Both the position numbers and the translations under genes were made by a program. The notes under the pieces are model-generated. The model worked only from the letters and a program-made list of their open reading frames with translations. It was not told the origin of the DNA and did not search any database. A DNA stretch of 62,797 bases, taken from positions 1 to 62,797 of the forward strand of contig JAABRM010000043.1 of NCBI GenBank assembly GCA_011390955.1, read 5' to 3'. Positions within the stretch are counted from its first letter, which is position 1. Each line of letters begins with the position of its first letter. Of this stretch, positions 1-62,797 are shown in pieces. Source of the stretch: Oscillatoriales cyanobacterium. GTDB lineage: Bacteria; Cyanobacteriota; Cyanobacteriia; Cyanobacteriales; Laspinemataceae.

Positions 1-1048
1 GAAGAACGGTGTCTGTTTCGTCTATACCATCGACATAAAAGTCATCTTCATCAAATTCATCCTCATCGAATAAGGGTAGTTCCCGGTTATCTCTTTCATC
101 ACCCCAACCATTATTATCCGAACAACCGCCACCACCAGAACCGCCACCGGAAGCACCGCCACCGCTGCTGCTATCGCAGGTAGGGGGTGGTTCCGGTGGT
201 GCAGAAGCCGAACAATCACCATTCGGACAAACACGAGGTAGTAGCAGATTTTTCCAACCCCACCGAATGCCGTTATAAATTGTCACTTCTCTCACTGAAC
301 TTCCCGGTGGAGTCACCTCTTGAACTAAATAAAGTTGAGCATTGAAATAATGGTGTTTATCTCCATATGAATTATACGCTCGATCTATGAAAAAGTTTTC
401 CTCAGCAAATATCGATCCGGTGTCATAATAGGGATCTTGTTTGTTACCACCATTGTCAATTGCAACGTAAGGCCAACCATCAGGATAATACTTAAACCAT
501 GTATCATCTATAGGATGATAGTTAGCCTGTACCAACTGAATCCAATGAAGCTTTCCCTCCCCCGGTCTTGGATCGTTCCCCTCTGGATGATACTCTAGAT
601 GAAAAAGACTTCCAACTCCACGATAGGGTGGAATCACAGGACTTACATCCGTACTTCCTCCACCACACTCGTCATTCGCACCGCAAGCCTGATAAGTTAA
701 TATCTTAAAACTGCCTTCTAAATCATTCTCGGCACTTTTAAAATCCCAGCGGTCAGAAGAAAAAAACGACCAGAAAGAAAGCATTCGCTTAAATTCTCCA
801 GTTCCTCCTCGTTGGATTTCCGTCACCCCGCCGATTTCATCATTCCATGTGTTAGAATCCCACCACAATTTTGTACTCAGTAATGTCTTTCCCTCAAGAT
901 TCTTTACTTGATATCCAGACTCTTTTCTGTAAAACTGAATATCTTCGGGATTGGCAGGCACAATGCTAAACGCCTGGGTTGACTTAGGGGTTAACACAAC
1001 CAAAAATGTTGCTATCCATAACGTGACGGTACAATTTTTAAAGTTCAT
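1..1048 (-). CDS. PEP-CTERM-family secreted protein (copy A1), 3' end outside window
   Basis: Open from the ATG at 1048 to the left edge without a stop, so only the N-terminal ~349 residues are visible. A hydrophobic signal peptide (about residues 5-26, ending near AFS) is followed by a domain shared with the proteins at 2657-4147, 5722-8684 and 9594-10763, then a Cys-flanked Gly/Ser run and the acidic ELPLFDEDEFDEDDFYV stretch. The C-terminal sorting signal is not visible here but is present in the paralogues, so membership of the PEP-CTERM (exosortase) group is inferred. It is the unbroken counterpart of the IS-interrupted copy downstream; most of it is nearly identical to that copy. Function unknown; probably exported and surface-associated. 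Confidence 0.75.
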   Translation of the reverse strand, partial: MNFKNCTVTLWIATFLVVLTPKSTQAFSIVPANPEDIQFYRKESGYQVKNLEGKTLLSTKLWWDSNTWNDEIGGVTEIQRGGTGEFKRMLSFWSFFSSDRWDFKSAENDLEGSFKILTYQACGANDECGGGSTDVSPVIPPYRGVGSLFHLEYHPEGNDPRPGEGKLHWIQLVQANYHPIDDTWFKYYPDGWPYVAIDNGGNKQDPYYDTGSIFAEENFFIDRAYNSYGDKHHYFNAQLYLVQEVTPPGSSVREVTIYNGIRWGWKNLLLPRVCPNGDCSASAPPEPPPTCDSSSGGGASGGGSGGGGCSDNNGWGDERDNRELPLFDEDEFDEDDFYVDGIDETDTVL

Positions 1049-1143
1049 TGTTACTAATTTTCCTCATGTGGTAGGTTTTCAATAGATAGGAGAAGCAAGC
1101 GTTAAATTCTTAATGTTAAATATTCTCTATTGCCGACAATTAA

Positions 1144-1769
1144 TTAAGATGAAACCAAATAAAATTCCTTGTAGGGTGTCTCAACCTCACCCGTCCATAA
1201 TCCCGTGAACAACGTCACTTCTTTAATAGTTTTTCCAAAGCTTTTCGCTGTTATCTCTTGGTTATTATATTTAAATTTAATCTGATAATTCCCCGGATTT
1301 AAATACCCAAACATACAGAAAAATCCATCTGTGCTAGTAACAATCATTACAAAGTGGTTGCCTTGACACCACAAAATCTCGGCATTCAAAAAGAAAGTAA
1401 CGGTTTCTCCTGGTATCGCTAACGGAAAATCCGACCCTGATTGGATCATCAGACGGAAAAAATCACGTTTCAATAACTTGATTTCCTGGCCATGCCATCA
1501 GATCCGACAATTTGGGGCATCATAGTTGGCAGGGTTGGATAAAAGCTAAAGCGAAATGCTTTGGACGTATTGTTAGTAATACTCAGACCCAACTTGATGG
1601 GAACGCTAGACAATTGACTCGAAGGCGATCGCGACCAAAACTGTAATAGGTGTAAAAATTGCTTGAACCAGCTTTTTGGTAAAATTACCACCGGATCTGG
1701 AACGAGGGTTTCAAACTGAATGCCATCTACTTCTATGGCGTTGCTGTCAAAATCTTCTGGTGATGTCAT
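1144..1769 (-). pseudogene. Frameshifted beta-sandwich-like partner protein (copy B1)
   Basis: Two overlapping open frames (from ATG 1769 to the stop near 1470, and 1473-1144) together match the intact 206-residue protein at 1848-2468 from end to end. The break is a perfect 5-bp tandem duplication (GCCAT twice, 1489-1498) absent from the intact copy; removing one unit restores the frame GQEIKLLKRDFF. The encoded domain has the alternating hydrophobic pattern of a small Ig-like/BsuPI-like beta-sandwich (SITNNTS, MPGETVTFF-like, PGNYQIKFKY, LWTGEVETPYKEF motifs). No signal peptide is seen. The same lesion occurs in the copy at 8780-9405. Confidence 0.8.
1489..1498. repeat. 5-bp tandem duplication causing a frameshift
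   Basis: GCCATGCCAT on the plus strand. The intact paralogue at about 2190 has a single unit. The identical duplication is found 7636 bp away at 9125-9134. Confidence 0.85.
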
Positions 1770-1847
1770 GTGAATCTTCCTTGAGAAAAGGACAATTGTT
1801 TTCAATAGATAGCAGAAGCAAGAGTTAAATGTTCTCTTTTGCCGACT

Positions 1848-2468
1848 TTAAGATGAAACCAAATAAAATTCTTTGTATGGGGTCTCAACTTCACCCGTCC
1901 ATAATCCCGTCATCAAAGTCACTTCTTTAATAGTTTTTCCAAAGCTTTTTGCTGTTAGCTCTTGATTATTATATTTAAACCGAATCTGATACTTTCCCGG
2001 CTTTAAATATTCAAATTTCCAAAAGAATCCATCTGTGCCAGCAATGCTCATTACAAACCGATCGCTTCTCCAGCCAAATATCTTTGCCTTCAAAAAGAAC
2101 GTAACGGTTTCTCCTGGCATCGCTAACGGAAAATCAGAATCAGATTGGCCTATAGGACGAAAAGAACCGCAGTTTAATAACTCGATTTCACGACCATCTG
2201 CTCCGACAATTTGCGGCAGCATTTTTGGCGGGGTTGGATAGAAGTTAAAGCGAATAGCTTGCGAAGTATTGTTAGTAATACTCAGACCAAACTTCATAGG
2301 GACGCTAGACAATTGACTCGATGGCGATCTCGACCAAAACTGTAATAGGTGTAAAAATTGCTTGAACCAGCTTTTTGGTAAAATTACCACCGGCTCTGGA
2401 ACGAGGGTTTCAAACTGAATGCCATCTACTTCTATGGCGTTGCTGTCAAAAGATTCTGCTGATGTCAT
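1848..2468 (-). CDS. Beta-sandwich-like partner protein (copy B2, intact)
   Basis: 206 residues, intact reference member of the B family in this cluster. Visible pattern: N-terminal FDSNAIEVDGIQFETLVPEP, a basic/aromatic linker (WFKQFLHLLQFW), then SITNNTSQAIRF, LAMPGETVTFF, a KPGKYQIRFKY strand and the terminal LWTGEVETPYKEF. This order is typical of a compact Ig-like domain such as the BsuPI/intracellular proteinase inhibitor fold, but that assignment is inference. It has no signal peptide, unlike the PEP-CTERM genes it alternates with. It lies upstream of the frameshifted copy B1 and downstream of A2 on the same strand. Function not known. Confidence 0.75.
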   Translation of the reverse strand: MTSAESFDSNAIEVDGIQFETLVPEPVVILPKSWFKQFLHLLQFWSRSPSSQLSSVPMKFGLSITNNTSQAIRFNFYPTPPKMLPQIVGADGREIELLNCGSFRPIGQSDSDFPLAMPGETVTFFLKAKIFGWRSDRFVMSIAGTDGFFWKFEYLKPGKYQIRFKYNNQELTAKSFGKTIKEVTLMTGLWTGEVETPYKEFYLVSS

Positions 2469-2656
2469 AATATTTTTGTTTTTATCGAGACAATTAAATC
2501 AAGTATTTTTTTGACTTTTATGGCCTGAAACCGGCTGGTTTAATTTTTCGGAATTTGGTAAATTTTGTTAATTTTTTCAGCTATGAGTCCATTTGTCTAT
2601 CAGTAATTTTACGGAATTTTTTTGAAAAAATTACATTGGCCTCGAGCGGAACCGCT

Positions 2657-4147
2657 CTACTTACGTTTTCTCAGTTGGCCGCCAATACCCAACCAACCAA
2701 TCGTCAAAATCCCCGCAACAGTGCCCGGTTCGGGAATACTTTGAGGAATTTCCTCTGGTTCGGCAATAGCTCGCATTTGAAAACTGGCCAGAGTTTGATT
2801 AAAACCTAATTTAAACGGAACATCGGCTAAATCTTTCTGAGTATCGATATCGAGGATTTTAAACTCTGCAACTCCCGAACCAACTAAAGAGACAAAATCT
2901 ACACTTTCTCCCGGACTAAATTCACCTAATATTTCCACGCCGACTTGGACTGTGAAGCGATCGTCCGTATCAATGCCAGTAGGGAAATCAAGTAAGTCTG
3001 TAAATAGAGTATTGTCTAATGCTTGAAACTCAAAACCATAAGTAGTTTCCGGGTCGAACCAGCAAGTAGAAGGAGCCAACTGAAAAACTTTCCAGTCTTC
3101 ATTTGTTTCATTAGGTAAAACTGCATAGTCTTGAGATTGACACAATAGGTTTGAGATGATTTCTAAATCTATATCTTGGGTATCGTCGGTGACAACATAA
3201 AAGTCATCTTCATCAAACTCATCTTCTTCAAATAAGGGTAGTTCGCGGTTATCTCTCTCATCACCCCAACCATTATTATCCGAGCAACCGCCACCACCAG
3301 AACCGCCACCGGAACCACCGCCACTGCTGCTGCTGTTGCAAGTAGGGGGTGGATCTGGCGGTGATAAAGGTATGACATTTGATTGATGTTCAAAGCCCCA
3401 TCGTATTCCGTTGTAAATTTCGACTTTCCGTTTAACGATATTTGAATCAGTGTTTGAATCAGTGTTTGAACCAGTTATCTCTTTAACTATATAGGTTTCA
3501 GCATAAAAAGAGCGGTCTAAATCGATTCGTGACTGCCACGGTACATCTCTGAAGAAAGTTGGATCGGCATTTCCTATGGTGTCGTAAAATGGATTATCCT
3601 GACCATCGGGAATGTCAATTTTGTCTTGGAATGTGTCACCGTATCGATCGATAACTCGCTGAATCCAGTGAACTTTGTTACCCACCGGATCGGAAGAGCC
3701 TGGTTTGGGGCTATAATCTAACCGAAAAAAGGTTCCAGCGCCTCCAGAGTTAGAACCGCATTGCCCATCCGGGAAGGGAAAGCTTGGAGTACAAACATAG
3801 TATTCTTGGATATCAAAACTCCCTTCTATATTACGACCTGTAACAAACTCCCAGTTTGGAAACTGACTCTCCAATAATCCCATCAATCCATTTGTTCCTC
3901 CCCGACGAATCTCAAGAACTTTTCCCTGAAAAGGGCCGTAACGCCGTGGATCCCATGCTGGCCAAGCATCCAAGCTTACTTTGCCTAATACCGTTATGTT
4001 TTCTTCTACATCTTCAGAATAAGAGCGCGAGTAAGTATAACTTGAACTTGGTGGGGGTTTAATGGAGAATGCAAGGATAGATTGGTTGGGCAAGATTGAT
4101 AGTACAGTAGTTGTAAATAGAAATAAAAAATACTGTCGGTAAATCAT
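2657..4147 (-). CDS. PEP-CTERM sorting domain protein (copy A2, intact)
   Basis: About 496 residues. Start chosen at ATG 4147, about 9 nt after a strong AGGAGG; an in-frame GTG three codons upstream abuts the ribosome site and is unlikely. A signal peptide is followed by a lectin-like or unknown globular region (residues ~35-260), a Cys-flanked SSSSGGGSGGGSGGGG run (~275-295), the acidic block EEDEFDEDDFYVV, a second beta-rich domain (TYGFEFQALDNTLF, ~350-460), and the C-terminal signal SIPEPGTVAG with hydrophobic ILTIGWLGIGG and basic RKRK tail. This tripartite end is the PEP-CTERM exosortase recognition signal. It is therefore probably exported and cleaved; no exosortase is in this window. 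Role unknown. Confidence 0.85.
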   Translation of the reverse strand: MIYRQYFLFLFTTTVLSILPNQSILAFSIKPPPSSSYTYSRSYSEDVEENITVLGKVSLDAWPAWDPRRYGPFQGKVLEIRRGGTNGLMGLLESQFPNWEFVTGRNIEGSFDIQEYYVCTPSFPFPDGQCGSNSGGAGTFFRLDYSPKPGSSDPVGNKVHWIQRVIDRYGDTFQDKIDIPDGQDNPFYDTIGNADPTFFRDVPWQSRIDLDRSFYAETYIVKEITGSNTDSNTDSNIVKRKVEIYNGIRWGFEHQSNVIPLSPPDPPPTCNSSSSGGGSGGGSGGGGCSDNNGWGDERDNRELPLFEEDEFDEDDFYVVTDDTQDIDLEIISNLLCQSQDYAVLPNETNEDWKVFQLAPSTCWFDPETTYGFEFQALDNTLFTDLLDFPTGIDTDDRFTVQVGVEILGEFSPGESVDFVSLVGSGVAEFKILDIDTQKDLADVPFKLGFNQTLASFQMRAIAEPEEIPQSIPEPGTVAGILTIGWLGIGGQLRKRK

Positions 4148-4169
4148 TTTTGGCACCTCCTAAAAAAAA

Positions 4170-5348
4170 TTAATACAACCGAACAAGTCTATATGGAGTT
4201 TGGACTAAACCGAGCCATATATTCGTAAGCTGTTTTAGACTTTTTTCTGACGACTTCCATATCTCTTCAATGGCTGTTTTATTGCGGTATGTAAACTGAA
4301 TCTGATAGTGACCCAACTGTAGCTCTTCAAACAGCCAAAACCCTCCATCTCCAGCTTCAATCTTTAGGGTTAATTGGTTCTCGTTTTCCCTGACCAGTGT
4401 TGCCCTGGGAAAATAGGTGACAGATTCTGACGGCATTAGCAATGGAAAATCTGATTCCTTGGGTATAACTTCGATCCTCCGAAAATAAACTTCTGAAAAT
4501 TCTTGACCATTCGGGTCTACCAGCTTAGGAATTAAGGAGGCATATAAGCTGAAGCGAATTGCCCTTGAAGTATTGTTAGTTATGTGAAACCCAAACCGAA
4601 CGGGAGTTTCCCCCCCGGATTTTGGCGGCCCGACGGCGATCTCTGGTTCTGGCACTAAGGTTTCAAAGCGAATGTCATCTACTTCTACTGCCTTATACTC
4701 AGGAGCAGTGGGTTCAACCAGTTGCAGCGAGGCAAACTGAGGCTTTATATCCCGCCTATTTTCTTCCGTTGCTTCTGGCACAAGTACCGGGTTGTTGCGA
4801 TCGCTGTTGCCCCAGAGGAATCTCAGATAATACTTGCCCGGTTGCAGCGCTGCAAAAAAATCCGAGCGATAAAATTCAAATTGCAGGACAAGCTGGTCGT
4901 GGAGCCAAAATAGCGAAGCATTCAGACGAACAGATCGACTTCTCTCTCTTGATGCCAAAATCTCCTGAACGTCTATTCCTTTCATTCTTAGCTTCAGCCA
5001 GAGCCTAAAGTTTGAGAACAAGCGAGCGATCGATCCTCCTGTTTGCCAGGGCTGTCGGAGGCTATCGATGCTTTCTTGTCTCGCACTTTCCTGCTGTTCG
5101 ATCGCTTCTTGCCGCTGTATTATTTGCCCATCCGATTTCACCAGTTCGGGAAACAACATTCCATATGTATTTGAAGGCAAAGGAATTGGGCTACTGTTAA
5201 TAATGCGAAGGTTAAACTGTATGGATGTGGCGATCGCATCAACTCGGTTTTCAGGAATTGGCAACACTACCCGATTTGGCTCATAAAATTCTATCTTTAC
5301 CCCATTTACAATAGTGCCTTGGCTGTCAAACGATTCTGCCGAATTCAT
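4170..5348 (-). CDS. Two-domain version of the beta-sandwich-like partner (B3)
   Basis: 392 residues with two consecutive B-type domains: residues ~1-210 (SIQFNLRIINSS ... PGKYYLRFLW) and ~220-392 (VDDIRFETLVPEPE ... FGFHITNNTSRAIRF ... LGHYQIQFTYRN ... IWLGLVQTPYRL). The second matches the single-domain copies closely and the first is divergent. An AGGAG lies just upstream of ATG 5348. The gene ends 22 bp before the start of A2, so B3 and A2 are probably cotranscribed. This shows that the family expands by internal duplication as well as gene duplication. No signal peptide is seen; function unknown. Confidence 0.7.
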   Translation of the reverse strand: MNSAESFDSQGTIVNGVKIEFYEPNRVVLPIPENRVDAIATSIQFNLRIINSSPIPLPSNTYGMLFPELVKSDGQIIQRQEAIEQQESARQESIDSLRQPWQTGGSIARLFSNFRLWLKLRMKGIDVQEILASRERSRSVRLNASLFWLHDQLVLQFEFYRSDFFAALQPGKYYLRFLWGNSDRNNPVLVPEATEENRRDIKPQFASLQLVEPTAPEYKAVEVDDIRFETLVPEPEIAVGPPKSGGETPVRFGFHITNNTSRAIRFSLYASLIPKLVDPNGQEFSEVYFRRIEVIPKESDFPLLMPSESVTYFPRATLVRENENQLTLKIEAGDGGFWLFEELQLGHYQIQFTYRNKTAIEEIWKSSEKSLKQLTNIWLGLVQTPYRLVRLY

Positions 5349-6155
5349 CTTAACTCTCCTTAATAAAAGGATATTTCTTGCTCTTGACGCGAATCGCTTA
5401 AAAAATGAGTAAAAGTATAGTTGAGATTTTTTTATTTTTTTGTAAGTTATAGAATTTTATTTATTTTTGCCTTAAATTTTTTGAGAATAATTTTTGATAT
5501 CTGACTTACCCATTAACACTAGCGCTCGCATGCCTTACGCTTGCGTCGTCGCACCAGCCCTCTATATAGTATTTGCTTCAGTCCTGCGGGATTAATCTCT
5601 CGGTGTTTCTGCCTGACAGTTACTTCACGACTTGTCAATAATCTAATTTTATTCTCTCAGCCTTGAATAAATTTGTCTATCCGTTATTTCACGGATTTTT
5701 TTGACAAAACTTGGGCGCTATCTAAAGCTTTCTATGTGAATTTACTGAACTGGCCAGTCCGATCGCGCCAATGGTCAAAATTCCCGCAACTGAACCAGGG
5801 CTTGGGAATGCTGGTAGGAATTTGCTCCGGTTGGGGAAGCGATCGCATCTGAAAACTGCCTAGAGTTTGATTAAAACCTAATTTAAACGGAACATCGGCT
5901 AAATCTTTTTGGGTATCGATATCGAGTATTTTAAATTCTGCAACTCCCGAACCAACTAAAGAGACAAAATCTACACTTTCTCCCGGACTAAATTCACCCA
6001 ATATTTCTTCGCCGACTTGAACCGTGAAGCGATCGTCCGCATCAATGCCAGTAGGAAAATCAAGTAAGTCTGTAAATAGAGTATTGTCTAATGCTTGAAA
6101 GTCAAAACCATAAGTAGTTTCCGGGTCGAACCAACAGGTAGAAGGAGCATTCTTA

Positions 6156-6195
6156 AATACTTTCCAATCTTCGTCAATACTTTCCAATCTTCGTC
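6156..6195. repeat. 20-bp perfect tandem duplication inside the A3 pseudogene
   Basis: The unit AATACTTTCCAATCTTCGTC occurs twice back to back. The intact paralogue A2 has a single, slightly diverged unit at about 3080-3105. As 20 is not a multiple of three, the duplication shifts the reading frame. Confidence 0.85.
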
Positions 6196-6581
6196 AGTTT
6201 CCGACGGTAAAACGGCATGGTCTTGCGATTGGCATAGTTCAGAAATGAATTGAAAACGAGGCGAATCTTCAGAATCCACATAAAAGTCATTTTCATCAAA
6301 CTCATCCTCCTCAAATAAGGGTAGTTCCCGGTCATCTCTCTCATCACCCCAACCATTATTATCCGAGCAACCGCCACCACCAGAACCGCCACCGGAAGCA
6401 CCGCCACCGCTGCTGCTATCGCAGGTAGGGGGGGGTTCCGGTGGTGCAGAAGCCGAACAATCACCATTCGGACAAACACGAGGTAGTAGCAGATTTTTCC
6501 AACCCCACCGAATGCCGTTATAAATTGTCACTTCTCTCACTGAACTTCCCGGTGGAGTCACCTCTTGAACTAAATAAAGTT

Positions 6582-7985
6582 GGCTCTTCAGTATTTAGTA
6601 TGCTAAAACCACATAAAATATCGCCGCTGAAGCATACGGGGGTTGACTTTTAACCCAGATAAGGTATCCTAGAAAGTGGAAAAAACTAAAAAGCCCAGAA
6701 CAGGTAATAAAGAATGACTCCAAATTCAAATCTAAAACTGATGACAGAAGTCCTTGACCTAGATGGAATTAGAGTAGTGTCTCATCAACAATACCCAGAG
6801 ATAGGGCGCATATTAAAAGTCGAATCAACTGAAAAGGTAAAAAAATGTCCTAGGTGCAGTAAAACAAGTCGAAGGATTCATCAAAACCATCACTATATAG
6901 TGAAAGACTTGCCCTGGGGAGACTCTCAAATATTCTTAGAAATAAATCGACGACAATTTAAATGCGCTCGATGTAAAAAACCCTTTAGTGAAGAGCTAGA
7001 TTTTATTAAAACCAGAAGAAAATATACCAAAAGACTAGCTCAAAAAATCCTAGAAGAAGTGAAGGAGACAAATGTTAACGTAGTGGCCAAAAAAGGAATA
7101 GTAACAACGGAAGAAATTGAAAGGATGTTAAAAGATGCAGCGACGGAGCTTTGTTCCAGAAAACCAAATAATCTCAAAAGACTAGGAATTGATGAAATTG
7201 CTTTAACAAAAGGAAAAGGAAATTATTGTGCAGTTTTAGTAGATTTAGATAAATCTTTACTGATAGTAATACTCCCGGACAGAACTCAGGAGGAACTAAA
7301 GAAAACCTTTTTACAGTGGGGGAGTGATGTGTTAGAGCAGATAGAAGAAGTGAGCATAGATTTGTGGAAAGGCTATAAAAATCTTGTAGTAGAATTAATG
7401 CCGAATGCTCAAGTGGTAGCCGATAGATTTCATGTAATGAGCCAAATCAATCAAGAGCTAGACCAAGCCATAAAATCGGAAAAATATCAAGCAAAAAAAG
7501 ATTATAAAGCCGCTAAAAATCAAAAAAATAAAAAAGTTTTTGAGAAAAGAATAGCGGCTTGACAAAACAGCAAATATCCGCTGTTAAAAAATGAACAAAA
7601 TTTAAATGAGCGACAAAAAGAAAAACTGGAATCAGTCAGAAAAATTTCACCAAGGCTAAGGGAAATGCACCAATTAAAAGAAAATTTCCGAAAAATCTTT
7701 AACCAAAGTAAAAATTGGTGGATGGGAATCTGTAAGCTAGGAAAGTGGTTATCAAAAGCCCAAAAATATTTTCCAGACAGTTATCGAACGATTGTACGCT
7801 GGCTTGATGAAATTCTGGCTTATTTCGACCACCGAACAACTCAAGGAATAGTTGAGGGGATCAACAACAAGTTGAAATTAATTAAGCGCTCTGCTTATGG
7901 GTTTAGAAATTTTAAAAATTTCCAAGTTAGAGCTTTGCTTAATTGGCACTTTGTTTTATTTTAGCATACTAAATACTGAAGAGCC
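6582..7985 (+). mobile_element. ISL3-family insertion sequence, 1404 bp, with 27-bp inverted repeats and 8-bp target duplication
   Basis: The ends are perfect 27-bp inverted repeats (6582-6608 and 7959-7985, outer bases GGCTCTTCAGTATTTAGTAT). The flanks are 8-bp direct repeats ATAAAGTT (6574-6581 and 7986-7993), the duplication length expected for ISL3. Removing the IS and one flank restores the A3 frame QLY-LVQEV. One transposase gene, with an in-frame stop, fills the element. Clean ends and duplication indicate a recent insertion. Confidence 0.95.
6714..7964 (+). pseudogene. ISL3-family transposase with an internal TGA
   Basis: N-terminal zinc-ribbon (CPRC at ~45 and CARC at ~91), HTH region, then the DDE catalytic core: GIDEIALTKG, VSIDLWKGYK, ADRFHVM, and after the stop TTQGIVEGINNKLKLIKR carrying the late acidic residue. 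An in-frame TGA at 7560-7562 ends the first 282 residues; the rest of the protein continues in the same frame to TAG 7962-7964 inside the right inverted repeat. The conserved late catalytic Glu lies beyond the stop, so the element is probably not autonomous unless the stop is read through. Length without the stop, about 416 residues, suits the family. Confidence 0.9.
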
Positions 7986-8779
7986 ATAAAGTTGAGCATT
8001 GAAATAATGCTGTTTTTCTCCATATGGACTATATGATTTATCTATAAAAAAGTTTTCATCAGCGAATCTCGACCCGGTATCATAGTAGGGATCTTGTTTG
8101 TTACCACCATTGTCAATTTCCACGTAGGGCAAACCATGTGGATATCCAGCTTTATAGTTAGTTTGTACCAACTGAATCCAATGAAGCTTTCCTTCACCGG
8201 GTCTTGGATCGTTCCCCTCTGGATGGTACTCTAGATGAAAAAGAGATCCAACTCCACGGAAGAATGGATTTACGGGGTCTAGATCCGTACTTGCTCCACC
8301 ACACCCATCGTTCACACCGCAAGCCTGATAAGTTAATATCTTAAAACTGCCTTCTAAATCATTCTGGGCACTTTTAAAATCCCAGCGGTCAGAAGAAAAA
8401 AACGACCAGAAAGAAAGCATTCGCTTAAATTCTCCAGTTCCTCCTCGTTGGATTTCCGTCACCCCGCCGATTTCATCATTCCATGTGTTAGAATCCCACC
8501 ACAATTTTGTACTCAGTAATGTCTTTCCCTCAAGATTCTTTACTTGATATCCAGACTCTTTTCTGTAAAACTGAATATCTTCGGGATTGGCAGGCACAAT
8601 GCTAAACGCCTGGGTTGACTTAGGGGTTAACACAACCAAAAATGTTGCTATCCATAACGTGACGGTACAATTTTTAAAGTTCATTGTTACTAATTTTCCT
8701 CATGTGGTAGGTTTTCAATAGATAGGAGAAGCAAGCGTTAAATTCTTAATGTTAAATATTCTCTATTGCCGACAATTAA

Positions 8780-9405
8780 TTAAGATGAAACCAAATAAAA
8801 TTCCTTGTAGGGTGTCTCAACCTCACCCGTCCATAATCCCGTGAACAACGTCACTTCTTTAATAGTTTTTCCAAAGCTTTTCGCTGTTATCTCTTGGTTA
8901 TTATATTTAAATTTAATCTGATAATTCCCCGGATTTAAATACCCAAACATACAGAAAAATCCATCTGTGCTAGTAACAATCATTACAAAGTGGTTGCCTT
9001 GACACCACAAAATCTCGGCATTCAAAAAGAAAGTAACGGTTTCTCCTGGTATCGCTAACGGAAAATCCGACCCTGATTGGATCATCAGACGGAAAAAATC
9101 ACGTTTCAATAACTTGATTTCCTGGCCATGCCATCAGATCCGACAATTTGGGGCATCATAGTTGGCAGGGTTGGATAAAAGCTAAAGCGAAATGCTTTGG
9201 ACGTATTGTTAGTAATACTCAGACCCAACTTGATGGGAACGCTAGACAATTGACTCGAAGGCGATCGCGACCAAAACTGTAATAGGTGTAAAAATTGCTT
9301 GAACCAGCTTTTTGGTAAAATTACCACCGGCTCTGGAACGAGGGTTTCAAACTGAATGCCATCTACTTCTATGGCGTTGCTGTCAAAAGATTCTGCTGAT
9401 GTCAT
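8780..9405 (-). pseudogene. Frameshifted, chimeric beta-sandwich-like partner (copy B4)
   Basis: Two overlapping frames (9405-9106 and 9109-8780) split by the same GCCAT duplication (9125-9134) as copy B1. The 3' two-thirds are essentially identical to B1 (offset 7636 bp). The first ~30 codons and the upstream ~170 bp instead match B2 (offset 6937 bp): MTSAESF and VPEPVV as in B2, but SSVPIKLGLS as in B1. The gene is thus a recombinant between tandem B1 and B2 copies. The shared lesion was present before the duplication or was spread by gene conversion. Confidence 0.85.
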
Positions 9406-9593
9406 AATATTTTTGTTTTTATCGAGACAATTAAATCAAGTATTTTTTTGACTTTTATGGCCTGAAACCGGCTGGTTTAATTTTTCGGAATTTGGTAAAT
9501 TTTGTTAATTTTTTCAGCTATGAGTCCATTTGTCTATCAGTAATTTTACGGAATTTTTTTGAAAAAATTACATTGGCCTCGAGCGGAAACGCT

Positions 9594-10763
9594 TTACTTA
9601 CGTTTAGTCAATTTGCCGCCGATACCAAGCAATCCAATGGTCAAAATTCCGGCAACAGTGCTCGGTTCGGGAATACTTTGAGGAATTTGTTTTGATGCGG
9701 TTGGGACTGGCGTCCTAGGGCGAGCGATTTTATTAGCATTGAAAGAGTTAAACTCTGATGCTTCTTGCTGAACAACGTAAAAATCGTCGCTGTCAAACTC
9801 GTCTTCTTGAAACAGCGGCAGTTCTCGGTTATTTGTACCAGCCCAATTCGATTCCGAACAGCCGCCACCCCCAGAACCGCCACCGGAACCACCGCCACCG
9901 CTGCTGTCGCAAGAAGGTGTTTCTGATGAAGAGGGTTCCTCTGAAGTAAATTCGTTTTCCCACCCCCAAGATATTCCGTTGTAAATTGTCACTGTATTAG
10001 GTGCGGTCTCTTCAACTAAATAGAGTTCAGCATACCAATCATGAGCATCGAAAATGTTTGGTCTACCTGTCAAGTCCCGGAACAAAATCATCTCATTTTC
10101 AGATCTCTGATTGTCCCCATATGTGTCATAAAACGGGTTGAACGGGCTGAACATTGGCTTGTCAAGATCGCGAGCATCGATAAAAGTTGGATCGGTCTGC
10201 TCTATGGCTATATCGATCTTGTTTTGAGCAGTTCCATATGGCTCTAAGGTAGTTCCGTAAATGACACTCTTGGTTAGACCGTGATTGTTAACTACTCGTT
10301 GAATAAAATGCACTGATGAGCCGGTTGGATCTTGTATTTCTGGTTGTGACTCGGTCTGTGTTGGATCTTGGATTTTTGGTTCGTAGCGAACCTGAATTTC
10401 TGCTCCAACTCTATCCTCAGCAGCAAAAGGAAGGTAAACCCCAATATTAAATATTCCATCTAAATCTCGATTCGAGCGTTCAAAACTCCAACCCTCATCT
10501 GCCCAAACAGAGTCAGATAGCAAGTTCAAGAAATCATCTGTCCCTCCTAGTGGCAGTTCTGTCACTGGTTTAAGCTTTGTCTCCACCGTTCCCAGCCCAG
10601 GCTCAGTATAGGATGTTGAAGAACAATAATTGGAGTTTAAAGTACAGGGTGAATCCGGCTCTGAAGCGGGCATGGTAAAAGAAAAAGCTAAACCCGCTTT
10701 ACCTGTTAAAGAAACCAGTAAAGGAGTTGCAAATCCAACTAGAAGATAATGTCGCAATTTCAT
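9594..10763 (-). CDS. PEP-CTERM sorting domain protein (copy A4, short form)
   Basis: 389 residues. Signal peptide (HYLLVGFATPLLVSLTGKAGLAFS), globular N-terminal domain with RWVHFIQRV-like and PFYDTYGD motifs shared with A1-A3, Cys-flanked Gly/Ser run near residue 300, acidic FQEDEFDSDDFYVV, and a complete C-terminal SIPEPSTVAGILTIG plus TKRK sorting signal. It lacks the ~110-residue second beta-rich domain (TYGFEFQALDNTLF) found in A2 and A3, so the linker runs directly into the sorting signal. Residues ~170-190 contain a short internal repeat (IQDPT/Q-rich). Probably exported and processed by an exosortase; function unknown. Confidence 0.85.
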   Translation of the reverse strand: MKLRHYLLVGFATPLLVSLTGKAGLAFSFTMPASEPDSPCTLNSNYCSSTSYTEPGLGTVETKLKPVTELPLGGTDDFLNLLSDSVWADEGWSFERSNRDLDGIFNIGVYLPFAAEDRVGAEIQVRYEPKIQDPTQTESQPEIQDPTGSSVHFIQRVVNNHGLTKSVIYGTTLEPYGTAQNKIDIAIEQTDPTFIDARDLDKPMFSPFNPFYDTYGDNQRSENEMILFRDLTGRPNIFDAHDWYAELYLVEETAPNTVTIYNGISWGWENEFTSEEPSSSETPSCDSSGGGGSGGGSGGGGCSESNWAGTNNRELPLFQEDEFDSDDFYVVQQEASEFNSFNANKIARPRTPVPTASKQIPQSIPEPSTVAGILTIGLLGIGGKLTKRK

Positions 10764-10843
10764 GGCAATTTAGGTTCTATTGTTAGAATAAATTTCAGAG
10801 CGAGCTTCAGATCAAATAATCGAGGGCAACTAAAGTTGAAAGG

Positions 10844-11545
10844 CTAAGGTTCGACCACCTGAAATTCCACAAATGGACTCGTTGCTTTCCCAGTCCACAT
10901 TCCTTCGGTTAATCTGGGTTCATTTTCTCCCGGGTTATCGCAGAATGCTGTTGTCCTACGACCAGTGTACTTGGCTTGCATTTGATAAGTACCGGGGCGA
11001 ACATCTTCAAAGTACCAAACTCCCCCCAAACGATCCTGGCTTTCGAGTACAAGTTTATTGTCTCTCCAAAATAGTTCGCTATCGATCTCGAAGGTTACAG
11101 TTTGGTCGGGCATCGCCACAGGACAATCATATCGTTCGCTATTCAGAAGCATACCTCTAAATGCTCCACTTCTCAGGTATGTCCCGGTTGTGTCTCTAAT
11201 TTTTAAAAAGAGCATTACAAGAGGATCGAACATGGGGAAACGAATCGGAACTTGCAGATTGTTAGTAATTTTCAGCATCAGTTTCACCGGGGTACGAGAT
11301 GACGAGTTATTTTCTGGAATTACCAGTACGGGGGAGACAATTAGTTCCACTTGAATATCATCCCTTACTTCGGTGCTGCTATTTGTTGTTTCAGCCAATG
11401 CTTTGTTGCTTTGGTTGCCAGAAATCAGTATGGACGTTGGCGTCAGTTTGACTGGAATCGGAGTTATTGCCAAAAACCCTAAAGCAAGTCCAGTTACAAC
11501 TAAAATCCCTGTTATGTTTTTTAATTTTTTTCGCAATCGTTCCAT
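10844..11545 (-). CDS. Membrane-anchored or secreted beta-sandwich-like protein (B5)
   Basis: 233 residues from ATG 11545, preceded by AGGGGA; an upstream TTG gives six extra residues but lacks a ribosome site. Unlike the other B copies it has an N-terminal basic segment and a hydrophobic helix (ITGILVVTGLALGFLAITPI), so it is exported or anchored. The rest follows the B pattern: VKLMLKITNNLQVPIRF, MPDQTVTFEI, RPGTYQMQAKY and MWTGKATSPFVEF. It lies 80 bp upstream... on the minus strand it precedes A4 by 80 bp, continuing the alternation of B and A genes. Function unknown. Confidence 0.75.
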   Translation of the reverse strand: MERLRKKLKNITGILVVTGLALGFLAITPIPVKLTPTSILISGNQSNKALAETTNSSTEVRDDIQVELIVSPVLVIPENNSSSRTPVKLMLKITNNLQVPIRFPMFDPLVMLFLKIRDTTGTYLRSGAFRGMLLNSERYDCPVAMPDQTVTFEIDSELFWRDNKLVLESQDRLGGVWYFEDVRPGTYQMQAKYTGRRTTAFCDNPGENEPRLTEGMWTGKATSPFVEFQVVEP

Positions 11546-11679
11546 TGTTTTTCCCCTAGCCAACTCATCAAACCGCGTTTCCGCAAATATTCTCAGATAT
11601 AATTAAATTTGTCTATTAGTAATTTGACGGAATTGTTTGACAAAATTTGGGCGCATTTGAAAATCTTCTGTGTGGATTT

Positions 11680-11875
11680 ACTTAATCCAGCGCCAATCCC
11701 CAATAAACCAATCGTCAAAATACCTACCACTGAACCCGGTTCGGGAATGCTAGTAGGAATTACTCCAGGTTCGGCAATGGCTCGTATTTTAAAACTGGCG
11801 ATTCGCGATCGCGCATCCAGAGACGGGAATCGCCCCATTAAAACCTAATTTTTACGGCAAATAGGTTAAATCTTT
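11680..11875 (-). pseudogene. Remnant of a PEP-CTERM C-terminus
   Basis: The reading RAIAEPGVIPTSIPEPGSVVG followed by ILTIGLLGIGAG is a typical sorting-signal end, matching A2. Upstream of it only scraps of the family remain (the KLGFNQTL region is recognisable around 11840-11870 but is disrupted by a short GC-rich insert near 11805-11830). No start or body of a gene is left. It marks the right-hand limit of the A/B family. Confidence 0.7.
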
Positions 11876-12200
11876 TTGAAGATAAAAATTGAGCTATTAG
11901 CCCGGTATTTCAATTTGTGTAAAATAAAAAAACCGATTTTTTTTATAAAAACTGGTTTATAACCATTGAGTAAATAGTCTCATTTTGGGAATAAATTTTA
12001 TTATTTTTTTAGCAAAAAAACCTTATTTTTTGTAGTCGATTATGTCGAATGGGACGCATTTGATGTGGGCAAAAAACAAAAAAAAATACTGTAGATAAAT
12101 TAAGATTATTGCCTAATTTATTACAAAATTGAGATGCCCCAAAGCGAGTGTTAAATAAGTATTTTTTGTCAAAATTAGTTTGGCTAATGAATTGCTAAAG
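11876..12200. other. AT-rich intergenic stretch
   Basis: Contains several runs of A or T and no credible open frame, RNA or repeat that I can recognise. Confidence 0.6.
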
Positions 12201-12207
12201 AAATGAA

Positions 12208-12240
12208 AAAACCGGGTTTCAAGAAAAGAAACCCGGTTTT
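12208..12240 (-). terminator. Probable terminator of glsF built from a dispersed repeat
   Basis: A perfect 13-bp stem (AAAACCGGGTTTC paired with GAAACCCGGTTTT) with a 7-nt loop, followed on the minus strand by a T-rich run, 22 bp after the glsF stop. The stem is the same AGAAACCCGGTTTCT-type repeat that is scattered through the window. Confidence 0.75.
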
Positions 12241-12262
12241 TGCTTTATCTAGAGCATTTTAC

Positions 12263-15200
12263 CTAGACCATTTCTACTGGTTGTGGTTGAATTTGAGCAT
12301 TCACTTCTGGGGAATTTTCCTCAGAAGGAGGCACTACTTGCCAGAATTTAGCCAAGGTATTTTGCCAATCTGCTAATAATTTCTGGGCTAACTTGGAACC
12401 AGTCCGTTGGGCGTGGGCTTCAATTAATTCTTTTAATTGTCGATCGCCCACTGGGGAAGTAATCCGTTGAATTTTGACAATTTCTGGATTGACTTTTTCC
12501 GGGAATGAACCATCTTCATCAAAGAAATAGGCCAATCCGCCGGTCATCCCAGCGCCCACGTTGCGACCTACTTTGCCCAAGCAAACAATCGTGCCGCCGG
12601 TCATATATTCACAGCAGTGGTCGCCGGCCCCTTCAATCACCGCTTTGCCCAGGGAATTCCGCACCGCAAACCGTTCGCCCGCTTGACCATAAGCGAATAA
12701 AGTGCCGCCAGTGGCCCCGTACAGGCAAGTGTTGCCGATAATCACGTTTTCTGAGGGATTAAAGGTGGCTTCGGGTGAGGGCTTGACGATCAGAGTACCG
12801 CCATTCATGCCTTTACCCACATAGTCATTGGCTTCCCCTTCCAGGATTAAAGTCATGCCAGAAATGTTAAAGGCACCAAAACTTTGACCCGCAGACCCGC
12901 TAAACCGGAGGACAATTTGACCGCTGAAGCCGGTATTGCCGTATTTGCTGGCAATTTGACCGGAAACGCGGGCACCGACGGAGCGATCGGTGTTGATAAT
13001 TTTGACGGTTTTGTCCGCTGTCCCATGATTGGCGATCGCCTCGGAAATTTCCGGGCAGGCTAATAACTCATCATCCAACACTGGCCCATTGGTATGGACT
13101 TCGGGATGATTTAACCAATCGCGGTTTTCCCGCGTATCGGGCAAATTCAGCAGGGAATTCAGGTTAATGGTCTTAGTTTTGGCTAACTGCAACCCTTGAC
13201 GGGGGGTTAAGAGATCGGCGCGACCGATGACCTCATTTAAGGAACGATAGCCCAACCGCGCCAATAGTTGCCGCACTTCTTCCGCCACAAAATAGAAGAA
13301 ATTGACGACGTACTCGGGCATTCCACTAAACCGCTTGCGGAGTTTCTCCTGCTGGGTTGTCACACCCACCGGGCAAGAGTTCATGTGGCAAATCCGCGCC
13401 ATAATGCAACCTTCGGCAATCATGGCAATGGACCCAAAGCCGTATTCTTCCGCGCCCATTAAGGCGGCCATCATCACATCCATGCCGCATTTCATGCCAC
13501 CGTCAGCCCGCAATAGGACGCGATCGCGCAGCTTATTCTGCATCAGGGTGCGGTGGACTTCCGTTAAGCCCAACTCCCAGGGAACCCCCGCGTGTTTGAT
13601 GGAACTCAACGGCGAAGCGCCCGTACCTCCGTCATGGCCGGAAATTTGAATAATATCTGCGTTGGCTTTGGCCACCCCAGCAGCGATCGTGCCAATCCCA
13701 ATTTCCGCCACTAATTTCACCGATACCTTAGCTTGGGGATTAATTTGGTGCAAGTCAAAAATTAACTGAGCCAAATCCTCAATACTGTAGATATCGTGGT
13801 GGGGCGGTGGGGAAATCAACGGCACTCCGGGCTTAGATTTCCGCAACATGGCGATATAGGGACTGACTTTTTTACCGGGCAATTGACCGCCTTCTCCCGG
13901 TTTTGCCCCTTGAGCCACTTTAATTTCCAGTTGCTTACCGCTCATCAGGTATTCTGGTGTGACCCCAAAGCGACCGGAAGCGATTTGTTTAATGGCAGAA
14001 GAGGCGGTGTCTCCGTTGCGTAGACCCCGCAAATATGGCCGAGAAGGGGATTGTCCGTTTTCATCCACATCATTGATCGTCCCAAACCGCCAGGGATCTT
14101 CGCCTCCTTCCCCAGAGTTGGACTTACCACCCATCCGGTTCATGGCGATCGCCAGAGTTTCGTGGGCTTCGGGAGAAAGTGCCCCCAGAGACATTCCCCC
14201 AGTGCAGAACCGTTTGACAATTTCTTCCACGGGTTCCACTTCGGCAATATCAATAGATGGGCGTTCGCTTTGCAAATCTAGTAAATCCCGTAGATTCACA
14301 ATCGGACTATTTTTCAGATATTCCTGATAAAGCTGATAATGGTCAAATTCGTTAGTTTTAACAGCCTGATGCAATAACTTAGCTAAATCAGGATTATTGG
14401 CATGATATTCCCCACTGGGACGATGTTGGACAAAGCCAAAATTTTCCAGTTTTTTGAGAGTCCCGGTTTCTCCAAGAGTTTCTGGAAAAGCTTTGCCGTG
14501 AAATGCCATAACTTCCCGTGCCACATCAGCTACAGACAAGCCGCCAATGCGGGAAACCGTGCCTTCAAAGGCGATATTTAACAAATCTTCGCCAATCCCA
14601 ATTGCCTCGAAAATTTGCGCTCCTTTGTAACTGGCTAATAAAGAAATTCCCATTTTTGAGAGAATTTTTAATAAGCCAGCTTCTACGGCTTTGCAATAAT
14701 TTTCTTGAGCTTTTTCTAAGGAAATTGCTTCAATTTGTCCTCGTTCCATCATCTTTTGGGTCTTAGAATTAGACCACCAATGCCGCACCGTTTCTAATGC
14801 TAAGTAAGGACAAACTGCGGATGCGCCATAACCAATTAAACAAGCAAAATGATGGGTAGTCCAACATTGGGCAGTTTCCACCACAATTGAAGCTTGAGTG
14901 CGTAAACCTTCCCGGATTAAATGGTATTGAACCGTGCCCACTGCCAACAACGGCGGAATATATGTAATATTGGCACTGATTTCGGAGAAACCGGGTTTCT
15001 GGAGATGGCGATCGCTCAAAATGATAATCTTATTTCCGGCGGCCACCGCTTCAGAAACGGATTTTTTCAATGCTGCTAAAGCATTAGCTAAATCATCGGA
15101 ACCTGTACCGATCTCATACAAAGTCGATATCCGAGCGACGTTAATGCCATGCCCATTGCCGGTAGAAATTAAATTTTCTAATTCCGGTTCATTGAGAATT

Positions 15201-16924
15201 GGTGACATTAATTGCAACTGTTTGGCATGGGCGGCATCTTCTTCTAATAAATTGCGATGTCCCCCTAGATAAACTTCTAGGGACATGACCAAACTTTCCC
15301 GCAATGGGTCGATCGCCGGGTTAGTAACTTGGGCAAACCGTTGCTTAAAATAGTCGTAAAGCAAATAAGGCTTATCGGACAAAACCGCCAACGGGGTATC
15401 ATTGCCCATACAAAATGTGGCTTCTTTCCCGGTTTCCGCCATTGCCTGAATCATCATTTCCACATCTTCCGTGGAATAGCCGAAAATAACTTGCGATCGC
15501 CGCAAAGTTGGCTCATCTAATTGAGGGGCCGGTAAATGGCCATGACGTTCAAAGACAAAGCGACTTTGCAACCACTGCTTATAGGGTCGGGCTTGGGCAA
15601 CGCGCTGCTTAATGTCCCAATTATGGAGAACTTCCCCACTTTCCAGGTCTACCACCATCATTTGACCGGGGCCGAGGCGTCCTTTTTCCACAATTTCCGA
15701 CTCAACCAAAGGCACTACCCCAGCTTCCGAGGAAACCACCACCAAGCCAGAACGAGTAATCGCATATCGGGCAGGGCGTAAACCATTCCGGTCTAAGCTG
15801 GCACCTACCTGCTTACCATCGCTAAACACTAACAAAGCCGGGCCATCCCAAGCTTCCATTACCCCGGCATTGTAATCATAAAAATCGACAATTTCTGGGT
15901 GATCGGCCAAGTCGGGCTGATTCCGAAACGCTTCGGGCACCAGCATCATAATCGCTTCCGCAGGGCTACGTTGCGATCGCACCAGCAACTCAAACACATT
16001 ATCTAAATTTGCCGAATCACTATTATCGGTGCGAACAAATGGCATCAGGTCAGAAATGCGATCGCCCCAACATTCATGGGACAAATTCGCCTGCCGCGCG
16101 GTCATCCAGTTCATATTGCCCAGCAGGGTATTGATTTCGCCATTATGTCCCAACAAGCGCATCGGTTGCGCCAAGGGCCAGCGGGGCATTGTGTTAGTGC
16201 TAAAGCGGCGGTGGAATACGGCAAACGAACTCTTATAAGCGGGATTGGTCATGTCCTGATAAAACTCGCCCAGGACTGCGCCGCGTACCATGCCTTTATA
16301 GACAATCGTGCGGCAGGAAAACGAACACATATAGTAGTTATCGGCCCAAGAAATTACCCCGGTTTGATTTAAGGCATCGCCCACCACCCGACGGGCTAAA
16401 TATAAAGACCGTTCCAGTTCATCCCCGGTTTGCGTGGGATGGAATACCAGCAATTGAGAAATCATCGGTTCGGTTTCTCTGGCTTGGATTCCCAGCACTT
16501 CTTGTTTCACGGGCACCACCCGCCACCCAAGCACCTGAAATCCTTCTTTGACCAAAACTTTCTCGGTGACATCAACAGCCAAAGCGCGATCGGCATTATC
16601 CAGGGGCAAAAATACCATCGCCACACCGATATGTTGCCGTTGGTTGGCAATCAGCGAACGAGTTTCTTCAGTCAAAGCGGTGTCTTGGGCCAACAGTTCC
16701 CAAGGAATTGCCGTGAGAATTCCCGAACCGTCTCCAGAATCGCGATCGGCACTGCAACCGCCGCGATGTTCCATACAAGCAAGGGCTGGCAAAGCTTCTA
16801 CAATAATGTCATGGCTGGCCACCCCTTTAGAGTCAGCCACAAAGCCAACTCCACAAGCATCTCGTTCTTCGACTAACCAACGTTGTCCCTGAAACTCGTT
16901 AGTAGTTTTTTGTACTTCAGTCAT
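12263..16924 (-). CDS. glsF: Ferredoxin-dependent glutamate synthase (Fd-GOGAT)
   Basis: 1553 residues. Converts glutamine and 2-oxoglutarate to two glutamates using reduced ferredoxin, the second step of ammonium assimilation. Domain order: class II glutamine amidotransferase beginning at the nucleophile in DACGVGF (Cys ~24), with [19 protein letters not shown] typical of the ferredoxin type rather than the NADH type; central domain; FMN-binding barrel ([20 protein letters not shown]); 3Fe-4S cluster cysteines in [16 protein letters not shown]-terminal GXGXG beta-helix. Full length for the family. A palindromic repeat is embedded at 14986-15000 and adds a few residues (QKPGFSE). Monocistronic, with its own terminator. 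Also called gltS in some cyanobacteria. Confidence 0.95.
14986..15000. repeat. Dispersed palindrome inside the glsF coding sequence
   Basis: AGAAACCGGGTTTCT is identical to the core of the repeats at 17.4-17.6, 18.3-18.5 and 57.5-58.4 kb. In glsF it is read as QKPGFSE between SDRHL and the conserved YIPPLLAV. Confidence 0.7.
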
Positions 16925-17723
16925 TTTGTCCTTTGTCCTTTGTCTGTTGTTGCTTTGTTATTGATTATTGATTATTTGTTATTTGACGCAAAATCAATAA
17001 CCAATGGATAATAACCAATAACTAATAACGAATTACGATTTATAGGTTTTTGGATCCATTTATGGGGGATCTGATTATAACAAAAAAATAAAACAATATT
17101 GCATCCATCTATTTAGGTTTCTTGGTGGGGAGGCAAAGATTGACCCAAGAAACCCGGTTTCTTGTCCCTGGGGCGGTGGGGTGGCAGTAACGCACCATAA
17201 GCAATTTGGTAGGGTGCGTTAGGCGGATAAAAATTTATGGCTCCAATTAACAATTACCCGATCCGCCTAGACGCACCATTGAAAAACAGAAAGGTGCGTC
17301 TAGGCGGACTTATAAATTTTGGTAAAAATTCCAATTTTATTGCCGCCTAACACACCCTACCAAAACCTTAATTGACCCAGAAAAGAAACCGGGTTTCTAT
17401 GAAAACCTTGGTTGGGTGACAGAGATGCTGCATAGAAACCCAGACCAGATGAATCCCTGGTTTCTGCTTGCGCGATCGCCTCTAACCGACCAACCAAGAA
17501 ACCGGTTTTCTATGAGAAGGTTGCTGGGGTGGTCAGAAACCGGGTTTCTATGAAGGTTTTGGTGGGGTGACAGAGATTGTATAAAGAAACCCGGTTTCTC
17601 AACTGCCCGGTTTCTGAACATAAGCGCGATCGCTCAAGAAATATCCCCGCGATATCACTCAATCAGTGATACAATCTGACTAAGTATTTTTGTTTCAAGA
17701 TTCTTACGCAATAGCCTAATCCT
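16925..17723. other. Intergenic region rich in dispersed repeats
   Basis: 16940-17040 is AT-rich with short TTGATTATT-type repeats ahead of glsF. 17145-17640 holds at least six copies of the AGAAACCCGGTTTCT palindrome, often linked to TATGAAAACCTTGGTTGGGTG. Between them, 17205-17365 contains paired GGTAGGGTGCGTTAGGCGG-type units that form long inverted repeats. No open frame is credible; the minus-strand frame at 17397-17621 is only a reading of the palindromes. Confidence 0.75.
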
Positions 17724-17951
17724 ATGAATACCCTCGACCAAGTGCTAGAAACTGCTTTACAACTTCCCTACGAACAGCAGGAAATGCTGATTAAAATTCT
17801 GCAAAATCGCCACCACGAAAGTAGCAGGACAGAAATCGCTACCGATGCCACAAAAACCTTAGCTGAATTCCATGCAGGCAAATTTCAACATCAGTCTGCC
17901 GAGGATATTATTCTCACACTGCGCCAGTCTTTGCAGGAGCCAGAAGCATGA
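17724..17951 (+). CDS. Putative antitoxin of a type II toxin-antitoxin pair
   Basis: 75 residues, beginning MNTLDQVLETALQLPYEQQ and ending in a Glu/Gln-rich tail. The helical N-terminus (LETALQLPYEQQEMLIKIL) resembles small cyanobacterial antitoxins paired with RelE/ParE toxins. It overlaps the downstream toxin gene by 4 nt (ATGA), the usual coupling in such operons. Assignment rests mainly on that arrangement. The antitoxin is expected to bind the toxin and repress the promoter. Confidence 0.75.
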   Translation: MNTLDQVLETALQLPYEQQEMLIKILQNRHHESSRTEIATDATKTLAEFHAGKFQHQSAEDIILTLRQSLQEPEA

Positions 17952-18232
17952 GTCCGCTGGTTTTAACCCCTAAATTCAAACGAGCATTCCGTAAATTTGT
18001 CAAGGGAAACCCCGACCTTCAGCAACGTATTGAAAACACTCTTAGAGAAATGGAAGCAGACATATTTGCCCCCTCCCTGGGGACACATAAACTCAGCGGG
18101 CAACTTGAAGGTCTTAAGTCCTGTTCCTGTGGCTATGATTGTCGGATTGTCTTTTCGATTGAAAAAGATCCAGAAACTAATAGTCAAGTAATTGTTTTGC
18201 TTGATATCGGAACCCACGATCAAGTGTATTAA
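17948..18232 (+). CDS. RelE/YafQ-type mRNA interferase toxin
   Basis: 94 residues with the RelE/ParE fold pattern: LTPKFKRAFRKFVKGNP, a helix (LQQRIENTLREME), LGTHKLSGQLEGLKSCSCG, a strand DCRIVFSI and the terminal VLLDIGTHDQVY. Arg in YDCRIVF and the C-terminal His/Tyr are positions used by ribosome-dependent endoribonucleases of this family. Translationally coupled to the antitoxin by a 4-nt overlap. Length is normal and no damage is visible, so the pair may be active. Confidence 0.85.
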   Translation: MSPLVLTPKFKRAFRKFVKGNPDLQQRIENTLREMEADIFAPSLGTHKLSGQLEGLKSCSCGYDCRIVFSIEKDPETNSQVIVLLDIGTHDQVY

Positions 18233-18279
18233 CGGCTTCAATAAAATATCAAAATTGCAATTTTATCAACAGCGATCGC

Positions 18280-18497
18280 CTCTAACCGACCAACCAAGAA
18301 ACCGGTAATCGGATGAAAACCTTGGTGGGGTGATAAAGAAACCCGGTTTAAGTTCGTAGTTGCGCTGCCTTCGCGATCGCCTTCGAGAAAGAAACGACCA
18401 AGAAACCGGGTTTCTATGAGAAGGTTGGTGGGGTGACAGATATGCTACAAAGAAACCCGGTTTCTGAATCCCTGGTTTCTAAATCCCTGGTTTCTGA
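18280..18497. repeat. Cluster of AGAAACCCGGTTTCT-type palindromes
   Basis: Several copies of the palindrome, mostly joined to TATGAGAAGGTTGGTGGGGTGACAG. The first unit begins with GCGATCGCCTCTAACCGACC, which also occurs at 17474. The cluster abuts the stop of the NB-ARC gene and its last units (18464-18490) repeat TCCCTGGTTTCT. Confidence 0.8.
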
Positions 18498-18499
18498 AT

Positions 18500-19888
18500 T
18501 CAATCCCAGCGCCGATTTTTCACATATTCTCTCAATACCGGATTGAGGATAAATTCGGTGGTCTCTTCTCCGGGTTTGATTTCCACAAAAAAGCGCCTAC
18601 CCAGAGATTTAATCGCAGTCAACAACTCCCCAGAGGATAATTCTGTCAACTTTAATAGTTGTGGCAAATTTATCGGGTCTCTGATCATCGCAAGCTGAAG
18701 AATCACCGACTGTTCGGCTAATGTGAAATCTGGAAACTGTTGGTCTAACTGCACCTGCAACGGTTCCCATAAAATTGGAGTTTGATAGGCTAAAAATTCC
18801 GCTACTCGACCAGCAAATAATTCTCGGATTTCAGTAGCGGTTAACTCTAGCCACAGCGGATTTCCGTGATACAGATCAATTAACTTTTCCCACTTATCTG
18901 GATCCGATAAATTGTGCGCTTGTAATATTTCTTTGGCTGCTTCACCTAAACCTGACAATACCAGCGATCGCACCGGAGAATTTTGTTTTTCCCAACAGTC
19001 GATCGCCAAGGGCTTTTCATTGGCGATCGCCACGATACAACTTTGATGGGTGACATCTGCGATCGTCTTGAAAAATAGCCGATAATGTTCATAACCCGAC
19101 CAATCTTCACCGGCCACTTTTCCCTTATGGAACAGGATTTGCCAATCATCGATGACAATCAAACAGCGATACTGACGCAAATATTTAATCAGTTGTGAAA
19201 TTTGTTTTTCGGGGCGATCGCACATCTGGCTATTCGGGGAAAAAATAGTCAGCAAACTGACCAGGATATCATTCAAATTAGCATAAAAATGCAGATTGCG
19301 ATAGATGACATATTCAAACTGAGGTTTAATTTGCTCAACCAAACGTAGCGCCAAAGTTGTTTTACCAATGCCACCAAATCCGCAAAGTGCCACCAAACGA
19401 GAACGTTCTTTAATAATCCACTCTTCCAGCTTCGCGAGTTCTATGGTTCTGCCGTAAAAGTTGAAAATTTCCGGGGCTGTATCTAAGTCTAGATGCGGTT
19501 CATTTTCAGTTGCCTGGGGTTTTGGGAAATTTGTGGGCGACGATCCCTGATGACGTTCTGAACAAACAAAGTTAGTAACTGTTGCATTATCTCCAAGAAT
19601 ATCGCCAACAATGCCGGATGAATAATTATAAAAATTTACTTTCTCTAATATCGCTTTAAAATTTGCCTTACTAACCTCTTTCCCCAACCCTTTCGAGAGA
19701 ATATTCCAAAGTTCTGCCCCCCGATCTCTCACATGACCTTCACCAGCATAAGTCCCTTCTGCAATTTCCGAATAAGTCTGACCATTCAAAGTGCCTTGCA
19801 GTATCGTTTCTTGCAGATAGTCCAGATGCTTTCCCGTCTGAGTAAAAACTAGATCATCTGCCAACTTCAACACTTCCGTAATTTCCAT
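18500..19888 (-). CDS. NB-ARC (STAND) ATPase with N-terminal vMAP-like helical domain
   Basis: 462 residues. The N-terminal ~90 residues (LADDLVFTQTGKHLDYLQ ... YSEIAEGTYAGEGHVRDRG) resemble the HTH-like domain common at the front of cyanobacterial STAND proteins. After a linker comes the NTPase: FYGRTIELAKLEEWI, Walker A GFGGIGKTTLALRL (~170), Walker B CLIVIDDWQ (~245), then a winged-helix region. The protein stops there; no WD40 or TPR sensor repeats follow, although such repeats are usual. STAND proteins act as ATP-driven switches in signalling or defence, so this one may be a truncated or minimal form. Confidence 0.85.
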   Translation of the reverse strand: MEITEVLKLADDLVFTQTGKHLDYLQETILQGTLNGQTYSEIAEGTYAGEGHVRDRGAELWNILSKGLGKEVSKANFKAILEKVNFYNYSSGIVGDILGDNATVTNFVCSERHQGSSPTNFPKPQATENEPHLDLDTAPEIFNFYGRTIELAKLEEWIIKERSRLVALCGFGGIGKTTLALRLVEQIKPQFEYVIYRNLHFYANLNDILVSLLTIFSPNSQMCDRPEKQISQLIKYLRQYRCLIVIDDWQILFHKGKVAGEDWSGYEHYRLFFKTIADVTHQSCIVAIANEKPLAIDCWEKQNSPVRSLVLSGLGEAAKEILQAHNLSDPDKWEKLIDLYHGNPLWLELTATEIRELFAGRVAEFLAYQTPILWEPLQVQLDQQFPDFTLAEQSVILQLAMIRDPINLPQLLKLTELSSGELLTAIKSLGRRFFVEIKPGEETTEFILNPVLREYVKNRRWD

Positions 19889-19931
19889 AGGTCAATGAGG
19901 ATAACGGTTTTGGCTATTATATCCGATTTTT

Positions 19932-20085
19932 CCGACATTTCCGACATTTCCTCATTTTTACAGATAAATCTTGCCTGGGAATAAACCCCCCGTACTATAG
20001 GATCCACTTTCCTGACCGACATTTCCGACATTTCCGATCCGGTTGTCGGAAAAAATGCCCGATTTTTCCGACTGACAGAAGTTAA
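19932..20085. promoter_or_regulatory. Repeated CCGACATTT motifs upstream of the NB-ARC gene
   Basis: Two adjacent copies of CCGACATTT at 19932-19949 and two more at 20016-20033. A near-inverse copy TGTCGGAAAAAATG and a further TTTTTCCGAC follow to 20073. Iterated 9-bp motifs ahead of a gene can be operator sites, but they could also be simple tandem repeats; no core promoter is obvious. Confidence 0.4.
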
Positions 20086-20120
20086 GGGATTAATGTACTC
20101 TTGCTATAGTAAGACTTTTA

Positions 20121-20281
20121 TACCAAATACGGTTGCCAAAACCCGTTTATAAAGCCATCTGTCATTCCCGCCGATGGCGGCCTTCGCGGGGGTAAACTCC
20201 TGCGGGAATCCACAAGTGTTTTAGGGGATTATCGTAGGGGCGATTCGCGAATCGCCCCTACTAGAAGAACCGGATTTGGTA
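20121..20281. mobile_element. Miniature inverted-repeat element (MITE), 161 bp
   Basis: Ends TACCAAATACGGTT and AACCGGATTTGGTA with TTA on both flanks (20118-20120 and 20282-20284). The interior carries the palindrome CATTCCCGCC...GCGGGAATCC and a nested GTAGGGGCGATTCGCGAATCG palindrome. It is clearly related to the shorter element at 39467-39583. No coding capacity. Confidence 0.75.
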
Positions 20282-20586
20282 TTAGTTGGTAAGCTGCGTC
20301 CTTGCGGGGCAAAATTTATATTTCAAATTTATATTTCAAGTTAACAATCTCCATATACGGACACATTTTTAGGTCTGTAAATTGTGCGAACATCGGGGAT
20401 TTGTAAATCTCCGTAAAAATTCCAAGGTTGTCACCGCAATGATCCACCCTAGCAAAAAGTTAATGTAGTCGCAATAGTCCCTATCCCCGCATAAATTCGT
20501 CCCTTGCTTCAACAACAAGCTTGACGCTCTTGGTTGGTTGATAGTAGTATCCTGAAATTTTGGTACTGATAATAGGAGAAAATTTT
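20282..20586. other. Intergenic region upstream of two orphan genes
   Basis: About 300 bp without an open frame. A ribosome-binding AGGAGA lies at 20574-20579 before the ATG at 20587. No RNA or repeat recognised. Confidence 0.5.
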
Positions 20587-21078
20587 ATGACAGTTCATTT
20601 AAATGTTTGGCAAATTTTAAAGATCGGATCCAATGCATATAAGTTCTACCAATTCTGTCAAAAATACAAAGATAAGCAAGAGTCTGATGCCCTGTATAAT
20701 GAGATACTTAGCGCGGGCTGTGCGGATGTATATGAACTTGATCCATCTGAAATAAAGTCTGCTTTTGATTTATTGCCAGCCAAAGATAAAACGAAGGTTC
20801 TAGAATCTTATCCTGATTTTTTTGAAACGCTTGAGTTTCTTGAAAAAGCAGAAACACAAGAAATGTTGCGTCAAATGAAGCGCCAAAAGTATGCAGTTGA
20901 AAACGGTGTATTCCTAAGCTTGAGCGGACTTGGTAGCCAATTAGAAAATGCTGGTGATGATACATTCCTGCGTGACCTTGATATGGCTATTGGTCGAGAA
21001 GAGATTAAGCAGGGTCTTCAAAAAGCTTTAAATGATTATCCGGGGGCTTCAATTACCATTAGCTTCATTGAGCCTTGA
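20587..21078 (+). CDS. Hypothetical protein (163 aa)
   Basis: I do not recognise a family. ATG 20587 is chosen because AGGAGA precedes it by 7 nt; a TTG nine codons upstream has no ribosome site. The product is soluble, acidic and mostly helical: WQILKIGSNAYKFYQFC, then DLLPAKDKTKVLESYPDFFE, a Lys/Arg/Gln-rich helix (EMLRQMKRQKYAVENG) and a C-terminal DYPGASITISF strand. It is followed 48 bp later by another small orphan gene on the same strand, so the two may form an operon. No signal peptide. Confidence 0.6.
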   Translation: MTVHLNVWQILKIGSNAYKFYQFCQKYKDKQESDALYNEILSAGCADVYELDPSEIKSAFDLLPAKDKTKVLESYPDFFETLEFLEKAETQEMLRQMKRQKYAVENGVFLSLSGLGSQLENAGDDTFLRDLDMAIGREEIKQGLQKALNDYPGASITISFIEP

Positions 21079-21126
21079 CATAAAGTTCGACTATTAGATT
21101 AACCACAAAACTCAGCAGAGGGTAAA

Positions 21127-21483
21127 ATGCCAAAAGGTTTGTTTAGCTACAATAAAAATGATGAAGTATCGCAATTTTGTGTGGCAGCGATAGGAGCTAT
21201 ATTTTTTATGGTGTTCGACCAGAGTAAAATATCTTCTAATTCTTCAGAGCTTAGGTTTAATGTGGCAGTAACAATTTGTTTAGCCAAGCGATTAGGTACT
21301 GATAGATTATACCATATCGGAAAGCATTATGCCCAGCAAAAAAAATTAACTCCAGAAGAAGATAGTCTTATTAGACAAGAAATCCGGCGTTTGTTCAGTA
21401 ACCCATACACTGTACCTAGCATTGAAAGTACATTAGAGGTATGGGATATTCCTGTTTCTGTTAATTGGTCTTCAACATCCTAG
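21127..21483 (+). CDS. Hypothetical protein (118 aa)
   Basis: Start ATG 21127 with GAGGG upstream. Small soluble protein; the middle (LRFNVAVTICLAKRLGTDRL) is helical and the C-terminus ends VPSIESTLEVWDIPVSVNW. It lies 48 bp after the 163-aa gene on the same strand. No family recognised and no catalytic motif visible. Codon use looks like that of neighbours. Confidence 0.55.
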   Translation: MPKGLFSYNKNDEVSQFCVAAIGAIFFMVFDQSKISSNSSELRFNVAVTICLAKRLGTDRLYHIGKHYAQQKKLTPEEDSLIRQEIRRLFSNPYTVPSIESTLEVWDIPVSVNWSSTS

Positions 21484-21544
21484 TCTAATCAATTGGAATT
21501 TTCAAGAAATGCCAGCAGATTTTAATTGATGATAGATTAGTGGG

Positions 21545-21830
21545 TAGGGTGCGTTAGTCGGGGCAAAATTCCTGGAGAAAATCAACAATTTCCTTTCCCT
21601 GCCCCCGTGAAGACGGGGGCAGGCTGTCTGTATGTAGGGGCGAAGCATTCTGGCAATTAATTCTGGGTTTTGACAGTCAATATTTATATCCGAATGCTTC
21701 GCCCTTACCGGCAGTTACAGCGGTTTTCTGATTACTGAACCACCGTAGGGCGAAGCATTCCGGGATAAAATTTCGGTTTTTTACCCATAAATTATTTGCC
21801 GGAATGCTTCGCCCCTACAGATATAATTAA
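21545..21830. repeat. Inverted-repeat units of the GGGCGAAGCATTC family
   Basis: Three related units read GTAGGG(G)CGAAGCATTCnGG and their complements CCnGAATGCTTCGCCC. They can pair over about 20 bp and are separated by unrelated sequence. The region 21484-21880 otherwise holds no gene. Confidence 0.75.
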
Positions 21831-21883
21831 AATACCATGAATTCAACATCAGAAATCCCTACTTTTTTTAATAAAAATATAAT

Positions 21884-22105
21884 TTAATCATCATTTTCAA
21901 TATCATCAAAAACTGGCGGCCAAAGTTCTACAATGGGCAACTCCCAACCGGGGAATAATTCGGGGATGCTTAATGTATCTTCATTCCCCAATGTCACGGC
22001 TTCTCCCGTAGGACGATAAATAGTTTTTCCTCATCTGGGTCAATTAACATCTTCCCGTAAGGTTGCTTGAACTTTTTCTAAGTCTTTGACGGTCATCGTG
22101 GCCAT
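21884..22105 (-). pseudogene. Remnant of an Uma2-family (DUF820) endonuclease-like gene
   Basis: The 3' part, read on the minus strand, gives GEAVTLGNEDTLSIPELFPG followed by a WPPVFD-containing end, the typical C-terminus of Uma2 proteins. The 5' part from ATG 22105 gives MTVKDLEKVQATLRED and then a stop. The whole central catalytic domain is missing and the two ends are out of frame. A decayed gene with an internal deletion. Confidence 0.65.
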
Positions 22106-22818
22106 AACAACAGACTCCAATAATCAAGACTATTAATCAAGACTATGCTCATTTTAGCGAGGGATTGACTCCCTTGTTGGGGGCGATCGCCTGAAAAAAT
22201 TTCCCAAAATGAGGCCGCTGACTTTAAGCATAAAAGCCGATAAGTATAAAAATCGATCGGCGATCGCGCACTTAATTTTCCGGTCAGTTTGTTAATTTTT
22301 ATTAAATTACTAACTTAAGTGATAATCGATCCGCCCACCTTTGGTCAGCATATCGATCCGATCTGAATTAATTAAAACCGCCGATATTGCCTATTTTATC
22401 AGGTTAATTCAAGCATATTTTAGTCAAAAATATTTGGACTAAAGTGTGAAACTATATCACTATAGTATCTAAATCTCAAAAATTAAGGGCGATCGCTTTT
22501 CTGATTTCGGATCCTAGCAGTTTTGTTTTCTGGTGGTGCCAGTGGGCGCGGGGGGGGGAAATACCCCAAATTTCCCCGTGAATTTAGCGGTAAGAGTTGA
22601 CAAATTGACACAAACAAGGTATCTTTAGCAAAAAAAGATGAATGGTAGTCGTTGGCAGGTCTTTAAAGGAAAGCTTTTTTGCTGAACGAATAGAAACCGT
22701 CAGAAGTTCACTAGAAATTGGCGTCGGTTTGCTAACTAAATAGTAAATCTATTTAAAATTTCTGAGTAATTTCCCACGACCCATCATCGAAACGGCTTGT
22801 TAAGGTTGAGGGTTTTTT
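22106..22818. other. Non-coding region upstream of the RNA-binding protein gene
   Basis: About 710 bp with HIP1 octamers and AT-rich stretches. Genes of this RNA-binding family often have long 5' leaders, so part of 22600-22818 may be transcribed leader. I see no defined motif. Confidence 0.5.
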
Positions 22819-23118
22819 GTGACAATTTACGTTGGCAATTTGTCCTACCAGGCAACGGAGGACGACTTGAAAACTATTTTTGCAGAGTACGGCTCAGTTA
22901 AGCGAGTGGTGCTTCCCACCGATCGCGAAACAGGTAAGATGCGGGGCTTTGCTTTTGTAGAAATGAAAGATGACGCTGAAGAAAACGCAGCGATCGAAGA
23001 ATTAAACGAAGCAGAATGGATGGGGCGCGTCTTGCGAGTCAACAAAGCTCGTCCAAAAGAAGAAGGAGGGAACCGATCCGGTGGTGGCGGTCATCGCGGT
23101 GGTGGTGGCAGATACTAA
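22819..23118 (+). CDS. Glycine-rich RRM RNA-binding protein (Rbp family)
   Basis: 99 residues, GTG start giving MTIYVGNLSYQ. One RRM domain with RNP2 IYVGNL (residues 3-8) and RNP1 RGFAFVEM (~43-50), followed by a short Gly-rich tail (GGGGHRGGGGRY). This is the standard layout of cyanobacterial Rbp proteins, which bind single-stranded RNA and are often induced by cold. A T-run sits just upstream of the start. A terminator-like hairpin lies at 23272-23335. Confidence 0.93.
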   Translation: MTIYVGNLSYQATEDDLKTIFAEYGSVKRVVLPTDRETGKMRGFAFVEMKDDAEENAAIEELNEAEWMGRVLRVNKARPKEEGGNRSGGGGHRGGGGRY

Positions 23119-23271
23119 ATTATTTAATCCTCTGTCTCCCATAAACTGCGATACACTTTGACCTCAAACAGCGATTTTTTAATCGCCGCTCAAAGCCGGT
23201 CGAAGTAAATCGTCAACTCATCGCCGATTGCACCTCTGCTTGGAGGATAAAACATTTGACTAAATATTTAA

Positions 23272-23335
23272 ACCCCTCACCCCGATCGCACATCTGATCG
23301 CACAGAGAAACTGTCCGGGCAGCGAGGGGTTTTCT
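23272..23335 (+). terminator. Possible terminator after the RRM gene
   Basis: AACCCCTC at 23272 pairs with GAGGGGTT at 23324, followed by TTCTT. The loop is long (about 45 nt), so the call is tentative. Confidence 0.45.
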
Positions 23336-23379
23336 TATACAGCTTGTTCAGGAATAATCAGATTGGCTTTCTATTTATA

Positions 23380-23446
23380 TTGTAGGGTGGACATGCATTT
23401 AACCATCCTATATGGTAGGGTGGTTAAATGCATGCCCACCCTACGA
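23380..23446. repeat. Long inverted repeat (GTAGGGTGG family)
   Basis: GTAGGGTGGACATGCATTTA on the left pairs with the complement ending in CCACCCTAC on the right; nearly the whole segment folds on itself. Confidence 0.75.
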
Positions 23447-23473
23447 ACTACCACCAATTCTGGATGTTAATTT

Positions 23474-24772
23474 ATGCCTGCCACGATTGCATTAATTGCC
23501 CATGACCGGAAAAAAGACGAGTTAGTGGCTTTTGTCAAAAAATATTCAGCAGTGTTTGCTCGCTACAAATTGATCGCCACAGGAACTAGCGGACAACGCA
23601 TTCAACAAGGAACAGGTTTAGAAGTGACGCGATTGTTATCCGGGCCAATGGGAGGGGATGCTCAAATCGCCGATCGCCTAGTCACAGGGCAACTAGCTGC
23701 GGTAATCTTTTTAATCGATCCCCTCTACGCACAACCCCATGAGCCAGATATCCAAGCCTTACAACGCCTTGCAGCAGTTCACAATGTCCTATTGGCGATT
23801 AATTTAGCCACCGCAGAAGCGATCGTCTTAGCATTAGCCCAATCCTATATTGCCCACTTAATTTATAACCCCATTGCCGGTCAAGGGAATGCGGAAGAAG
23901 ACTTAAATTTAATCCAAAAAATATTAGAACCGCAAATCCATTTAGAAGTTCACTTAACTACTCCAGAAATTAGCGCCGAAGAATTAGCAAAGCGGGCGAT
24001 CGCTGCTCAACCGGATATGATCATTGCCTCTGGGGGAGATGGCACCATTTCCGCTGTAGCAGGGCAATTAATTAACACCAACATTCCATTAGGAATTATT
24101 CCCAGGGGAACCGCCAATGCTTTTGCCGCTGCCCTAGGAATTCCCACCACAATTACCCCAATTAGAAGTGCTTGTGAAGTTATTTTAGCAGGCAAAACTT
24201 TGGTCGTTGATGCCGCTTACTGCAACGATTTACCCATGATATTACTTGCCGGAATTGGCTTTGAAGCAGAAACCGTTGAACGGGCTTCACGGGAAGCCAA
24301 AAACCGCTGGGGGGCATTGGCTTATATTATTGCTGGTTTTCAACAGTTAAATCAACAAGAACTCTTTGAAACTGAAATAGAAATCAAAGGAGTAATTAGA
24401 AACTTTAAAGCAGCGGCAGTCACCATTGCCAATGCAGCGCCCCCCAGTTCTATTATGGCTCAAGGCATGGGGGAAGTCGTCGCAACTGATGGTTTATTAA
24501 ATGTCACCATTGCCGCCCCAGAAAGTGAATTAAAAATAGTCAACACAATGGTGGATCTTTTGGGCGCGGCATTACTGGGAACTCCCACAAATCGCCTAGA
24601 TATTATTAATTTGCGGACTCAAAAAATCAAAGTGCGAACAAACCCTGCCCAAAAAGTTGTATTAGATGGAGAAATTATTGGCACGACTCCCATAGAAATC
24701 CAATGTATTTCTAATGCCTTAACTGTATTGGCGCCGCCAAAGAAAGGGGGAGAAATCGTTCAGCCAGAGTAA
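23474..24772 (+). CDS. Methylglyoxal synthase fused to a diacylglycerol/lipid kinase-like domain
   Basis: 432 residues. N-terminal ~125 residues match methylglyoxal synthase (dihydroxyacetone phosphate to methylglyoxal): IALIAHDRKKDE, TGTSGQRI, and the SGPMGGDAQI motif with the catalytic Asp, then PHEPDIQAL with the conserved His. Residues ~130-432 match the DAGK/YegS kinase family: IYNPIAGQGNAEEDL, SGGDGTISAVAGQL nucleotide loop, GIIPRGTANAFAAALG and a C-terminal VVLDGEIIGTTPIEI. Both halves keep their key motifs, so a bifunctional enzyme is likely, though the kinase substrate cannot be predicted. Such fusions are, as far as I recall, characteristic of cyanobacteria. Confidence 0.88.
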   Translation: MPATIALIAHDRKKDELVAFVKKYSAVFARYKLIATGTSGQRIQQGTGLEVTRLLSGPMGGDAQIADRLVTGQLAAVIFLIDPLYAQPHEPDIQALQRLAAVHNVLLAINLATAEAIVLALAQSYIAHLIYNPIAGQGNAEEDLNLIQKILEPQIHLEVHLTTPEISAEELAKRAIAAQPDMIIASGGDGTISAVAGQLINTNIPLGIIPRGTANAFAAALGIPTTITPIRSACEVILAGKTLVVDAAYCNDLPMILLAGIGFEAETVERASREAKNRWGALAYIIAGFQQLNQQELFETEIEIKGVIRNFKAAAVTIANAAPPSSIMAQGMGEVVATDGLLNVTIAAPESELKIVNTMVDLLGAALLGTPTNRLDIINLRTQKIKVRTNPAQKVVLDGEIIGTTPIEIQCISNALTVLAPPKKGGEIVQPE

Positions 24773-24789
24773 AAGCAATATAATACCTT

Positions 24790-25100
24790 TTTCAATAAAA
24801 AATGCCTATTCGTAGGTTGGGTCCACCGTCCACGAAACCCAACCTATACAGTTTTCAATAAAAAATGCAGCAATCGATCCAGTGGGGATAAAATTTATTG
24901 CTATACGAGGTTAATTTGGGCGCAAGCATTGCTCTTTACTGTTGCATCTTTAATCATACCAATTTCAAAAATTATTGCTATACGAGGTTAATTTGGGCGC
25001 AAGCATTGCGTCCCTACAGATAAATCACCAGAAGCTTGTAGGGGCGCAATGCTTGCGCCCCTAATGTTGCATATTTGCCCCTAATGTTGCATATTTAATT
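24790..25100. repeat. Dispersed repeats with GGGCGCAAGCATTGC hairpins
   Basis: ATTGCTATACGAGGTTAATT followed by TGGGCGCAAGCATTGC occurs twice (about 24898 and 24975). The second copy faces its complement GCGCAATGCTTGCGCCCC at 25043, giving a strong hairpin. GTTTTCAATAAAAAATGC and CCCCTAATGTTGCATATTT are also duplicated. No gene. Confidence 0.75.
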
Positions 25101-25219
25101 AGAAATGGTATTAGAAAGGGTATAAAAAGTAAAAACAATTTCTGCCCCCCATCCCTCAGACTAAATGCTGACAAAATATCAGCAGCAATTATCGCTGCTT
25201 TTCCACCAAATTACTCCGA

Positions 25220-26599
25220 TTATTCCGCCACCCAAATGGCATGAAATCCATAAGGAACTCGCTGGGGAATCATCACCCTGGCAACAGGTTTTTCGGTCAA
25301 ATTTTGAGCATCAAAAACCACCAATTCTGATTGCTGTTCATTCTCATCATGGACAAAAGTAATTAACCAACCATCATCTTCAACCGTGGCACCGGGACGA
25401 GGGGCAAATACTGCTTCACCCCCATAACGACCAGCCCCAAAGTGATGAGTTTCTGACTGACCTTTTTCTAGGTCATACTTAATGACACCCTCAAACAAAG
25501 GCATGGTATTCTTGGCCATTTTTCCAGTGTAACCATATCGGTTTTTACGCCCTAATAAGGTTTCATTCATCCGAGGAAATTCTGAAGCCACATCATCCAG
25601 CATTTGCTCGCTAACATTGCCGGTTTTGAGATTAAATCGCCATTGATATAAACGAGGAATACTCGCATCCGGGTCGCTATTTGCCTCTGGAACTGGGACA
25701 ACATTCATCGCACTCATGCGACAGGCGATCAAAACCACTTCATCCCCTGCTTCGTAAGCATTGAGAATATGAAATATGAAGCAACTAGAACTCTCAAACC
25801 AGCGAATATTATCGCGATCGCCATGACGGGGCAGGATACCAAAACGACTGGGTAAATCCCGTTCAAACATTAAAAAAGGTTGCCCTTTTTGCATCCGTTC
25901 GGGGCGAAAAGTTAGGGGCAAGTCCATAAATATAGTGTAATTTTCAGTAATAGCAAAATCGTGCATCATTACTGGGGTTGGCAACTCAATGGGGACAGTC
26001 TGTAACAATTCCCCAGTGGAGGAAACCACACTATATTTTAAGTAGGGTGGTTGGGCTAATGAATACCCAAAAAACATCATTTCCCCGGTCACGGGGTCTA
26101 CTTTCGGGTGGGCGGTAAAGGCCGATGCTAATTTACCATTGTAATTATATGCGCCGATGGTGTCTAAGTCTGGTAGCTGAATGGCGTGGGGGGTTCCAGC
26201 TTCCCAAAGGGCCAGCAGTTGCCCGGAATGCCAGACTAAGGCGGTGTTGGCGACATTTTTCACCGGGCCATAGGGATTATCCATTTGCGGTGGTTCTAAA
26301 AGTCCTGACCAGATGGCTTTTCCGGCTTGATGTTCGATTTGATATCCTTGGGTGCGGACATAGCGGTTCCGATAGGAAGCTTTGCCGTTGTGAATTTTCA
26401 CCCCGTGTAACATTCCATCGCCATCAAACCAGTGATATTGCCCGATCGCCGGAAATTGGGGATTTGGGCCATTGCGAACGAACATCCCAGAGAGGTCCGC
26501 AGGCAGTTCACCAATGACTTTGAGGTTTTCTGCCGTAATTTCTTGGTGAATTGGGCTAAAATTGCCGTCCAGATAAGGATTGACTAAAGTTGAGACCAT
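25220..26599 (-). CDS. Carotenoid oxygenase (RPE65/apocarotenoid cleavage family)
   Basis: 459 residues, full family length. Cleaves a double bond of a carotenoid or apocarotenoid with non-haem iron. Four iron-binding histidines are visible: AFTAHPKVDP (~165), MMHDFAIT (~213), FIFHILNAYE (~275) and the C-terminal YGFHAIW (~454). FVRNGPNPQF near the N-terminus and FDGDGMLHG are diagnostic. No transit or signal peptide. Substrate cannot be decided from the sequence. Confidence 0.93.
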   Translation of the reverse strand: MVSTLVNPYLDGNFSPIHQEITAENLKVIGELPADLSGMFVRNGPNPQFPAIGQYHWFDGDGMLHGVKIHNGKASYRNRYVRTQGYQIEHQAGKAIWSGLLEPPQMDNPYGPVKNVANTALVWHSGQLLALWEAGTPHAIQLPDLDTIGAYNYNGKLASAFTAHPKVDPVTGEMMFFGYSLAQPPYLKYSVVSSTGELLQTVPIELPTPVMMHDFAITENYTIFMDLPLTFRPERMQKGQPFLMFERDLPSRFGILPRHGDRDNIRWFESSSCFIFHILNAYEAGDEVVLIACRMSAMNVVPVPEANSDPDASIPRLYQWRFNLKTGNVSEQMLDDVASEFPRMNETLLGRKNRYGYTGKMAKNTMPLFEGVIKYDLEKGQSETHHFGAGRYGGEAVFAPRPGATVEDDGWLITFVHDENEQQSELVVFDAQNLTEKPVARVMIPQRVPYGFHAIWVAE

Positions 26600-26851
26600 G
26601 ATTTTTTAACGAGTACCAGTCAGTTGAATCACTTGATGATTAATTCAGCTTAAATCGATTTGGGGAAAATTGCTCAGATTAAGGGCAGGAGAAACTATCT
26701 AGGGGCGATCGCTTGGCAATCGAAGCAGATATAACAGATTTATAACCAGCTAATTATAACCAGCTAATTATGGTGGCGTTCAGATCCGGTTTAGCATTCG
26801 ATCGATTAACATAAGATCCAATCAGAACAAGACTTGAATTTTTTGCTTCAG

Positions 26852-27760
26852 TTAGCGATCGCCTCTAAACCGGATGCAGTAAACGGGATATTGGCCAATT
26901 TTTATAGTTTTGAGTAAGCGAAAAGTTTTCCCTTGCCAAAGTTTAACTGTCCGGTCTTCACTGGCAGTTACCAGTAAATTTCCCGCCGCATTAAAACTAA
27001 CACTATATATAATATGTTCATGGGCGATAATTTTATGGAGTAATGTGCCATCTAACCCCCAAATATTCACAATTCCATCAGCCCCCCCAGAGGCGATTAA
27101 ATCCCCATTAGGGTGAAAACAAGTAGCGATCGCCGCATTATCATGTCCCCGGAATGTTTCCACCTGTCCACCCCTACCCCAAACTCGATCTCTGACCCAT
27201 AATTTTACAGTGTTGTCCCGACTTCCAGAAACAATTTTGTCACCTTCGGGACTAAAATTTACTGAGTAAACGATATCTTGATGACCGGATAAGGTTCTTA
27301 AACAAATACCATCTAAATGCCAAAGTTTCACGGTTCCATCTGCTCCCGCAGTGGCAATTAATTTTCCTGCGGGCATGAAACTGAGGCCAAAAAGTCCATT
27401 CATTTGAGCTTTAATGGTTTTGCTTAAATCGCCATTTAACCGCCAGAATTTTATGGTATCATCAGCGCTGGCTGAAGCAAATTTTTGTCCATCTGGACTA
27501 AAATATAGGGCAAATACGGCATCACGATGGCTGTTCAATGTTCGCTGAGGCACATAATTACTGGTAAACAAATTCCACCGCCAAATTTTGATTTGGCCAT
27601 CAGCACTGCCAGAAACTAATAAATTGCGATCGCGACTAAAAGCTATGGTTAATATAGCAGATTTATGCCCTTTGAGACTTGCCTGTAACTTGCCATTGAG
27701 TTGCCATAGTCTGATAGTGCGATCGCCCACCGCCCCTGCTAATAAATCTTCGCTTTTCAT
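26852..27760 (-). CDS. WD40 repeat protein
   Basis: 302 residues made of about seven WD40 units, each with the GH...D..IRLW/VKLW pattern (TIRLWQLNG, QIKIWRWN, TIKFWRLNG, TVKLWHLDG, TVKLWVRD, IVNIWGLDG, TVKLWQGK). One sevenfold propeller is expected. There is no enzymatic domain, so it should act as a scaffold. It is divergently arranged with the phytochelatin-synthase-like gene, whose start is 66 bp away. Starts at ATG 27760. Confidence 0.92.
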   Translation of the reverse strand: MKSEDLLAGAVGDRTIRLWQLNGKLQASLKGHKSAILTIAFSRDRNLLVSGSADGQIKIWRWNLFTSNYVPQRTLNSHRDAVFALYFSPDGQKFASASADDTIKFWRLNGDLSKTIKAQMNGLFGLSFMPAGKLIATAGADGTVKLWHLDGICLRTLSGHQDIVYSVNFSPEGDKIVSGSRDNTVKLWVRDRVWGRGGQVETFRGHDNAAIATCFHPNGDLIASGGADGIVNIWGLDGTLLHKIIAHEHIIYSVSFNAAGNLLVTASEDRTVKLWQGKTFRLLKTIKIGQYPVYCIRFRGDR

Positions 27761-27826
27761 TATTGATATTTTTAGCCAATCTGATTTAAAATGATTACTG
27801 AATATAATACATCCGAGAAAAGTGCC

Positions 27827-28615
27827 ATGTCTTTAAATCTCCGATTAATTCCTTGGCTGCTCGTTTTATTGATGACCGCTTGTTCCGCTTCCACCGAATC
27901 AAAATCAGAAAATACCTCCCTAGAGGGTAATTCTTCCGTCGGTCAAGAAACCCCGAACAGCAATCAAGAAAGTGGCAAGGAAAATTCATCCTTAATTCCA
28001 CTAAATTCTCCCGCAGGTGAGCAACTTTTAATCAGCAGTAATGCCAGACAAGATTACTTGCCTTTAAGTATTCATTTTGTCACCCAAGACAATCTCGCTT
28101 ATTGTGGGGTAGCGAGTATGGTAATGGTGCTTAATTCCTTGGAAATTCCCGCACCAGTGGCGACTGAATATAGACAGGCTGAATTTTTTACTCAGAACAA
28201 TTTGTTTAATGAAAAAACCGAAAAAATTATCCCAGCCCAAAAGATTTCTCGACAAGGAATGACTTTGGCGGAACTCGGTCAATTGTTGGCCACTTACCCA
28301 ATTAAAGTAGAAGTGTATCATAGTAGTGACAGTAGTCTGCCAGAATTTCGCCAAAAGGTAGTAGAAAATCTTCAACAACCGGATAATTTTGTGTTAGTTA
28401 ACTATTTGCGGAGTGCGATCGGGCAAAAAACCGGGGGTCATATCTCTCCTTTAGCTGCCTATAACCAAGAAACCGATAGTTTTTTAATTTTGGATGTTTC
28501 TCGTTATAAATATCCACCGATTTGGGTGAAAGCCGAAGAACTTTGGCAGGCGATGAATACAGAAGATAAAACTTCTGGTAAGACTAGAGGCTTTGTTTTA
28601 GTCAGTAAAAATTAA
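27827..28615 (+). CDS. Lipoprotein with phytochelatin-synthase-like cysteine protease domain
   Basis: 262 residues from ATG 27827, chosen because it begins the signal peptide MSLNLRLIPWLLVLLMTAC; the upstream ATG at 27791 would add 12 polar residues. LMTAC is a lipobox, so the protein is probably lipid-anchored and exported. The catalytic triad of the papain-like fold is visible: Cys in LAYCGVASMVMVLNSL, His in TGGHISPLAAYN and Asp in ILDVSRYKYPPIWV. Prokaryotic homologues cleave glutathione to gamma-Glu-Cys and generally do not make long phytochelatins. A Ser/Asn/Glu-rich linker follows the lipobox. Confidence 0.88.
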   Translation: MSLNLRLIPWLLVLLMTACSASTESKSENTSLEGNSSVGQETPNSNQESGKENSSLIPLNSPAGEQLLISSNARQDYLPLSIHFVTQDNLAYCGVASMVMVLNSLEIPAPVATEYRQAEFFTQNNLFNEKTEKIIPAQKISRQGMTLAELGQLLATYPIKVEVYHSSDSSLPEFRQKVVENLQQPDNFVLVNYLRSAIGQKTGGHISPLAAYNQETDSFLILDVSRYKYPPIWVKAEELWQAMNTEDKTSGKTRGFVLVSKN

Positions 28616-28734
28616 AAGCTAACAGGCTAAACATCAGAAAGGCACCAAAATAAATAGCCTAAATAGGCGAAATAGGCGAAAATCTAAAAAATATAAAAGC
28701 AGGTTTGCCAAGGCGGATTTTGGCCAATGGACTG

Positions 28735-28807
28735 CGATCGCATTGTGTCCGATCGCATTGTGTCCGATCGCATTGTGTCCGATCGCATTGTGTCCGATCG
28801 CATTTTG
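28735..28807. repeat. 15-bp tandem repeat containing HIP1
   Basis: The unit CGATCGCATTGTGTC repeats about five times, the last with one change. The repeats spell open frames on both strands (HNAIG or RSHCV pentapeptides), but these are not convincing genes. Confidence 0.9.
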
Positions 28808-28988
28808 TCGGTTGGCTTTTTTCCCGTCCCTTGAAGGCAACTGAGTGTTATTTGCTGGCTTTTACACCCGTCCCTGGGTTGAATTGTGAATATAAATTAA
28901 TCAAGATAATTTTTTAGGATATTTCCTTTAATTTATTGCCAAAAAATGCCATAATACTTTTTAAATATCGTCAAAAAATCTCAAGATT

Positions 28989-29546
28989 ATGAGTAACTTG
29001 CTAAAAGGAATGAATCTCTATCTAATTGGCATGATGGGTGCGGGAAAAAGTACCGTAGGACGGGCGATCGCCCATCAGGTAGGATATCACTTTTTTGATA
29101 CTGATGACTTAATTGCCCAATTAGCCGGACAATCAATTAATGAAATTTTTGCCACCATTGGGGAAGATGGTTTTCGGGATTTAGAAACTCAGGTAATTAG
29201 CGAACTTTGTGCCTATAAAAATTTGGTAGTTGCCACCGGGGGCGGTCTGATTATCCGGCAGAAAAACTGGAGCTATCTACAACATGGGGTCGTAGTATGG
29301 TTGGATGTGCCCGTAGAGGAACTTTATGCCCGTCTTCAAGAGGATACGACCCGACCTTTGTTAAGAGATCCTGACCCATTGGGCAAATTAAAGAGTCTTT
29401 TAAGCGATCGCCTCAAGATGTATGCTCAAGCGGATGTCCACATCAAAGTGGGCAAAGATGAAACACCGGATGAATTAGCCGCCAGAATCTTAAAAGAAAT
29501 TCCCTTTTCCCACCCGAAAACTCCCAGGGAAAATCATCATAATTGA
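28989..29546 (+). CDS. aroK: Shikimate kinase
   Basis: 185 residues. Phosphorylates shikimate at the 3-hydroxyl with ATP, step five of the chorismate pathway. Walker A GMMGAGKSTVGR at ~15-26, shikimate-binding DTDD (~38) and GGGL (~83), and the lid motif with R in DTTRPLLRDPDPLGKL (~120-135) are present. Standard length. Preceded by an AT-rich region with a TTATGAG start context. It is followed 122 bp later by argB in the same direction, so a shared transcript is possible. Confidence 0.95.
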   Translation: MSNLLKGMNLYLIGMMGAGKSTVGRAIAHQVGYHFFDTDDLIAQLAGQSINEIFATIGEDGFRDLETQVISELCAYKNLVVATGGGLIIRQKNWSYLQHGVVVWLDVPVEELYARLQEDTTRPLLRDPDPLGKLKSLLSDRLKMYAQADVHIKVGKDETPDELAARILKEIPFSHPKTPRENHHN

Positions 29547-29668
29547 TTAAGATTTTAGCGTTTTTTTTCCTCTATAATCTCTAACATAGGCGAAATCATC
29601 CCATGAGTCGATTCACATCAAACATTGGTGACAATCCTCAATACTGATTCCCCGGAATTTAGACAAAT

Positions 29669-30583
29669 ATGGTGACTGATATGATGACTGAAAATCAATC
29701 TCTGCAAAACCTACCGGATAGCGTTCGCGTCAAAGTGCTCAGTGAAGCACTGCCCTACATTCAAAGGTTTTCCGGTCGCACGGTCGTAGTGAAATATGGC
29801 GGGGCGGCAATGAAAGATAGCACACTCAAAGATCAAGTCATGCGCGACTTGGTATTTCTTTCCTGTGTGGGAATGCGTCCGGTCCTCGTCCACGGTGGCG
29901 GACCAGAAATTAATTCTTGGTTGGCCAAATTAAATATTGAGCCGCAATTTAAAGATGGTTTACGAGTCACCGATGCGGCTACAATGGATGTAGTAGAAAT
30001 GGTACTCGTAGGCCGAGTCAATAAAGAAATTGTCTCACTAATTAGTCAGGCTGGTGGCAAAGCAGTCGGTATTTGTGGCAAGGATGGCAATTTGATTAAA
30101 GCCCGACCAGAAGGTCGTCAAGGAATTGGCTTTGTGGGGGAAGTCAATTCTGTGAATATCAAAATTTTGGATTGCTTAGTCAGCAACGGTTATATTCCCG
30201 TGGTTTCCAGTGTGGCTGCTGATGAAAATGGCCAAGCTTATAATATTAATGCGGATACGGTAGCCGGAGAAATTGCCGCTGCTTTAGGGGCAGAAAAATT
30301 GATTTTAATGACCGATACTGTGGGCATCTTGGAGGATTATCACGATCCCTCGACTTTACTGGATAAATTAGATATTAACAAAGCCCGCGATTTAATTCAA
30401 AATGGGATAGTTTCTGGGGGGATGATTCCCAAGGTGAATTGCTGCGTGCGATCGCTTGCCCAAGGTGTGCGGGCTGGTCATATTATTGATGGTCGAATTC
30501 CCCATTCTTTACTGTTAGAAATCTTTACCGACAAGGGCATTGGTTCCATGATTGTGGCTTCCGAATATATTCGGCAAATGTAG
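29669..30583 (+). CDS. argB: N-acetylglutamate kinase
   Basis: About 300-304 residues; ATG 29669 and ATG 29681/29684 are all possible starts. Phosphorylates N-acetylglutamate, the second and controlled step of arginine synthesis. Amino-acid kinase motifs: [10 protein letters not shown] (~45), [10 protein letters not shown] (~78), [11 protein letters not shown] (~102), [16 protein letters not shown] (~208) and SGGMIPKV (~258). The C-terminal helix ([11 protein letters not shown]) and N-terminal helix are as in arginine-inhibited, PII-binding cyanobacterial enzymes, an inference from the family. Confidence 0.95.
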
Positions 30584-30620
30584 AGTTGGTGAGGAAAGAG
30601 GTTAGAGGAGAGAGGAAAGA

Positions 30621-30733
30621 GTCTCTTTTCTAGGCATCTCTTTCCTCTTTTCTAGGCATCTCTTTCCTCTTTTCTAGGCATCTCTTTCCTCTTTTCTAGG
30701 CATCTCTTTCCTCTTTTCTAGGCATCTCTTTCC
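30621..30733. repeat. 22-bp tandem repeat between argB and the TPR gene
   Basis: About five copies of CTCTTTCCTCTTTTCTAGGCAT between two converging genes. Strand-asymmetric (pyrimidine-rich); no gene function is implied. Confidence 0.9.
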
Positions 30734-30756
30734 TATACTGAAAATAAACTTTGGCC

Positions 30757-32142
30757 TCAAGTTTCTGTTCTGTCTGATTCTAATTGTTGCAACGCTTCTT
30801 GACGATAACCGAGCACATCTGGATCGTTGGGTTGCAGTGCCAAAGCTCGATCGAAAGAGTCGATCGCTTCTTGGGGTTGCTGACAGTTCATCAAGGCTAA
30901 ACCCCGCACCACCCAAGCGGGATGATAATTCGGCTGTTGCTGAATCACTCGATCTAAACAAGCGATCGCTTCAGGGTAGTTTTTTTCATTCATAAAACAA
31001 ATGCCTCGGTTAAACCAAGCATCGGGATAATGCGGTTGATGGGCAAGGGCTCGATCGTAAGAAGCGATCGCTTCAGAGTATCTCTCTAAATGTAATAAAG
31101 CATTGCCCCGATTACTCCAAGCCTCCGCAAAATCTGGCTTTAATTTCAGCGCTTGTTCGTGAGAATAAATCGCCTCTTCATATCGTTCTAATTGGGAAAG
31201 AACAACGCCGCGATTTTGCCACGCATTCATAAAATCGGGCTTGAGTTGCAAGCATTTCTCGTAAGAATCATTCGCTTCTTGGGGACGCTTGAGTAAAGTC
31301 AAAGTAAATCCCCGATTAAACCATATATTAGAGTTATCCGGATTCAAATCGATCGCCGTATTAAAGATAATCAGTGCATCTTCATACTCTTGTAAATTAA
31401 ATAGTACCGCCCCTAAATTACTCCAAGCTTCAATAAAATCTGGCTTTAGCTTTAACGACTGTTGATAAGCAGCGATCGCCCCAGCAAAATCCCCTGCCTG
31501 AAATTTCTGATTGCCCTCCTCAAACAAACTCTGAACCACTTCCAGATTTTCTGGGGTCAGATTTTCTGGGGTCAGATTTTCTGGCGTCATATCTTCTGAT
31601 GTTTCGGCTTCCGAACGGTCTACTCCTGCTTCCTCCTCCGTTGGTGGAGAAGTCCACGACCCTTGACCCGCTTCTGTCCCGGTGGTTTCCTTTTCCTGGG
31701 AAACCGGAGAACTTGCTGCCCCTGGTTGAGATGAAAATGGCGAAGTTGTCGCCCGTTGAGATAACAACTGACTGCCTAGGTGGTGAGCAACGTTACTGAA
31801 TTCGCCACAATTCAACTGCCCTAATTTAGCCAGTCGTCTGCCTAAATCCATATTCTGAGTATTTTTCTTCAGCTTAGTCTCGCCAAACCGCTGTAACCAA
31901 GCCCCCCATAAAGCGAAATTGCCGCGATCGCCCAACGCTTCCAGGTACTTGACCACATCTTGTCGTTCCCAACCCAAACGCAACCCTTCGAGGATCTGAT
32001 TAAACAACAAAAGATAATCCGCATCCTCTAAAGGCGGTAGCGGACCCTTGGGTCTGGATTCCTCGAAATCGCGATTCGCGTAGCGATCCGCTTTCGCGGA
32101 ATCGCGGTTTCCTGTCTTGTTAAACAACGGCCAAATCCCCAT
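30757..32142 (-). CDS. TPR repeat protein
   Basis: 461 residues from ATG 32142, which has AGGAGAAAAGGTG just upstream; the longer frame adds 12 residues without a ribosome site. The N-terminal ~150 residues form a cyanobacterium-specific region (LEDADYLLLFNQILEGL, GNFALWGAWLQRFG), followed by a low-complexity linker with TPENL three times in tandem, then seven to eight TPR units (FIEAWSNLGAVLFNLQEYEDA, ... AWFNRG, AWSNRGNALLHLERY). The TPRs form a superhelix for protein binding. Partner not predictable. Confidence 0.9.
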   Translation of the reverse strand: MGIWPLFNKTGNRDSAKADRYANRDFEESRPKGPLPPLEDADYLLLFNQILEGLRLGWERQDVVKYLEALGDRGNFALWGAWLQRFGETKLKKNTQNMDLGRRLAKLGQLNCGEFSNVAHHLGSQLLSQRATTSPFSSQPGAASSPVSQEKETTGTEAGQGSWTSPPTEEEAGVDRSEAETSEDMTPENLTPENLTPENLEVVQSLFEEGNQKFQAGDFAGAIAAYQQSLKLKPDFIEAWSNLGAVLFNLQEYEDALIIFNTAIDLNPDNSNIWFNRGFTLTLLKRPQEANDSYEKCLQLKPDFMNAWQNRGVVLSQLERYEEAIYSHEQALKLKPDFAEAWSNRGNALLHLERYSEAIASYDRALAHQPHYPDAWFNRGICFMNEKNYPEAIACLDRVIQQQPNYHPAWVVRGLALMNCQQPQEAIDSFDRALALQPNDPDVLGYRQEALQQLESDRTET

Positions 32143-32787
32143 ATCACCTTTTCTCCTATAAATCATCACTCGCGGCAAATTCTATCGGATCCGCAAAAGC
32201 GATCGCCTTCTCTGCCGCGTTTCTATATCAGTCACTACAGATCAATATATCGCTCGCTATATCGATCGTTATATCGATCTTTATAAAGTGCAAGCGTTTC
32301 CGTCTGCTTTCCTGAAATTATCGGCAATTTTCCCATCACCGCGATCGGTCTATCCGGCGGGGATTCCCCTCTCTGGATCCGATGGAAGCGGCATCGCCTC
32401 TTGAACCAGAGTCAGAGAATCCTAGGCCAAAATATCTGCGGTCATTACTATTACCTCAGATATCAGACAATTCCCAGAAAAAATCCAGCATCCGCAACCG
32501 GCGATCGACCATCAAATGAAATCATCTCAAAGGGCGATCCAAGGGCGAGGTCAGGGGGAGCGATCGGGCTAATGGCTATTAGATATCCCCATCCAAGGGG
32601 GTTATGGCTTAATCATTAATTTACTTTAGTCACTTATAATAATAAGTTTTGGGCAAATTTAACTAACAAAATTCACCCTGGATTTAAATCCTTGAATCTT
32701 GATATTCCGGCTTGACTTTCTCAAGGGATGTATTATGATTAAACCAAGCAGAATGTTACTTAAAATACAAAATAGGGGGTGAGGTTT
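32143..32787. other. Intergenic region
   Basis: Holds ATATCGATCG-type short repeats (32240-32285), and several HIP1-like octamers. The small frames here are not convincing. The ribosome-site-like AGGGGGTGAGG at 32773-32783 belongs to the next gene. Confidence 0.55.
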
Positions 32788-33465
32788 GTGCTGGAGGTAG
32801 TTAAGCAACAAAACTTCATGATCGTTGATTTGAAAGAGGGCGTGAAAGTTCACACTCTCATCCCCAGCGAAAATCACGCAGCACTTCGGTGTGGTTTTGC
32901 CGGTTATCCTAACAATCCACGGTGGAACGCTGCCAAATTTCATGCCTGGAAAACTGGGCAGCAGTTAAAAGAATCATTCAGTCGAGGAGAAATGGTCGTC
33001 CGTTCCGCTGACTCTATCCTAGTTGACGCGATCGAAACCCAGGACAAGCCCAAAAATTGTCCAGAAACTTCTGAATCGGAGAAATCTTCACTGGGTTTTT
33101 ATGACTTCCTAATTGCTAGTTTGCGGATGTCGTTGCACCTTAATCATCCCAGCGAAGCAGAGAGTCAACTAAAACCATCTACGATCTCTGCCAATTCTCA
33201 GTCAAATCATCGAAATCATAATGGCATTAAACCAGCTAACCAAAACCAGATATCTCAAAAATCCAATCGTGAATTTATAGAAGTTTATGGCGATCGAACT
33301 TATTCTCAAGATGTCAGAAAAAAGTGTCTCCGTCTCTACCTACAAGGCTATGGATTCCGTCGCATAGAACGTCTAACTGGAGTAAGTCGTCATGCAGTGA
33401 TTAACTGGGTCAAAGAAACCGGGCATTCTCTATCAAGCGAACCCGGTTATCAAGAACATACCTAA
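32788..33465 (+). CDS. Protein with N-terminal conserved domain and IS1/InsA-like C-terminal HTH
   Basis: 225 residues from GTG 32788 (MLEVVKQQNF), with a GGGGGTGAGG sequence upstream; the GTG at 32779 lies inside that ribosome site. Residues ~1-80 form a compact domain (VHTLIPSENHAALRCGFAGY, NPRWNAAKFHAW), 95-170 are a low-complexity Ser/Asn/Gln linker and ~172-215 are an HTH (TYSQDVRKKCLRLYLQGYGF, RRIERLTGVSRHAVINWVKE) of the type in InsA/IS1 transposases. No catalytic transposase domain follows, so this may be a domesticated DNA-binding protein. Role not known. Confidence 0.7.
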   Translation: MLEVVKQQNFMIVDLKEGVKVHTLIPSENHAALRCGFAGYPNNPRWNAAKFHAWKTGQQLKESFSRGEMVVRSADSILVDAIETQDKPKNCPETSESEKSSLGFYDFLIASLRMSLHLNHPSEAESQLKPSTISANSQSNHRNHNGIKPANQNQISQKSNREFIEVYGDRTYSQDVRKKCLRLYLQGYGFRRIERLTGVSRHAVINWVKETGHSLSSEPGYQEHT

Positions 33466-33515
33466 TCTGACTGAAAAATCTATTCATTGTTGACCGTTGA
33501 CCGTTATTGGTTGAC

Positions 33516-33876
33516 GGTTATTTGTTGGTTGTTGGTTGTTGTTTGTTGGTTGTTGTTTGTTGGTTGTTGGTTGTTGGTTGTTGGTTGTTGTTTGTTGGTT
33601 GTTGGTTGTTGTTTGTTGGTTGTTGGTTGTTGGTTGTTGGTTGTTGGTTGTTGTTTGTTGGTTGTTGGTTGTTGGTTGTTGGTTGTTGGTTGTTGGTTGT
33701 TGTTTGTTGGTTGTTGGTTGTTGGTTGTTGTTTGTTGGTTGTTGGTTGTTGGTTGTTGTTTGTTGGTTGTTGGTTGTTGGTTGTTGGTTGTTGTTTGTTG
33801 GTTGTTGGTTGGTTGGGGTGTAATTGATAATTGATAATTGATAATTGATAATTGATAATTGATAATTGATAATTGT
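33516..33876. repeat. Heptanucleotide tandem arrays (STRR type)
   Basis: 33516-33816 is about 40 tandem heptamers of GGTTGTT with scattered TGGTTGT/TTTGTTG variants; 33822-33876 is seven to eight copies of AATTGAT. Such arrays are a known feature of filamentous cyanobacterial genomes. All six frames stay open because the unit has no stop, giving false QQPTTNN-type and CWLLVVG-type proteins. Confidence 0.95.
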
Positions 33877-34060
33877 TCTCCCCCGCCCCTCCGCCCCTCC
33901 GCCCCTCCGCTCCCCTACACCCCGACTCTTCAAAAATGTGGGGAAATTTACACTGTTTTTGTTCATAAAACCGAACTTTACTCTCCGTTAATTTCCGATA
34001 TATTAAATGGCATAAACAAACGGATTGCAACAGTGATTAATTGAACTGGAGGTTAACACT

Positions 34061-34498
34061 ATGAGACTCGTTCCTTATTCTCCCTTCCGTGAAATTGAAA
34101 CCATGCAACGGCAAATGAACCGTTTATTTGATAACCTGGTCGGTTTCACTGAAGATGGGTACAATACATCCTTTACTCCTGCGGCAGAAATTGAAGAAAC
34201 AGAGCAAGCTTTACATCTCAAACTGGAAGTTCCCGGACTAGAACCGAAGGATCTAAATGTGGAAGTAACTGCTGATGCCGTCAGCATTAGCGGCGAACGG
34301 AAATCCGAAACCCGCACGGAAGAACAAGGAATGGTTCGCAGTGAATTCCGCTATGGCAAATTCCAACGGGTGATTCCGTTACCTACCCGCATTCAAAATA
34401 ATAATGTTCAAGCGGAATATAAAGATGGAATTCTGCACCTGACTCTACCAAAAACTGAAGAAGAAAAGAACAAAGTAGTCAAGGTGAATATCCAATAA
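34061..34498 (+). CDS. hspA: Small heat shock protein (Hsp20/HspA)
   Basis: 145 residues. Alpha-crystallin domain at ~40-135 with GLEPKDLNVEV, SISGERKSE, FRYGKFQRVIPLP and the ILHLTLPK motif, followed by a short tail whose I/V-x-I motif is VKVNI. ATP-independent chaperone that forms large oligomers, protects thylakoid and soluble proteins in heat and is typical of cyanobacteria. GGAGG occurs 9 nt before the ATG. A strong terminator follows. Confidence 0.95.
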   Translation: MRLVPYSPFREIETMQRQMNRLFDNLVGFTEDGYNTSFTPAAEIEETEQALHLKLEVPGLEPKDLNVEVTADAVSISGERKSETRTEEQGMVRSEFRYGKFQRVIPLPTRIQNNNVQAEYKDGILHLTLPKTEEEKNKVVKVNIQ

Positions 34499-34514
34499 TC
34501 TCTCAATAAGTTAA

Positions 34515-34549
34515 CCCCCCGGCTTTTGGGAAAAGTCGGGGGGATTTTT
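34515..34549 (+). terminator. Rho-independent terminator of hspA
   Basis: CCCCCCGGCTTTT pairs with AAAAGTCGGGGGG (one mismatch-like bulge) and is followed by ATTTTT, 17 bp after the hspA stop. Confidence 0.9.
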
Positions 34550-34864
34550 AGCTAAAGGGAAGATTATGCTAGGCAATGCCCACCCGAAAATTTTTGCCTA
34601 TTTAGGGTATTTGGGCTATTTATACCGTTTTCCAAAATTCACCCAACAGCCCCTAACATTCTTCGGGTGGGCAAAAAAAATTTACCCACCCTACCTACCA
34701 TATATAATGCTGGAATTTTGCCCACCCTACAATATAAATACTTCTTGTTGCATAAATTTTTGTAAATCGTATTAGCCTATTTAGGCTGGTATTTAACGGG
34801 AATTGATGAGTAAATGTACTCAAAAAAGATGGGAAGCAAAAAATTTAACAAATTTTCTAGATTT

Positions 34865-34882
34865 TTTTGACTTAAGTCAAAA
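34865..34882. promoter_or_regulatory. CRP/FNR-family (NO-type) operator palindrome upstream of glbN
   Basis: A perfect 18-bp palindrome TTTTGACTTAAGTCAAAA. Its core TTGAC-N4-GTCAA fits the FNR/DNR/NnrR half-site type. It lies about 160 bp upstream of glbN, a gene class that responds to nitric oxide or nitrate in other organisms. Functional role is inferred; no mapped promoter is available. Confidence 0.5.
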
Positions 34883-35041
34883 GAATCTCGCTGGTTATCG
34901 CTTTATACTAACTTTGTCGTTCAAAATCAGCGATACCGGCTTGATGTAGATTTGATTTCGATCGATTCGATCGCACTTGTAATAAAATTACCAGAGCGAT
35001 CGCTTTATTAACCCCATAACTGAAGTTAAATAGGAAAAAAC

Positions 35042-35416
35042 ATGACCACATTATTTGAAAAACTAGGCGGAAAAGCTGCCGTTGACATCGCGGTGGATAA
35101 GTTTTATGAACGGGTTTTAAACGACGATCGCGTCAAACATTTCTTTGTCAATACAGATATGGCGAAACAGCGATCGCACCAGAAAGCATTTCTGACTTAT
35201 GCCTTTGGTGGCAGCGATAAATATGATGGGCGCTATATGCGGGAAGCCCATAAAGCTTTAGTCGAAGAACAAGGTCTAAGCAGCGAACATTTTGATGCGA
35301 TCGCCGAAGACCTAATGGAAACCCTAAAAGAAATGGGAGTTCCTGATGATTTGTTGGCAGAAGTAGCGGCGGTAGCGGCTGCCCCGCAACACAAAAAAGA
35401 TGTCTTAAATCAGTAG
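35042..35416 (+). CDS. glbN: Truncated hemoglobin (cyanoglobin)
   Basis: 124 residues, a group 1 truncated hemoglobin. Helix pattern LFEKLGGKAAVDIAVDKFYERVL at the N-terminus, then FFVNTDMAKQRSHQKAFLTYAFGG with the proximal-distal elements, and the proximal His in MREAHKAL (~77). Known members bind oxygen and nitric oxide and are linked to nitrogen metabolism or oxidative protection. Ribosome site AGGAAAAA precedes the ATG. Its last codons and stop are included in a 39-bp tandem repeat that follows. Confidence 0.95.
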   Translation: MTTLFEKLGGKAAVDIAVDKFYERVLNDDRVKHFFVNTDMAKQRSHQKAFLTYAFGGSDKYDGRYMREAHKALVEEQGLSSEHFDAIAEDLMETLKEMGVPDDLLAEVAAVAAAPQHKKDVLNQ

Positions 35417-35518
35417 GTGGGCAATGCCCACCCTACTTAAGTCTTAAATCAGTAGGTGGGCAATGCCCACCCTACTTAAGTCTTAAATCAGTAGGTGGGC
35501 AATGCCCACCCTACTTGT
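35402..35518. repeat. 39-bp triplication spanning the end of glbN
   Basis: Three 39-bp units (from GTCTTAAATCAG through the GTAGGTGGGCAATGCCCACC hairpin to CCCTACTTAA). The first unit contains the last glbN codons and the TAG stop; the other two are non-coding. Confidence 0.95.
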
Positions 35519-35530
35519 GAAAGCTTTACT

Positions 35531-35755
35531 CTATTTCAAAATTTGAAAGCTGTAAACTTCCAATACTGGGCCAATCATGGCCATAGTCATCACATCATCT
35601 CGTACTTGAGCATCTATGGTCACTTTGAGGCCGTTTTTCAATAACTCCGAGGGAAGTTCATAAAGTTCATAGGTTTTGCCCTCGTCGCTTTTCAAAGCCC
35701 AAGTCCCAGAACCCATGTTAATCCGTTGAATGGTGCCGGTTACGGTGATATTCAT
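35531..35755 (-). CDS. Small OB-fold-like protein coupled to a subtilisin-like protease
   Basis: 74 residues from ATG 35755. Its start overlaps the TGA stop of the upstream protease gene (ATGA), so it is translationally coupled and surely in the same operon. Predicted strands VTGTIQRINMG, TWALKSDEGKTYEL, LKVTIDAQVRDD, VLEVYSFQIL resemble a five-strand barrel (OB-like). No signal peptide. Function unknown; may regulate or assist the protease. Confidence 0.65.
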   Translation of the reverse strand: MNITVTGTIQRINMGSGTWALKSDEGKTYELYELPSELLKNGLKVTIDAQVRDDVMTMAMIGPVLEVYSFQILK

Positions 35756-37539
35756 GCTAGTTTTTCTTCTCCTTTCATGGCTAAACGCGCTAAGGAGAAA
35801 CATAACAGGGCATTCACCAATAAGAATAGACGGGCGCCGATACCGCTACCGATCCACAATAATGTGGGCGGAGTGACTAATACGGCACTAACCGCCAAAC
35901 AACTGGCAACGCCGAGGGTTGAACCGATCGCAAACCATTTCCAGTCTCGGTGTCCTAGCAGCAGGGTAATTAAAACCAGGGGAATGAGGATACTGGCAAA
36001 AATGGGGTTCAGGGCGCTACTGCCACTAATGGCGGTGCCCAATTCGGGGATGGAACTGCCCATCACGCGCATGGGCCATTGAGGTAAATCAAAGATATAG
36101 AAGCCGCGCAGGACAAATACACCAGAACTGCCGAAAACTAGGCCAGTAGCCAGGTTCCAGTTCCAAGCAAAGGGGAAATAGTTCCGTAAGAACCAAGCCA
36201 GCAAATAGGAACCGAGCACCATTGCCAGTTTCGGTAACAGTGCATAAGCCCCGCCATCAATCCAGAAACGCGGATTCAAATAACCGTTATCCCGCAGCCA
36301 ACGGAAGAAGTCCCGGAAAGTGATTTGGCCTTTGGTGGCGATCGCTACGGCATTGGCGGCATCCAGTTGTCCTGCCCCAAAGTGGTTCAGGGGGTCATCT
36401 TTAATTGCCCGCGCCGACTGTTTGAGAATGCCAGTGACTTGTTCTGGGTCATCCACTCCAGAGGCTTTGATTAATGCCGCAACTCCCGCAACGTGGGGGG
36501 ATGCCATGCTGGTGCCTTGGAAATAAGCAAACATCGGCTGACCAGTTTGGGGGTTGATGGTTTCTTGGAGAATACCGCCAGTTTCCGTTTCCGAGGTATC
36601 CCCACCAGGGGCAGAGATATCTACACCCGCGCCATAGTTGGAGTAGGGAGATTTCACCCCAGCAGCGTTGATGGCGGAAACGCCGACAACATGGGAGTAA
36701 CGGGCAGGATAGGAAGCGCTGTTATCATTGGAGTTGCCAGCGGCAGCAATAACCACAACACCTTTGCTGTAGGCATAAGCGATCGCCTCTTTCATGGCTT
36801 GGCTTTCGCCCCCACCACCGAGACTCATGTTGATTACATCCGCGTTATTATCGGCGGCAAATTTAATCGCTTCGGCGATATCAGCGATCGTGCCACCACC
36901 ACCAGCACTGAGCACTTTTAACGGCATAATGTTGGCTTGGTAAGCAATACCGGCAACACCGTAACCGTTGTTGGTGGTTTGGGCGATCGTGCCTGCGACG
37001 TGGGTGCCATGTCCGTTGTCATCGTCAGCTACTTCGCGATCGTTCACGAAATCGTAACCTTTGACAAATTTGGTATCTTTTAAGTCGGGAACGCGAGAAA
37101 CTCCCGTGTCAATTACTGCCACGGTGACGCCTTCCCCTTTGGTGTCTTCCCAAGCTTTTTCCACATTGATGCTGCGGAAATTCCACTGTTTGCTATAGTC
37201 GGGGTCGTTGGGAGTTCCCAGGGTACTATAGATATAGTTTGGCTCTATATATTCGGTATATCTACCAATTTCCGATTTTTTCAGGCGATCAAAAAGTGTG
37301 CGATCGCCCTTAACGATATATAGATTATCTGCCTGAGAAAATTCACTATTTAAACGAGGCGCAAGCTGATACTCTTGAGTGAGTATGCTAAGTTTTTTGT
37401 CAATTTGGCTGGGGGAAATGTCTTCACGAAAATCCAAGACAATGGACTCGTAAGTGCCTTGGGCTGCCAATCCCTGAAAGGAGGCGATCGCCCAAATTAG
37501 CCCAACCAAAAATAAACCGAGCCAGAAAAATTTTTTCAT
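35752..37539 (-). CDS. Subtilisin-like (S8) serine protease with C-terminal membrane domain
   Basis: About 595 residues. Hydrophobic N-terminal signal (FFWLGLFLVGLIWAIASF), propeptide-like region to ~105, then the peptidase: catalytic Asp in VAVIDTG (~144), His in DDNGHGTHVAG (~182), oxyanion Asn in AAAGNSND (~265) and Ser in GTSMASPHVAG (~345). The last ~170 residues contain four to five predicted membrane helices (e.g. LLPKLAMVLGSYLLAWFL, ILIPLVLITLLLG, LGVASCLAVSAVLV), unusual for S8 proteins. The catalytic domain is thus probably held at a membrane surface. Coupled to the small downstream gene. Confidence 0.92.
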   Translation of the reverse strand: MKKFFWLGLFLVGLIWAIASFQGLAAQGTYESIVLDFREDISPSQIDKKLSILTQEYQLAPRLNSEFSQADNLYIVKGDRTLFDRLKKSEIGRYTEYIEPNYIYSTLGTPNDPDYSKQWNFRSINVEKAWEDTKGEGVTVAVIDTGVSRVPDLKDTKFVKGYDFVNDREVADDDNGHGTHVAGTIAQTTNNGYGVAGIAYQANIMPLKVLSAGGGGTIADIAEAIKFAADNNADVINMSLGGGGESQAMKEAIAYAYSKGVVVIAAAGNSNDNSASYPARYSHVVGVSAINAAGVKSPYSNYGAGVDISAPGGDTSETETGGILQETINPQTGQPMFAYFQGTSMASPHVAGVAALIKASGVDDPEQVTGILKQSARAIKDDPLNHFGAGQLDAANAVAIATKGQITFRDFFRWLRDNGYLNPRFWIDGGAYALLPKLAMVLGSYLLAWFLRNYFPFAWNWNLATGLVFGSSGVFVLRGFYIFDLPQWPMRVMGSSIPELGTAISGSSALNPIFASILIPLVLITLLLGHRDWKWFAIGSTLGVASCLAVSAVLVTPPTLLWIGSGIGARLFLLVNALLCFSLARLAMKGEEKLA

Positions 37540-37790
37540 AGTCAAAATTCGGTGTAGGGTCTGTGCTTCTTCCTAGGATAGCTCATTGATAGATGAAGTG
37601 TGGAGATGACTGTAGGGGCTTCGCCTACGGGCCGACAACTCCCGAAACCAATGCAAAAATTAACCACCGGAATGGGAAAGCCCTAACACGATGCGATCGC
37701 ACACCCATACAAAAACAGCCGCGATCTGAGAAAATTACGCTAAACTGGCGGTAAAAATATCCCCACTATCCAAAATAAATTATTTTACCT

Positions 37791-38021
37791 ATGAGCTATC
37801 GCCATATTATTACAATTGAGCCTGGTAAACGCGGCGGCAAACCTTGCATCAGACGAATGCGGATTACTGTGTATGATGTTTTGGGCTGGTTAGCAGCCGG
37901 TATGTCTCATGCAGAAATTTTAGATGACTTTCCAGAATTAACAGAAGAAGATATTAGAGCTTGTCTTGAATTTGCTGCCGATAGAGAACGTCATGTAATT
38001 CAAGTAGTAGGTGAAAGTTGA
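37791..38021 (+). CDS. DUF433 antitoxin-like protein
   Basis: 76 residues. Classic DUF433: ITIEPGKRGGKPCIRRMRI, VYDVLGWLAAGMSHAEIL and DFPELTEEDIRACLEFAAD, a small HTH domain. DUF433 genes are usually followed by a DUF5615 PIN-like toxin gene, and a truncated one does follow here with a 4-nt overlap (TTGA). The partner toxin is broken, so the antitoxin is now probably orphaned. Confidence 0.88.
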   Translation: MSYRHIITIEPGKRGGKPCIRRMRITVYDVLGWLAAGMSHAEILDDFPELTEEDIRACLEFAADRERHVIQVVGES

Positions 38022-38110
38022 AATTATTGTTTGACCAAAACCTGAGTCGCAAGTTAGTGAGTCGTTTGTCTGATATCTTCCCTAATGCTAGTCACGTTCA
38101 GTTTCTTTAA
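38018..38110 (+). pseudogene. Truncated DUF5615 PIN-like toxin
   Basis: From TTG 38018 (overlapping the antitoxin stop) the frame reads LKLLFDQNLSRKLVSRLSDI and then NASHVQFL before a TAA. FDQNLS is the diagnostic start of DUF5615 toxins, which continue for about 80 more residues with the PIN-type acidic residues. The gene is cut off after 30 residues where the aspartic-protease array begins, so the catalytic region is lost. Confidence 0.8.
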
Positions 38111-38111
38111 T

Positions 38112-38222
38112 TTATTCTAAAGTTAAAATTTCTGATTTTTCGGGAATTTTCAGTTGGCTAGATGCTTCTGTTTGGTCAAGTTCGGTTAAAACCGCGATCG
38201 CTTCTGTTTGGATATTTTCCAT
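38112..38222 (-). pseudogene. Truncated copy of the 103-aa partner protein
   Basis: The reading MENIQTEAIAVLTELDQTEA ... EILTLE then stop (36 residues) is the N-terminal third of the partner family, nearly identical to the others. It has the leader and ribosome site of the family upstream (38223-38336). Its 3' end abuts the truncated toxin, so the junction at about 38110 is a recombination point. Confidence 0.85.
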
Positions 38223-38288
38223 AATTTCTTCTCCTACCTATATATTAATCAGAACAGTCCACAATAAGATCATAACTCTAGTCGAATC

Positions 38289-38318
38289 GGGAGCGGATAA
38301 AAGCTAATACCCGCTCCC
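38289..38318 (-). terminator. Conserved inter-module hairpin of the protease array
   Basis: GGGAGCGG ... CCGCTCCC, an 8-bp perfect stem with a 14-nt loop, lies just after the protease stop. The same hairpin follows other modules at about 39197, 41333 and 42388, more or less mutated. It may act as a transcription stop or mRNA end; there is no strong T-run. Confidence 0.5.
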
Positions 38319-38335
38319 TAAATGCTGACAAATAA

Positions 38336-38821
38336 CTATCTCAATACAATCTGATCTGCCTGTCCAGTTTTAGCATTTTCCAGCAATATTACTGCCCGAA
38401 AATGAGTTAAAAAATCCATCCCCAAAACTCCTCGCCAATAACGCTGATTAGGACTTTTTGGTAAGGCATAAGCCAGAACCGGAAAATCTATCATTTGTTT
38501 CCCCAAACAATAGAAGGAAGAAACCTGAATGATCGGAATTCCTAACCGATCGCCACCCCCTGTCACCAGCTTGTCATATCGTGCGATCGGATTTTCTGTG
38601 TCATAACCCAAGTCATTTAATACTTTTACAGGTAGTAAGGTGTAGCTGGCTCCTGTGTCTACCAATAAAGGAACTTCCACAGGAGCAGTTTGTCCAGATT
38701 TGCTACCCACATCAGCGCCTACTAATAGATAATGACTGGTAGGACTATGCGGCTGATTTTTGAGTAAAGGTGAAAACCTCAAACGTTCCACCTGATTATT
38801 GAATGGCTGTTGATTGTTCAT
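38336..38821 (-). CDS. Retropepsin-like aspartic protease (array copy 5)
   Basis: 161 residues, a single-lobe aspartic protease. The catalytic motif is VDTGASYTLLP (~75-85) and the second signature GVLGMDFL sits at ~135-142; the order and spacing fit the retropepsin-like/aspartyl protease family, which works as a homodimer. No signal peptide, so cytoplasmic. The start ATG overlaps the stop of the upstream partner gene by one base (TAATG), so the two are translationally coupled. Intact. Confidence 0.88.
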   Translation of the reverse strand: MNNQQPFNNQVERLRFSPLLKNQPHSPTSHYLLVGADVGSKSGQTAPVEVPLLVDTGASYTLLPVKVLNDLGYDTENPIARYDKLVTGGGDRLGIPIIQVSSFYCLGKQMIDFPVLAYALPKSPNQRYWRGVLGMDFLTHFRAVILLENAKTGQADQIVLR

Positions 38822-39132
38822 TACATAAAAAACCCAATTTCTTCCGGGATCGGGCCAGTATATTTGATCGCCACTGCTTTTCCATTGCGGTTAGGCAAGT
38901 AATCTTCAATGTCATCACAATCTGGTGAGTAAGCTAAGACTTCACCCCGAATGACATTCAAATACTCATCCCGTTCAGTGTAGGCAATGAGTACCCACTG
39001 CTGAGGATATCGTTCTTTAATTTCTGCTAAAGTTAAAATTTCTGATTTTTCGGGAATTTTCAGTTGGCTAGATGCTTCGCTTTGGTCAAGTTCAGTTAAA
39101 ACCGCGATCGCTTCTGTTTGGATATTTGCCAT
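38821..39132 (-). CDS. 103-aa partner of the aspartic protease (array copy 5)
   Basis: 103 residues. The N-terminal third (EAIAVLTELDQSEASSQLKI) is a helix, the rest a globular unit (LTLAEIKERYPQQWVLIAYT, EYLNVIRGEVLAYSPD, AVAIKYTGPIPEE). It overlaps the protease start by one base. A leader of about 100 bp with AGGAGATAAAATT before ATG is conserved in front of every copy. I recognise no named family. Constant pairing suggests it is a substrate, regulator or adaptor of the protease. Confidence 0.85.
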   Translation of the reverse strand: MANIQTEAIAVLTELDQSEASSQLKIPEKSEILTLAEIKERYPQQWVLIAYTERDEYLNVIRGEVLAYSPDCDDIEDYLPNRNGKAVAIKYTGPIPEEIGFFM

Positions 39133-39245
39133 AATTTTATCTCCTATCTATATATTAATCAGAACACTCCACAATAATATCATAACTCTAGTCGAATCGG
39201 GAGCGGATAAAAGCTAATACCCGCTTCCTAAATGCTAACAATTAA

Positions 39246-39845
39246 TTATCTCAAGACAATTTGATCTGCCTGTCCAGTGTTCGCATTTTCCAGCAAGATT
39301 ACTGCCCGAAAATGAGTTAAAAAATCCATCCCCAAAACTCCATCCCAATAAGTTGGCCTTGGTAAAGTATAGGCTAGAACAGGAAAATCAACTATCTCTT
39401 TTTTTAAGCAAAAGAATGAAGAAATTTGAATAATCGGAATTCGTTCTGTCTGGCCTTTGCCTGTAATACCAAATCCGGTTCTCATATACTGACTATGATC
39501 ATTACCTAAAACGCTTGTGGATTCCCGCCTTCGCGGGAATGACATCTGACCTGATAAACGGGTTTTAACAACCGGATTTGGTATAATCAGACCGGGATGC
39601 CATTTGACCGGATTTTTGGTGTCATAACCCAAACGATTCAAAGTATTTTCAGGCAAAGTGGTATGGCTGGCTCCTGTGTCTACCAATAAAGTTATCTTAG
39701 CCGGATCGTCGCCTCCAGATTTTCTCCCCACATTGGTTCTTACTAACAGATAATGAACCGAAGACTGACCTGACAATAAAGGAGAAATTCTTAAACGTTC
39801 GATTTCTTTATTATGGAATGGTTGTTGATTTTTACTCACATCCAA
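39246..39845 (-). CDS. Retropepsin-like aspartic protease carrying an in-frame MITE (array copy 4)
   Basis: 199 residues, against 159 in the most similar copy. The extra 40 codons correspond exactly to a 117-bp miniature element plus a 3-bp duplication (39467-39586) inserted between GLI and TGKG; they read through without a stop. The catalytic LLVDTGASHTTLP is N-terminal to the insert and GVLGMDFL is C-terminal to it, so both are kept. The likely start is TTG 39845 (or GTG 39839), overlapping the partner gene by 10 nt. Whether the loop insertion is tolerated is unknown. Confidence 0.8.
   Translation of the reverse strand: MDVSKNQQPFHNKEIERLRISPLLSGQSSVHYLLVRTNVGRKSGGDDPAKITLLVDTGASHTTLPENTLNRLGYDTKNPVKWHPGLIIPNPVVKTRLSGQMSFPRRRESTSVLGNDHSQYMRTGFGITGKGQTERIPIIQISSFFCLKKEIVDFPVLAYTLPRPTYWDGVLGMDFLTHFRAVILLENANTGQADQIVLR
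39467..39583. mobile_element. 117-bp MITE inserted inside a protease gene
   Basis: Termini TACCAAATCCGGTT and AACCGGATTTGGTA are perfect inverted repeats. The flanking TAA is duplicated (39464-39466 and 39584-39586). The interior has an ATTCCCGCCTTCGCGGGAAT palindrome. The same family is at 20121-20281, there with TTA duplication. Confidence 0.85.
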
Positions 39846-40147
39846 ATACCAATGGTTTCAGGGATAGGGCCAGTATATTCTATGGCCACAGCTTTTCCTT
39901 TAGTGTAAGGCAAGTAATCGTCAATTTTATCCCGATCGGGTGAATAAGCCAAGACCTCACCCCGAATTACGTTCAGATATTCATCTTCTTCAGTGTAGGC
40001 AATGAGTACCCACTGCTGAGGATATTTTTCCTGAATTTCTGCTAAGGTTAAAATTTCTGATTTTTCGGGAATTTTCAGTTGGCTAGATGCTTCTGTTTGG
40101 TCAATTTCGGTTAAAACCGCGATCGCTTCTGTTTGAGCAGTTTCCAT
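39836..40147 (-). CDS. 103-aa partner of the aspartic protease (array copy 4)
   Basis: 103 residues, very similar to copies 3 and 5 (ETAQTEAIAVLTEIDQTEAS, YLNVIRGEVLAYSPD, EYTGPIPETIGIWM). The last codons overlap the protease frame by 10 nt. The leader and ribosome site are as in the other copies. Confidence 0.85.
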   Translation of the reverse strand: METAQTEAIAVLTEIDQTEASSQLKIPEKSEILTLAEIQEKYPQQWVLIAYTEEDEYLNVIRGEVLAYSPDRDKIDDYLPYTKGKAVAIEYTGPIPETIGIWM

Positions 40148-40225
40148 AATTTCCTCTCCTATCTATATACAGCATTGTTGACATTTGTCAGGTACAACTA
40201 TCAAAACAGTCATTCTCTTGAAAAG

Positions 40226-40420
40226 TCAGCGGTCATCCATTAAAAGCCTGTACCTAAACGAGCTAAAAACCCCTGTATGAATCGCTACTATCCACAATAG
40301 TATAATAACTCTACTATAGTCAAAGCCTTCAGATTGGCTACTCACGTTGAGTCGCACTAATCGATAATGAACTGTTGAGTAACTTCGGCGAAACCGGGAC
40401 TCGTGAGACAATGGTTCCAC
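40226..40420 (-). pseudogene. Decayed aspartic-protease remnant
   Basis: The frame STVHYRLVRLNVSSQS aligns with SVHYLLVRSDVSSKSG of the intact copies, but the VDTG catalytic motif is replaced (LLWIVAIHTG) and the rest of the domain is missing. It lies between modules 3 and 4 with no partner gene, so an extra module was lost here. Confidence 0.6.
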
Positions 40421-40486
40421 AACAGATCCGAGATACCAGTAAAGAAACTCGATTTCAGAAATGGTAAAAGGTCAAAGGTAAACTAA

Positions 40487-40966
40487 CTACCGAAATCTAA
40501 TTTCATTTTTTCGCTTGCTTCCAGCTTTTGCCAACAAGATTACTGCCTCAAAATGAATCAAAAAATCCATCCCCAGAACTCCATCCCAATAAGTTGGCTG
40601 CGGTAAAGTATAGGCCAGAACTGGAAAATCAATTATCTGTTTCTTTAAACAATAGAAAGAAGAAACCTGAACAATCGGAATTCGTTGCGTCTTACCTTTG
40701 CCTGTTACTATACCAGGATGCCAGTTGTCAGGATTTTGGGTATCATAACCCAAACCCTTTAATACTTGTACAGGTAAAGTGGTATAGCTGGCTCCTGTGT
40801 CTACCAATAAAGTAACTTCCACAGGAGCAGTTAGTCCAGATTTACTACTCACATCAGATCGTACTAATAGATAATGAACCGAAGCATGACCGGGCAACAA
40901 AGGAGGAATTGGGAAAAATTCTACTTCGTTATTATTGAATCCTTCTTGATTTTTACTCACATCCAA
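40487..40966 (-). CDS. Retropepsin-like aspartic protease (array copy 3)
   Basis: 159 residues, the intact reference for the 199-aa copy. VDTGASYTTLP (~76) and GVLGMDFL (~138) are present. It starts at TTG 40966 or GTG 40960, overlapping the partner stop by 10 nt. The C-terminus (AKAGSKRKNEIRFR) differs from the LENAxTGQADQIVLR end of other copies. Confidence 0.87.
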   Translation of the reverse strand: MDVSKNQEGFNNNEVEFFPIPPLLPGHASVHYLLVRSDVSSKSGLTAPVEVTLLVDTGASYTTLPVQVLKGLGYDTQNPDNWHPGIVTGKGKTQRIPIVQVSSFYCLKKQIIDFPVLAYTLPQPTYWDGVLGMDFLIHFEAVILLAKAGSKRKNEIRFR

Positions 40967-41268
40967 ATACCAATGGTTTCAGGGATAGGGCCAGTATATT
41001 CTATAGCCACTGCTTTTCCATTGCGGTTAGGTAAGTAATCGTAAATATCATCCCGATCTGGTGAATAAGCCAGCACCTCACCCCGAATGACATTCAGATA
41101 CTCATCCCGTTCAGTGTAGGCAATGAGTACCCAATGCTGAGGATATCTTTCTTTAATTTCTGCTAAGGTTAAAATTTCCGACTTTTCGGGTGTTTTCAGT
41201 TGGCTAGATGCTTCGCTTTGGTCAAGTTCGGTTAAAACAGCGATCGCTTCTGATTGGATATTTTCCAT
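40957..41268 (-). CDS. 103-aa partner of the aspartic protease (array copy 3)
   Basis: 103 residues, same layout as the other partners, with minor changes (SSQLKTPEKSEILTLAEIKE, QHWVLIAYT). Ten-nt overlap with the protease gene. Conserved leader and AGGAGAT ribosome site upstream. Confidence 0.85.
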   Translation of the reverse strand: MENIQSEAIAVLTELDQSEASSQLKTPEKSEILTLAEIKERYPQHWVLIAYTERDEYLNVIRGEVLAYSPDRDDIYDYLPNRNGKAVAIEYTGPIPETIGIWM

Positions 41269-41375
41269 AATTTTATCTCCTATCTATATGTTAATCAGGA
41301 CAGTCCACAATAAGATCATAACTCTAGTCGAAGCGGATAAAAGCTAATACCCGCTCCCTAAATGCTGACAATTAA

Positions 41376-41801
41376 TTATCTCAAGACAATTTGATCTGCC
41401 TGTCCAGTTTTAGAATTTTCTAGCAAGATTACTGCCCGAAAATACCTTAAAAAATCCATCCCCAACACACCATCTACCCGGAGATTCGCGGGGATATTAT
41501 AGGCAATTACTTCAAAGTTTTTGAGCGTCTGACCCAGACAATTAAACCAAGATACTTGAATCACAGGCGCCTTGATTATACCTTTTCCAGTGACGATATT
41601 TTCCTCTCGGATAGGATGCTTGATGTCATAACCACTATATTGGAGTAGTTGAACTGGCAACATGGTAAAGCTTGCTCCTGTATCGACTAATAATTTTACG
41701 CGATGATGATTCTTTTTTTGTAAGCCTCCAATCATTGCTCGTGTCGATAGCAAATTTTTACCGTGTGGATATAAGCCATGAGATTTTTGAGAGTAAGACA
41801 T
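41376..41801 (-). CDS. Retropepsin-like aspartic protease, divergent (array copy 2)
   Basis: 141 residues. VDTGASFTMLP (~50) and GVLGMDFL (~118) are conserved, but the N-terminal region (SYSQKSHGLYPHGKNLLS) is unlike the other copies. The C-terminal 17 residues are again shared (LENSKTGQADQIVLR). Start ATG 41801 overlaps the partner stop by one base (TAATG). Intact. Confidence 0.87.
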   Translation of the reverse strand: MSYSQKSHGLYPHGKNLLSTRAMIGGLQKKNHHRVKLLVDTGASFTMLPVQLLQYSGYDIKHPIREENIVTGKGIIKAPVIQVSWFNCLGQTLKNFEVIAYNIPANLRVDGVLGMDFLRYFRAVILLENSKTGQADQIVLR

Positions 41802-42319
41802 TACAACATCACCGCTAAATCGTCAGGGATGGGGCCAGTATATTCTATAGCCACAGGTTTGCCATTCCCCAAAGGAAACTGACTGTAAGCTTCATCGCGA
41901 TCCGGTGAGTGAGCTAACACTTTCCCTCGAATTACATTCAAATATTTATCTACTTCTGGTTCAACAATCAATACCCACTGATGAGGATATTGTTGCTGAA
42001 TTTCTTCTAGGGTTAAAATTTCCTCTGTTTCAGCGATCGGGCCAGTATATTCTATAGCCACTGCTCTTCCGTTTAGATTAGGCAAGTAGTCGTAAATATC
42101 ATCACAATTTGGTGAATAAGCCAGCACCTCACCCCGAATTACGTTCAGATATTCATCTTCTTCAGTGTAGGCAATGAGTACCCAATGCTGAGGATATTTT
42201 TCCTGAATTTCTGCTAAGGTTAAAATTTCTGACTTTTCGGGAATTTTCAGTTGGCTAGATGCTTCGGTTTGGTCAAGTTCGGTTAAAACCGCGATCGCTT
42301 CTGTTTGGATATTTGCCAT
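41801..42319 (-). CDS. Tandem-duplicated partner protein (array copy 2)
   Basis: 172 residues with two partner units: residues 1-105 match the 103-aa proteins to SPNCDDIYDYLPNLNGRAVAIEYTGPI, then a second unit begins at ETEEILTLEEIQQQYPHQWV and runs to AIEYTGPIPDDLAVML without the N-terminal helix. The repeat boundary lies near residue 102. The second unit is more divergent. Coupled to the divergent protease, which suggests co-evolution of the pair. Confidence 0.83.
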   Translation of the reverse strand: MANIQTEAIAVLTELDQTEASSQLKIPEKSEILTLAEIQEKYPQHWVLIAYTEEDEYLNVIRGEVLAYSPNCDDIYDYLPNLNGRAVAIEYTGPIAETEEILTLEEIQQQYPHQWVLIVEPEVDKYLNVIRGKVLAHSPDRDEAYSQFPLGNGKPVAIEYTGPIPDDLAVML

Positions 42320-42430
42320 AATTTTATCTCCTATCTATATATTAATCAGAACATTCCACAATAAGATCATAACTCTAGTTATTCAGAGCGGATAAAAGCT
42401 AATACCCGCTGCCTAAATGCTGACAATTAA

Positions 42431-42923
42431 TTATCTCAATACAATTTGCTCTGCCTGTCCAGTGTTCGCATTTTCCAGCAAGATTACTGCCCGAAAATGA
42501 GTTAAAAAATCCATCCCCAAAACTCCTCGCCAATAACGCTGATTAGGACTTTTTGGTAAGGCATAAGCCAAAACCGGAAAATCTATCATTTGTTTCCCCA
42601 AACAATAGAAGGAAGAAACCTGAACAATCGGAATTCCTAACCGATCGCCACCCCCTGTGACCAGCTTGTCATATCGGGCGATCGGATTTTCTGTGTCATA
42701 ACCCAAATTCTTTAAGGTAATTTCAGGTAAAATGGTATAGGTTGCTCCTGTATCTACTAACAAAGGCACTTCTAACTTCTAAAGGATCACCTTTTCCTGA
42801 TTTTCTCCCCACATCAGCGCGTACCAATAAATAATGACTGGTAGGACTATGCGGCTGATTTTTGAGTAAAGGTGAAAACCTCAAAAGTTCCACCTGATTA
42901 TTGAATGGCTGTTGATTGTTCAT
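42431..42923 (-). pseudogene. Frameshifted aspartic protease (array copy 1)
   Basis: Two overlapping frames (42923-42723 and 42769-42431) that join into one protease by removing one copy of a perfect 7-bp tandem duplication at 42768-42781. The first frame has the N-terminus (SHYLLVRADVGRKSGKGDPL), the second starts at LLVDTGATYTILP and ends LLENANTGQAEQIVLR. The duplication lies just before the catalytic DTG, so the protein is not made unless the frame is restored. Confidence 0.88.
42768..42781. repeat. 7-bp tandem duplication causing a frameshift
   Basis: ACTTCTAACTTCTA on the plus strand. With a single unit the reading is PLEVPLLVDTG as in the intact paralogues. Confidence 0.88.
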
Positions 42924-43234
42924 TACATAAAAAACCCAATTTCTTCCGGGATCGGGCCAGTATATTCTATAGCCACTGCTTTTCCTTTCGTGTAAGGCAA
43001 GTAATTGTCAATATCATCACAATCTGGTGAGTAAGCTAAGACTTCACCCCGAATGACATTCAGATACTCATCCCGTTCAGTGTAGGCAATGAGTACCCAC
43101 TGCTGAGGATATCTTTCTTTAATTTCTGCTAAGGTTAAAATTTCCGATTTTTCGGGAATTTTCAGTTGGCTAGATGCTTCTGTTTGGTCAATTTCGGTTA
43201 AAACCGCGATCGCTTCTGATTGGATATTTTCCAT
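42923..43234 (-). CDS. 103-aa partner of the aspartic protease (array copy 1)
   Basis: 103 residues, first gene of the array in the direction of transcription. Same sequence pattern as copies 3-5 (EIDQTEASSQLKIPEKSE, DEYLNVIRGEVLAYSPD, YTGPIPEEIGFFM). One-base overlap with the frameshifted protease. Leader and AGGAGATAAAAT ribosome site are conserved. Confidence 0.85.
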   Translation of the reverse strand: MENIQSEAIAVLTEIDQTEASSQLKIPEKSEILTLAEIKERYPQQWVLIAYTERDEYLNVIRGEVLAYSPDCDDIDNYLPYTKGKAVAIEYTGPIPEEIGFFM

Positions 43235-43430
43235 AATTTTATCTCCTATCTATATCTGAATCGGGATAATCCACAATTCTATGATAACTCTACAGGATTT
43301 ACTCTTTCCTTGGTGCGGTTGGGTGACAGCCACAGACCCAACTCTAAAAAACTGAAAATAACTGAAAATAACTGAAGCGCGATTCCCGTCTCTGGATCCG
43401 CTTCGCGCGATCGCCCCGATCATACCCGGA

Positions 43431-46274
43431 TTATTTTTTATAGGCTTCAAACATAGATTTCACGCAAGAAAACTCGGCCTCTAATTCCGCAAAAGCTTGG
43501 GCTGCTTTCAAGAAAAAACCTTGAGTGCCTAAGTCTTGTAGGGTAAAACACAGATGATACATTTTCCGAATGCCTAAATTGCTGGCACTGCCTTTGAGGG
43601 AATGAGCGGCATATCTTAGCATCGCGGCATCTTCAGTGTCGATCGCTTCTCGAATCGTTGCTAACAACGATGGAGTATCTTCTAAAAATAGGTCAAGAAT
43701 TTCCCCAAGCAAATTTCTGTCTCCTTCTGGACTTAATTCTGACCGTAAGCTTTCTAAAAGCTGCCAATCTACACTAGCAACTTCATCGGATTTCCAGCTT
43801 ATTTCTGAGCGATCGCTGACTATTTTAGGGACTAAAAATAACTCTTCTTTTCCGTTGTTGCTTAACTTAATTTTATGTTTAACGTCTGCACCGTTATTTA
43901 AATGTTCTAAAGCATTTTTTAATAATTCAATATTAATTGGTTTTTTGAGATAATCATCCATCCCGGCAGCTAAACATTTATCCCGATCGCCTCCAGTTCC
44001 CCCAGCGGTGACGGCAATAATCCAAGGTTTTTTCTCCGTTGCATAATGGTGAGTTTTGTCTTCTGCCCATTGCTGGCAAATCTGCCGAGTGGCTTGGAGT
44101 CCATCCATCTTGGGCATTTGTACATCCATCAGCACCAAATCATAAGGTTTTTGTTCCAACGCCGCGATCGCCTCTAAACCATTCTTCGCCACATCAGCCT
44201 GATAACCCAATGTACTCAAAATTCGCAAAGCGACTTTTTGATTCACCACATTATCTTCTGCCACTAAAATTCGCAACGGTAAGCGATCGGCTAACTTATC
44301 TGTTCGTGGGGTTTCACTTTGTGCGCGGGAATTTAGCGCGGGTAATGACACAAACAAATCCATCATTACCTGATAAAGCTGGGACAATTTAATCGGCTTA
44401 CTCAAACAACTTGCCACATCGCTATCCGGTAATTTAACCGGGCAACCAATGGCACTCATCATCACAATTTTGAGATGGGGTAAATGTTTCTCCTGATGAA
44501 TTAAACGCGCCAAAGATAGTCCATCCATTTGTGGCATTTGCATAGCCAAAAATGCCACATCAAACGGCTCTCCTTGCTGAATCAATTGCAAGGCTTCAAT
44601 TCCCGTTGCCATTTCGGTGACAATCATCCCCCATTTCTCCGTTTGCCTCCGCAGCATTTGTCGGTTGAACTGATGCGGATCGACAATCAGTAGCCTTTTT
44701 CCTTGCAAAGCTGGCTGCAATTGATTGACAGAATCAAAAGTATTGTCCAGAACCTCAGAAGCGATCGTAAAACTAAAATTTGAACCAATTCCTAATTGAC
44801 TTTCCACCCAGAGTCTACCGTTCATGCGTTGGATCAATCGCTTACAAATCGCCAACCCCAAACCGAGCCCCCCATATTCGCGGACATTCGAGCCATCCAA
44901 TTGAGAAAAAGAACGAAATAGTTGATTAATTTTATCTTCCGGAATCCCAATTCCCGTATCTTTAATTGAAAAGTGAATTTCTTCATAACGTTGCGATGGG
45001 AATAATTGATTTTCCGTCTGAGTGTGAGCCACTGACCAATTGCCCAAATCCACCGAACTGACAGAAATAACGACTTCTCCTTGCTGAGTAAATTTCACCG
45101 CATTCGTCAGCAGATTGACTAGAATTTGTCGCAAACGGGCATAATCCCCAAAAATATGAGTGGACGTTTGTTCATCAATCTGATAAGCCAAATCAAGTCC
45201 TTTTTGCGCTGCATTCATGGCCACCAGATCCATCGACTCTTCAATACACTGACGCAAGTCTAATGGCTGATTCGCCAAGTGCAACTGACCCGCTTCGAGT
45301 TTGGAGAAATCTAAAATATCGTTAATCATTTGTAATAAAATGCCACCGCTTTGATGAATGGTGGCGACAAACTCTTGTTGTTGAGGGTTCAGTTGGGTTT
45401 GTTGCAGCAAACTGGTCATCCCCAATACCGCATTCATCGGTGTCAGCAATTCGTGGCTCATATTCGCCACAAATTCTGATTTGATTCGAGTTGCGGAATA
45501 TGCCTCCGCCAAACTGGTTTCCAGTTCCGTATTTTGGGCTTCTAGCTGCTCGGATAATTCAGCGGCTTTACTTTTGGCTATTTGAATTTCCTCAATATAT
45601 TCTTCGATCTGCCGTAACCCTGGATAAAAAATTAAAAAAGCTTCTAACAGCAAGACTAACAACGTAATGCCGAGTAATAACCATTGAATTTGAGCAATTT
45701 TGCTGACCCGGGCTTGGGCTTCTTTTTCGTATTGCCGCACGATCGCATCCATGCCCTGAAGAAAAGTCGCTTCATATTTGAGAACTTGTGAGATTAAAAT
45801 GGCAAAGTCCGGAGAATTTCCGGGATAATTCCCGGTAGTTTGGCCTAACTTCAAGATGCTTTTAGCCGCTGCGAGCATTTTGTCATGGGCAGCAGAAATC
45901 TCGGCAAACATAAGCTCGATTTTGGCACTGTTATTTCCACTTAAACCCAAGGAAGCATCGCCAAATTGCAACCCTTGGTGAGATTTCTCCCACAAATCCA
46001 CAACTTGTTGAAGTTCTTGCAGATAAGACCCAGCGATCGCCGGATCGTTTGTAGTTTGGATGGCTAAGGTCGCTTTAGCAAGTCGTTGACTGAGCATCCG
46101 CTGTCGTCCCGCAATGTTAATCGTCGCTGCATCGCTATACTGACGTTTGTTCGAGAATTGAATCCCGACCTGTCCAGCGATTAAAACCAGTGCCACAACA
46201 GTTAGAGCCTTAATATAGCGTCTTGTCAGATTATCAGTGGGGGATTTTTGTTGTAATTGCATAGACATAATCAT
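43431..46274 (-). CDS. Hybrid histidine kinase with PilJ-like sensor, two receivers and HPt
   Basis: 947 residues. N-terminal membrane helix, then a PilJ/type IV pili methyl-accepting-type sensor (AGRQRMLSQRLAKATLAI), a second membrane helix at ~200-215 and a coiled coil. HisKA with the phospho-His in FVANMSHELLTPMNA (~270), HATPase_c (NAVKFTQQGEV, DTGIGIPEDKI, GLGLAI). The first receiver (~525-640) has AMQMPQMDG where LMDVQMP is expected, so the phospho-Asp is replaced by Ala. The second receiver (~668-790) is intact (LVLMDVQMPKMDG). The HPt domain has its His in AAHSLKGSASNLG. Output partner not in the window. Confidence 0.93.
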   Translation of the reverse strand: MIMSMQLQQKSPTDNLTRRYIKALTVVALVLIAGQVGIQFSNKRQYSDAATINIAGRQRMLSQRLAKATLAIQTTNDPAIAGSYLQELQQVVDLWEKSHQGLQFGDASLGLSGNNSAKIELMFAEISAAHDKMLAAAKSILKLGQTTGNYPGNSPDFAILISQVLKYEATFLQGMDAIVRQYEKEAQARVSKIAQIQWLLLGITLLVLLLEAFLIFYPGLRQIEEYIEEIQIAKSKAAELSEQLEAQNTELETSLAEAYSATRIKSEFVANMSHELLTPMNAVLGMTSLLQQTQLNPQQQEFVATIHQSGGILLQMINDILDFSKLEAGQLHLANQPLDLRQCIEESMDLVAMNAAQKGLDLAYQIDEQTSTHIFGDYARLRQILVNLLTNAVKFTQQGEVVISVSSVDLGNWSVAHTQTENQLFPSQRYEEIHFSIKDTGIGIPEDKINQLFRSFSQLDGSNVREYGGLGLGLAICKRLIQRMNGRLWVESQLGIGSNFSFTIASEVLDNTFDSVNQLQPALQGKRLLIVDPHQFNRQMLRRQTEKWGMIVTEMATGIEALQLIQQGEPFDVAFLAMQMPQMDGLSLARLIHQEKHLPHLKIVMMSAIGCPVKLPDSDVASCLSKPIKLSQLYQVMMDLFVSLPALNSRAQSETPRTDKLADRLPLRILVAEDNVVNQKVALRILSTLGYQADVAKNGLEAIAALEQKPYDLVLMDVQMPKMDGLQATRQICQQWAEDKTHHYATEKKPWIIAVTAGGTGGDRDKCLAAGMDDYLKKPINIELLKNALEHLNNGADVKHKIKLSNNGKEELFLVPKIVSDRSEISWKSDEVASVDWQLLESLRSELSPEGDRNLLGEILDLFLEDTPSLLATIREAIDTEDAAMLRYAAHSLKGSASNLGIRKMYHLCFTLQDLGTQGFFLKAAQAFAELEAEFSCVKSMFEAYKK

Positions 46275-46609
46275 TCATCAAAGATTCGTGATTTATTGGC
46301 GATTTAATGGTCTTGATTCATCGGCACTAGAGACATTTGCCCCCATCAGAATGCTAGGGTGCATTCTGTGAGTGCTTTTCCCGACTGGTCTCTTGGTTTG
46401 GCCTCAAACGCTAAATTGCTCACCGGATCCAGTGGCCTATCAGCAGCGATGTGACATTTGCTTATTCCAAATTATTCCCTATTTTGTTCCCCTGGAAATC
46501 AATCCGATCGATTTTGCTTTGTTTGATTCCGGCGATCGCGTTTATGCTGGAAACAGACTATCTGTGTTATCACTACCCGATCGCGGGTCAATCCCATCAT
46601 CCCAACTTC

Positions 46610-48241
46610 ATGCTAATCACTGACAAAATTCTCTTTAATTATCAACGCTGCCAAAGAAAATCATATCTGAATCTTTATGGCAATCCCAGCGAACAGTCGC
46701 CCCTAAGCGATCTGATGGAAAAAATCCATCAAGATAGCTATGCTTACCGCCAAACCATCTTGGATCGATTGGCTTATCAAGAACCCTTGTATCGACCGGG
46801 GGACTGGTCTACCGGCGCCCAGGCTACCTTAGAGTTAATGAAACAAGGGGTTGATTGCATTGCTAACGGGGTGCTGTTAGTGGACGCCCACCCATTCCCG
46901 CAAGTTTCGGCTTTATCCTCCGTTGCCGAAGCGATCGATTTTTCTGGTCAGGAAATGCCGATTTGGTTGTTGGGAGATTTGGACGGCGTGACTTTAGTCA
47001 GTTTTCCCAGCTTATTAGTGAAAAAAACCGGCGTTTCGCAATTGGGAGATTGGTATTATCAACCCATTGATATTAAATTTAGCAAACGGCCCAAGCGAGA
47101 TTATCAAATGATTGGCGCTTTTCATGCCCAGTTGTTAGCCGCCATTCAAGGTTTATTGCCCGATTCAGGTTTAATTTTACGGGATAAAGGACATTATTTT
47201 GTAGATGTAACCAAATGGCTGAACCTGATGCAGCAAACTTTTTTCGATTGTTTGCTTATGCTGCAAAACCGCACCGAACCGGAAGTTTTTATCAGCCGTC
47301 ACCCTTGCGAAACTTGCCAATGGTATGACAGTTGTTATGCGATCGCCTCAGCAACTCGTCACCTTTCTTTATTGCCCGGAGTCACTGCTACTCGTTATCA
47401 TGCTTTAAAGCAACTCAATATTACCACATGGGAAGCTTTGGCCGCCGCAAATCCCGTTGATTTGATTCCTTATTTTGAAGCAACTTGTCAGAGTCATCCG
47501 GTTGAACAAGTGACTCAAGCAATTGTTTTACAAGCCCAAGCTTCTCTCCAAAATCGGGCGATCGCTTTGCCCACCGCCGAAAAACAATCTAATTCTTTTG
47601 GCTTGGAACAATTGCCCGTCGCCCCGATTGAATTATATTTTGATATTGAAGCCCAACCGGAGCTAAATTTATCCTTTTTACATGGAGTTTTAAAAGTCGA
47701 TCGCACCCAAACCACTCCAGATAATCAACCCCTAGAAACCTTTCACTATTTCCTCGCCAAAAACCCGGAAGATGAAGGCTTAATGTGGGAAAACTTTTTA
47801 CAATTTGTGTGGGAATATCCCACCGCCCCGATTTTTCATTTTTGTCCTTATGAAGCCCAAGAAATTAAAAATCTGGCCAAACGATATCGCACTCCTGCCA
47901 GCCGCTGGCGACCCATTATCCCTCGCTTAATTGATGTTCATGCCCTCGTCACTCATAATGTAGTTATGCCCGTAGAAAGTTACTCCCTAAAAGCGATCGC
48001 TCGTTCTCTGGGTTTCCAATGGCGCGATCCAGCAGCCAGTGGCGCACAATGTATTGTTTGGTACGATCTATGGTTAAAAACTCACGCCGAAATTACCGAT
48101 AATTCTTCCTTAGAAAATACCAGCAATCAATCCAGCCATGAATCTCAAAATGAATATTTAGCATCCATTCTGACTTACAATGAAGATGACTGCCGAGCCA
48201 CTTATATTGTTAAAGATTGGCTGGTAAATTTTTTAAGTTAG
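46610..48241 (+). CDS. TM0106-family RecB-like nuclease with RNase H-type C-terminus
   Basis: 543 residues from ATG 46610 (MLITDKILFNYQRCQRKSYL); an upstream start at 46451 adds a stretch not seen in the family. The N-terminal part has the RecB-type pattern of TM0106 proteins with a CETCQWYDSCYAIA cysteine motif, typical of Fe-S RecB-like nucleases. The C-terminal half (ELYFDIEAQPE ... YNEDDCRATYIVKDWL) is a 3'-5' exonuclease fold with the usual acidic residues. Expected to act on DNA in repair or recombination. No associated genes nearby. Confidence 0.8.
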   Translation: MLITDKILFNYQRCQRKSYLNLYGNPSEQSPLSDLMEKIHQDSYAYRQTILDRLAYQEPLYRPGDWSTGAQATLELMKQGVDCIANGVLLVDAHPFPQVSALSSVAEAIDFSGQEMPIWLLGDLDGVTLVSFPSLLVKKTGVSQLGDWYYQPIDIKFSKRPKRDYQMIGAFHAQLLAAIQGLLPDSGLILRDKGHYFVDVTKWLNLMQQTFFDCLLMLQNRTEPEVFISRHPCETCQWYDSCYAIASATRHLSLLPGVTATRYHALKQLNITTWEALAAANPVDLIPYFEATCQSHPVEQVTQAIVLQAQASLQNRAIALPTAEKQSNSFGLEQLPVAPIELYFDIEAQPELNLSFLHGVLKVDRTQTTPDNQPLETFHYFLAKNPEDEGLMWENFLQFVWEYPTAPIFHFCPYEAQEIKNLAKRYRTPASRWRPIIPRLIDVHALVTHNVVMPVESYSLKAIARSLGFQWRDPAASGAQCIVWYDLWLKTHAEITDNSSLENTSNQSSHESQNEYLASILTYNEDDCRATYIVKDWLVNFLS

Positions 48242-48245
48242 TTGT

Positions 48246-48350
48246 TTGTTGTTTGTTGTTTGTTGTTTGTTGATTGTTGGTGGTTGGTGGTTGTTTGTTG
48301 ATTGTTGATTGTTGATTGTTGGTGGTTGGTTGTTGGTTGTTGGTTGTTGC
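48246..48350. repeat. Heptamer-like GTTTGTT / GTTGATTG tandem array
   Basis: Tandem GTTTGTT units at 48240-48270 followed by GATTGTTGGTGGTTG and GGTTGTT units. Same repeat class as 33516-33816. It lies between the RecB-like gene and the phytase-like gene. Confidence 0.88.
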
Positions 48351-48423
48351 GGATATCTGTTTATTAGATGGCTAATAAAATTGAAAGAATAACCAAAAAT
48401 AGTTAACGGGAGGTAAAAATAAA

Positions 48424-49563
48424 TTGAATCATCAAATATTTTTTTTGGGCAGCTTGCTTCTGACCCTAATTTCTTGTACCCCAGAACCATCAAACTCATC
48501 AAACGTTATTCCCCAAAACCCGCAAATATCAGAAGAAATTACCCCGAACCCATCGGTAGAGTTTATCGGCGAAGCAAGATTGCCCACGGGTTTAATCTAT
48601 GAAAATACAGAATTTGGCGGTCTTTCTGGAATTACTTATGATGCTAATATTCAAAAATATTATGCCATTTCTGACGATCGCAGTCAAAAAGCACCGGCTC
48701 GGTTTTATGGGCTGAAAATCGACTTTAACCCCGTGCGGTTATTGCCAGAAATTACCGTGACAACTTTATCGAATGAAGCCCAAGAAAACTTTGCCCCAGG
48801 AACATTAGATCCAGAGGGAATTGCTTTAACTAATCAACAAACTTTCTGGATTTCATCGGAAGGCGATCGCCGTGGACAAATACCACCTTGGATCAAAGAA
48901 TTTTCTTGGGAAGGTAAACATATCAAAAATTTACCTATTCCCGAAAAATATATCCCTGATGCTCAAAATACCAAAGGCGTCCGCGATAATTTATCCTTGG
49001 AAAGTTTAACGATTACCCCAGATAACCAATGGTTATTTACCGCCACAGAAAATGCCCTAATCCAAGATGGAATTACGGCAACCCTTAACCAAGGCAGTCC
49101 TAGCCGCATCTTACAATATAATTTGCTCGCAGGAAAGCCGGAAAAAGAATTTCTTTATGTGACGGAACCTGTCGCCGATGCCCCAAAACCCCCAGAGAGT
49201 TTGCACAATAATGGTCTAGTGGAATTATTGGCGATCGATGAAACTAATTTACTGAGTTTAGAGCGCTCTTATTCTAATGGCATTGGGAATACAATTTTAC
49301 TCTTTGAAGTGTCTTTAGGGAATGCCAGCAATATTCAAACAATCGATCGTCTCAGGTCGGTAGATATTAGTCAAATTAAACCGGCGGAAAAACGACTTTT
49401 ATTAGATTTGCGATCGCTCAATATTCCCCTGGATAATATAGAAGCCATGACCTTTGGCCCAATTTTACCCGATGGCAGGCGATCGCTCCTCTTAATGAGC
49501 GACAACAACTTTAATCCCCTTCAGGTTACACAAATCTTAGTTTTTGCCCTGAGCGATCGGTAG
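48424..49563 (+). CDS. Phytase-like (PF13449-type) esterase lipoprotein
   Basis: 379 residues. TTG start with GGGAGG about 10 nt upstream. Lipobox LTLISC gives an exported lipoprotein. The rest is a beta-propeller-like protein of the phytase-like family: FGGLSGITYDANIQKYYAIS, DPEGIALTNQQTFWISSEGD, DNLSLESLTITPDNQWLFTA, ETNLLSLERSYSNG and IEAMTFGPILPDGRRSLLLM. Family members bind calcium and hydrolyse phosphate esters in some cases; activity here is inferred only. Confidence 0.87.
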   Translation: MNHQIFFLGSLLLTLISCTPEPSNSSNVIPQNPQISEEITPNPSVEFIGEARLPTGLIYENTEFGGLSGITYDANIQKYYAISDDRSQKAPARFYGLKIDFNPVRLLPEITVTTLSNEAQENFAPGTLDPEGIALTNQQTFWISSEGDRRGQIPPWIKEFSWEGKHIKNLPIPEKYIPDAQNTKGVRDNLSLESLTITPDNQWLFTATENALIQDGITATLNQGSPSRILQYNLLAGKPEKEFLYVTEPVADAPKPPESLHNNGLVELLAIDETNLLSLERSYSNGIGNTILLFEVSLGNASNIQTIDRLRSVDISQIKPAEKRLLLDLRSLNIPLDNIEAMTFGPILPDGRRSLLLMSDNNFNPLQVTQILVFALSDR

Positions 49564-49599
49564 CAGAGGGGCTCTTGTGCGGAGGGGCAGGGTCAAACA

Positions 49600-49700
49600 A
49601 TTAACAATTAACAATTGACAATTATCAATTATCAATTATCAATTATCAATTATCAATTATTCCCTACACCCTACACCGATGGCGGCCCCACACCCTCCCC
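49600..49700. repeat. Composite AATTATC / GATGGCGGCC repeat
   Basis: AACAATTAACAATTAACAATT followed by about six AATTATC heptamers, then CCCTACACC and GATGGCGGCC. The same composite occurs at 55845-55945 and, in part, 33822-33935. Confidence 0.85.
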
Positions 49701-49790
49701 ATTGCCCAAAAAACAGAAGCGAAAAAAATTTTTTGCCAAAGGGGTTGACAAATCAAAAAACATCTGCAATGATACTAAAGGCTTGAGCAA

Positions 49791-49864
49791 GGGACTGTAG
49801 TTCAATTGGTTAGAGCACCGCCCTGTCACGGCGGAAGTTGCGGGTTCGAGCCCCGTCAGTCCCG
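49791..49864 (+). tRNA. tRNA-Asp (GTC)
   Basis: 74 nt. Acceptor GGGACTG pairs with CAGTCCC; anticodon arm CCGCC-CTGTCAC-GGCGG with anticodon GTC; T arm GCGGG-TTCGAGC-CCCGT. The D-arm bears GGTTAGA. No CCA in the DNA, as usual in cyanobacteria. It is followed by short repeats and then gltX. Confidence 0.97.
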
Positions 49865-50002
49865 TTCTAATCTAACTCTTAAAGAGTGAAATTTTTAGGT
49901 CAGGGTGATTATATCAAACTATTTGATATATTTTCACCTTTTTTTTCACTCAAGTAGATTTTTGGCTGGGATCAGAGATAAACCGAAACCACGATATATC
50001 AA

Positions 50003-50031
50003 GGGTTAGAACCCCTTCAGTCCCGTTCTAA
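50003..50031 (+). repeat. Imperfect duplicate of the tRNA-Asp 3' end
   Basis: 29 nt with only three mismatches to the T-arm and 3' end of the tRNA plus five bases downstream (compare 49842-49870), 161 bp apart. This is the form of an attachment-site pair or a scar of an excised element; no integrase lies between or near. Confidence 0.8.
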
Positions 50032-50070
50032 GGTAAGATAAGTAGTCTATCTTATTCAGAGAGTAATAAA

Positions 50071-52245
50071 GTGACTGTTAGAGTTCGGATTGCTCCCAGT
50101 CCCACTGGGAATTTACACATCGGCACAGCGAGAACTGCTGTATTTAACTGGCTGTTTGCCCGCCATCATGGTGGTCAGTTTATTTTGCGGATTGAAGATA
50201 CCGATACGGAGCGATCGCGCCCGGAATATACCCAGAACATTCTCGATGGACTCACTTGGCTGGGTTTAACCTGGGATGAAGGGCCGTTCTTTCAGTCGGA
50301 ACGATTAGATTTATATCGGGATGGGATTAAAACCCTTCTGGATCGGGGTCTAGCCTACAAGTGCTACTGCACCCCGGAAGAACTCGATCGAATGCGATCG
50401 GCGCAAGTCGCTGCCGGAGAAGCCCCTCGGTATGACAACCGCCACCGGAATTTGACCCGCCAACAACGGGCGGATTTTGAAGCGGAAGGACGCACGGCGG
50501 TGATTCGCTTTAAAATCGACGACGATCGCACGATTCGTTGGCATGACCTAGTACGAGGTCAGGTCGTCTGGAAAGCCAGTGACCTTGGTGGCGATATGGT
50601 AATTGCTCGCGCTGCCACCGCTAGTGATATCGGGCAACCGCTCTATAATTTCGCCGTGGTCGTGGATGACATGGATATGAAAATTACCCATGTGATTCGC
50701 GGAGAAGACCACATTGCCAACACCGCCAAACAAATTTTGCTTTACGAAGCATTTGGGGCAACGGTGCCACAGTTTTCTCATACCCCCCTGATTCTCAATC
50801 AATCAGGGCAAAAACTCTCAAAACGCGATGGGGTGACATCGATCGCCGACTTTCAGGCGATGGGTTTCACCGCTGAGGGGTTGGTCAATTATATGACCTT
50901 GCTGGGATGGTCGCCCCCGGATAACCAAGAAATTTTTACTCTGCCAGAAGCAGCCACCAAGTTTAGCTTTGAACGAGTCAATAAAGCCGGGGCTAAGTTT
51001 GACTGGGATAAGCTGGATTGGATTAATAGTCAATATCTCCATGCTATGCCAGTAGAGAAATTAACCGATTTGTTAATTCCTTACTGGCAGGAAGCTGGAT
51101 ATGCCTTCGATCCGGTAGGCGATCGCCCCTGGTTAGAAAAACTAGCCGCCCTGATTGGCCCTAGTCTGACTCGCCTCAAAGATAGCGTAGAAATGAGTCG
51201 GATGTTTTTCGTCGAGTCCGTTGAACTGAACGAAGAAGCCCAACAACAACTAGAGCAACCGGGCGCGATCGAGGCAGTCAACGCTATACTAGAATCGCTG
51301 GATCTGGCTCAACCTTGGACCGATGACCTAGCCCAAGATATTATCAAGCGCGTCACCAAAGAGCAAAAAGTCAAAAAAGGATTGGTGATGCGATCGCTGC
51401 GAGTTGCCCTCACCGGGGAAGTTCACGGCCCTGACCTGATCCAATCTTGGGGACTACTCCACCAAAAAGGCTTAGATCGAACCCGCTTGGCAACAGTCTT
51501 AAAGGTTGATCCAACAGAAGTCAATCCCGTAATGGAAAATCCTTCTGTGGCAGAAGCCGAAAACAACTCCCAAACTGAGACAGTTCCAGAAAACTCTGTT
51601 GCAGATAACCTCATCACTGAGGTTGAGGTCGCAAGCCCTGCGATCGCATCTGCGACCCCTGAAGTAGCGGAAACATTCCCTGCTCCAGAAATATCTAGAC
51701 AACAAGCAGAATTGGCCGAAACTCCTAGCGAAGAAATCTCTGACCAACAGGAACCAGAATTGGCCGAAAATGCTACCCCGGAAACACCTAAAGAGGAAGA
51801 AGTCGTGGCTGAAACTCCTACCCCGGAAACACCTAAAGAAGAAGTTGAATCATCTGGCTTTGAAGCATCAGCATCTATGGATGAATTCACCGCTTCCCCA
51901 CCATCCGCATCTCAAGATCAAATCAAAAAGATCGGCCAAACCATCGTCGAGGTTTTATCAAATCTACCTGGTTATGTCACCACCTTTTTTGGTGAATACC
52001 AAAAGCCACTAATTACCATTGGTTTAATTGTCGTCGCATTAGTCAGCATCAAAGTTTTGGTCGCTGTCCTAAATGTGTTCAACACCATTCCCTTGGTAGC
52101 TCCAACCCTGGAACTGGTTGGCGTGGCCTACTCACTGTGGTTTGTTTATCGTTACTTACTCAAATCATCTACCCGCCAAGAATTATCAGATCGGATAACC
52201 TCTTTCATCGAACAAATTGCTGGCCAAAATTCCTCAAACTCCTAA
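50071..52245 (+). CDS. gltX: Glutamyl-tRNA synthetase fused to a CAAD membrane domain
   Basis: 724 residues from GTG 50071. Residues 1-480 are a class I GluRS: HIGT at 17-20 (HIGH), [10 protein letters not shown], and KLSKRDG at ~249 (KMSKS). It charges tRNA-Glu, needed for protein and, in cyanobacteria, tetrapyrrole synthesis. A disordered Pro/Glu-rich linker (TPETPKEEE repeats) spans ~490-610. The end (~620-724) is a CAAD domain with two predicted membrane helices ([38 protein letters not shown]), which anchors such synthetases to thylakoids. Confidence 0.95.
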
Positions 52246-52519
52246 TTATCGGAATTGTTTTGAGGCGGTCAATAATTCAGCAAAAATTGTCGTTATTGTC
52301 GTTGTTGTTCTGGTCTGTTTCATTACAGGTGATGTCATTCATCACCCGATCCACCCCGGTTCATAGAAACCAAATCTAAATGTTTAGGCTTTGAGGGGAA
52401 AAGCCTAAACATTTGTATCATCCCCTTTCATCTCAGTGAAGATCCAATCGTCGCAATGAGCATGGACAATCGAATGCGACATGACCACCTCAGTGTACAA
52501 ACATAGACCATTATCGTTA

Positions 52520-52546
52520 ATATGGGCGCACACCCGTGCGCCCATA
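52520..52546. promoter_or_regulatory. Strong hairpin just upstream of a gene start
   Basis: ATATGGGCGCACACCCGTGCGCCCATAT folds into a near-perfect stem of about 12 bp. It ends 7 nt before ATG 52553 and could mask that start or be a dispersed repeat. Confidence 0.4.
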
Positions 52547-52552
52547 TTAGCA

Positions 52553-53083
52553 ATGACCCTAATCCTAATTGTGTATGGCTTCTGGCACACGCCAGCCGGT
52601 CAAACACAAACAGCTTTAGCCCAAGAAACGACCAAAAAACCCCGTGAAGATCCGAGAAATTTGGGCATCTTTGAAAATATCACCATTAGCCCTCGGTTTT
52701 CTCCAGATCCGATTATCATTCGAGGGATTAGTGGTGGTTCAATTCCTGCCGCTAGAATAGCGGGTCGCGACCAGTCAATCACCGGTCCTTGTGTCGGGTT
52801 GATTGATGAAGAACCGGATCACCGTTTAGAATTAACCTCATTTTTCAACTATCTTAGTCTTCAGGTAGAAAGCGCACAAGATACCACTTTAGTGATCCGT
52901 GGTCCCGGTGGTAGTTGGTGTAATGATGATTTTGAAGGGAATAAAAATCCCGGAATTGCTGGTCAATGGCAAAAAGGCATTTATGAAGTTTGGATCGGTT
53001 CTTACACCTCCGAACAATACCATCCATATACGATCGGAATTACTGGCGCCCCACTGCTCAACCCGGCTCCCTTTGGGCGATAA
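52553..53083 (+). CDS. Secreted hypothetical protein with PPC-like beta domain
   Basis: 176 residues from ATG 52553, which starts a clean signal peptide (MTLILIVYGFWHTPAGQTQ ... ALAQE); the longer frame from 52481 puts 24 polar residues in front of it. The mature part has PIIIRGISGGSIPAARIAG, GPCVGLIDEEPDHRLEL, and TTLVIRGPGGSWCNDDFEGN, which resembles the pre-peptidase C-terminal (PPC-like) beta-sandwich that follows secreted proteases. No catalytic domain is present. Two Cys could form a disulphide. Function unknown. Confidence 0.75.
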   Translation: MTLILIVYGFWHTPAGQTQTALAQETTKKPREDPRNLGIFENITISPRFSPDPIIIRGISGGSIPAARIAGRDQSITGPCVGLIDEEPDHRLELTSFFNYLSLQVESAQDTTLVIRGPGGSWCNDDFEGNKNPGIAGQWQKGIYEVWIGSYTSEQYHPYTIGITGAPLLNPAPFGR

Positions 53084-53940
53084 TCTCAAGAATTCGGCGC
53101 TGATTGTTCTGCGTTCTGAATTTTTTGGATAATTTTTAAGTAGTCGGGCAGAAATAAATGCACCACATACCATATCAGAAAAAACCTGTCATTCCCGCGC
53201 AGGCGGGAATCCAAAGCCTATCAGCGGGGAACGAAAAGTGCAATTAATTATGTTCACCTACTTATTTTTCTATGTAAGTTGCAAATTACTTATATGATAC
53301 TTTTTAGTAAGTCTTGTATATATTACGACTAATTTGAGGATCAAACGTTAAATCATCTCAGACATTGGCGACGATTCACCGAATATATCATCGGCAAAAT
53401 GTATTATATGGTTATGAAAAAAACTTGGCGTTTGCCTAGATGTTTTCGGGAATAGATGACTTACGCATAAACGCTATCTGTAGGGTGTGTTAGCGAATCT
53501 TAACGCACCAAGACGCCAGATATAGAGTCGTTGCGTAAGTCCTAGAATAGATCGGACCAGTCCCGACCATTAATCAGTAATTTTCCCAGATATCCTGGAT
53601 AATATAGGCAAAATAATCGCCATAAGCCATCATCCCCGGTTTGGCAGCGGTTTCTGGGGCTAATTTCAGTTGAGTGTATGACAATGGAGAAAAAAAATAG
53701 CACAAAATAGGACAAAGCAGTTGCCCTAAGTATGAGAATTACGTTAAATTATATTAAGATTTAGCCGGGAACTTGTAACGGATGCAAGTCCCTACACCCG
53801 ACGATCGCCGAATCGAGGCGAATCGCGCCAAAATGCCATGTTGTCAGGGTGACATAAATTCTCATTTACGAATTTGGTTAAAAACCCGACCGGATCAAAA
53901 AAAACTAGCTGTTCTACTTTGTATATAGAGACCATCGCTT
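53084..53940. other. Long intergenic region upstream of ftsH
   Basis: About 860 bp without a gene. It holds a TCATTCCCGCGCAGGCGGGA repeat at 53189-53208, a MITE-like element at 53458-53541, and AT-rich sequence. The segment 53760-53860 has some short palindromic pieces (CGATCGCCGAATCGAGGCGA) but I cannot match it to a known riboswitch. Confidence 0.6.
53458..53541. mobile_element. MITE-like element with ACTTACGCA ends
   Basis: 84 bp between GACTTACGCA and TGCGTAAGTC perfect inverted ends, with an internal GTAGGGTGTGTTAGCG repeat. No target duplication is certain. ACTTACGCA-ended elements recur in cyanobacterial genomes. Confidence 0.65.
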
Positions 53941-55827
53941 ATGAAAGCTTCCTGGAGAATCATCTTACTTTGGGCATTACCTGCATTAGTCATTGGATTT
54001 TTTGTGTGGCAAAGCGCATTTGCTCCAAGTAGCGCTGAGTTGACGCAAAATACCGCCAGTGCGCGGATGAGCTATGGCCGATTTTTAGAATATCTGGACG
54101 TGGGTCGAGTCACCAGTGTCGATCTATTTGACAGCGGTCGCACCGCTATTGTTGAAGCGGTCGATCCAGATTTAGATAACCGAGTTCAGCGTTTCCGGGT
54201 GGACTTACCGGGGAATGCGCCCGAACTGATTAGCCGTCTGCGAGAATCGGAAATTAGTTTTGATATTCATCCGATGTCTAACAATGGCGCAATTTTAGGC
54301 ATTTTAGGCAATTTAATTTTCCCCGTTTTGTTAATCGCTGGATTGTTCTTCCTATTTCGTCGTTCCAATGGCGTTCCTGGCGGCCCAGGTCAAGCCATGA
54401 ACTTTGCTAAATCTAAGGCACGGTTCCAAATGGAAGCCAAAACCGGCGTGATGTTTGATGATGTGGCCGGAATTGAAGAAGCCAAAGAAGAACTCCAGGA
54501 AGTGGTGACTTTTCTGAAAAAGCCCGAACGGTTTACGGCAGTGGGCGCTCGCATTCCCAAAGGGGTGCTGTTAGTTGGCCCGCCGGGAACTGGGAAAACT
54601 CTGTTGGCTAAGGCGATCGCTGGTGAAGCTGGTGTACCTTTCTTCAGCATTTCTGGTTCTGAATTCGTGGAAATGTTTGTGGGGGTTGGCGCTTCTCGCG
54701 TCCGTGACCTGTTCAAGAAAGCCAAAGAAAATGCTCCTTGCATCATCTTTATTGATGAAATTGACGCCGTAGGTCGTCAACGGGGTGCAGGTATTGGCGG
54801 TGGTAACGACGAACGGGAACAAACCCTCAACCAGTTACTTACGGAAATGGATGGGTTTGAAGGCAATACCGGCATTATTATTATTGCCGCTACCAACCGT
54901 CCCGATGTTCTGGATTCGGCTTTATTGCGTCCGGGTCGTTTTGACCGTCAAGTTACTGTGGATGCCCCAGATATTAAGGGTCGCTTAGAAATCTTGGATG
55001 TCCATGCTCGGAATAAGAAACTGTCCGATGAAATTTCTTTAGAGGCGATCGCGCGTCGGACTCCTGGTTTTACGGGTGCTGACCTGGCTAACCTGCTCAA
55101 CGAAGCCGCCATTCTCACCGCCCGTCGCCGCAAAGAAGCGATTACCATGCTGGAAATCGATGATGCCGTCGATCGCGTCATCGCCGGGATGGAAGGGACT
55201 CCCCTAGTGGACAGCAAGAGCAAGCGCTTGATTGCTTATCACGAAGTTGGACACGCGATCGTGGGCACCTTAGTCAAAAATCACGACCCCGTACAAAAAG
55301 TCACTTTAATTCCTCGCGGTCAAGCCCAAGGTCTGACCTGGTTCACCCCTGGGGAAGAGCAGTTTCTCATTTCCAAGTCTCAACTCATGGCTCGGATCAT
55401 GGGTGCTCTGGGCGGTCGGGTCGCCGAACAAGTCATCTTTGGCGATGCGGAAGTCACCACCGGCGCCGGAAATGACCTGCAACAAGTCACCGGAATGGCT
55501 CGCCAAATGGTCACTCGCTTCGGGATGTCGGATTTAGGACCCTTATCTTTAGAAACCCAACAAGGTGAAGTGTTCTTAGGTCGGGACTTAATGACCCGTT
55601 CGGAATACTCTGAGGAAATTGCCGCCCGCATTGATGCTCAGGTGCGAAGCATTGTCGAACATTGCTACGACATGACCACCAAAATCATCAAAGAAAACCG
55701 GATGGTCATGGATCGCTTAGTGGATTTATTGGTGGAAAAAGAAACCATTGACGGTGAAGAATTCCGTCAAATCGTGGCTGAATACACCAATGTTCCCGAA
55801 AAAGAGCAGTTTGTGCCTCAACTGTAG
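53941..55827 (+). CDS. ftsH: ATP-dependent zinc metalloprotease FtsH (FtsH2-like)
   Basis: 628 residues. Two N-terminal membrane helices (~7-25 and ~112-132: [15 protein letters not shown]), AAA+ domain with Walker [18 protein letters not shown] (~218), Walker [13 protein letters not shown] (~270), second region of homology [20 protein letters not shown], and the zinc site HEVGHAI (~438). Sequence throughout follows cyanobacterial FtsH2 (slr0228 type), the protease that removes damaged D1 in photosystem II repair with FtsH3. Ends [11 protein letters not shown]. Own transcript after a long non-coding region. Confidence 0.96.
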
Positions 55828-55844
55828 AGTAGCAGAGAGGCAGA

Positions 55845-55945
55845 GGAGCAGAGGGAATAATTGATAATTGATAATTGATAATTGATAATTATTAATTATC
55901 AATTATCAATTGTTAATTGTTTCCCGATGGCGGCCCTACACCCCA
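55845..55945. repeat. Composite AATTGAT repeat with inverted halves and GATGGCGGCC
   Basis: Four to five AATTGAT units run into their complement AATTATCAATTATCAATTG, so the array can form a long hairpin right after ftsH; GATGGCGGCCCTACACCCC follows. The hairpin could also stop transcription of ftsH. Confidence 0.8.
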
Positions 55946-55951
55946 AAAACA

Positions 55952-56452
55952 TTAATCTGATTCAGTCGCGTGAATGCCTTGGACAACTAAGACTGAGCAA
56001 GTTGCATGATGCGTCACATAAGTGCTGACACTGCCGAGTAAGATTTCTTTCAGTCCTCGACGACCTCTCCGACCCAAGACAATTAAATCCGCTTGCCATT
56101 CGGCGGCCAGTTGACAAATTAAGGATTCGGCAGACCCCACATCATATCTAAATTCCGCTTCAATGCCTTGGGCTTCTGCCTTTTGCCGATACGTTTGAAA
56201 CTCTTTTTTTACTCCCTGGATTTCGGCTTGAAAACTTTCATGTTGCATTTTTTGCAGGGTTTTTCCGGCAGCGAGATCCAAGCCCACCCCCGTGCCCAAA
56301 ATGGGAGCCACTTCTCCCTGTCCTTGGATGTTAATCACATGAAATACCATCAGTTGCGCCCCCTCTTTTTTGGCTAAATCGAGCGCTTGGTTGAAGACCA
56401 GGGGTGATTGTTGTGAGTGGTCGATCGCGACGAGAATTTTGTGAAAGCCCAT
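55952..56452 (-). CDS. Universal stress protein (UspA family)
   Basis: 166 residues, one Usp domain. N-terminal KILVAIDHSQQS and the ATP-binding signature GRRGRRGLKEILLGSVSTYV (G-2x-G-9x-GS) are intact, so nucleotide binding is likely. Middle segment GTGVGLDLAAGKTLQKM is a Gly/Ala-rich insert. Converges on ftsH. Stress role inferred from the family. Confidence 0.92.
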   Translation of the reverse strand: MGFHKILVAIDHSQQSPLVFNQALDLAKKEGAQLMVFHVINIQGQGEVAPILGTGVGLDLAAGKTLQKMQHESFQAEIQGVKKEFQTYRQKAEAQGIEAEFRYDVGSAESLICQLAAEWQADLIVLGRRGRRGLKEILLGSVSTYVTHHATCSVLVVQGIHATESD

Positions 56453-56765
56453 TATGTTTGATCCCCAATGAGAGATGTCAATCTATAGATTAACTCTGAT
56501 GGTTAATTTTTCATCACTTGGCGGATATGGAATTGGGGAAGAGAGAAAGAAACCACAAAGACACCAAGGACACCAAGGAAGTTAATTATCTTTGCTATTT
56601 TTGCTCTTTGTGTCCTTTGTGGTGCAAGTTTATATGATGATATTTATGATGATATTATGGATTTTTGCCAGTTTTTTGAAAGAACGATTAAAATTATCAG
56701 ATTATTCAATCGAGAAGGTTTGGGTGAATGATGAGAAATGTAAAAGAGCTTATGATAGTAAGACA

Positions 56766-56864
56766 GGTGAAACTAATCGTTTAGCGGCTATTTATCAGGA
56801 AAATCTTTAACAATGAGGTGGCAATGACTGAATTACTTGAACGGGCGATCGCCCAATTAAAAAC
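56766..56864. repeat. Direct repeat, left copy, before hicAB
   Basis: Nearly identical over ~95 bp to 57622-57720 (offset 856 bp): GGTGAAACTAATCGTTTAGC ... CTTGAACGGGCGATCGC. Contains the end of a small frame (ETNRLAAIYQENL) and the first codons of an antitoxin (MTELLERAIAQ). Confidence 0.9.
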
Positions 56865-57043
56865 TTTACCGAGCGATCGCCAAGATGCGATCGCCACAAT
56901 GATTCTCGAAGAACTAGAAAGCGATCGGCGCCCTTGATGAAGCTTATGCCAACTCTCCAGACATTCTGGCTAAACTCGCAGCTTCAGCAATGGCTGAATA
57001 CCATGCCGGTAAAACCGAAGAACTCGATCCAGAAACATTGTGA
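56824..57043 (+). pseudogene. Frameshifted antitoxin-like gene
   Basis: From ATG 56824: MTELLERAIAQLKTLPSDRQ, DAIATMILEELESDRRP then stop; the +1 frame continues ALDEAYANSPDILAKLAASA and AEYHAGKTEELDPETL to TGA 57041-57043. Together this is one RelB-like antitoxin with a one-base shift in CCC near 56933. The toxin that belongs to it is not seen. It ends 22 bp before hicA. Confidence 0.75.
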
Positions 57044-57065
57044 AATCAAGAAATGCGAAATACCT

Positions 57066-57302
57066 ATGCCTAGAAAAATTCGCGAGTTAAAAGCTCAAAT
57101 TGCGCGTGAAGGGTTTATTTACTTACCCAAGCGCGGGAAAGGCAGCCATGAGCGTTGGCGACATCCTCTGCTGAAAAAAACATTGACAATTCCAGGCAAC
57201 AATGGGGATGATGTGCCACTATATTTGGAGAAGCAACTAACAAATTTACTGACTGAACTGAGAGAATTAACTGAAGAAGTGGATAAGGAAGAAGATTTAT
57301 GA
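57066..57302 (+). CDS. hicA: HicA-type toxin
   Basis: 78 residues from ATG 57066 (MPRKIRELKAQI). The HicA fold: EGFIYLPKRGKGSHERWRHP with the catalytic-type His in GSHERW, then KTLTIPGNNGDDVPLYLEKQ. HicA is an mRNA interferase. It overlaps the antitoxin gene by 4 nt (ATGA). ORF upstream residues in the same frame are not part of the gene. Confidence 0.88.
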   Translation: MPRKIRELKAQIAREGFIYLPKRGKGSHERWRHPLLKKTLTIPGNNGDDVPLYLEKQLTNLLTELRELTEEVDKEEDL

Positions 57303-57517
57303 ATCAATATAGCATGATGATTCAATGGTCGAATGAAGATCGGCTTTTCTTGGTGACGATTCCAGAATTTGCCGATCGCGTTGTCATGCCTTGCACTCAT
57401 GGTAAAACCCGTGAAGAGGCAATTCTTAACGGCGAAGAAGTTATTGAAATGTACTTGGAAGCGTGGCAAGCAGAAGGTGAGTCTATTCCCGCTCCTAAGA
57501 CCCTGCAAATTGCCTAG
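57299..57517 (+). CDS. hicB: HicB-type antitoxin
   Basis: 72 residues. The partial RNase H-like HicB domain: SMMIQWSNEDRLFLVTIPEF, THGKTREEAILNGEEVIEMYLEAW, ending in PAPKTLQIA. It neutralises HicA. Start ATG 57299 overlaps the HicA stop by 4 nt. The short form lacks the C-terminal DNA-binding domain that longer HicB proteins have. Confidence 0.9.
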   Translation: MNQYSMMIQWSNEDRLFLVTIPEFADRVVMPCTHGKTREEAILNGEEVIEMYLEAWQAEGESIPAPKTLQIA

Positions 57518-57564
57518 ATATTGGTTGCCCGTGGGGTGACAAAAACCGGGTTTCTATGTAGAAA

Positions 57565-57666
57565 ATGCTTGAAAGTGATTTTCCTCCAGACGATTGGCAT
57601 GACTTACTTAAAGAGGCAAAAGGTGAAACTAATCGTTTAGCGGCTATTTATCAAGAAAATCTTTAA
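57565..57666 (+). pseudogene. Small remnant ending in ETNRLAAIYQENL
   Basis: 33-residue frame MLESDFPPDDWHDLLKEAKG followed by ETNRLAAIYQENL. Its last 14 codons are also present at 56770-56810, fused to other sequence. Part of a broken small gene; function unknown. Confidence 0.4.
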
Positions 57667-57720
57667 CAATGAGGTGGCAATGACTGAATTACTTGAACGG
57701 GCGATCGCGCAATTGATCTA
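57622..57720. repeat. Direct repeat, right copy, after hicAB
   Basis: Copy of 56766-56864. In this copy the antitoxin reading stops after MTELLERAIAQLI. Confidence 0.9.
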
Positions 57721-57762
57721 AGTCCTGTATGATATAATAGAACTGCAAAGGAGGCCAGATAT

Positions 57763-57945
57763 TTGCCTACAACAGAGCAAGCTTTCCGATGTTTTCAGCT
57801 TTGTCAACAACTCACTGAACGTTATCTTTCAGTCGATATGCTTCGTTTAGACGTGAGAACTGGCAACTGCATTATTATTGCCGGTACTGAAATTCTGATT
57901 GAAGTTTATCCCAATGGCAATTGGAGGTTTATCAATGAAAACTGA
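57763..57945 (+). CDS. Small DUF6888-like protein
   Basis: 60 residues from TTG 57763, with a very strong AAAGGAGG at 57747. The pattern QAFRCFQLCQQLTERYLSVD, RTGNCIIIAGTEILIEVYPN, NWRF resembles the DUF6888 family of cyanobacteria as I recall it. It overlaps the next gene by 11 nt. Such pairs have a toxin-antitoxin-like gene arrangement, but no function is established here. Confidence 0.6.
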   Translation: MPTTEQAFRCFQLCQQLTERYLSVDMLRLDVRTGNCIIIAGTEILIEVYPNGNWRFINEN

Positions 57946-58132
57946 ATTTCAAACCATGAATCTAAAACAACTGAAACAATATGTTTTAGATCACCGCAGC
58001 GATCGCGCCGCATTTCAAGCTTTGATGGAACGGATTGATGCCCAGACGCCAAATCAGGTTTATACTGATGTAGATCCTACCCAATTTAGTCAGTTAATTG
58101 AACAGCATTATCCCTCGAAATCATCTAATTAA
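57935..58132 (+). CDS. Small DUF6887-like protein
   Basis: 65 residues from ATG 57935, inside the end of the previous gene, so the two are coupled. NLKQLKQYVLDHRSDRAAFQ is the characteristic start of DUF6887-type proteins. Low-complexity C-terminus. Function unknown. Confidence 0.6.
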   Translation: MKTEFQTMNLKQLKQYVLDHRSDRAAFQALMERIDAQTPNQVYTDVDPTQFSQLIEQHYPSKSSN

Positions 58133-58207
58133 ACCAAGGTGATGGGAGTGGGTAATTTTTTCGGTGAGAAGACGATTTTAATAATTGATACCATCAAAAT
58201 TAATTAA

Positions 58208-58400
58208 GCAGAAATCCGGTTTCTTGATTGGTTGCCCGTGGGCTGACAGAAACCGGGTTTCTATTAAGCGGTTGGTGGGGTTAATTAAATTTGGGAAAGA
58301 AACCCGGTTGCTTGAATTACCGTATTTTTACGGACATTATGGTTGGTGGGGTTAATTAAACCTGGGAGAGAAACCCGGTTGCTTGAATTACCGTATTTTT
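58208..58400. repeat. Cluster of AGAAACCCGGTTTCT-type repeats
   Basis: Several units, with GGTTGGTGGGGTTAATTAA linkers. The unit GGGAAAGAAACCCGGTTGCTTG and the following ACCGTATTTTTACGGACATT are tandemly duplicated (58290 and 58355). The region up to 58620 has no gene. Confidence 0.8.
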
Positions 58401-58644
58401 ACGGACATTATCCTTGTACGGATACGGCAGTGCCGTATTCTGCGTATATGTCAGGATGGCAAGAAATTAAGGTTTATGTATTTTTACACAAATATTACAC
58501 AAATATTGCTTGAGATGGCAAAATTTTCCCATCAACTTGGTTTCCGATCTGCCAATTTTCCAATTTATTTTCGGCGGGGCTGACAAACTTATTTTTATAG
58601 CTGTATAATACTTTTTACAGATAAAGTGGAGAGAGTCACGGGCT

Positions 58645-59391
58645 GTGGGAGTCGTTTATATCGGAGATCGCGCCGTTGGCAAAACCCATCTGGCAGTGGA
58701 GTTAACCAACTCACAGGGTGGCCATGTTCGGGCCAATTTACTGAATCAAACTTATGAAAATCTTAGGGCGGTCTTGCTCGATGAAGATGGCAAGGCTAAG
58801 GCAACTGACTCTATGGCAATTCGTCCTCTGACCGTTGAGGTGAAACTCAGGTCGGGTCGGACTCAGATTCCCGTAGAATGGATTGACTACCCTGGGGAAA
58901 TGTTTCACCCGTCTTGGCAGTCACAACATCCCCAGGAATGGCAAAGCTTTTTAGAGCAAGTTCGCCAGAGTGAGGGGATTTTGCTGATTATCCCGCCCTA
59001 TCGGGAAATTGTGGCACCGGGCAATAATCCCGATGAGTTTATTACTCAAGAGCAGTGGCGCCATCGATTTCAACGCTGGGTTGATTTTTTTACTCACGAT
59101 TGCCCCCAAGCACGGCAGGTGGTGATTTGTTTGAACAAGGCTGATTTGATTGTGCAGAATCTAGAGCAGGAAGCCGGTAAAATGGCTTACGATCCTGATG
59201 GTCGGGGGATAGATTGGTTCAATATTCATAATTATATTGTGAATTACTATTTTCGACCCATCACCTCTCAACTCGAACAAATCAACAAAAATCGACCGGG
59301 CTTGTCAGTCCGCTGTTTTATTACCAGTATTTATAATCGTACTTTACTAGAACTACCGTGGATTTACCTAGCAAATTACCTGGACGATTAG
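58645..59391 (+). CDS. P-loop GTPase-like protein, first of three (conflict-system type)
   Basis: 248 residues from GTG 58645, with GGAGAGAG about 10 nt before it. P-loop GDRAVGKTHLAV directly at the N-terminus, Walker B/DxxG-like WIDYPGEMF (~93), and a CLNKADL G4 motif (~170) as in TRAFAC GTPases. The next gene overlaps its end by 34 bp. The three tandem proteins share only the P-loop and DYPGE and are otherwise divergent. Predicted to act as a switch in a multi-gene system; no effector is recognised. Confidence 0.72.
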   Translation: MGVVYIGDRAVGKTHLAVELTNSQGGHVRANLLNQTYENLRAVLLDEDGKAKATDSMAIRPLTVEVKLRSGRTQIPVEWIDYPGEMFHPSWQSQHPQEWQSFLEQVRQSEGILLIIPPYREIVAPGNNPDEFITQEQWRHRFQRWVDFFTHDCPQARQVVICLNKADLIVQNLEQEAGKMAYDPDGRGIDWFNIHNYIVNYYFRPITSQLEQINKNRPGLSVRCFITSIYNRTLLELPWIYLANYLDD

Positions 59392-60215
59392 GCAAAAAGA
59401 ATCAAGCCAAAGGCAGTAACATTTGCGTGATTGGATCGAGGGCAGCAGGAAAAACGACTTATCTTGCCGCTTTAGCGGATTGGCCGCAGGTGAGACATCA
59501 AAATATTACGATTACTCCTGTCACCGAGGATGCCAAAAAACTGCAAGCGCAAGTTCAAAATAAGATGCTGCAAAAGATCGCTCTTGCCCCAACTCAAATC
59601 GATGGCATCAAAATTAAAAGCTTTTACGATTTGCCTCTGTACCAGTTTAGGATCGAGAGTCAGCGCTTTGGCGGTCTGAAAACAACGCTAATTGATTTGG
59701 TGGTTAGAGACTATCCTGGGGAAATTTTTGATGACTTAGCTGATGGGATTTCTCAGCCAGTACACGACGATTTTCTGAATGAATGCTTTGTGAAAGATAC
59801 GGTGGGCTGTTTGGTTATGCTTCACGAGTGGGAGATCGGTCGAGATAATTTTTACCGTCGGGGGTTTGAGCAGTTTATCAATTTAATGGATAACAACGAT
59901 CGCCTGAGTAATTTCCGATTGGCGGTGGTGATGAGTAAGTGCGAACGAGGGGAATTATGGCCCGGTCGTTTAGATCCAGAGATGGATATTTTTCGCCAGT
60001 ATTTGCCCAAAACTACTGAAACTTTACGTCACCTAGTTCCCAAACAAAATCTGAGGTTTTATGCTTTATCAACTTTTGGGGTTCTCAGTCGCAATGACCC
60101 GCGTCCCAATCGTCAAGATGAAATTATCGGCGGGAAAGGCTCGCTTTTAAGAGAGAGTGGCAAGTGGCAACCTTATGGGATGATGTCACCTTTATATTGG
60201 TTAAGTGGTAGTTAG
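59358..60215 (+). CDS. P-loop GTPase-like protein, second of three
   Basis: 285 residues from GTG 59358. P-loop GSRAAGKTTYLAAL (~26), VRDYPGEIFDDL (~117), a G4-like MSKCERGE (~195) and a C-terminal PYGMMSPLYWL that is also in the third protein (PFGLVSPIYWL). The latter two are therefore sister paralogues. Such motifs fit the double-GTPase families described for bacterial conflict systems, from memory. Overlaps the preceding gene by 34 bp. Confidence 0.72.
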   Translation: MDLPSKLPGRLGKKNQAKGSNICVIGSRAAGKTTYLAALADWPQVRHQNITITPVTEDAKKLQAQVQNKMLQKIALAPTQIDGIKIKSFYDLPLYQFRIESQRFGGLKTTLIDLVVRDYPGEIFDDLADGISQPVHDDFLNECFVKDTVGCLVMLHEWEIGRDNFYRRGFEQFINLMDNNDRLSNFRLAVVMSKCERGELWPGRLDPEMDIFRQYLPKTTETLRHLVPKQNLRFYALSTFGVLSRNDPRPNRQDEIIGGKGSLLRESGKWQPYGMMSPLYWLSGS

Positions 60216-60220
60216 GTGAC

Positions 60221-60687
60221 AAGAATGAAAAAAACTGTCATTCCCGCGCGGGAATCCATCAAAACCTCTATCCCTGACCAAGAATGAAAAAAACTGTCAT
60301 TCCCGCGCAGGGAGAGAAAGAAAACTGTCATTCCCGCGCGGGAATCCATCAAAACCTCTATCCCTGACCAAGAATGAAAAAAACTGTCATTCCCGCGCAG
60401 GGAGAGAAAGAAAACTGTCATTCCCGCGCGGGAATCCATCAAAACCTCTATCCCTGACCAAGAATGAAAAAAACTGTCATTCCCGCGCAGGGAGAGAAAG
60501 AAAACTGTCATTCCCGCGCGGGAATCCATCAAAACCTCTATCCCTGACCAAGAATGAAAAAAACTGTCATTCCCGCGCAGGGAGAGAAAGAAAACTGTCA
60601 TTCCCGCGCGGGAATCCATCAAAACCTCTATCCCTGACCAAGAATGAAAAAAACTGTCATTCCCGCGCAGGCGGGAATCCATTAAGG
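60221..60687. repeat. 90-bp tandem repeat array within the GTPase operon
   Basis: Five units of 90 bp, nearly identical, each with two TGTCATTCCCGCG palindromic elements joined by AAAACCTCTATCCCTGACCA and GGGAGAGAAAGAAAA. The minus-strand frame of 204 residues and its 30-residue repeats is a by-product, because 90 is a multiple of three. Confidence 0.95.
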
Positions 60688-60728
60688 CTCTGTACGTTAG
60701 ATAATTCGTGATGAGAGGATGAGTTCTA

Positions 60729-61625
60729 GTGAAAAAATTCTGGTTCCCTCTAAAAAAAGGCTCGGAAGAGGAGAACTTGTCTGGAGTGTTACGAGCGATC
60801 GGCGATCGCGGTTCGGGCAAAACCACTTATATGGCAGCGTTGGCGCGTTGGCCTTATACTAACTCGGCTAGTCCCGTAGAAACAGTGACGGCTTTAAATA
60901 AAGACGGGGAATATCTGATTCAGCAGGCGCAAAAAACTCTGGAACAAAGGCTGCCACTGGCGCCAACTCCTTTAAAAAACGATGTTCTGGAAATGCGGGA
61001 CTATGGCTTGAGGATTGTCCTGAAAAAGCCGGTGGGTCAAAAAACGGTTAATCTAGATATTAGTTGTAAGGATTATCCAGGGGAGTTTTTTAGAGACCTC
61101 TTGCACGATAGTACCGGAGATCCTTTACGGCAAAATGTACTGCAAAATTATTTAGACGACTGCGTGCTGGCTACAGGGATTTTGTTGTTGCTGGATGGCA
61201 ATGCCCACCAGAAAGATGCGGACTATGCTCTGGGTCTTGATAAGCTTCGGGTGGCTTTCGATCGCTCGGAGAGGGAGCAACAAAAGCGGAGAATTGCCCT
61301 GGTGCTGACTAAGTGCGAGTTGGCTGATTTGTCGATTAATCGGGATAAGCCAAAATCTCTCAATCAGGACCGGTTTCCCCAAGTGTGTCAGAAGTTAGAG
61401 GTTTGGCAAAGTTCGGGGGCGGTTTCGATTGACTATTTTACCGCTTCGGCCTTTGGAATGTTGGGCAATAGCTGTCCTACGGGCAACTCCCAGCAAATTA
61501 AGCGCGATCGCGAAGGGGTGGCATCGACGATTCAAGATCCCAAACGATGGCGACCTTTTGGTTTGGTTTCCCCGATTTACTGGCTTTGTACTGGCAAGCG
61601 TCATCCTCAATTAGATTCGGAGTAA
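60729..61625 (+). CDS. P-loop GTPase-like protein, third of three
   Basis: 298 residues from GTG 60729. P-loop GDRGSGKTTYMAALARW (~26), SCKDYPGEFFRDL (~115) and LTKCELADL (~190). It is 4 bp upstream of the next gene (ATG 61630), so they are certainly cotranscribed. A tandem array of repeats separates it from the second GTPase. Confidence 0.72.
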   Translation: MKKFWFPLKKGSEEENLSGVLRAIGDRGSGKTTYMAALARWPYTNSASPVETVTALNKDGEYLIQQAQKTLEQRLPLAPTPLKNDVLEMRDYGLRIVLKKPVGQKTVNLDISCKDYPGEFFRDLLHDSTGDPLRQNVLQNYLDDCVLATGILLLLDGNAHQKDADYALGLDKLRVAFDRSEREQQKRRIALVLTKCELADLSINRDKPKSLNQDRFPQVCQKLEVWQSSGAVSIDYFTASAFGMLGNSCPTGNSQQIKRDREGVASTIQDPKRWRPFGLVSPIYWLCTGKRHPQLDSE

Positions 61626-61629
61626 GTAT

Positions 61630-62797
61630 ATGGCAGTGGAATACATTCACGAATTCAGTACCGGCATTACATTAGAACGCCAGAATGGTCAATTGGTTTC
61701 TAAGGGTTTTACCGTCGGGGAGTATATGAACCGAACTATGGAGAAGATTCCCCAATGCGTTGAGAGGGCTATTGCCAACAAGTTGTTTGAGGTGTCCAAA
61801 AATTCTCAGAGTCCAGAACCCACGATTGTCGGACGGGTTGTTCTGGGAGATAAGACTCAAGGAGAGTTGGATTGGTCAGTGGTGGCGATCGTTACCACGG
61901 GAAAAGATAACTATCAGCGCCAAACTGATTTATATCGTTACTTTTTGTGCGAAGGGGCTAAGAGTCTCTGGAAAATTGTTGATTGGATTGAGGATTATCG
62001 TCATAAATATAACCGTTGGCCCAGTTACAATCCGGCTGACACCAAAACAATTGGACAGCCGACTCGACATGATTGTGGCAGACAAAAAGAACCATTACAA
62101 AGTTCATGGCATGATTTTTTAAATACAAAACCGACTCCAATCATTTTTCAGTCTGAACCAAGCTATGATTTAAAAAATCTTAACGCAATGGCTGAATATA
62201 AAGCTGAAACAGAGAGTCAGCTAATTTCTTGGGTATGGAATGTTGAGGCGATCGAAAATCTCAGTAACTTTCTGGTTATTCAGGCGGCTAGTTACGATGC
62301 TTATATATTACTAGAAAAAATGCGCCAATTTCAAGCCAGTCAACCGAGACCAGCTTTAGGTTCTGGGGTAGATATGGCGGGAATTGAAAGCTCGATTAAA
62401 GGCTTAATCGGCGGTGGGAATATTAAACCGGAATGGATTCAAACTATTGTCCAGGCGAAACAACAGAATCAACTCACTGAAGAACAGTGGGAGAAAATTT
62501 TTAATGATTTGGGGGCAAATTCGCGCAGTTTCAGTGCGAATATAGTTCGGCTGTTAACCCTGAGAGCGATTATTTTACCGAAGACTTTACCCCATTATTT
62601 GCAATATTTAGATATTCAGAAACCAGACCAAAATCCTAATCAGCAGCAACAAATTTCTTTAGAGTTCCAATCTCAAATCCGTAGTTATCGGAATTTATTG
62701 GATTCTTTTTTGTCTGAAGGGGCGATATCTGTGGCCGATTTAATTGGTCATTATAGAAGAATGGAGTATGTGCCAGCAGTGGCTTGGTTGTTTGACG
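61630..62797 (+). CDS. Large GTPase-associated protein (GAP1-like), 3' end outside window
   Basis: ATG 61630; open without a stop to the right edge (389 codons seen). The first ~110 residues (VEYIHEFSTGITLERQNGQL, WSVVAIVTTGKDNYQRQTDL, YRYFLCEGAKSLW) resemble the N-terminal domain of proteins that follow double-GTPases in conflict systems; this is a pattern-level match only. The middle region is helical and Gln-rich. No membrane segment or known enzyme motif is visible in the part present. Confidence 0.65.
   Translation, partial: MAVEYIHEFSTGITLERQNGQLVSKGFTVGEYMNRTMEKIPQCVERAIANKLFEVSKNSQSPEPTIVGRVVLGDKTQGELDWSVVAIVTTGKDNYQRQTDLYRYFLCEGAKSLWKIVDWIEDYRHKYNRWPSYNPADTKTIGQPTRHDCGRQKEPLQSSWHDFLNTKPTPIIFQSEPSYDLKNLNAMAEYKAETESQLISWVWNVEAIENLSNFLVIQAASYDAYILLEKMRQFQASQPRPALGSGVDMAGIESSIKGLIGGGNIKPEWIQTIVQAKQQNQLTEEQWEKIFNDLGANSRSFSANIVRLLTLRAIILPKTLPHYLQYLDIQKPDQNPNQQQQISLEFQSQIRSYRNLLDSFLSEGAISVADLIGHYRRMEYVPAVAWLFD

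What the first reader, a model, noticed from the sequence alone, without database searches (positions are those of the whole stretch)
38112..43234. Tandem array of coupled retropepsin-like protease / 103-aa partner modules
At least five repeats of the same two-gene unit with conserved leader, ribosome site and TAATG or 10-nt overlaps. Proteases keep DTGAS and GVLGMDFL. Partners have no recognisable family. One module has a duplicated partner and a divergent protease, another has a frameshift, another a MITE, and a sixth is decayed. Keeping each protease with its partner suggests they work together, for example as a protease and its substrate or regulator. I know of no described function for such an array.
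Basis: partly seen in the sequence, partly recalled or inferred. Interest (0 to 1): 0.78.

Follow-up and report, generated by a model that had tools for sequence, protein, structure and literature searches.

The report
Tandem retropepsin and cognate-partner gene pairs
A cyanobacterial chromosome carries a row of five copies, and two remnants, of a two-gene unit in which an HIV-protease-like enzyme follows a small partner protein that may bind and restrain it; the pairing recurs in other cyanobacteria but I found no described function.

Summary
In detail: five partner/retropepsin modules and two remnants lie on the minus strand at 38100-43234. The partner is not familyless: the second half of the double partner passes Pfam's DUF5678 cut-off. 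The pairing recurs: in 21 of 30 relatives' loci a retropepsin (at least four of them broken) follows the partner, and in 5 of 17 DUF5678 loci both domains share one open frame. Partner and protease distances track each other (r 0.87, 19 pairs); both genes evolved under purifying selection. Among partner-type proteases, 0 of 17 intact ones lack a partner, while 11 of 35 intact partners lack a protease. That one-way dependence suggests a cognate inhibitor or trans-acting prodomain of a cytosolic retropepsin, a toxin-antidote-like pair. One relative lies inside what reads as a type I restriction operon; PADLOC's two-gene candidate PDC-M08 matches weakly. Binding, inhibition, toxicity and defence are inferred, not shown. 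The 'duplicated partner' joins two different partner lineages. The array is volatile: frameshift, MITE, remnants, and only a stub at this site in two congeners.

The parts
42923..43234 (-). Module 1 partner (103 aa)
   Evidence: repeat D1
42723..42923 (-). Module 1 retropepsin, first piece of a frameshifted gene (TAATG junction with partner)
42431..42769 (-). Module 1 retropepsin, second piece; PF13650 E 1.2e-6
41801..42319 (-). Module 2 double partner (172 aa): array-type domain 42026-42319 plus divergent DUF5678 domain 41801-42025
   Evidence: PF18929 29.1 bits (cut-off 23.2); halves rejected as one clade
41376..41801 (-). Module 2 divergent retropepsin, PF13650 E 5.1e-11
   Evidence: outside the four-protease array clade
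40957..41268 (-). Module 3 partner
   Evidence: AlphaFold2 model
40487..40966 (-). Module 3 retropepsin (likely GTG start at 40960, GTGA overlap), PF13650 E 7.6e-9
   Evidence: AlphaFold2 model
40226..40420 (-). Remnant of a further module between modules 3 and 4: protease N-terminal-like and leader-like pieces
   Evidence: repeat families D8, D9; broken frames
39836..40147 (-). Module 4 partner
39246..39845 (-). Module 4 retropepsin with in-frame MITE insert (likely GTG start at 39839)
39467..39583 (.). MITE with 14-nt terminal inverted repeats inside module 4 protease
   Evidence: 54 matches in the genome
38821..39132 (-). Module 5 partner
38336..38821 (-). Module 5 retropepsin (TAATG junction), PF13650 E 1.1e-6
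38100..38222 (-). Truncated sixth partner (about 41 codons)
   Evidence: E 8.4e-14
38236..38280 (-). Leader repeat before the truncated partner; further copies at 39146-39190, 40269-40313, 41282-41326, 42333-42377, 43248-43292
   Evidence: family D8

Best explanation
Each module is a translationally coupled operon for a cytosolic retropepsin and its own DUF5678-like binding partner. The partner is made first, binds the nascent or dimerising protease and holds it inactive, like a prodomain working in trans; loss or removal of the partner frees the protease. Losing the protease is therefore harmless, losing the partner is not. The array grew by tandem duplication and homogenisation of the partner repeat, while the proteases diverged and several copies decayed. 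Shown: anatomy, recurrent adjacency, single-frame fusions, congruent distances, purifying selection, one-way dependence in the genomes searched. Inferred: direct binding, inhibition, toxicity of the free protease, cytosolic place, and any role in phage defence.
For: A retropepsin follows the partner in 21 of 30 loci (L057, L069, L070 and L085 look broken or truncated) and lies within 700 nt of 24 of 35 intact class partners, against about 0.0006 expected per locus if a genome has five such proteases per 6 Mb (assumed rate; one search shows 0-11 PF13650 matches per genome listed). Five DUF5678-protease single-frame fusions with DUF5678 N-terminal, the place of a prodomain. Intact partner-type proteases without partner 0 of 17; intact partners without protease 11 of 35; one-sided Fisher p 0.007. 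Three further proteases without partner are fragments or broken (L154, L209, L210). Partner/protease distance correlation r 0.87, permutation p 0.0001, 19 pairs; two modules of one MAG (L076, L077) fall apart alike in both trees. dN/dS 0.15-0.33 in partners, 0.19-0.47 in proteases. Catalytic DTGA or DTGS in 16 of 17 intact proteases; their N-termini and those of 6 window proteins are less hydrophobic (0.12-1.51) than those of 6 signal-peptide-like retropepsins (1.94-2.42). The module and a ParE-like pair lie between hsdM-like and hsdS-like genes in L076 (named by eye).
Against: No complex could be modelled and nothing was tested at the bench. An obligate activator would also make partnerless proteases disappear. 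The protease profile was built only from proteases found beside partners, so partnerless cousins may be missed; the 7 lower-scoring intact retropepsins it did find (48.6-54.2 bits) have no partner match nearby, though their hydrophobic N-termini suggest the secreted class. Lone intact partners have no common neighbour and imply some function of their own or slow decay. Array partners are more alike than their proteases (dS 0.16-0.47 against 0.25-2.0), not what a tightly co-evolving inhibitor predicts unless gene conversion dominates. No match on plasmids, phages or viral contigs for the queries tried. PIN-domain neighbours are not clearly commoner than in a rough control (3 of 99 against 2 of 150). 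One intact relative has lost the catalytic motif (L170, DKG).
Confidence: 0.45

Rival explanations
1. The partner is an adaptor or targeting subunit: its variable N-terminus recognises a target and its DUF5678 domain recruits the protease. The array keeps one common adaptor with proteases of differing specificity.
For: Partner fused behind a phycobilisome-like domain in L056 (E 3.6e-6) and L058 (E 3.5e-18); several relatives carry an extra N-terminal stretch of about 70 residues or more (stop-to-stop frames); array partners are more conserved than proteases; a weak DUF5678-like stretch also sits in four response-regulator-like proteins without a protease (named by eye).
Against: Adaptor loss should leave some intact proteases, but 0 of 17 lack a partner. 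Window partners are 103 aa with no recognition domain found.
Confidence: 0.22
2. The partner is an obligate activator or folding chaperone of the protease, without inhibitory role.
For: Explains why the intact proteases seen have a partner (17 of 17) and why the genes are coupled.
Against: Does not explain 11 intact partners without protease.
Confidence: 0.18
3. The partner is simply the protease's substrate, processed to a mature form.
For: Conserved, low-confidence C-terminal tail after the folded core (mean pLDDT 69 and 44 from residue 91 on; YTGPIP-type motif); one-to-one pairing.
Against: 11 of 35 intact partners have no protease, which argues against a needed processing step; the single-frame fusions neither exclude nor require it.
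Confidence: 0.1
4. A decaying multicopy family of no present function.
For: Frameshift, MITE and two remnants among seven copies; two congeners keep only a leader and about 29 partner codons at this site; broken proteases in other genomes too.
Against: dN/dS well under 1 in 10 of 10 partner pairs and 10 of 10 protease pairs; adjacency kept across genera and in an Acidobacteria and a KSB1 locus, L084 and L081.
Confidence: 0.05

Closest known systems
PDC-M08 (PADLOC-DB two-gene defence candidate, models PDC-M08A and PDC-M08B)
   Same: Module 2's double partner matches PDC-M08A (E 2e-5); the two window proteases scanned match PDC-M08B (module 3 E 1.3e-6, module 2 E 8.6e-8), and relative L061 E 1.3e-10.
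   Different: Module 3's partner does not match PDC-M08A and only 3 of 19 rows of the partner alignment reach it at E 0.01. PDC-M08B is unspecific: 3 of 4 control retropepsins of the signal-peptide type also match it (E 5.3e-7 to 0.0044). No paper in the held library names PDC-M08. That the PDC-M08 genes are adjacent in its defining set is implied by the name, not checked.
DUF5678 (Pfam PF18929)
   Same: Module 2's second partner domain passes the cut-off; of 17 PF18929 loci in the class, 5 are fused to a retropepsin and 6 have a retropepsin-like frame next to them.
   Different: The two single partners scanned give no Pfam DUF5678 match. Of the 6 adjacent frames only L052 passes a Pfam cut-off; L041, L048, L054, L055 are below it and L049 is by eye.
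Bacterial retropepsins RimB and RloA of Pseudomonas (PMC11957791, PMC12239564; abstract and passages seen)
   Same: Retropepsin-like protease working with operon-encoded proteins.
   Different: Those operons encode ATP-grasp proteins (RimK, RloC), a phosphodiesterase (RimA) and a transglutaminase-like membrane protein (RloB); no DUF5678 partner was mentioned in the passages seen.
APRc retropepsin of Rickettsia conorii (PDB 5c9f)
   Same: Best fold match of the module 3 protease model (Foldseek E 6.8e-5).
   Different: 20% identity over the aligned part; no DUF5678 partner known to me (recalled).
Type II toxin-antitoxin modules
   Same: Short two-gene operon, inhibitor-like gene first, overlapping junction, one-way dependence, patchy multicopy spread.
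   Different: I recall no toxin-antitoxin system with a retropepsin, and no library paper holds both 'retropepsin' and 'toxin-antitoxin'. Toxicity untested; not found on plasmids.

Membership tests
Retropepsin-like aspartic protease (MEROPS A2 / PF13650) | D[T/S]G[A/S] catalytic motif and later hydrophobic-hydrophobic-Gly | tested here: met
   DTGA in 5 of 5 window proteases, GVLGMDFL in 5 of 5; motif in 16 of 17 intact relatives
Retropepsin-like aspartic protease (MEROPS A2 / PF13650) | Profile match above curated cut-off | tested here: met
   5 of 5 window proteases (module 1 by its second piece) exceed PF13650's 24.3 bits
Retropepsin-like aspartic protease (MEROPS A2 / PF13650) | Retropepsin fold | tested here: met
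   Module 3 model pLDDT 85; Foldseek best hits APRc and retroviral proteases, 7 at E 0.001 or better
Retropepsin-like aspartic protease (MEROPS A2 / PF13650) | Homodimeric active enzyme | not testable with these tools
   monomer prediction only
DUF5678 (PF18929) | Score above gathering cut-off | tested here: inconclusive
   Met by module 2 partner (29.1 against 23.2 bits); the two single partners scanned give no DUF5678 match, although the array partners are 59-63% identical to module 2's second half
Type II toxin-antitoxin system | Two short co-directional overlapping genes, antidote first | tested here: met
   partner-first order in 21 of 30 loci
Type II toxin-antitoxin system | Toxin gene not kept without antidote | tested here: met
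   0 of 17 against 11 of 35; profile trained on partner-linked rows
Type II toxin-antitoxin system | Toxicity of one product, neutralised by the other | not testable with these tools
   bench test needed
Type II toxin-antitoxin system | Frequent on plasmids or phages (common, not obligatory) | tested here: not met
   no match in plasmids, phages or viral contigs for the queries tried
PDC-M08 defence candidate | Both component profiles matched | tested here: inconclusive
   Both hit in module 2 only; module 3 hits B but not A; M08B is unspecific; M08A matches 3 of 19 partner rows
PDC-M08 defence candidate | Embedded in or beside defence systems | tested here: inconclusive
   L076 lies inside a type I restriction operon by eye, with type I restriction models among neighbour matches; 263 against 91 PADLOC models matched by 150 neighbour and 150 control ORFs, inflated by related models and by larger neighbour ORFs
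PDC-M08 defence candidate | Protects against phage | not testable with these tools
   bench test needed
RimB/RloA systems | ATP-grasp ligase partner in operon | tested here: not met
   no third gene lies between the modules; the flanking 597-aa and 947-aa frames look like a subtilase and a hybrid kinase by eye, not searched

The most novel reading that the evidence does not exclude
A toxin-antidote or anti-phage system whose effector is a retrovirus-type protease: free retropepsin cuts cell or phage proteins, and a DUF5678 protein acts as its cognate inhibitor, released on infection or stress. The cyanobacterial array would be a bank of such units with different cutting specificities.
Probability: 0.28. 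Interest if true: 0.82.

Novelty: new variant of a known kind. Interest (0 to 1): 0.6.

Why it matters
Bacterial retropepsins are recorded in many genomes but few have a known role. A recurrent cognate partner, sometimes fused to the protease, gives a direct handle on how such enzymes are controlled, and a natural retropepsin inhibitor would be of wide biochemical interest. If the pair is a defence or toxin-antidote unit, it would add a retrovirus-type protease to the known effectors. The array, with intact, frameshifted, fused and MITE-bearing copies, offers natural variants for testing.

Tried and rejected
Plasmid, phage and viral-contig searches gave nothing, so a mobile-element addiction module is not supported. 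Toxin-antitoxin neighbour enrichment was not shown: PIN in 3 of 99 small neighbour ORFs (also ParE 2, XisH 1, XisI 1, DUF433 1) against PIN in 2 of 150 control ORFs (whose list stops at 25 of 147 families); the sets differ in size make-up and the control regions are arbitrary places in nine genomes. The PADLOC neighbour comparison (150 of 168 neighbour ORFs, 150 of 222 control ORFs) points towards defence but counts overlapping models. The partner fold search found no PDB match at E 0.001; sequence profiles gave E 0.3 at best for the partner and nothing for the fusions. Weak BofC, GvpL/F and HicB-type similarities were considered and not used. Promoter and terminator scans were at chance level. 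One clade of all five window proteases cannot be rejected (p 0.35), so module 2's protease may be a deep array member. Co-folding of pairs was not possible: the tool takes one chain and only sequences from listed sources.

Counting rules. One search printed 50 partner rows; 35 were kept (at least 70 of 86 model positions in one frame, at least 500 nt downstream), entered by hand; 15 were dropped: two partial L107 pieces, L113, L115, three L123 rows that repeat L107, L125, second L131, L134, L137, L139-L142. Of the 24 with a retropepsin match, L104, L107, L109, L135 and L136 have partial or broken proteases. One search gave 37 protease matches: 5 from the window genome and 7 low-scoring ones (48.6-54.2 bits) were set aside; the 7 have no partner match nearby. 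Of the remaining 25, 17 were intact (at least 110 of 138 positions in one frame) and all 17 have a partner; 5 partial or broken ones have a partner (L104, L134, L155, L156, L157); 3 fragments or broken ones have none (L154, L209, L210). The 30 loci are not all independent (L076 and L077 are one MAG; L060 and L070 one species) and several are the same places as loci.
Full report
What is there. On the minus strand between 43234 and 38100 lie five copies of a two-gene unit, plus two remnants. Each unit has a leader (repeat family D8; module 4's is altered) and a GGAG-type ribosome site by eye, then a partner gene of 103 codons (172 in module 2), then a retropepsin gene. Junctions are TAATG in modules 1, 2 and 5, and GTGA in modules 3 and 4 if the GTG start is used. 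Four leader copies carry a hairpin-forming stretch (one folded, -21.5 kcal/mol). Module 1's protease is frameshifted. Module 4's holds an in-frame insert whose 121-nt query has 54 matches in this genome, which confirms the MITE. Protein searches of the host genome match only the array; three distant DUF5678 genes lie elsewhere, two of them (L054, L055) next to a retropepsin-like frame below Pfam's cut-off. The host is inferred to be a cyanobacterium: same-family genomes share contigs (by length) with named Phormidium, Laspinema and Oscillatoria records.

What the proteins are. All five proteases pass PF13650 Asp_protease_2, module 1 by its second piece. The module 3 model (pLDDT 85) matches retropepsins, best Rickettsia APRc at E 6.8e-5. 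The partner model has a confident core (residues 31-90, alpha-beta-beta-alpha-beta) with no PDB match at E 0.001. The second half of the module 2 partner passes the DUF5678 cut-off, so the partners belong with or next to that family. Window partners and proteases lack the hydrophobic N-terminus of six signal-peptide-like retropepsins of related genomes, near which no partner was found; a cytosolic place is inferred.

How general the pairing is. A scan of genome contigs with a partner profile gave 30 loci, 28 with cyanobacterial titles, one KSB1 and one Acidobacteria. In 21 of 30 a retropepsin follows the partner; L057, L069, L070 and L085 look broken or truncated. Of the nine others, L073 ends at the contig end and L062 and L082 keep a protease remnant. 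In 194 genomes of the class, PF18929 gave 17 matches in 15 genomes, the window's own counted: 5 are single-frame DUF5678-protease fusions; 6 have a retropepsin-like frame directly downstream, one above a Pfam cut-off, four below, one by eye; 6 have none, of which four look like response regulators with a weak DUF5678-like stretch, one is HicB-like and one stands alone (by eye). The partner profile hits 22 of 388 class genomes, with up to 11 copies in one. Among the loci seen no other tandem array of this size turned up; pairs of partners 1-2 kb apart occur in G016 (both units broken) and G474.

Do partner and protease belong together one by one? Distances of partners and proteases agree over 19 outside pairs (r 0.87, permutation p 0.0001), and the trees share their main clades. 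Shared descent of the hosts explains part of this, so within-genome pairs matter more. In one MAG with two modules (L076, L077) both genes separate in the same way. In the window, the module 2 protease lies outside a clade (support 100/99) of the other four, although one clade of all five cannot be rejected (p 0.35). The second half of its partner is likewise divergent (distance 0.39-0.42 from the other partners, against 0.12-0.18 for the first half). The two halves do not form a clade (p 0.014). The simplest reading is that the divergent protease kept its own partner domain and received an array-type partner in front by recombination.

Selection. Pairwise dN/dS is 0.15-0.33 in 10 partner pairs and 0.19-0.47 in 10 protease pairs, so both genes were under purifying selection for much of their history. 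Partner dS (0.16-0.47) is lower than protease dS (0.25-2.0), which points to homogenisation of the partner repeat and is not what tight co-evolution alone would give.

One-way dependence. In class genomes outside the host, 17 of 17 intact partner-type proteases have a partner immediately upstream, while 11 of 35 intact partners with room downstream have no protease (Fisher one-sided p 0.007). The three partner-type proteases without a partner are fragments or broken. A broken protease beside an intact partner occurs too, as in window module 1. This is what a restrained, potentially harmful enzyme predicts. It is weakened by the training of the protease profile on partner-linked rows: the seven lower-scoring intact retropepsins it found have no partner, and I set them aside as another, probably secreted, class. 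An obligate activator would fit the 17 of 17 as well.

Context. In L076 the module sits between hsdM-like and hsdS-like genes of a type I restriction operon, next to a ParE-like pair; in L074 it lies among several toxin-antitoxin-like pairs and an HNH-like protein (named by eye; Pfam and PADLOC scans of neighbours found ParE, XisH, XisI and type I restriction models). Enrichment over control regions was not shown. PADLOC contains a two-gene candidate, PDC-M08, whose two models both match module 2, while module 3 matches only the protease model; the protease half of that match is not specific. A genome survey of archaeal immunity describes such PDCs as mostly unvalidated candidates found by 'guilt-by-embedding' (PMC12988326, passages). 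The literature searches found no paper on PDC-M08, one paper naming DUF5678, on plant clubroot by its title, and none joining retropepsin with toxin-antitoxin.

Array history. In two congeners the flank on the 43431-46274 side is syntenic and keeps only the leader and about 29 codons of a partner; the block holding the 35752-37545 gene lies about 650 kb away in G002 and its synteny ends at 37603. The array therefore lies at a rearrangement junction and has been lost or never grew in these relatives.

Verdict. I judge cognate function of the pair about 0.85 likely, the inhibitor/prodomain mechanism 0.45, a phage-defence or toxin-antidote role 0.28. The array itself is a local expansion of a pair that libraries list in part but for which I found no described function.

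Noticed in passing
37791-38110: A DUF433 gene (PF04255 E 5.4e-27) is followed by a 30-codon stub resembling the start of a DUF5615-type toxin (name recalled, not searched), cut off where the truncated sixth partner ends.
   Followed up: partly
37603-43159: Synteny breakpoint: the two flanks of the array lie about 650 kb apart in congener G002.
   Followed up: yes
39467-39583: MITE family with 54 matches in the host genome, several at 99% identity, suggesting recent activity.
   Followed up: yes
L056:3293-4207, L058:3236-4264: Partner domain fused behind a phycobilisome-like domain (PF00502 E 3.6e-6 and 3.5e-18); a possible link to light-harvesting turnover.
   Followed up: partly
L043, L045, L050, L051: Response-regulator-like proteins with a weak DUF5678-like stretch and a C-terminal domain that looks AlbA/Schlafen-like (named by eye), without protease.
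   Followed up: no
L076:2-6350: Partner, protease and a ParE-like pair embedded in what reads as a type I restriction operon (by eye).
   Followed up: partly
L170:1504-1869: An otherwise intact protease of the subfamily reads DKG in place of the catalytic DTG.
   Followed up: no
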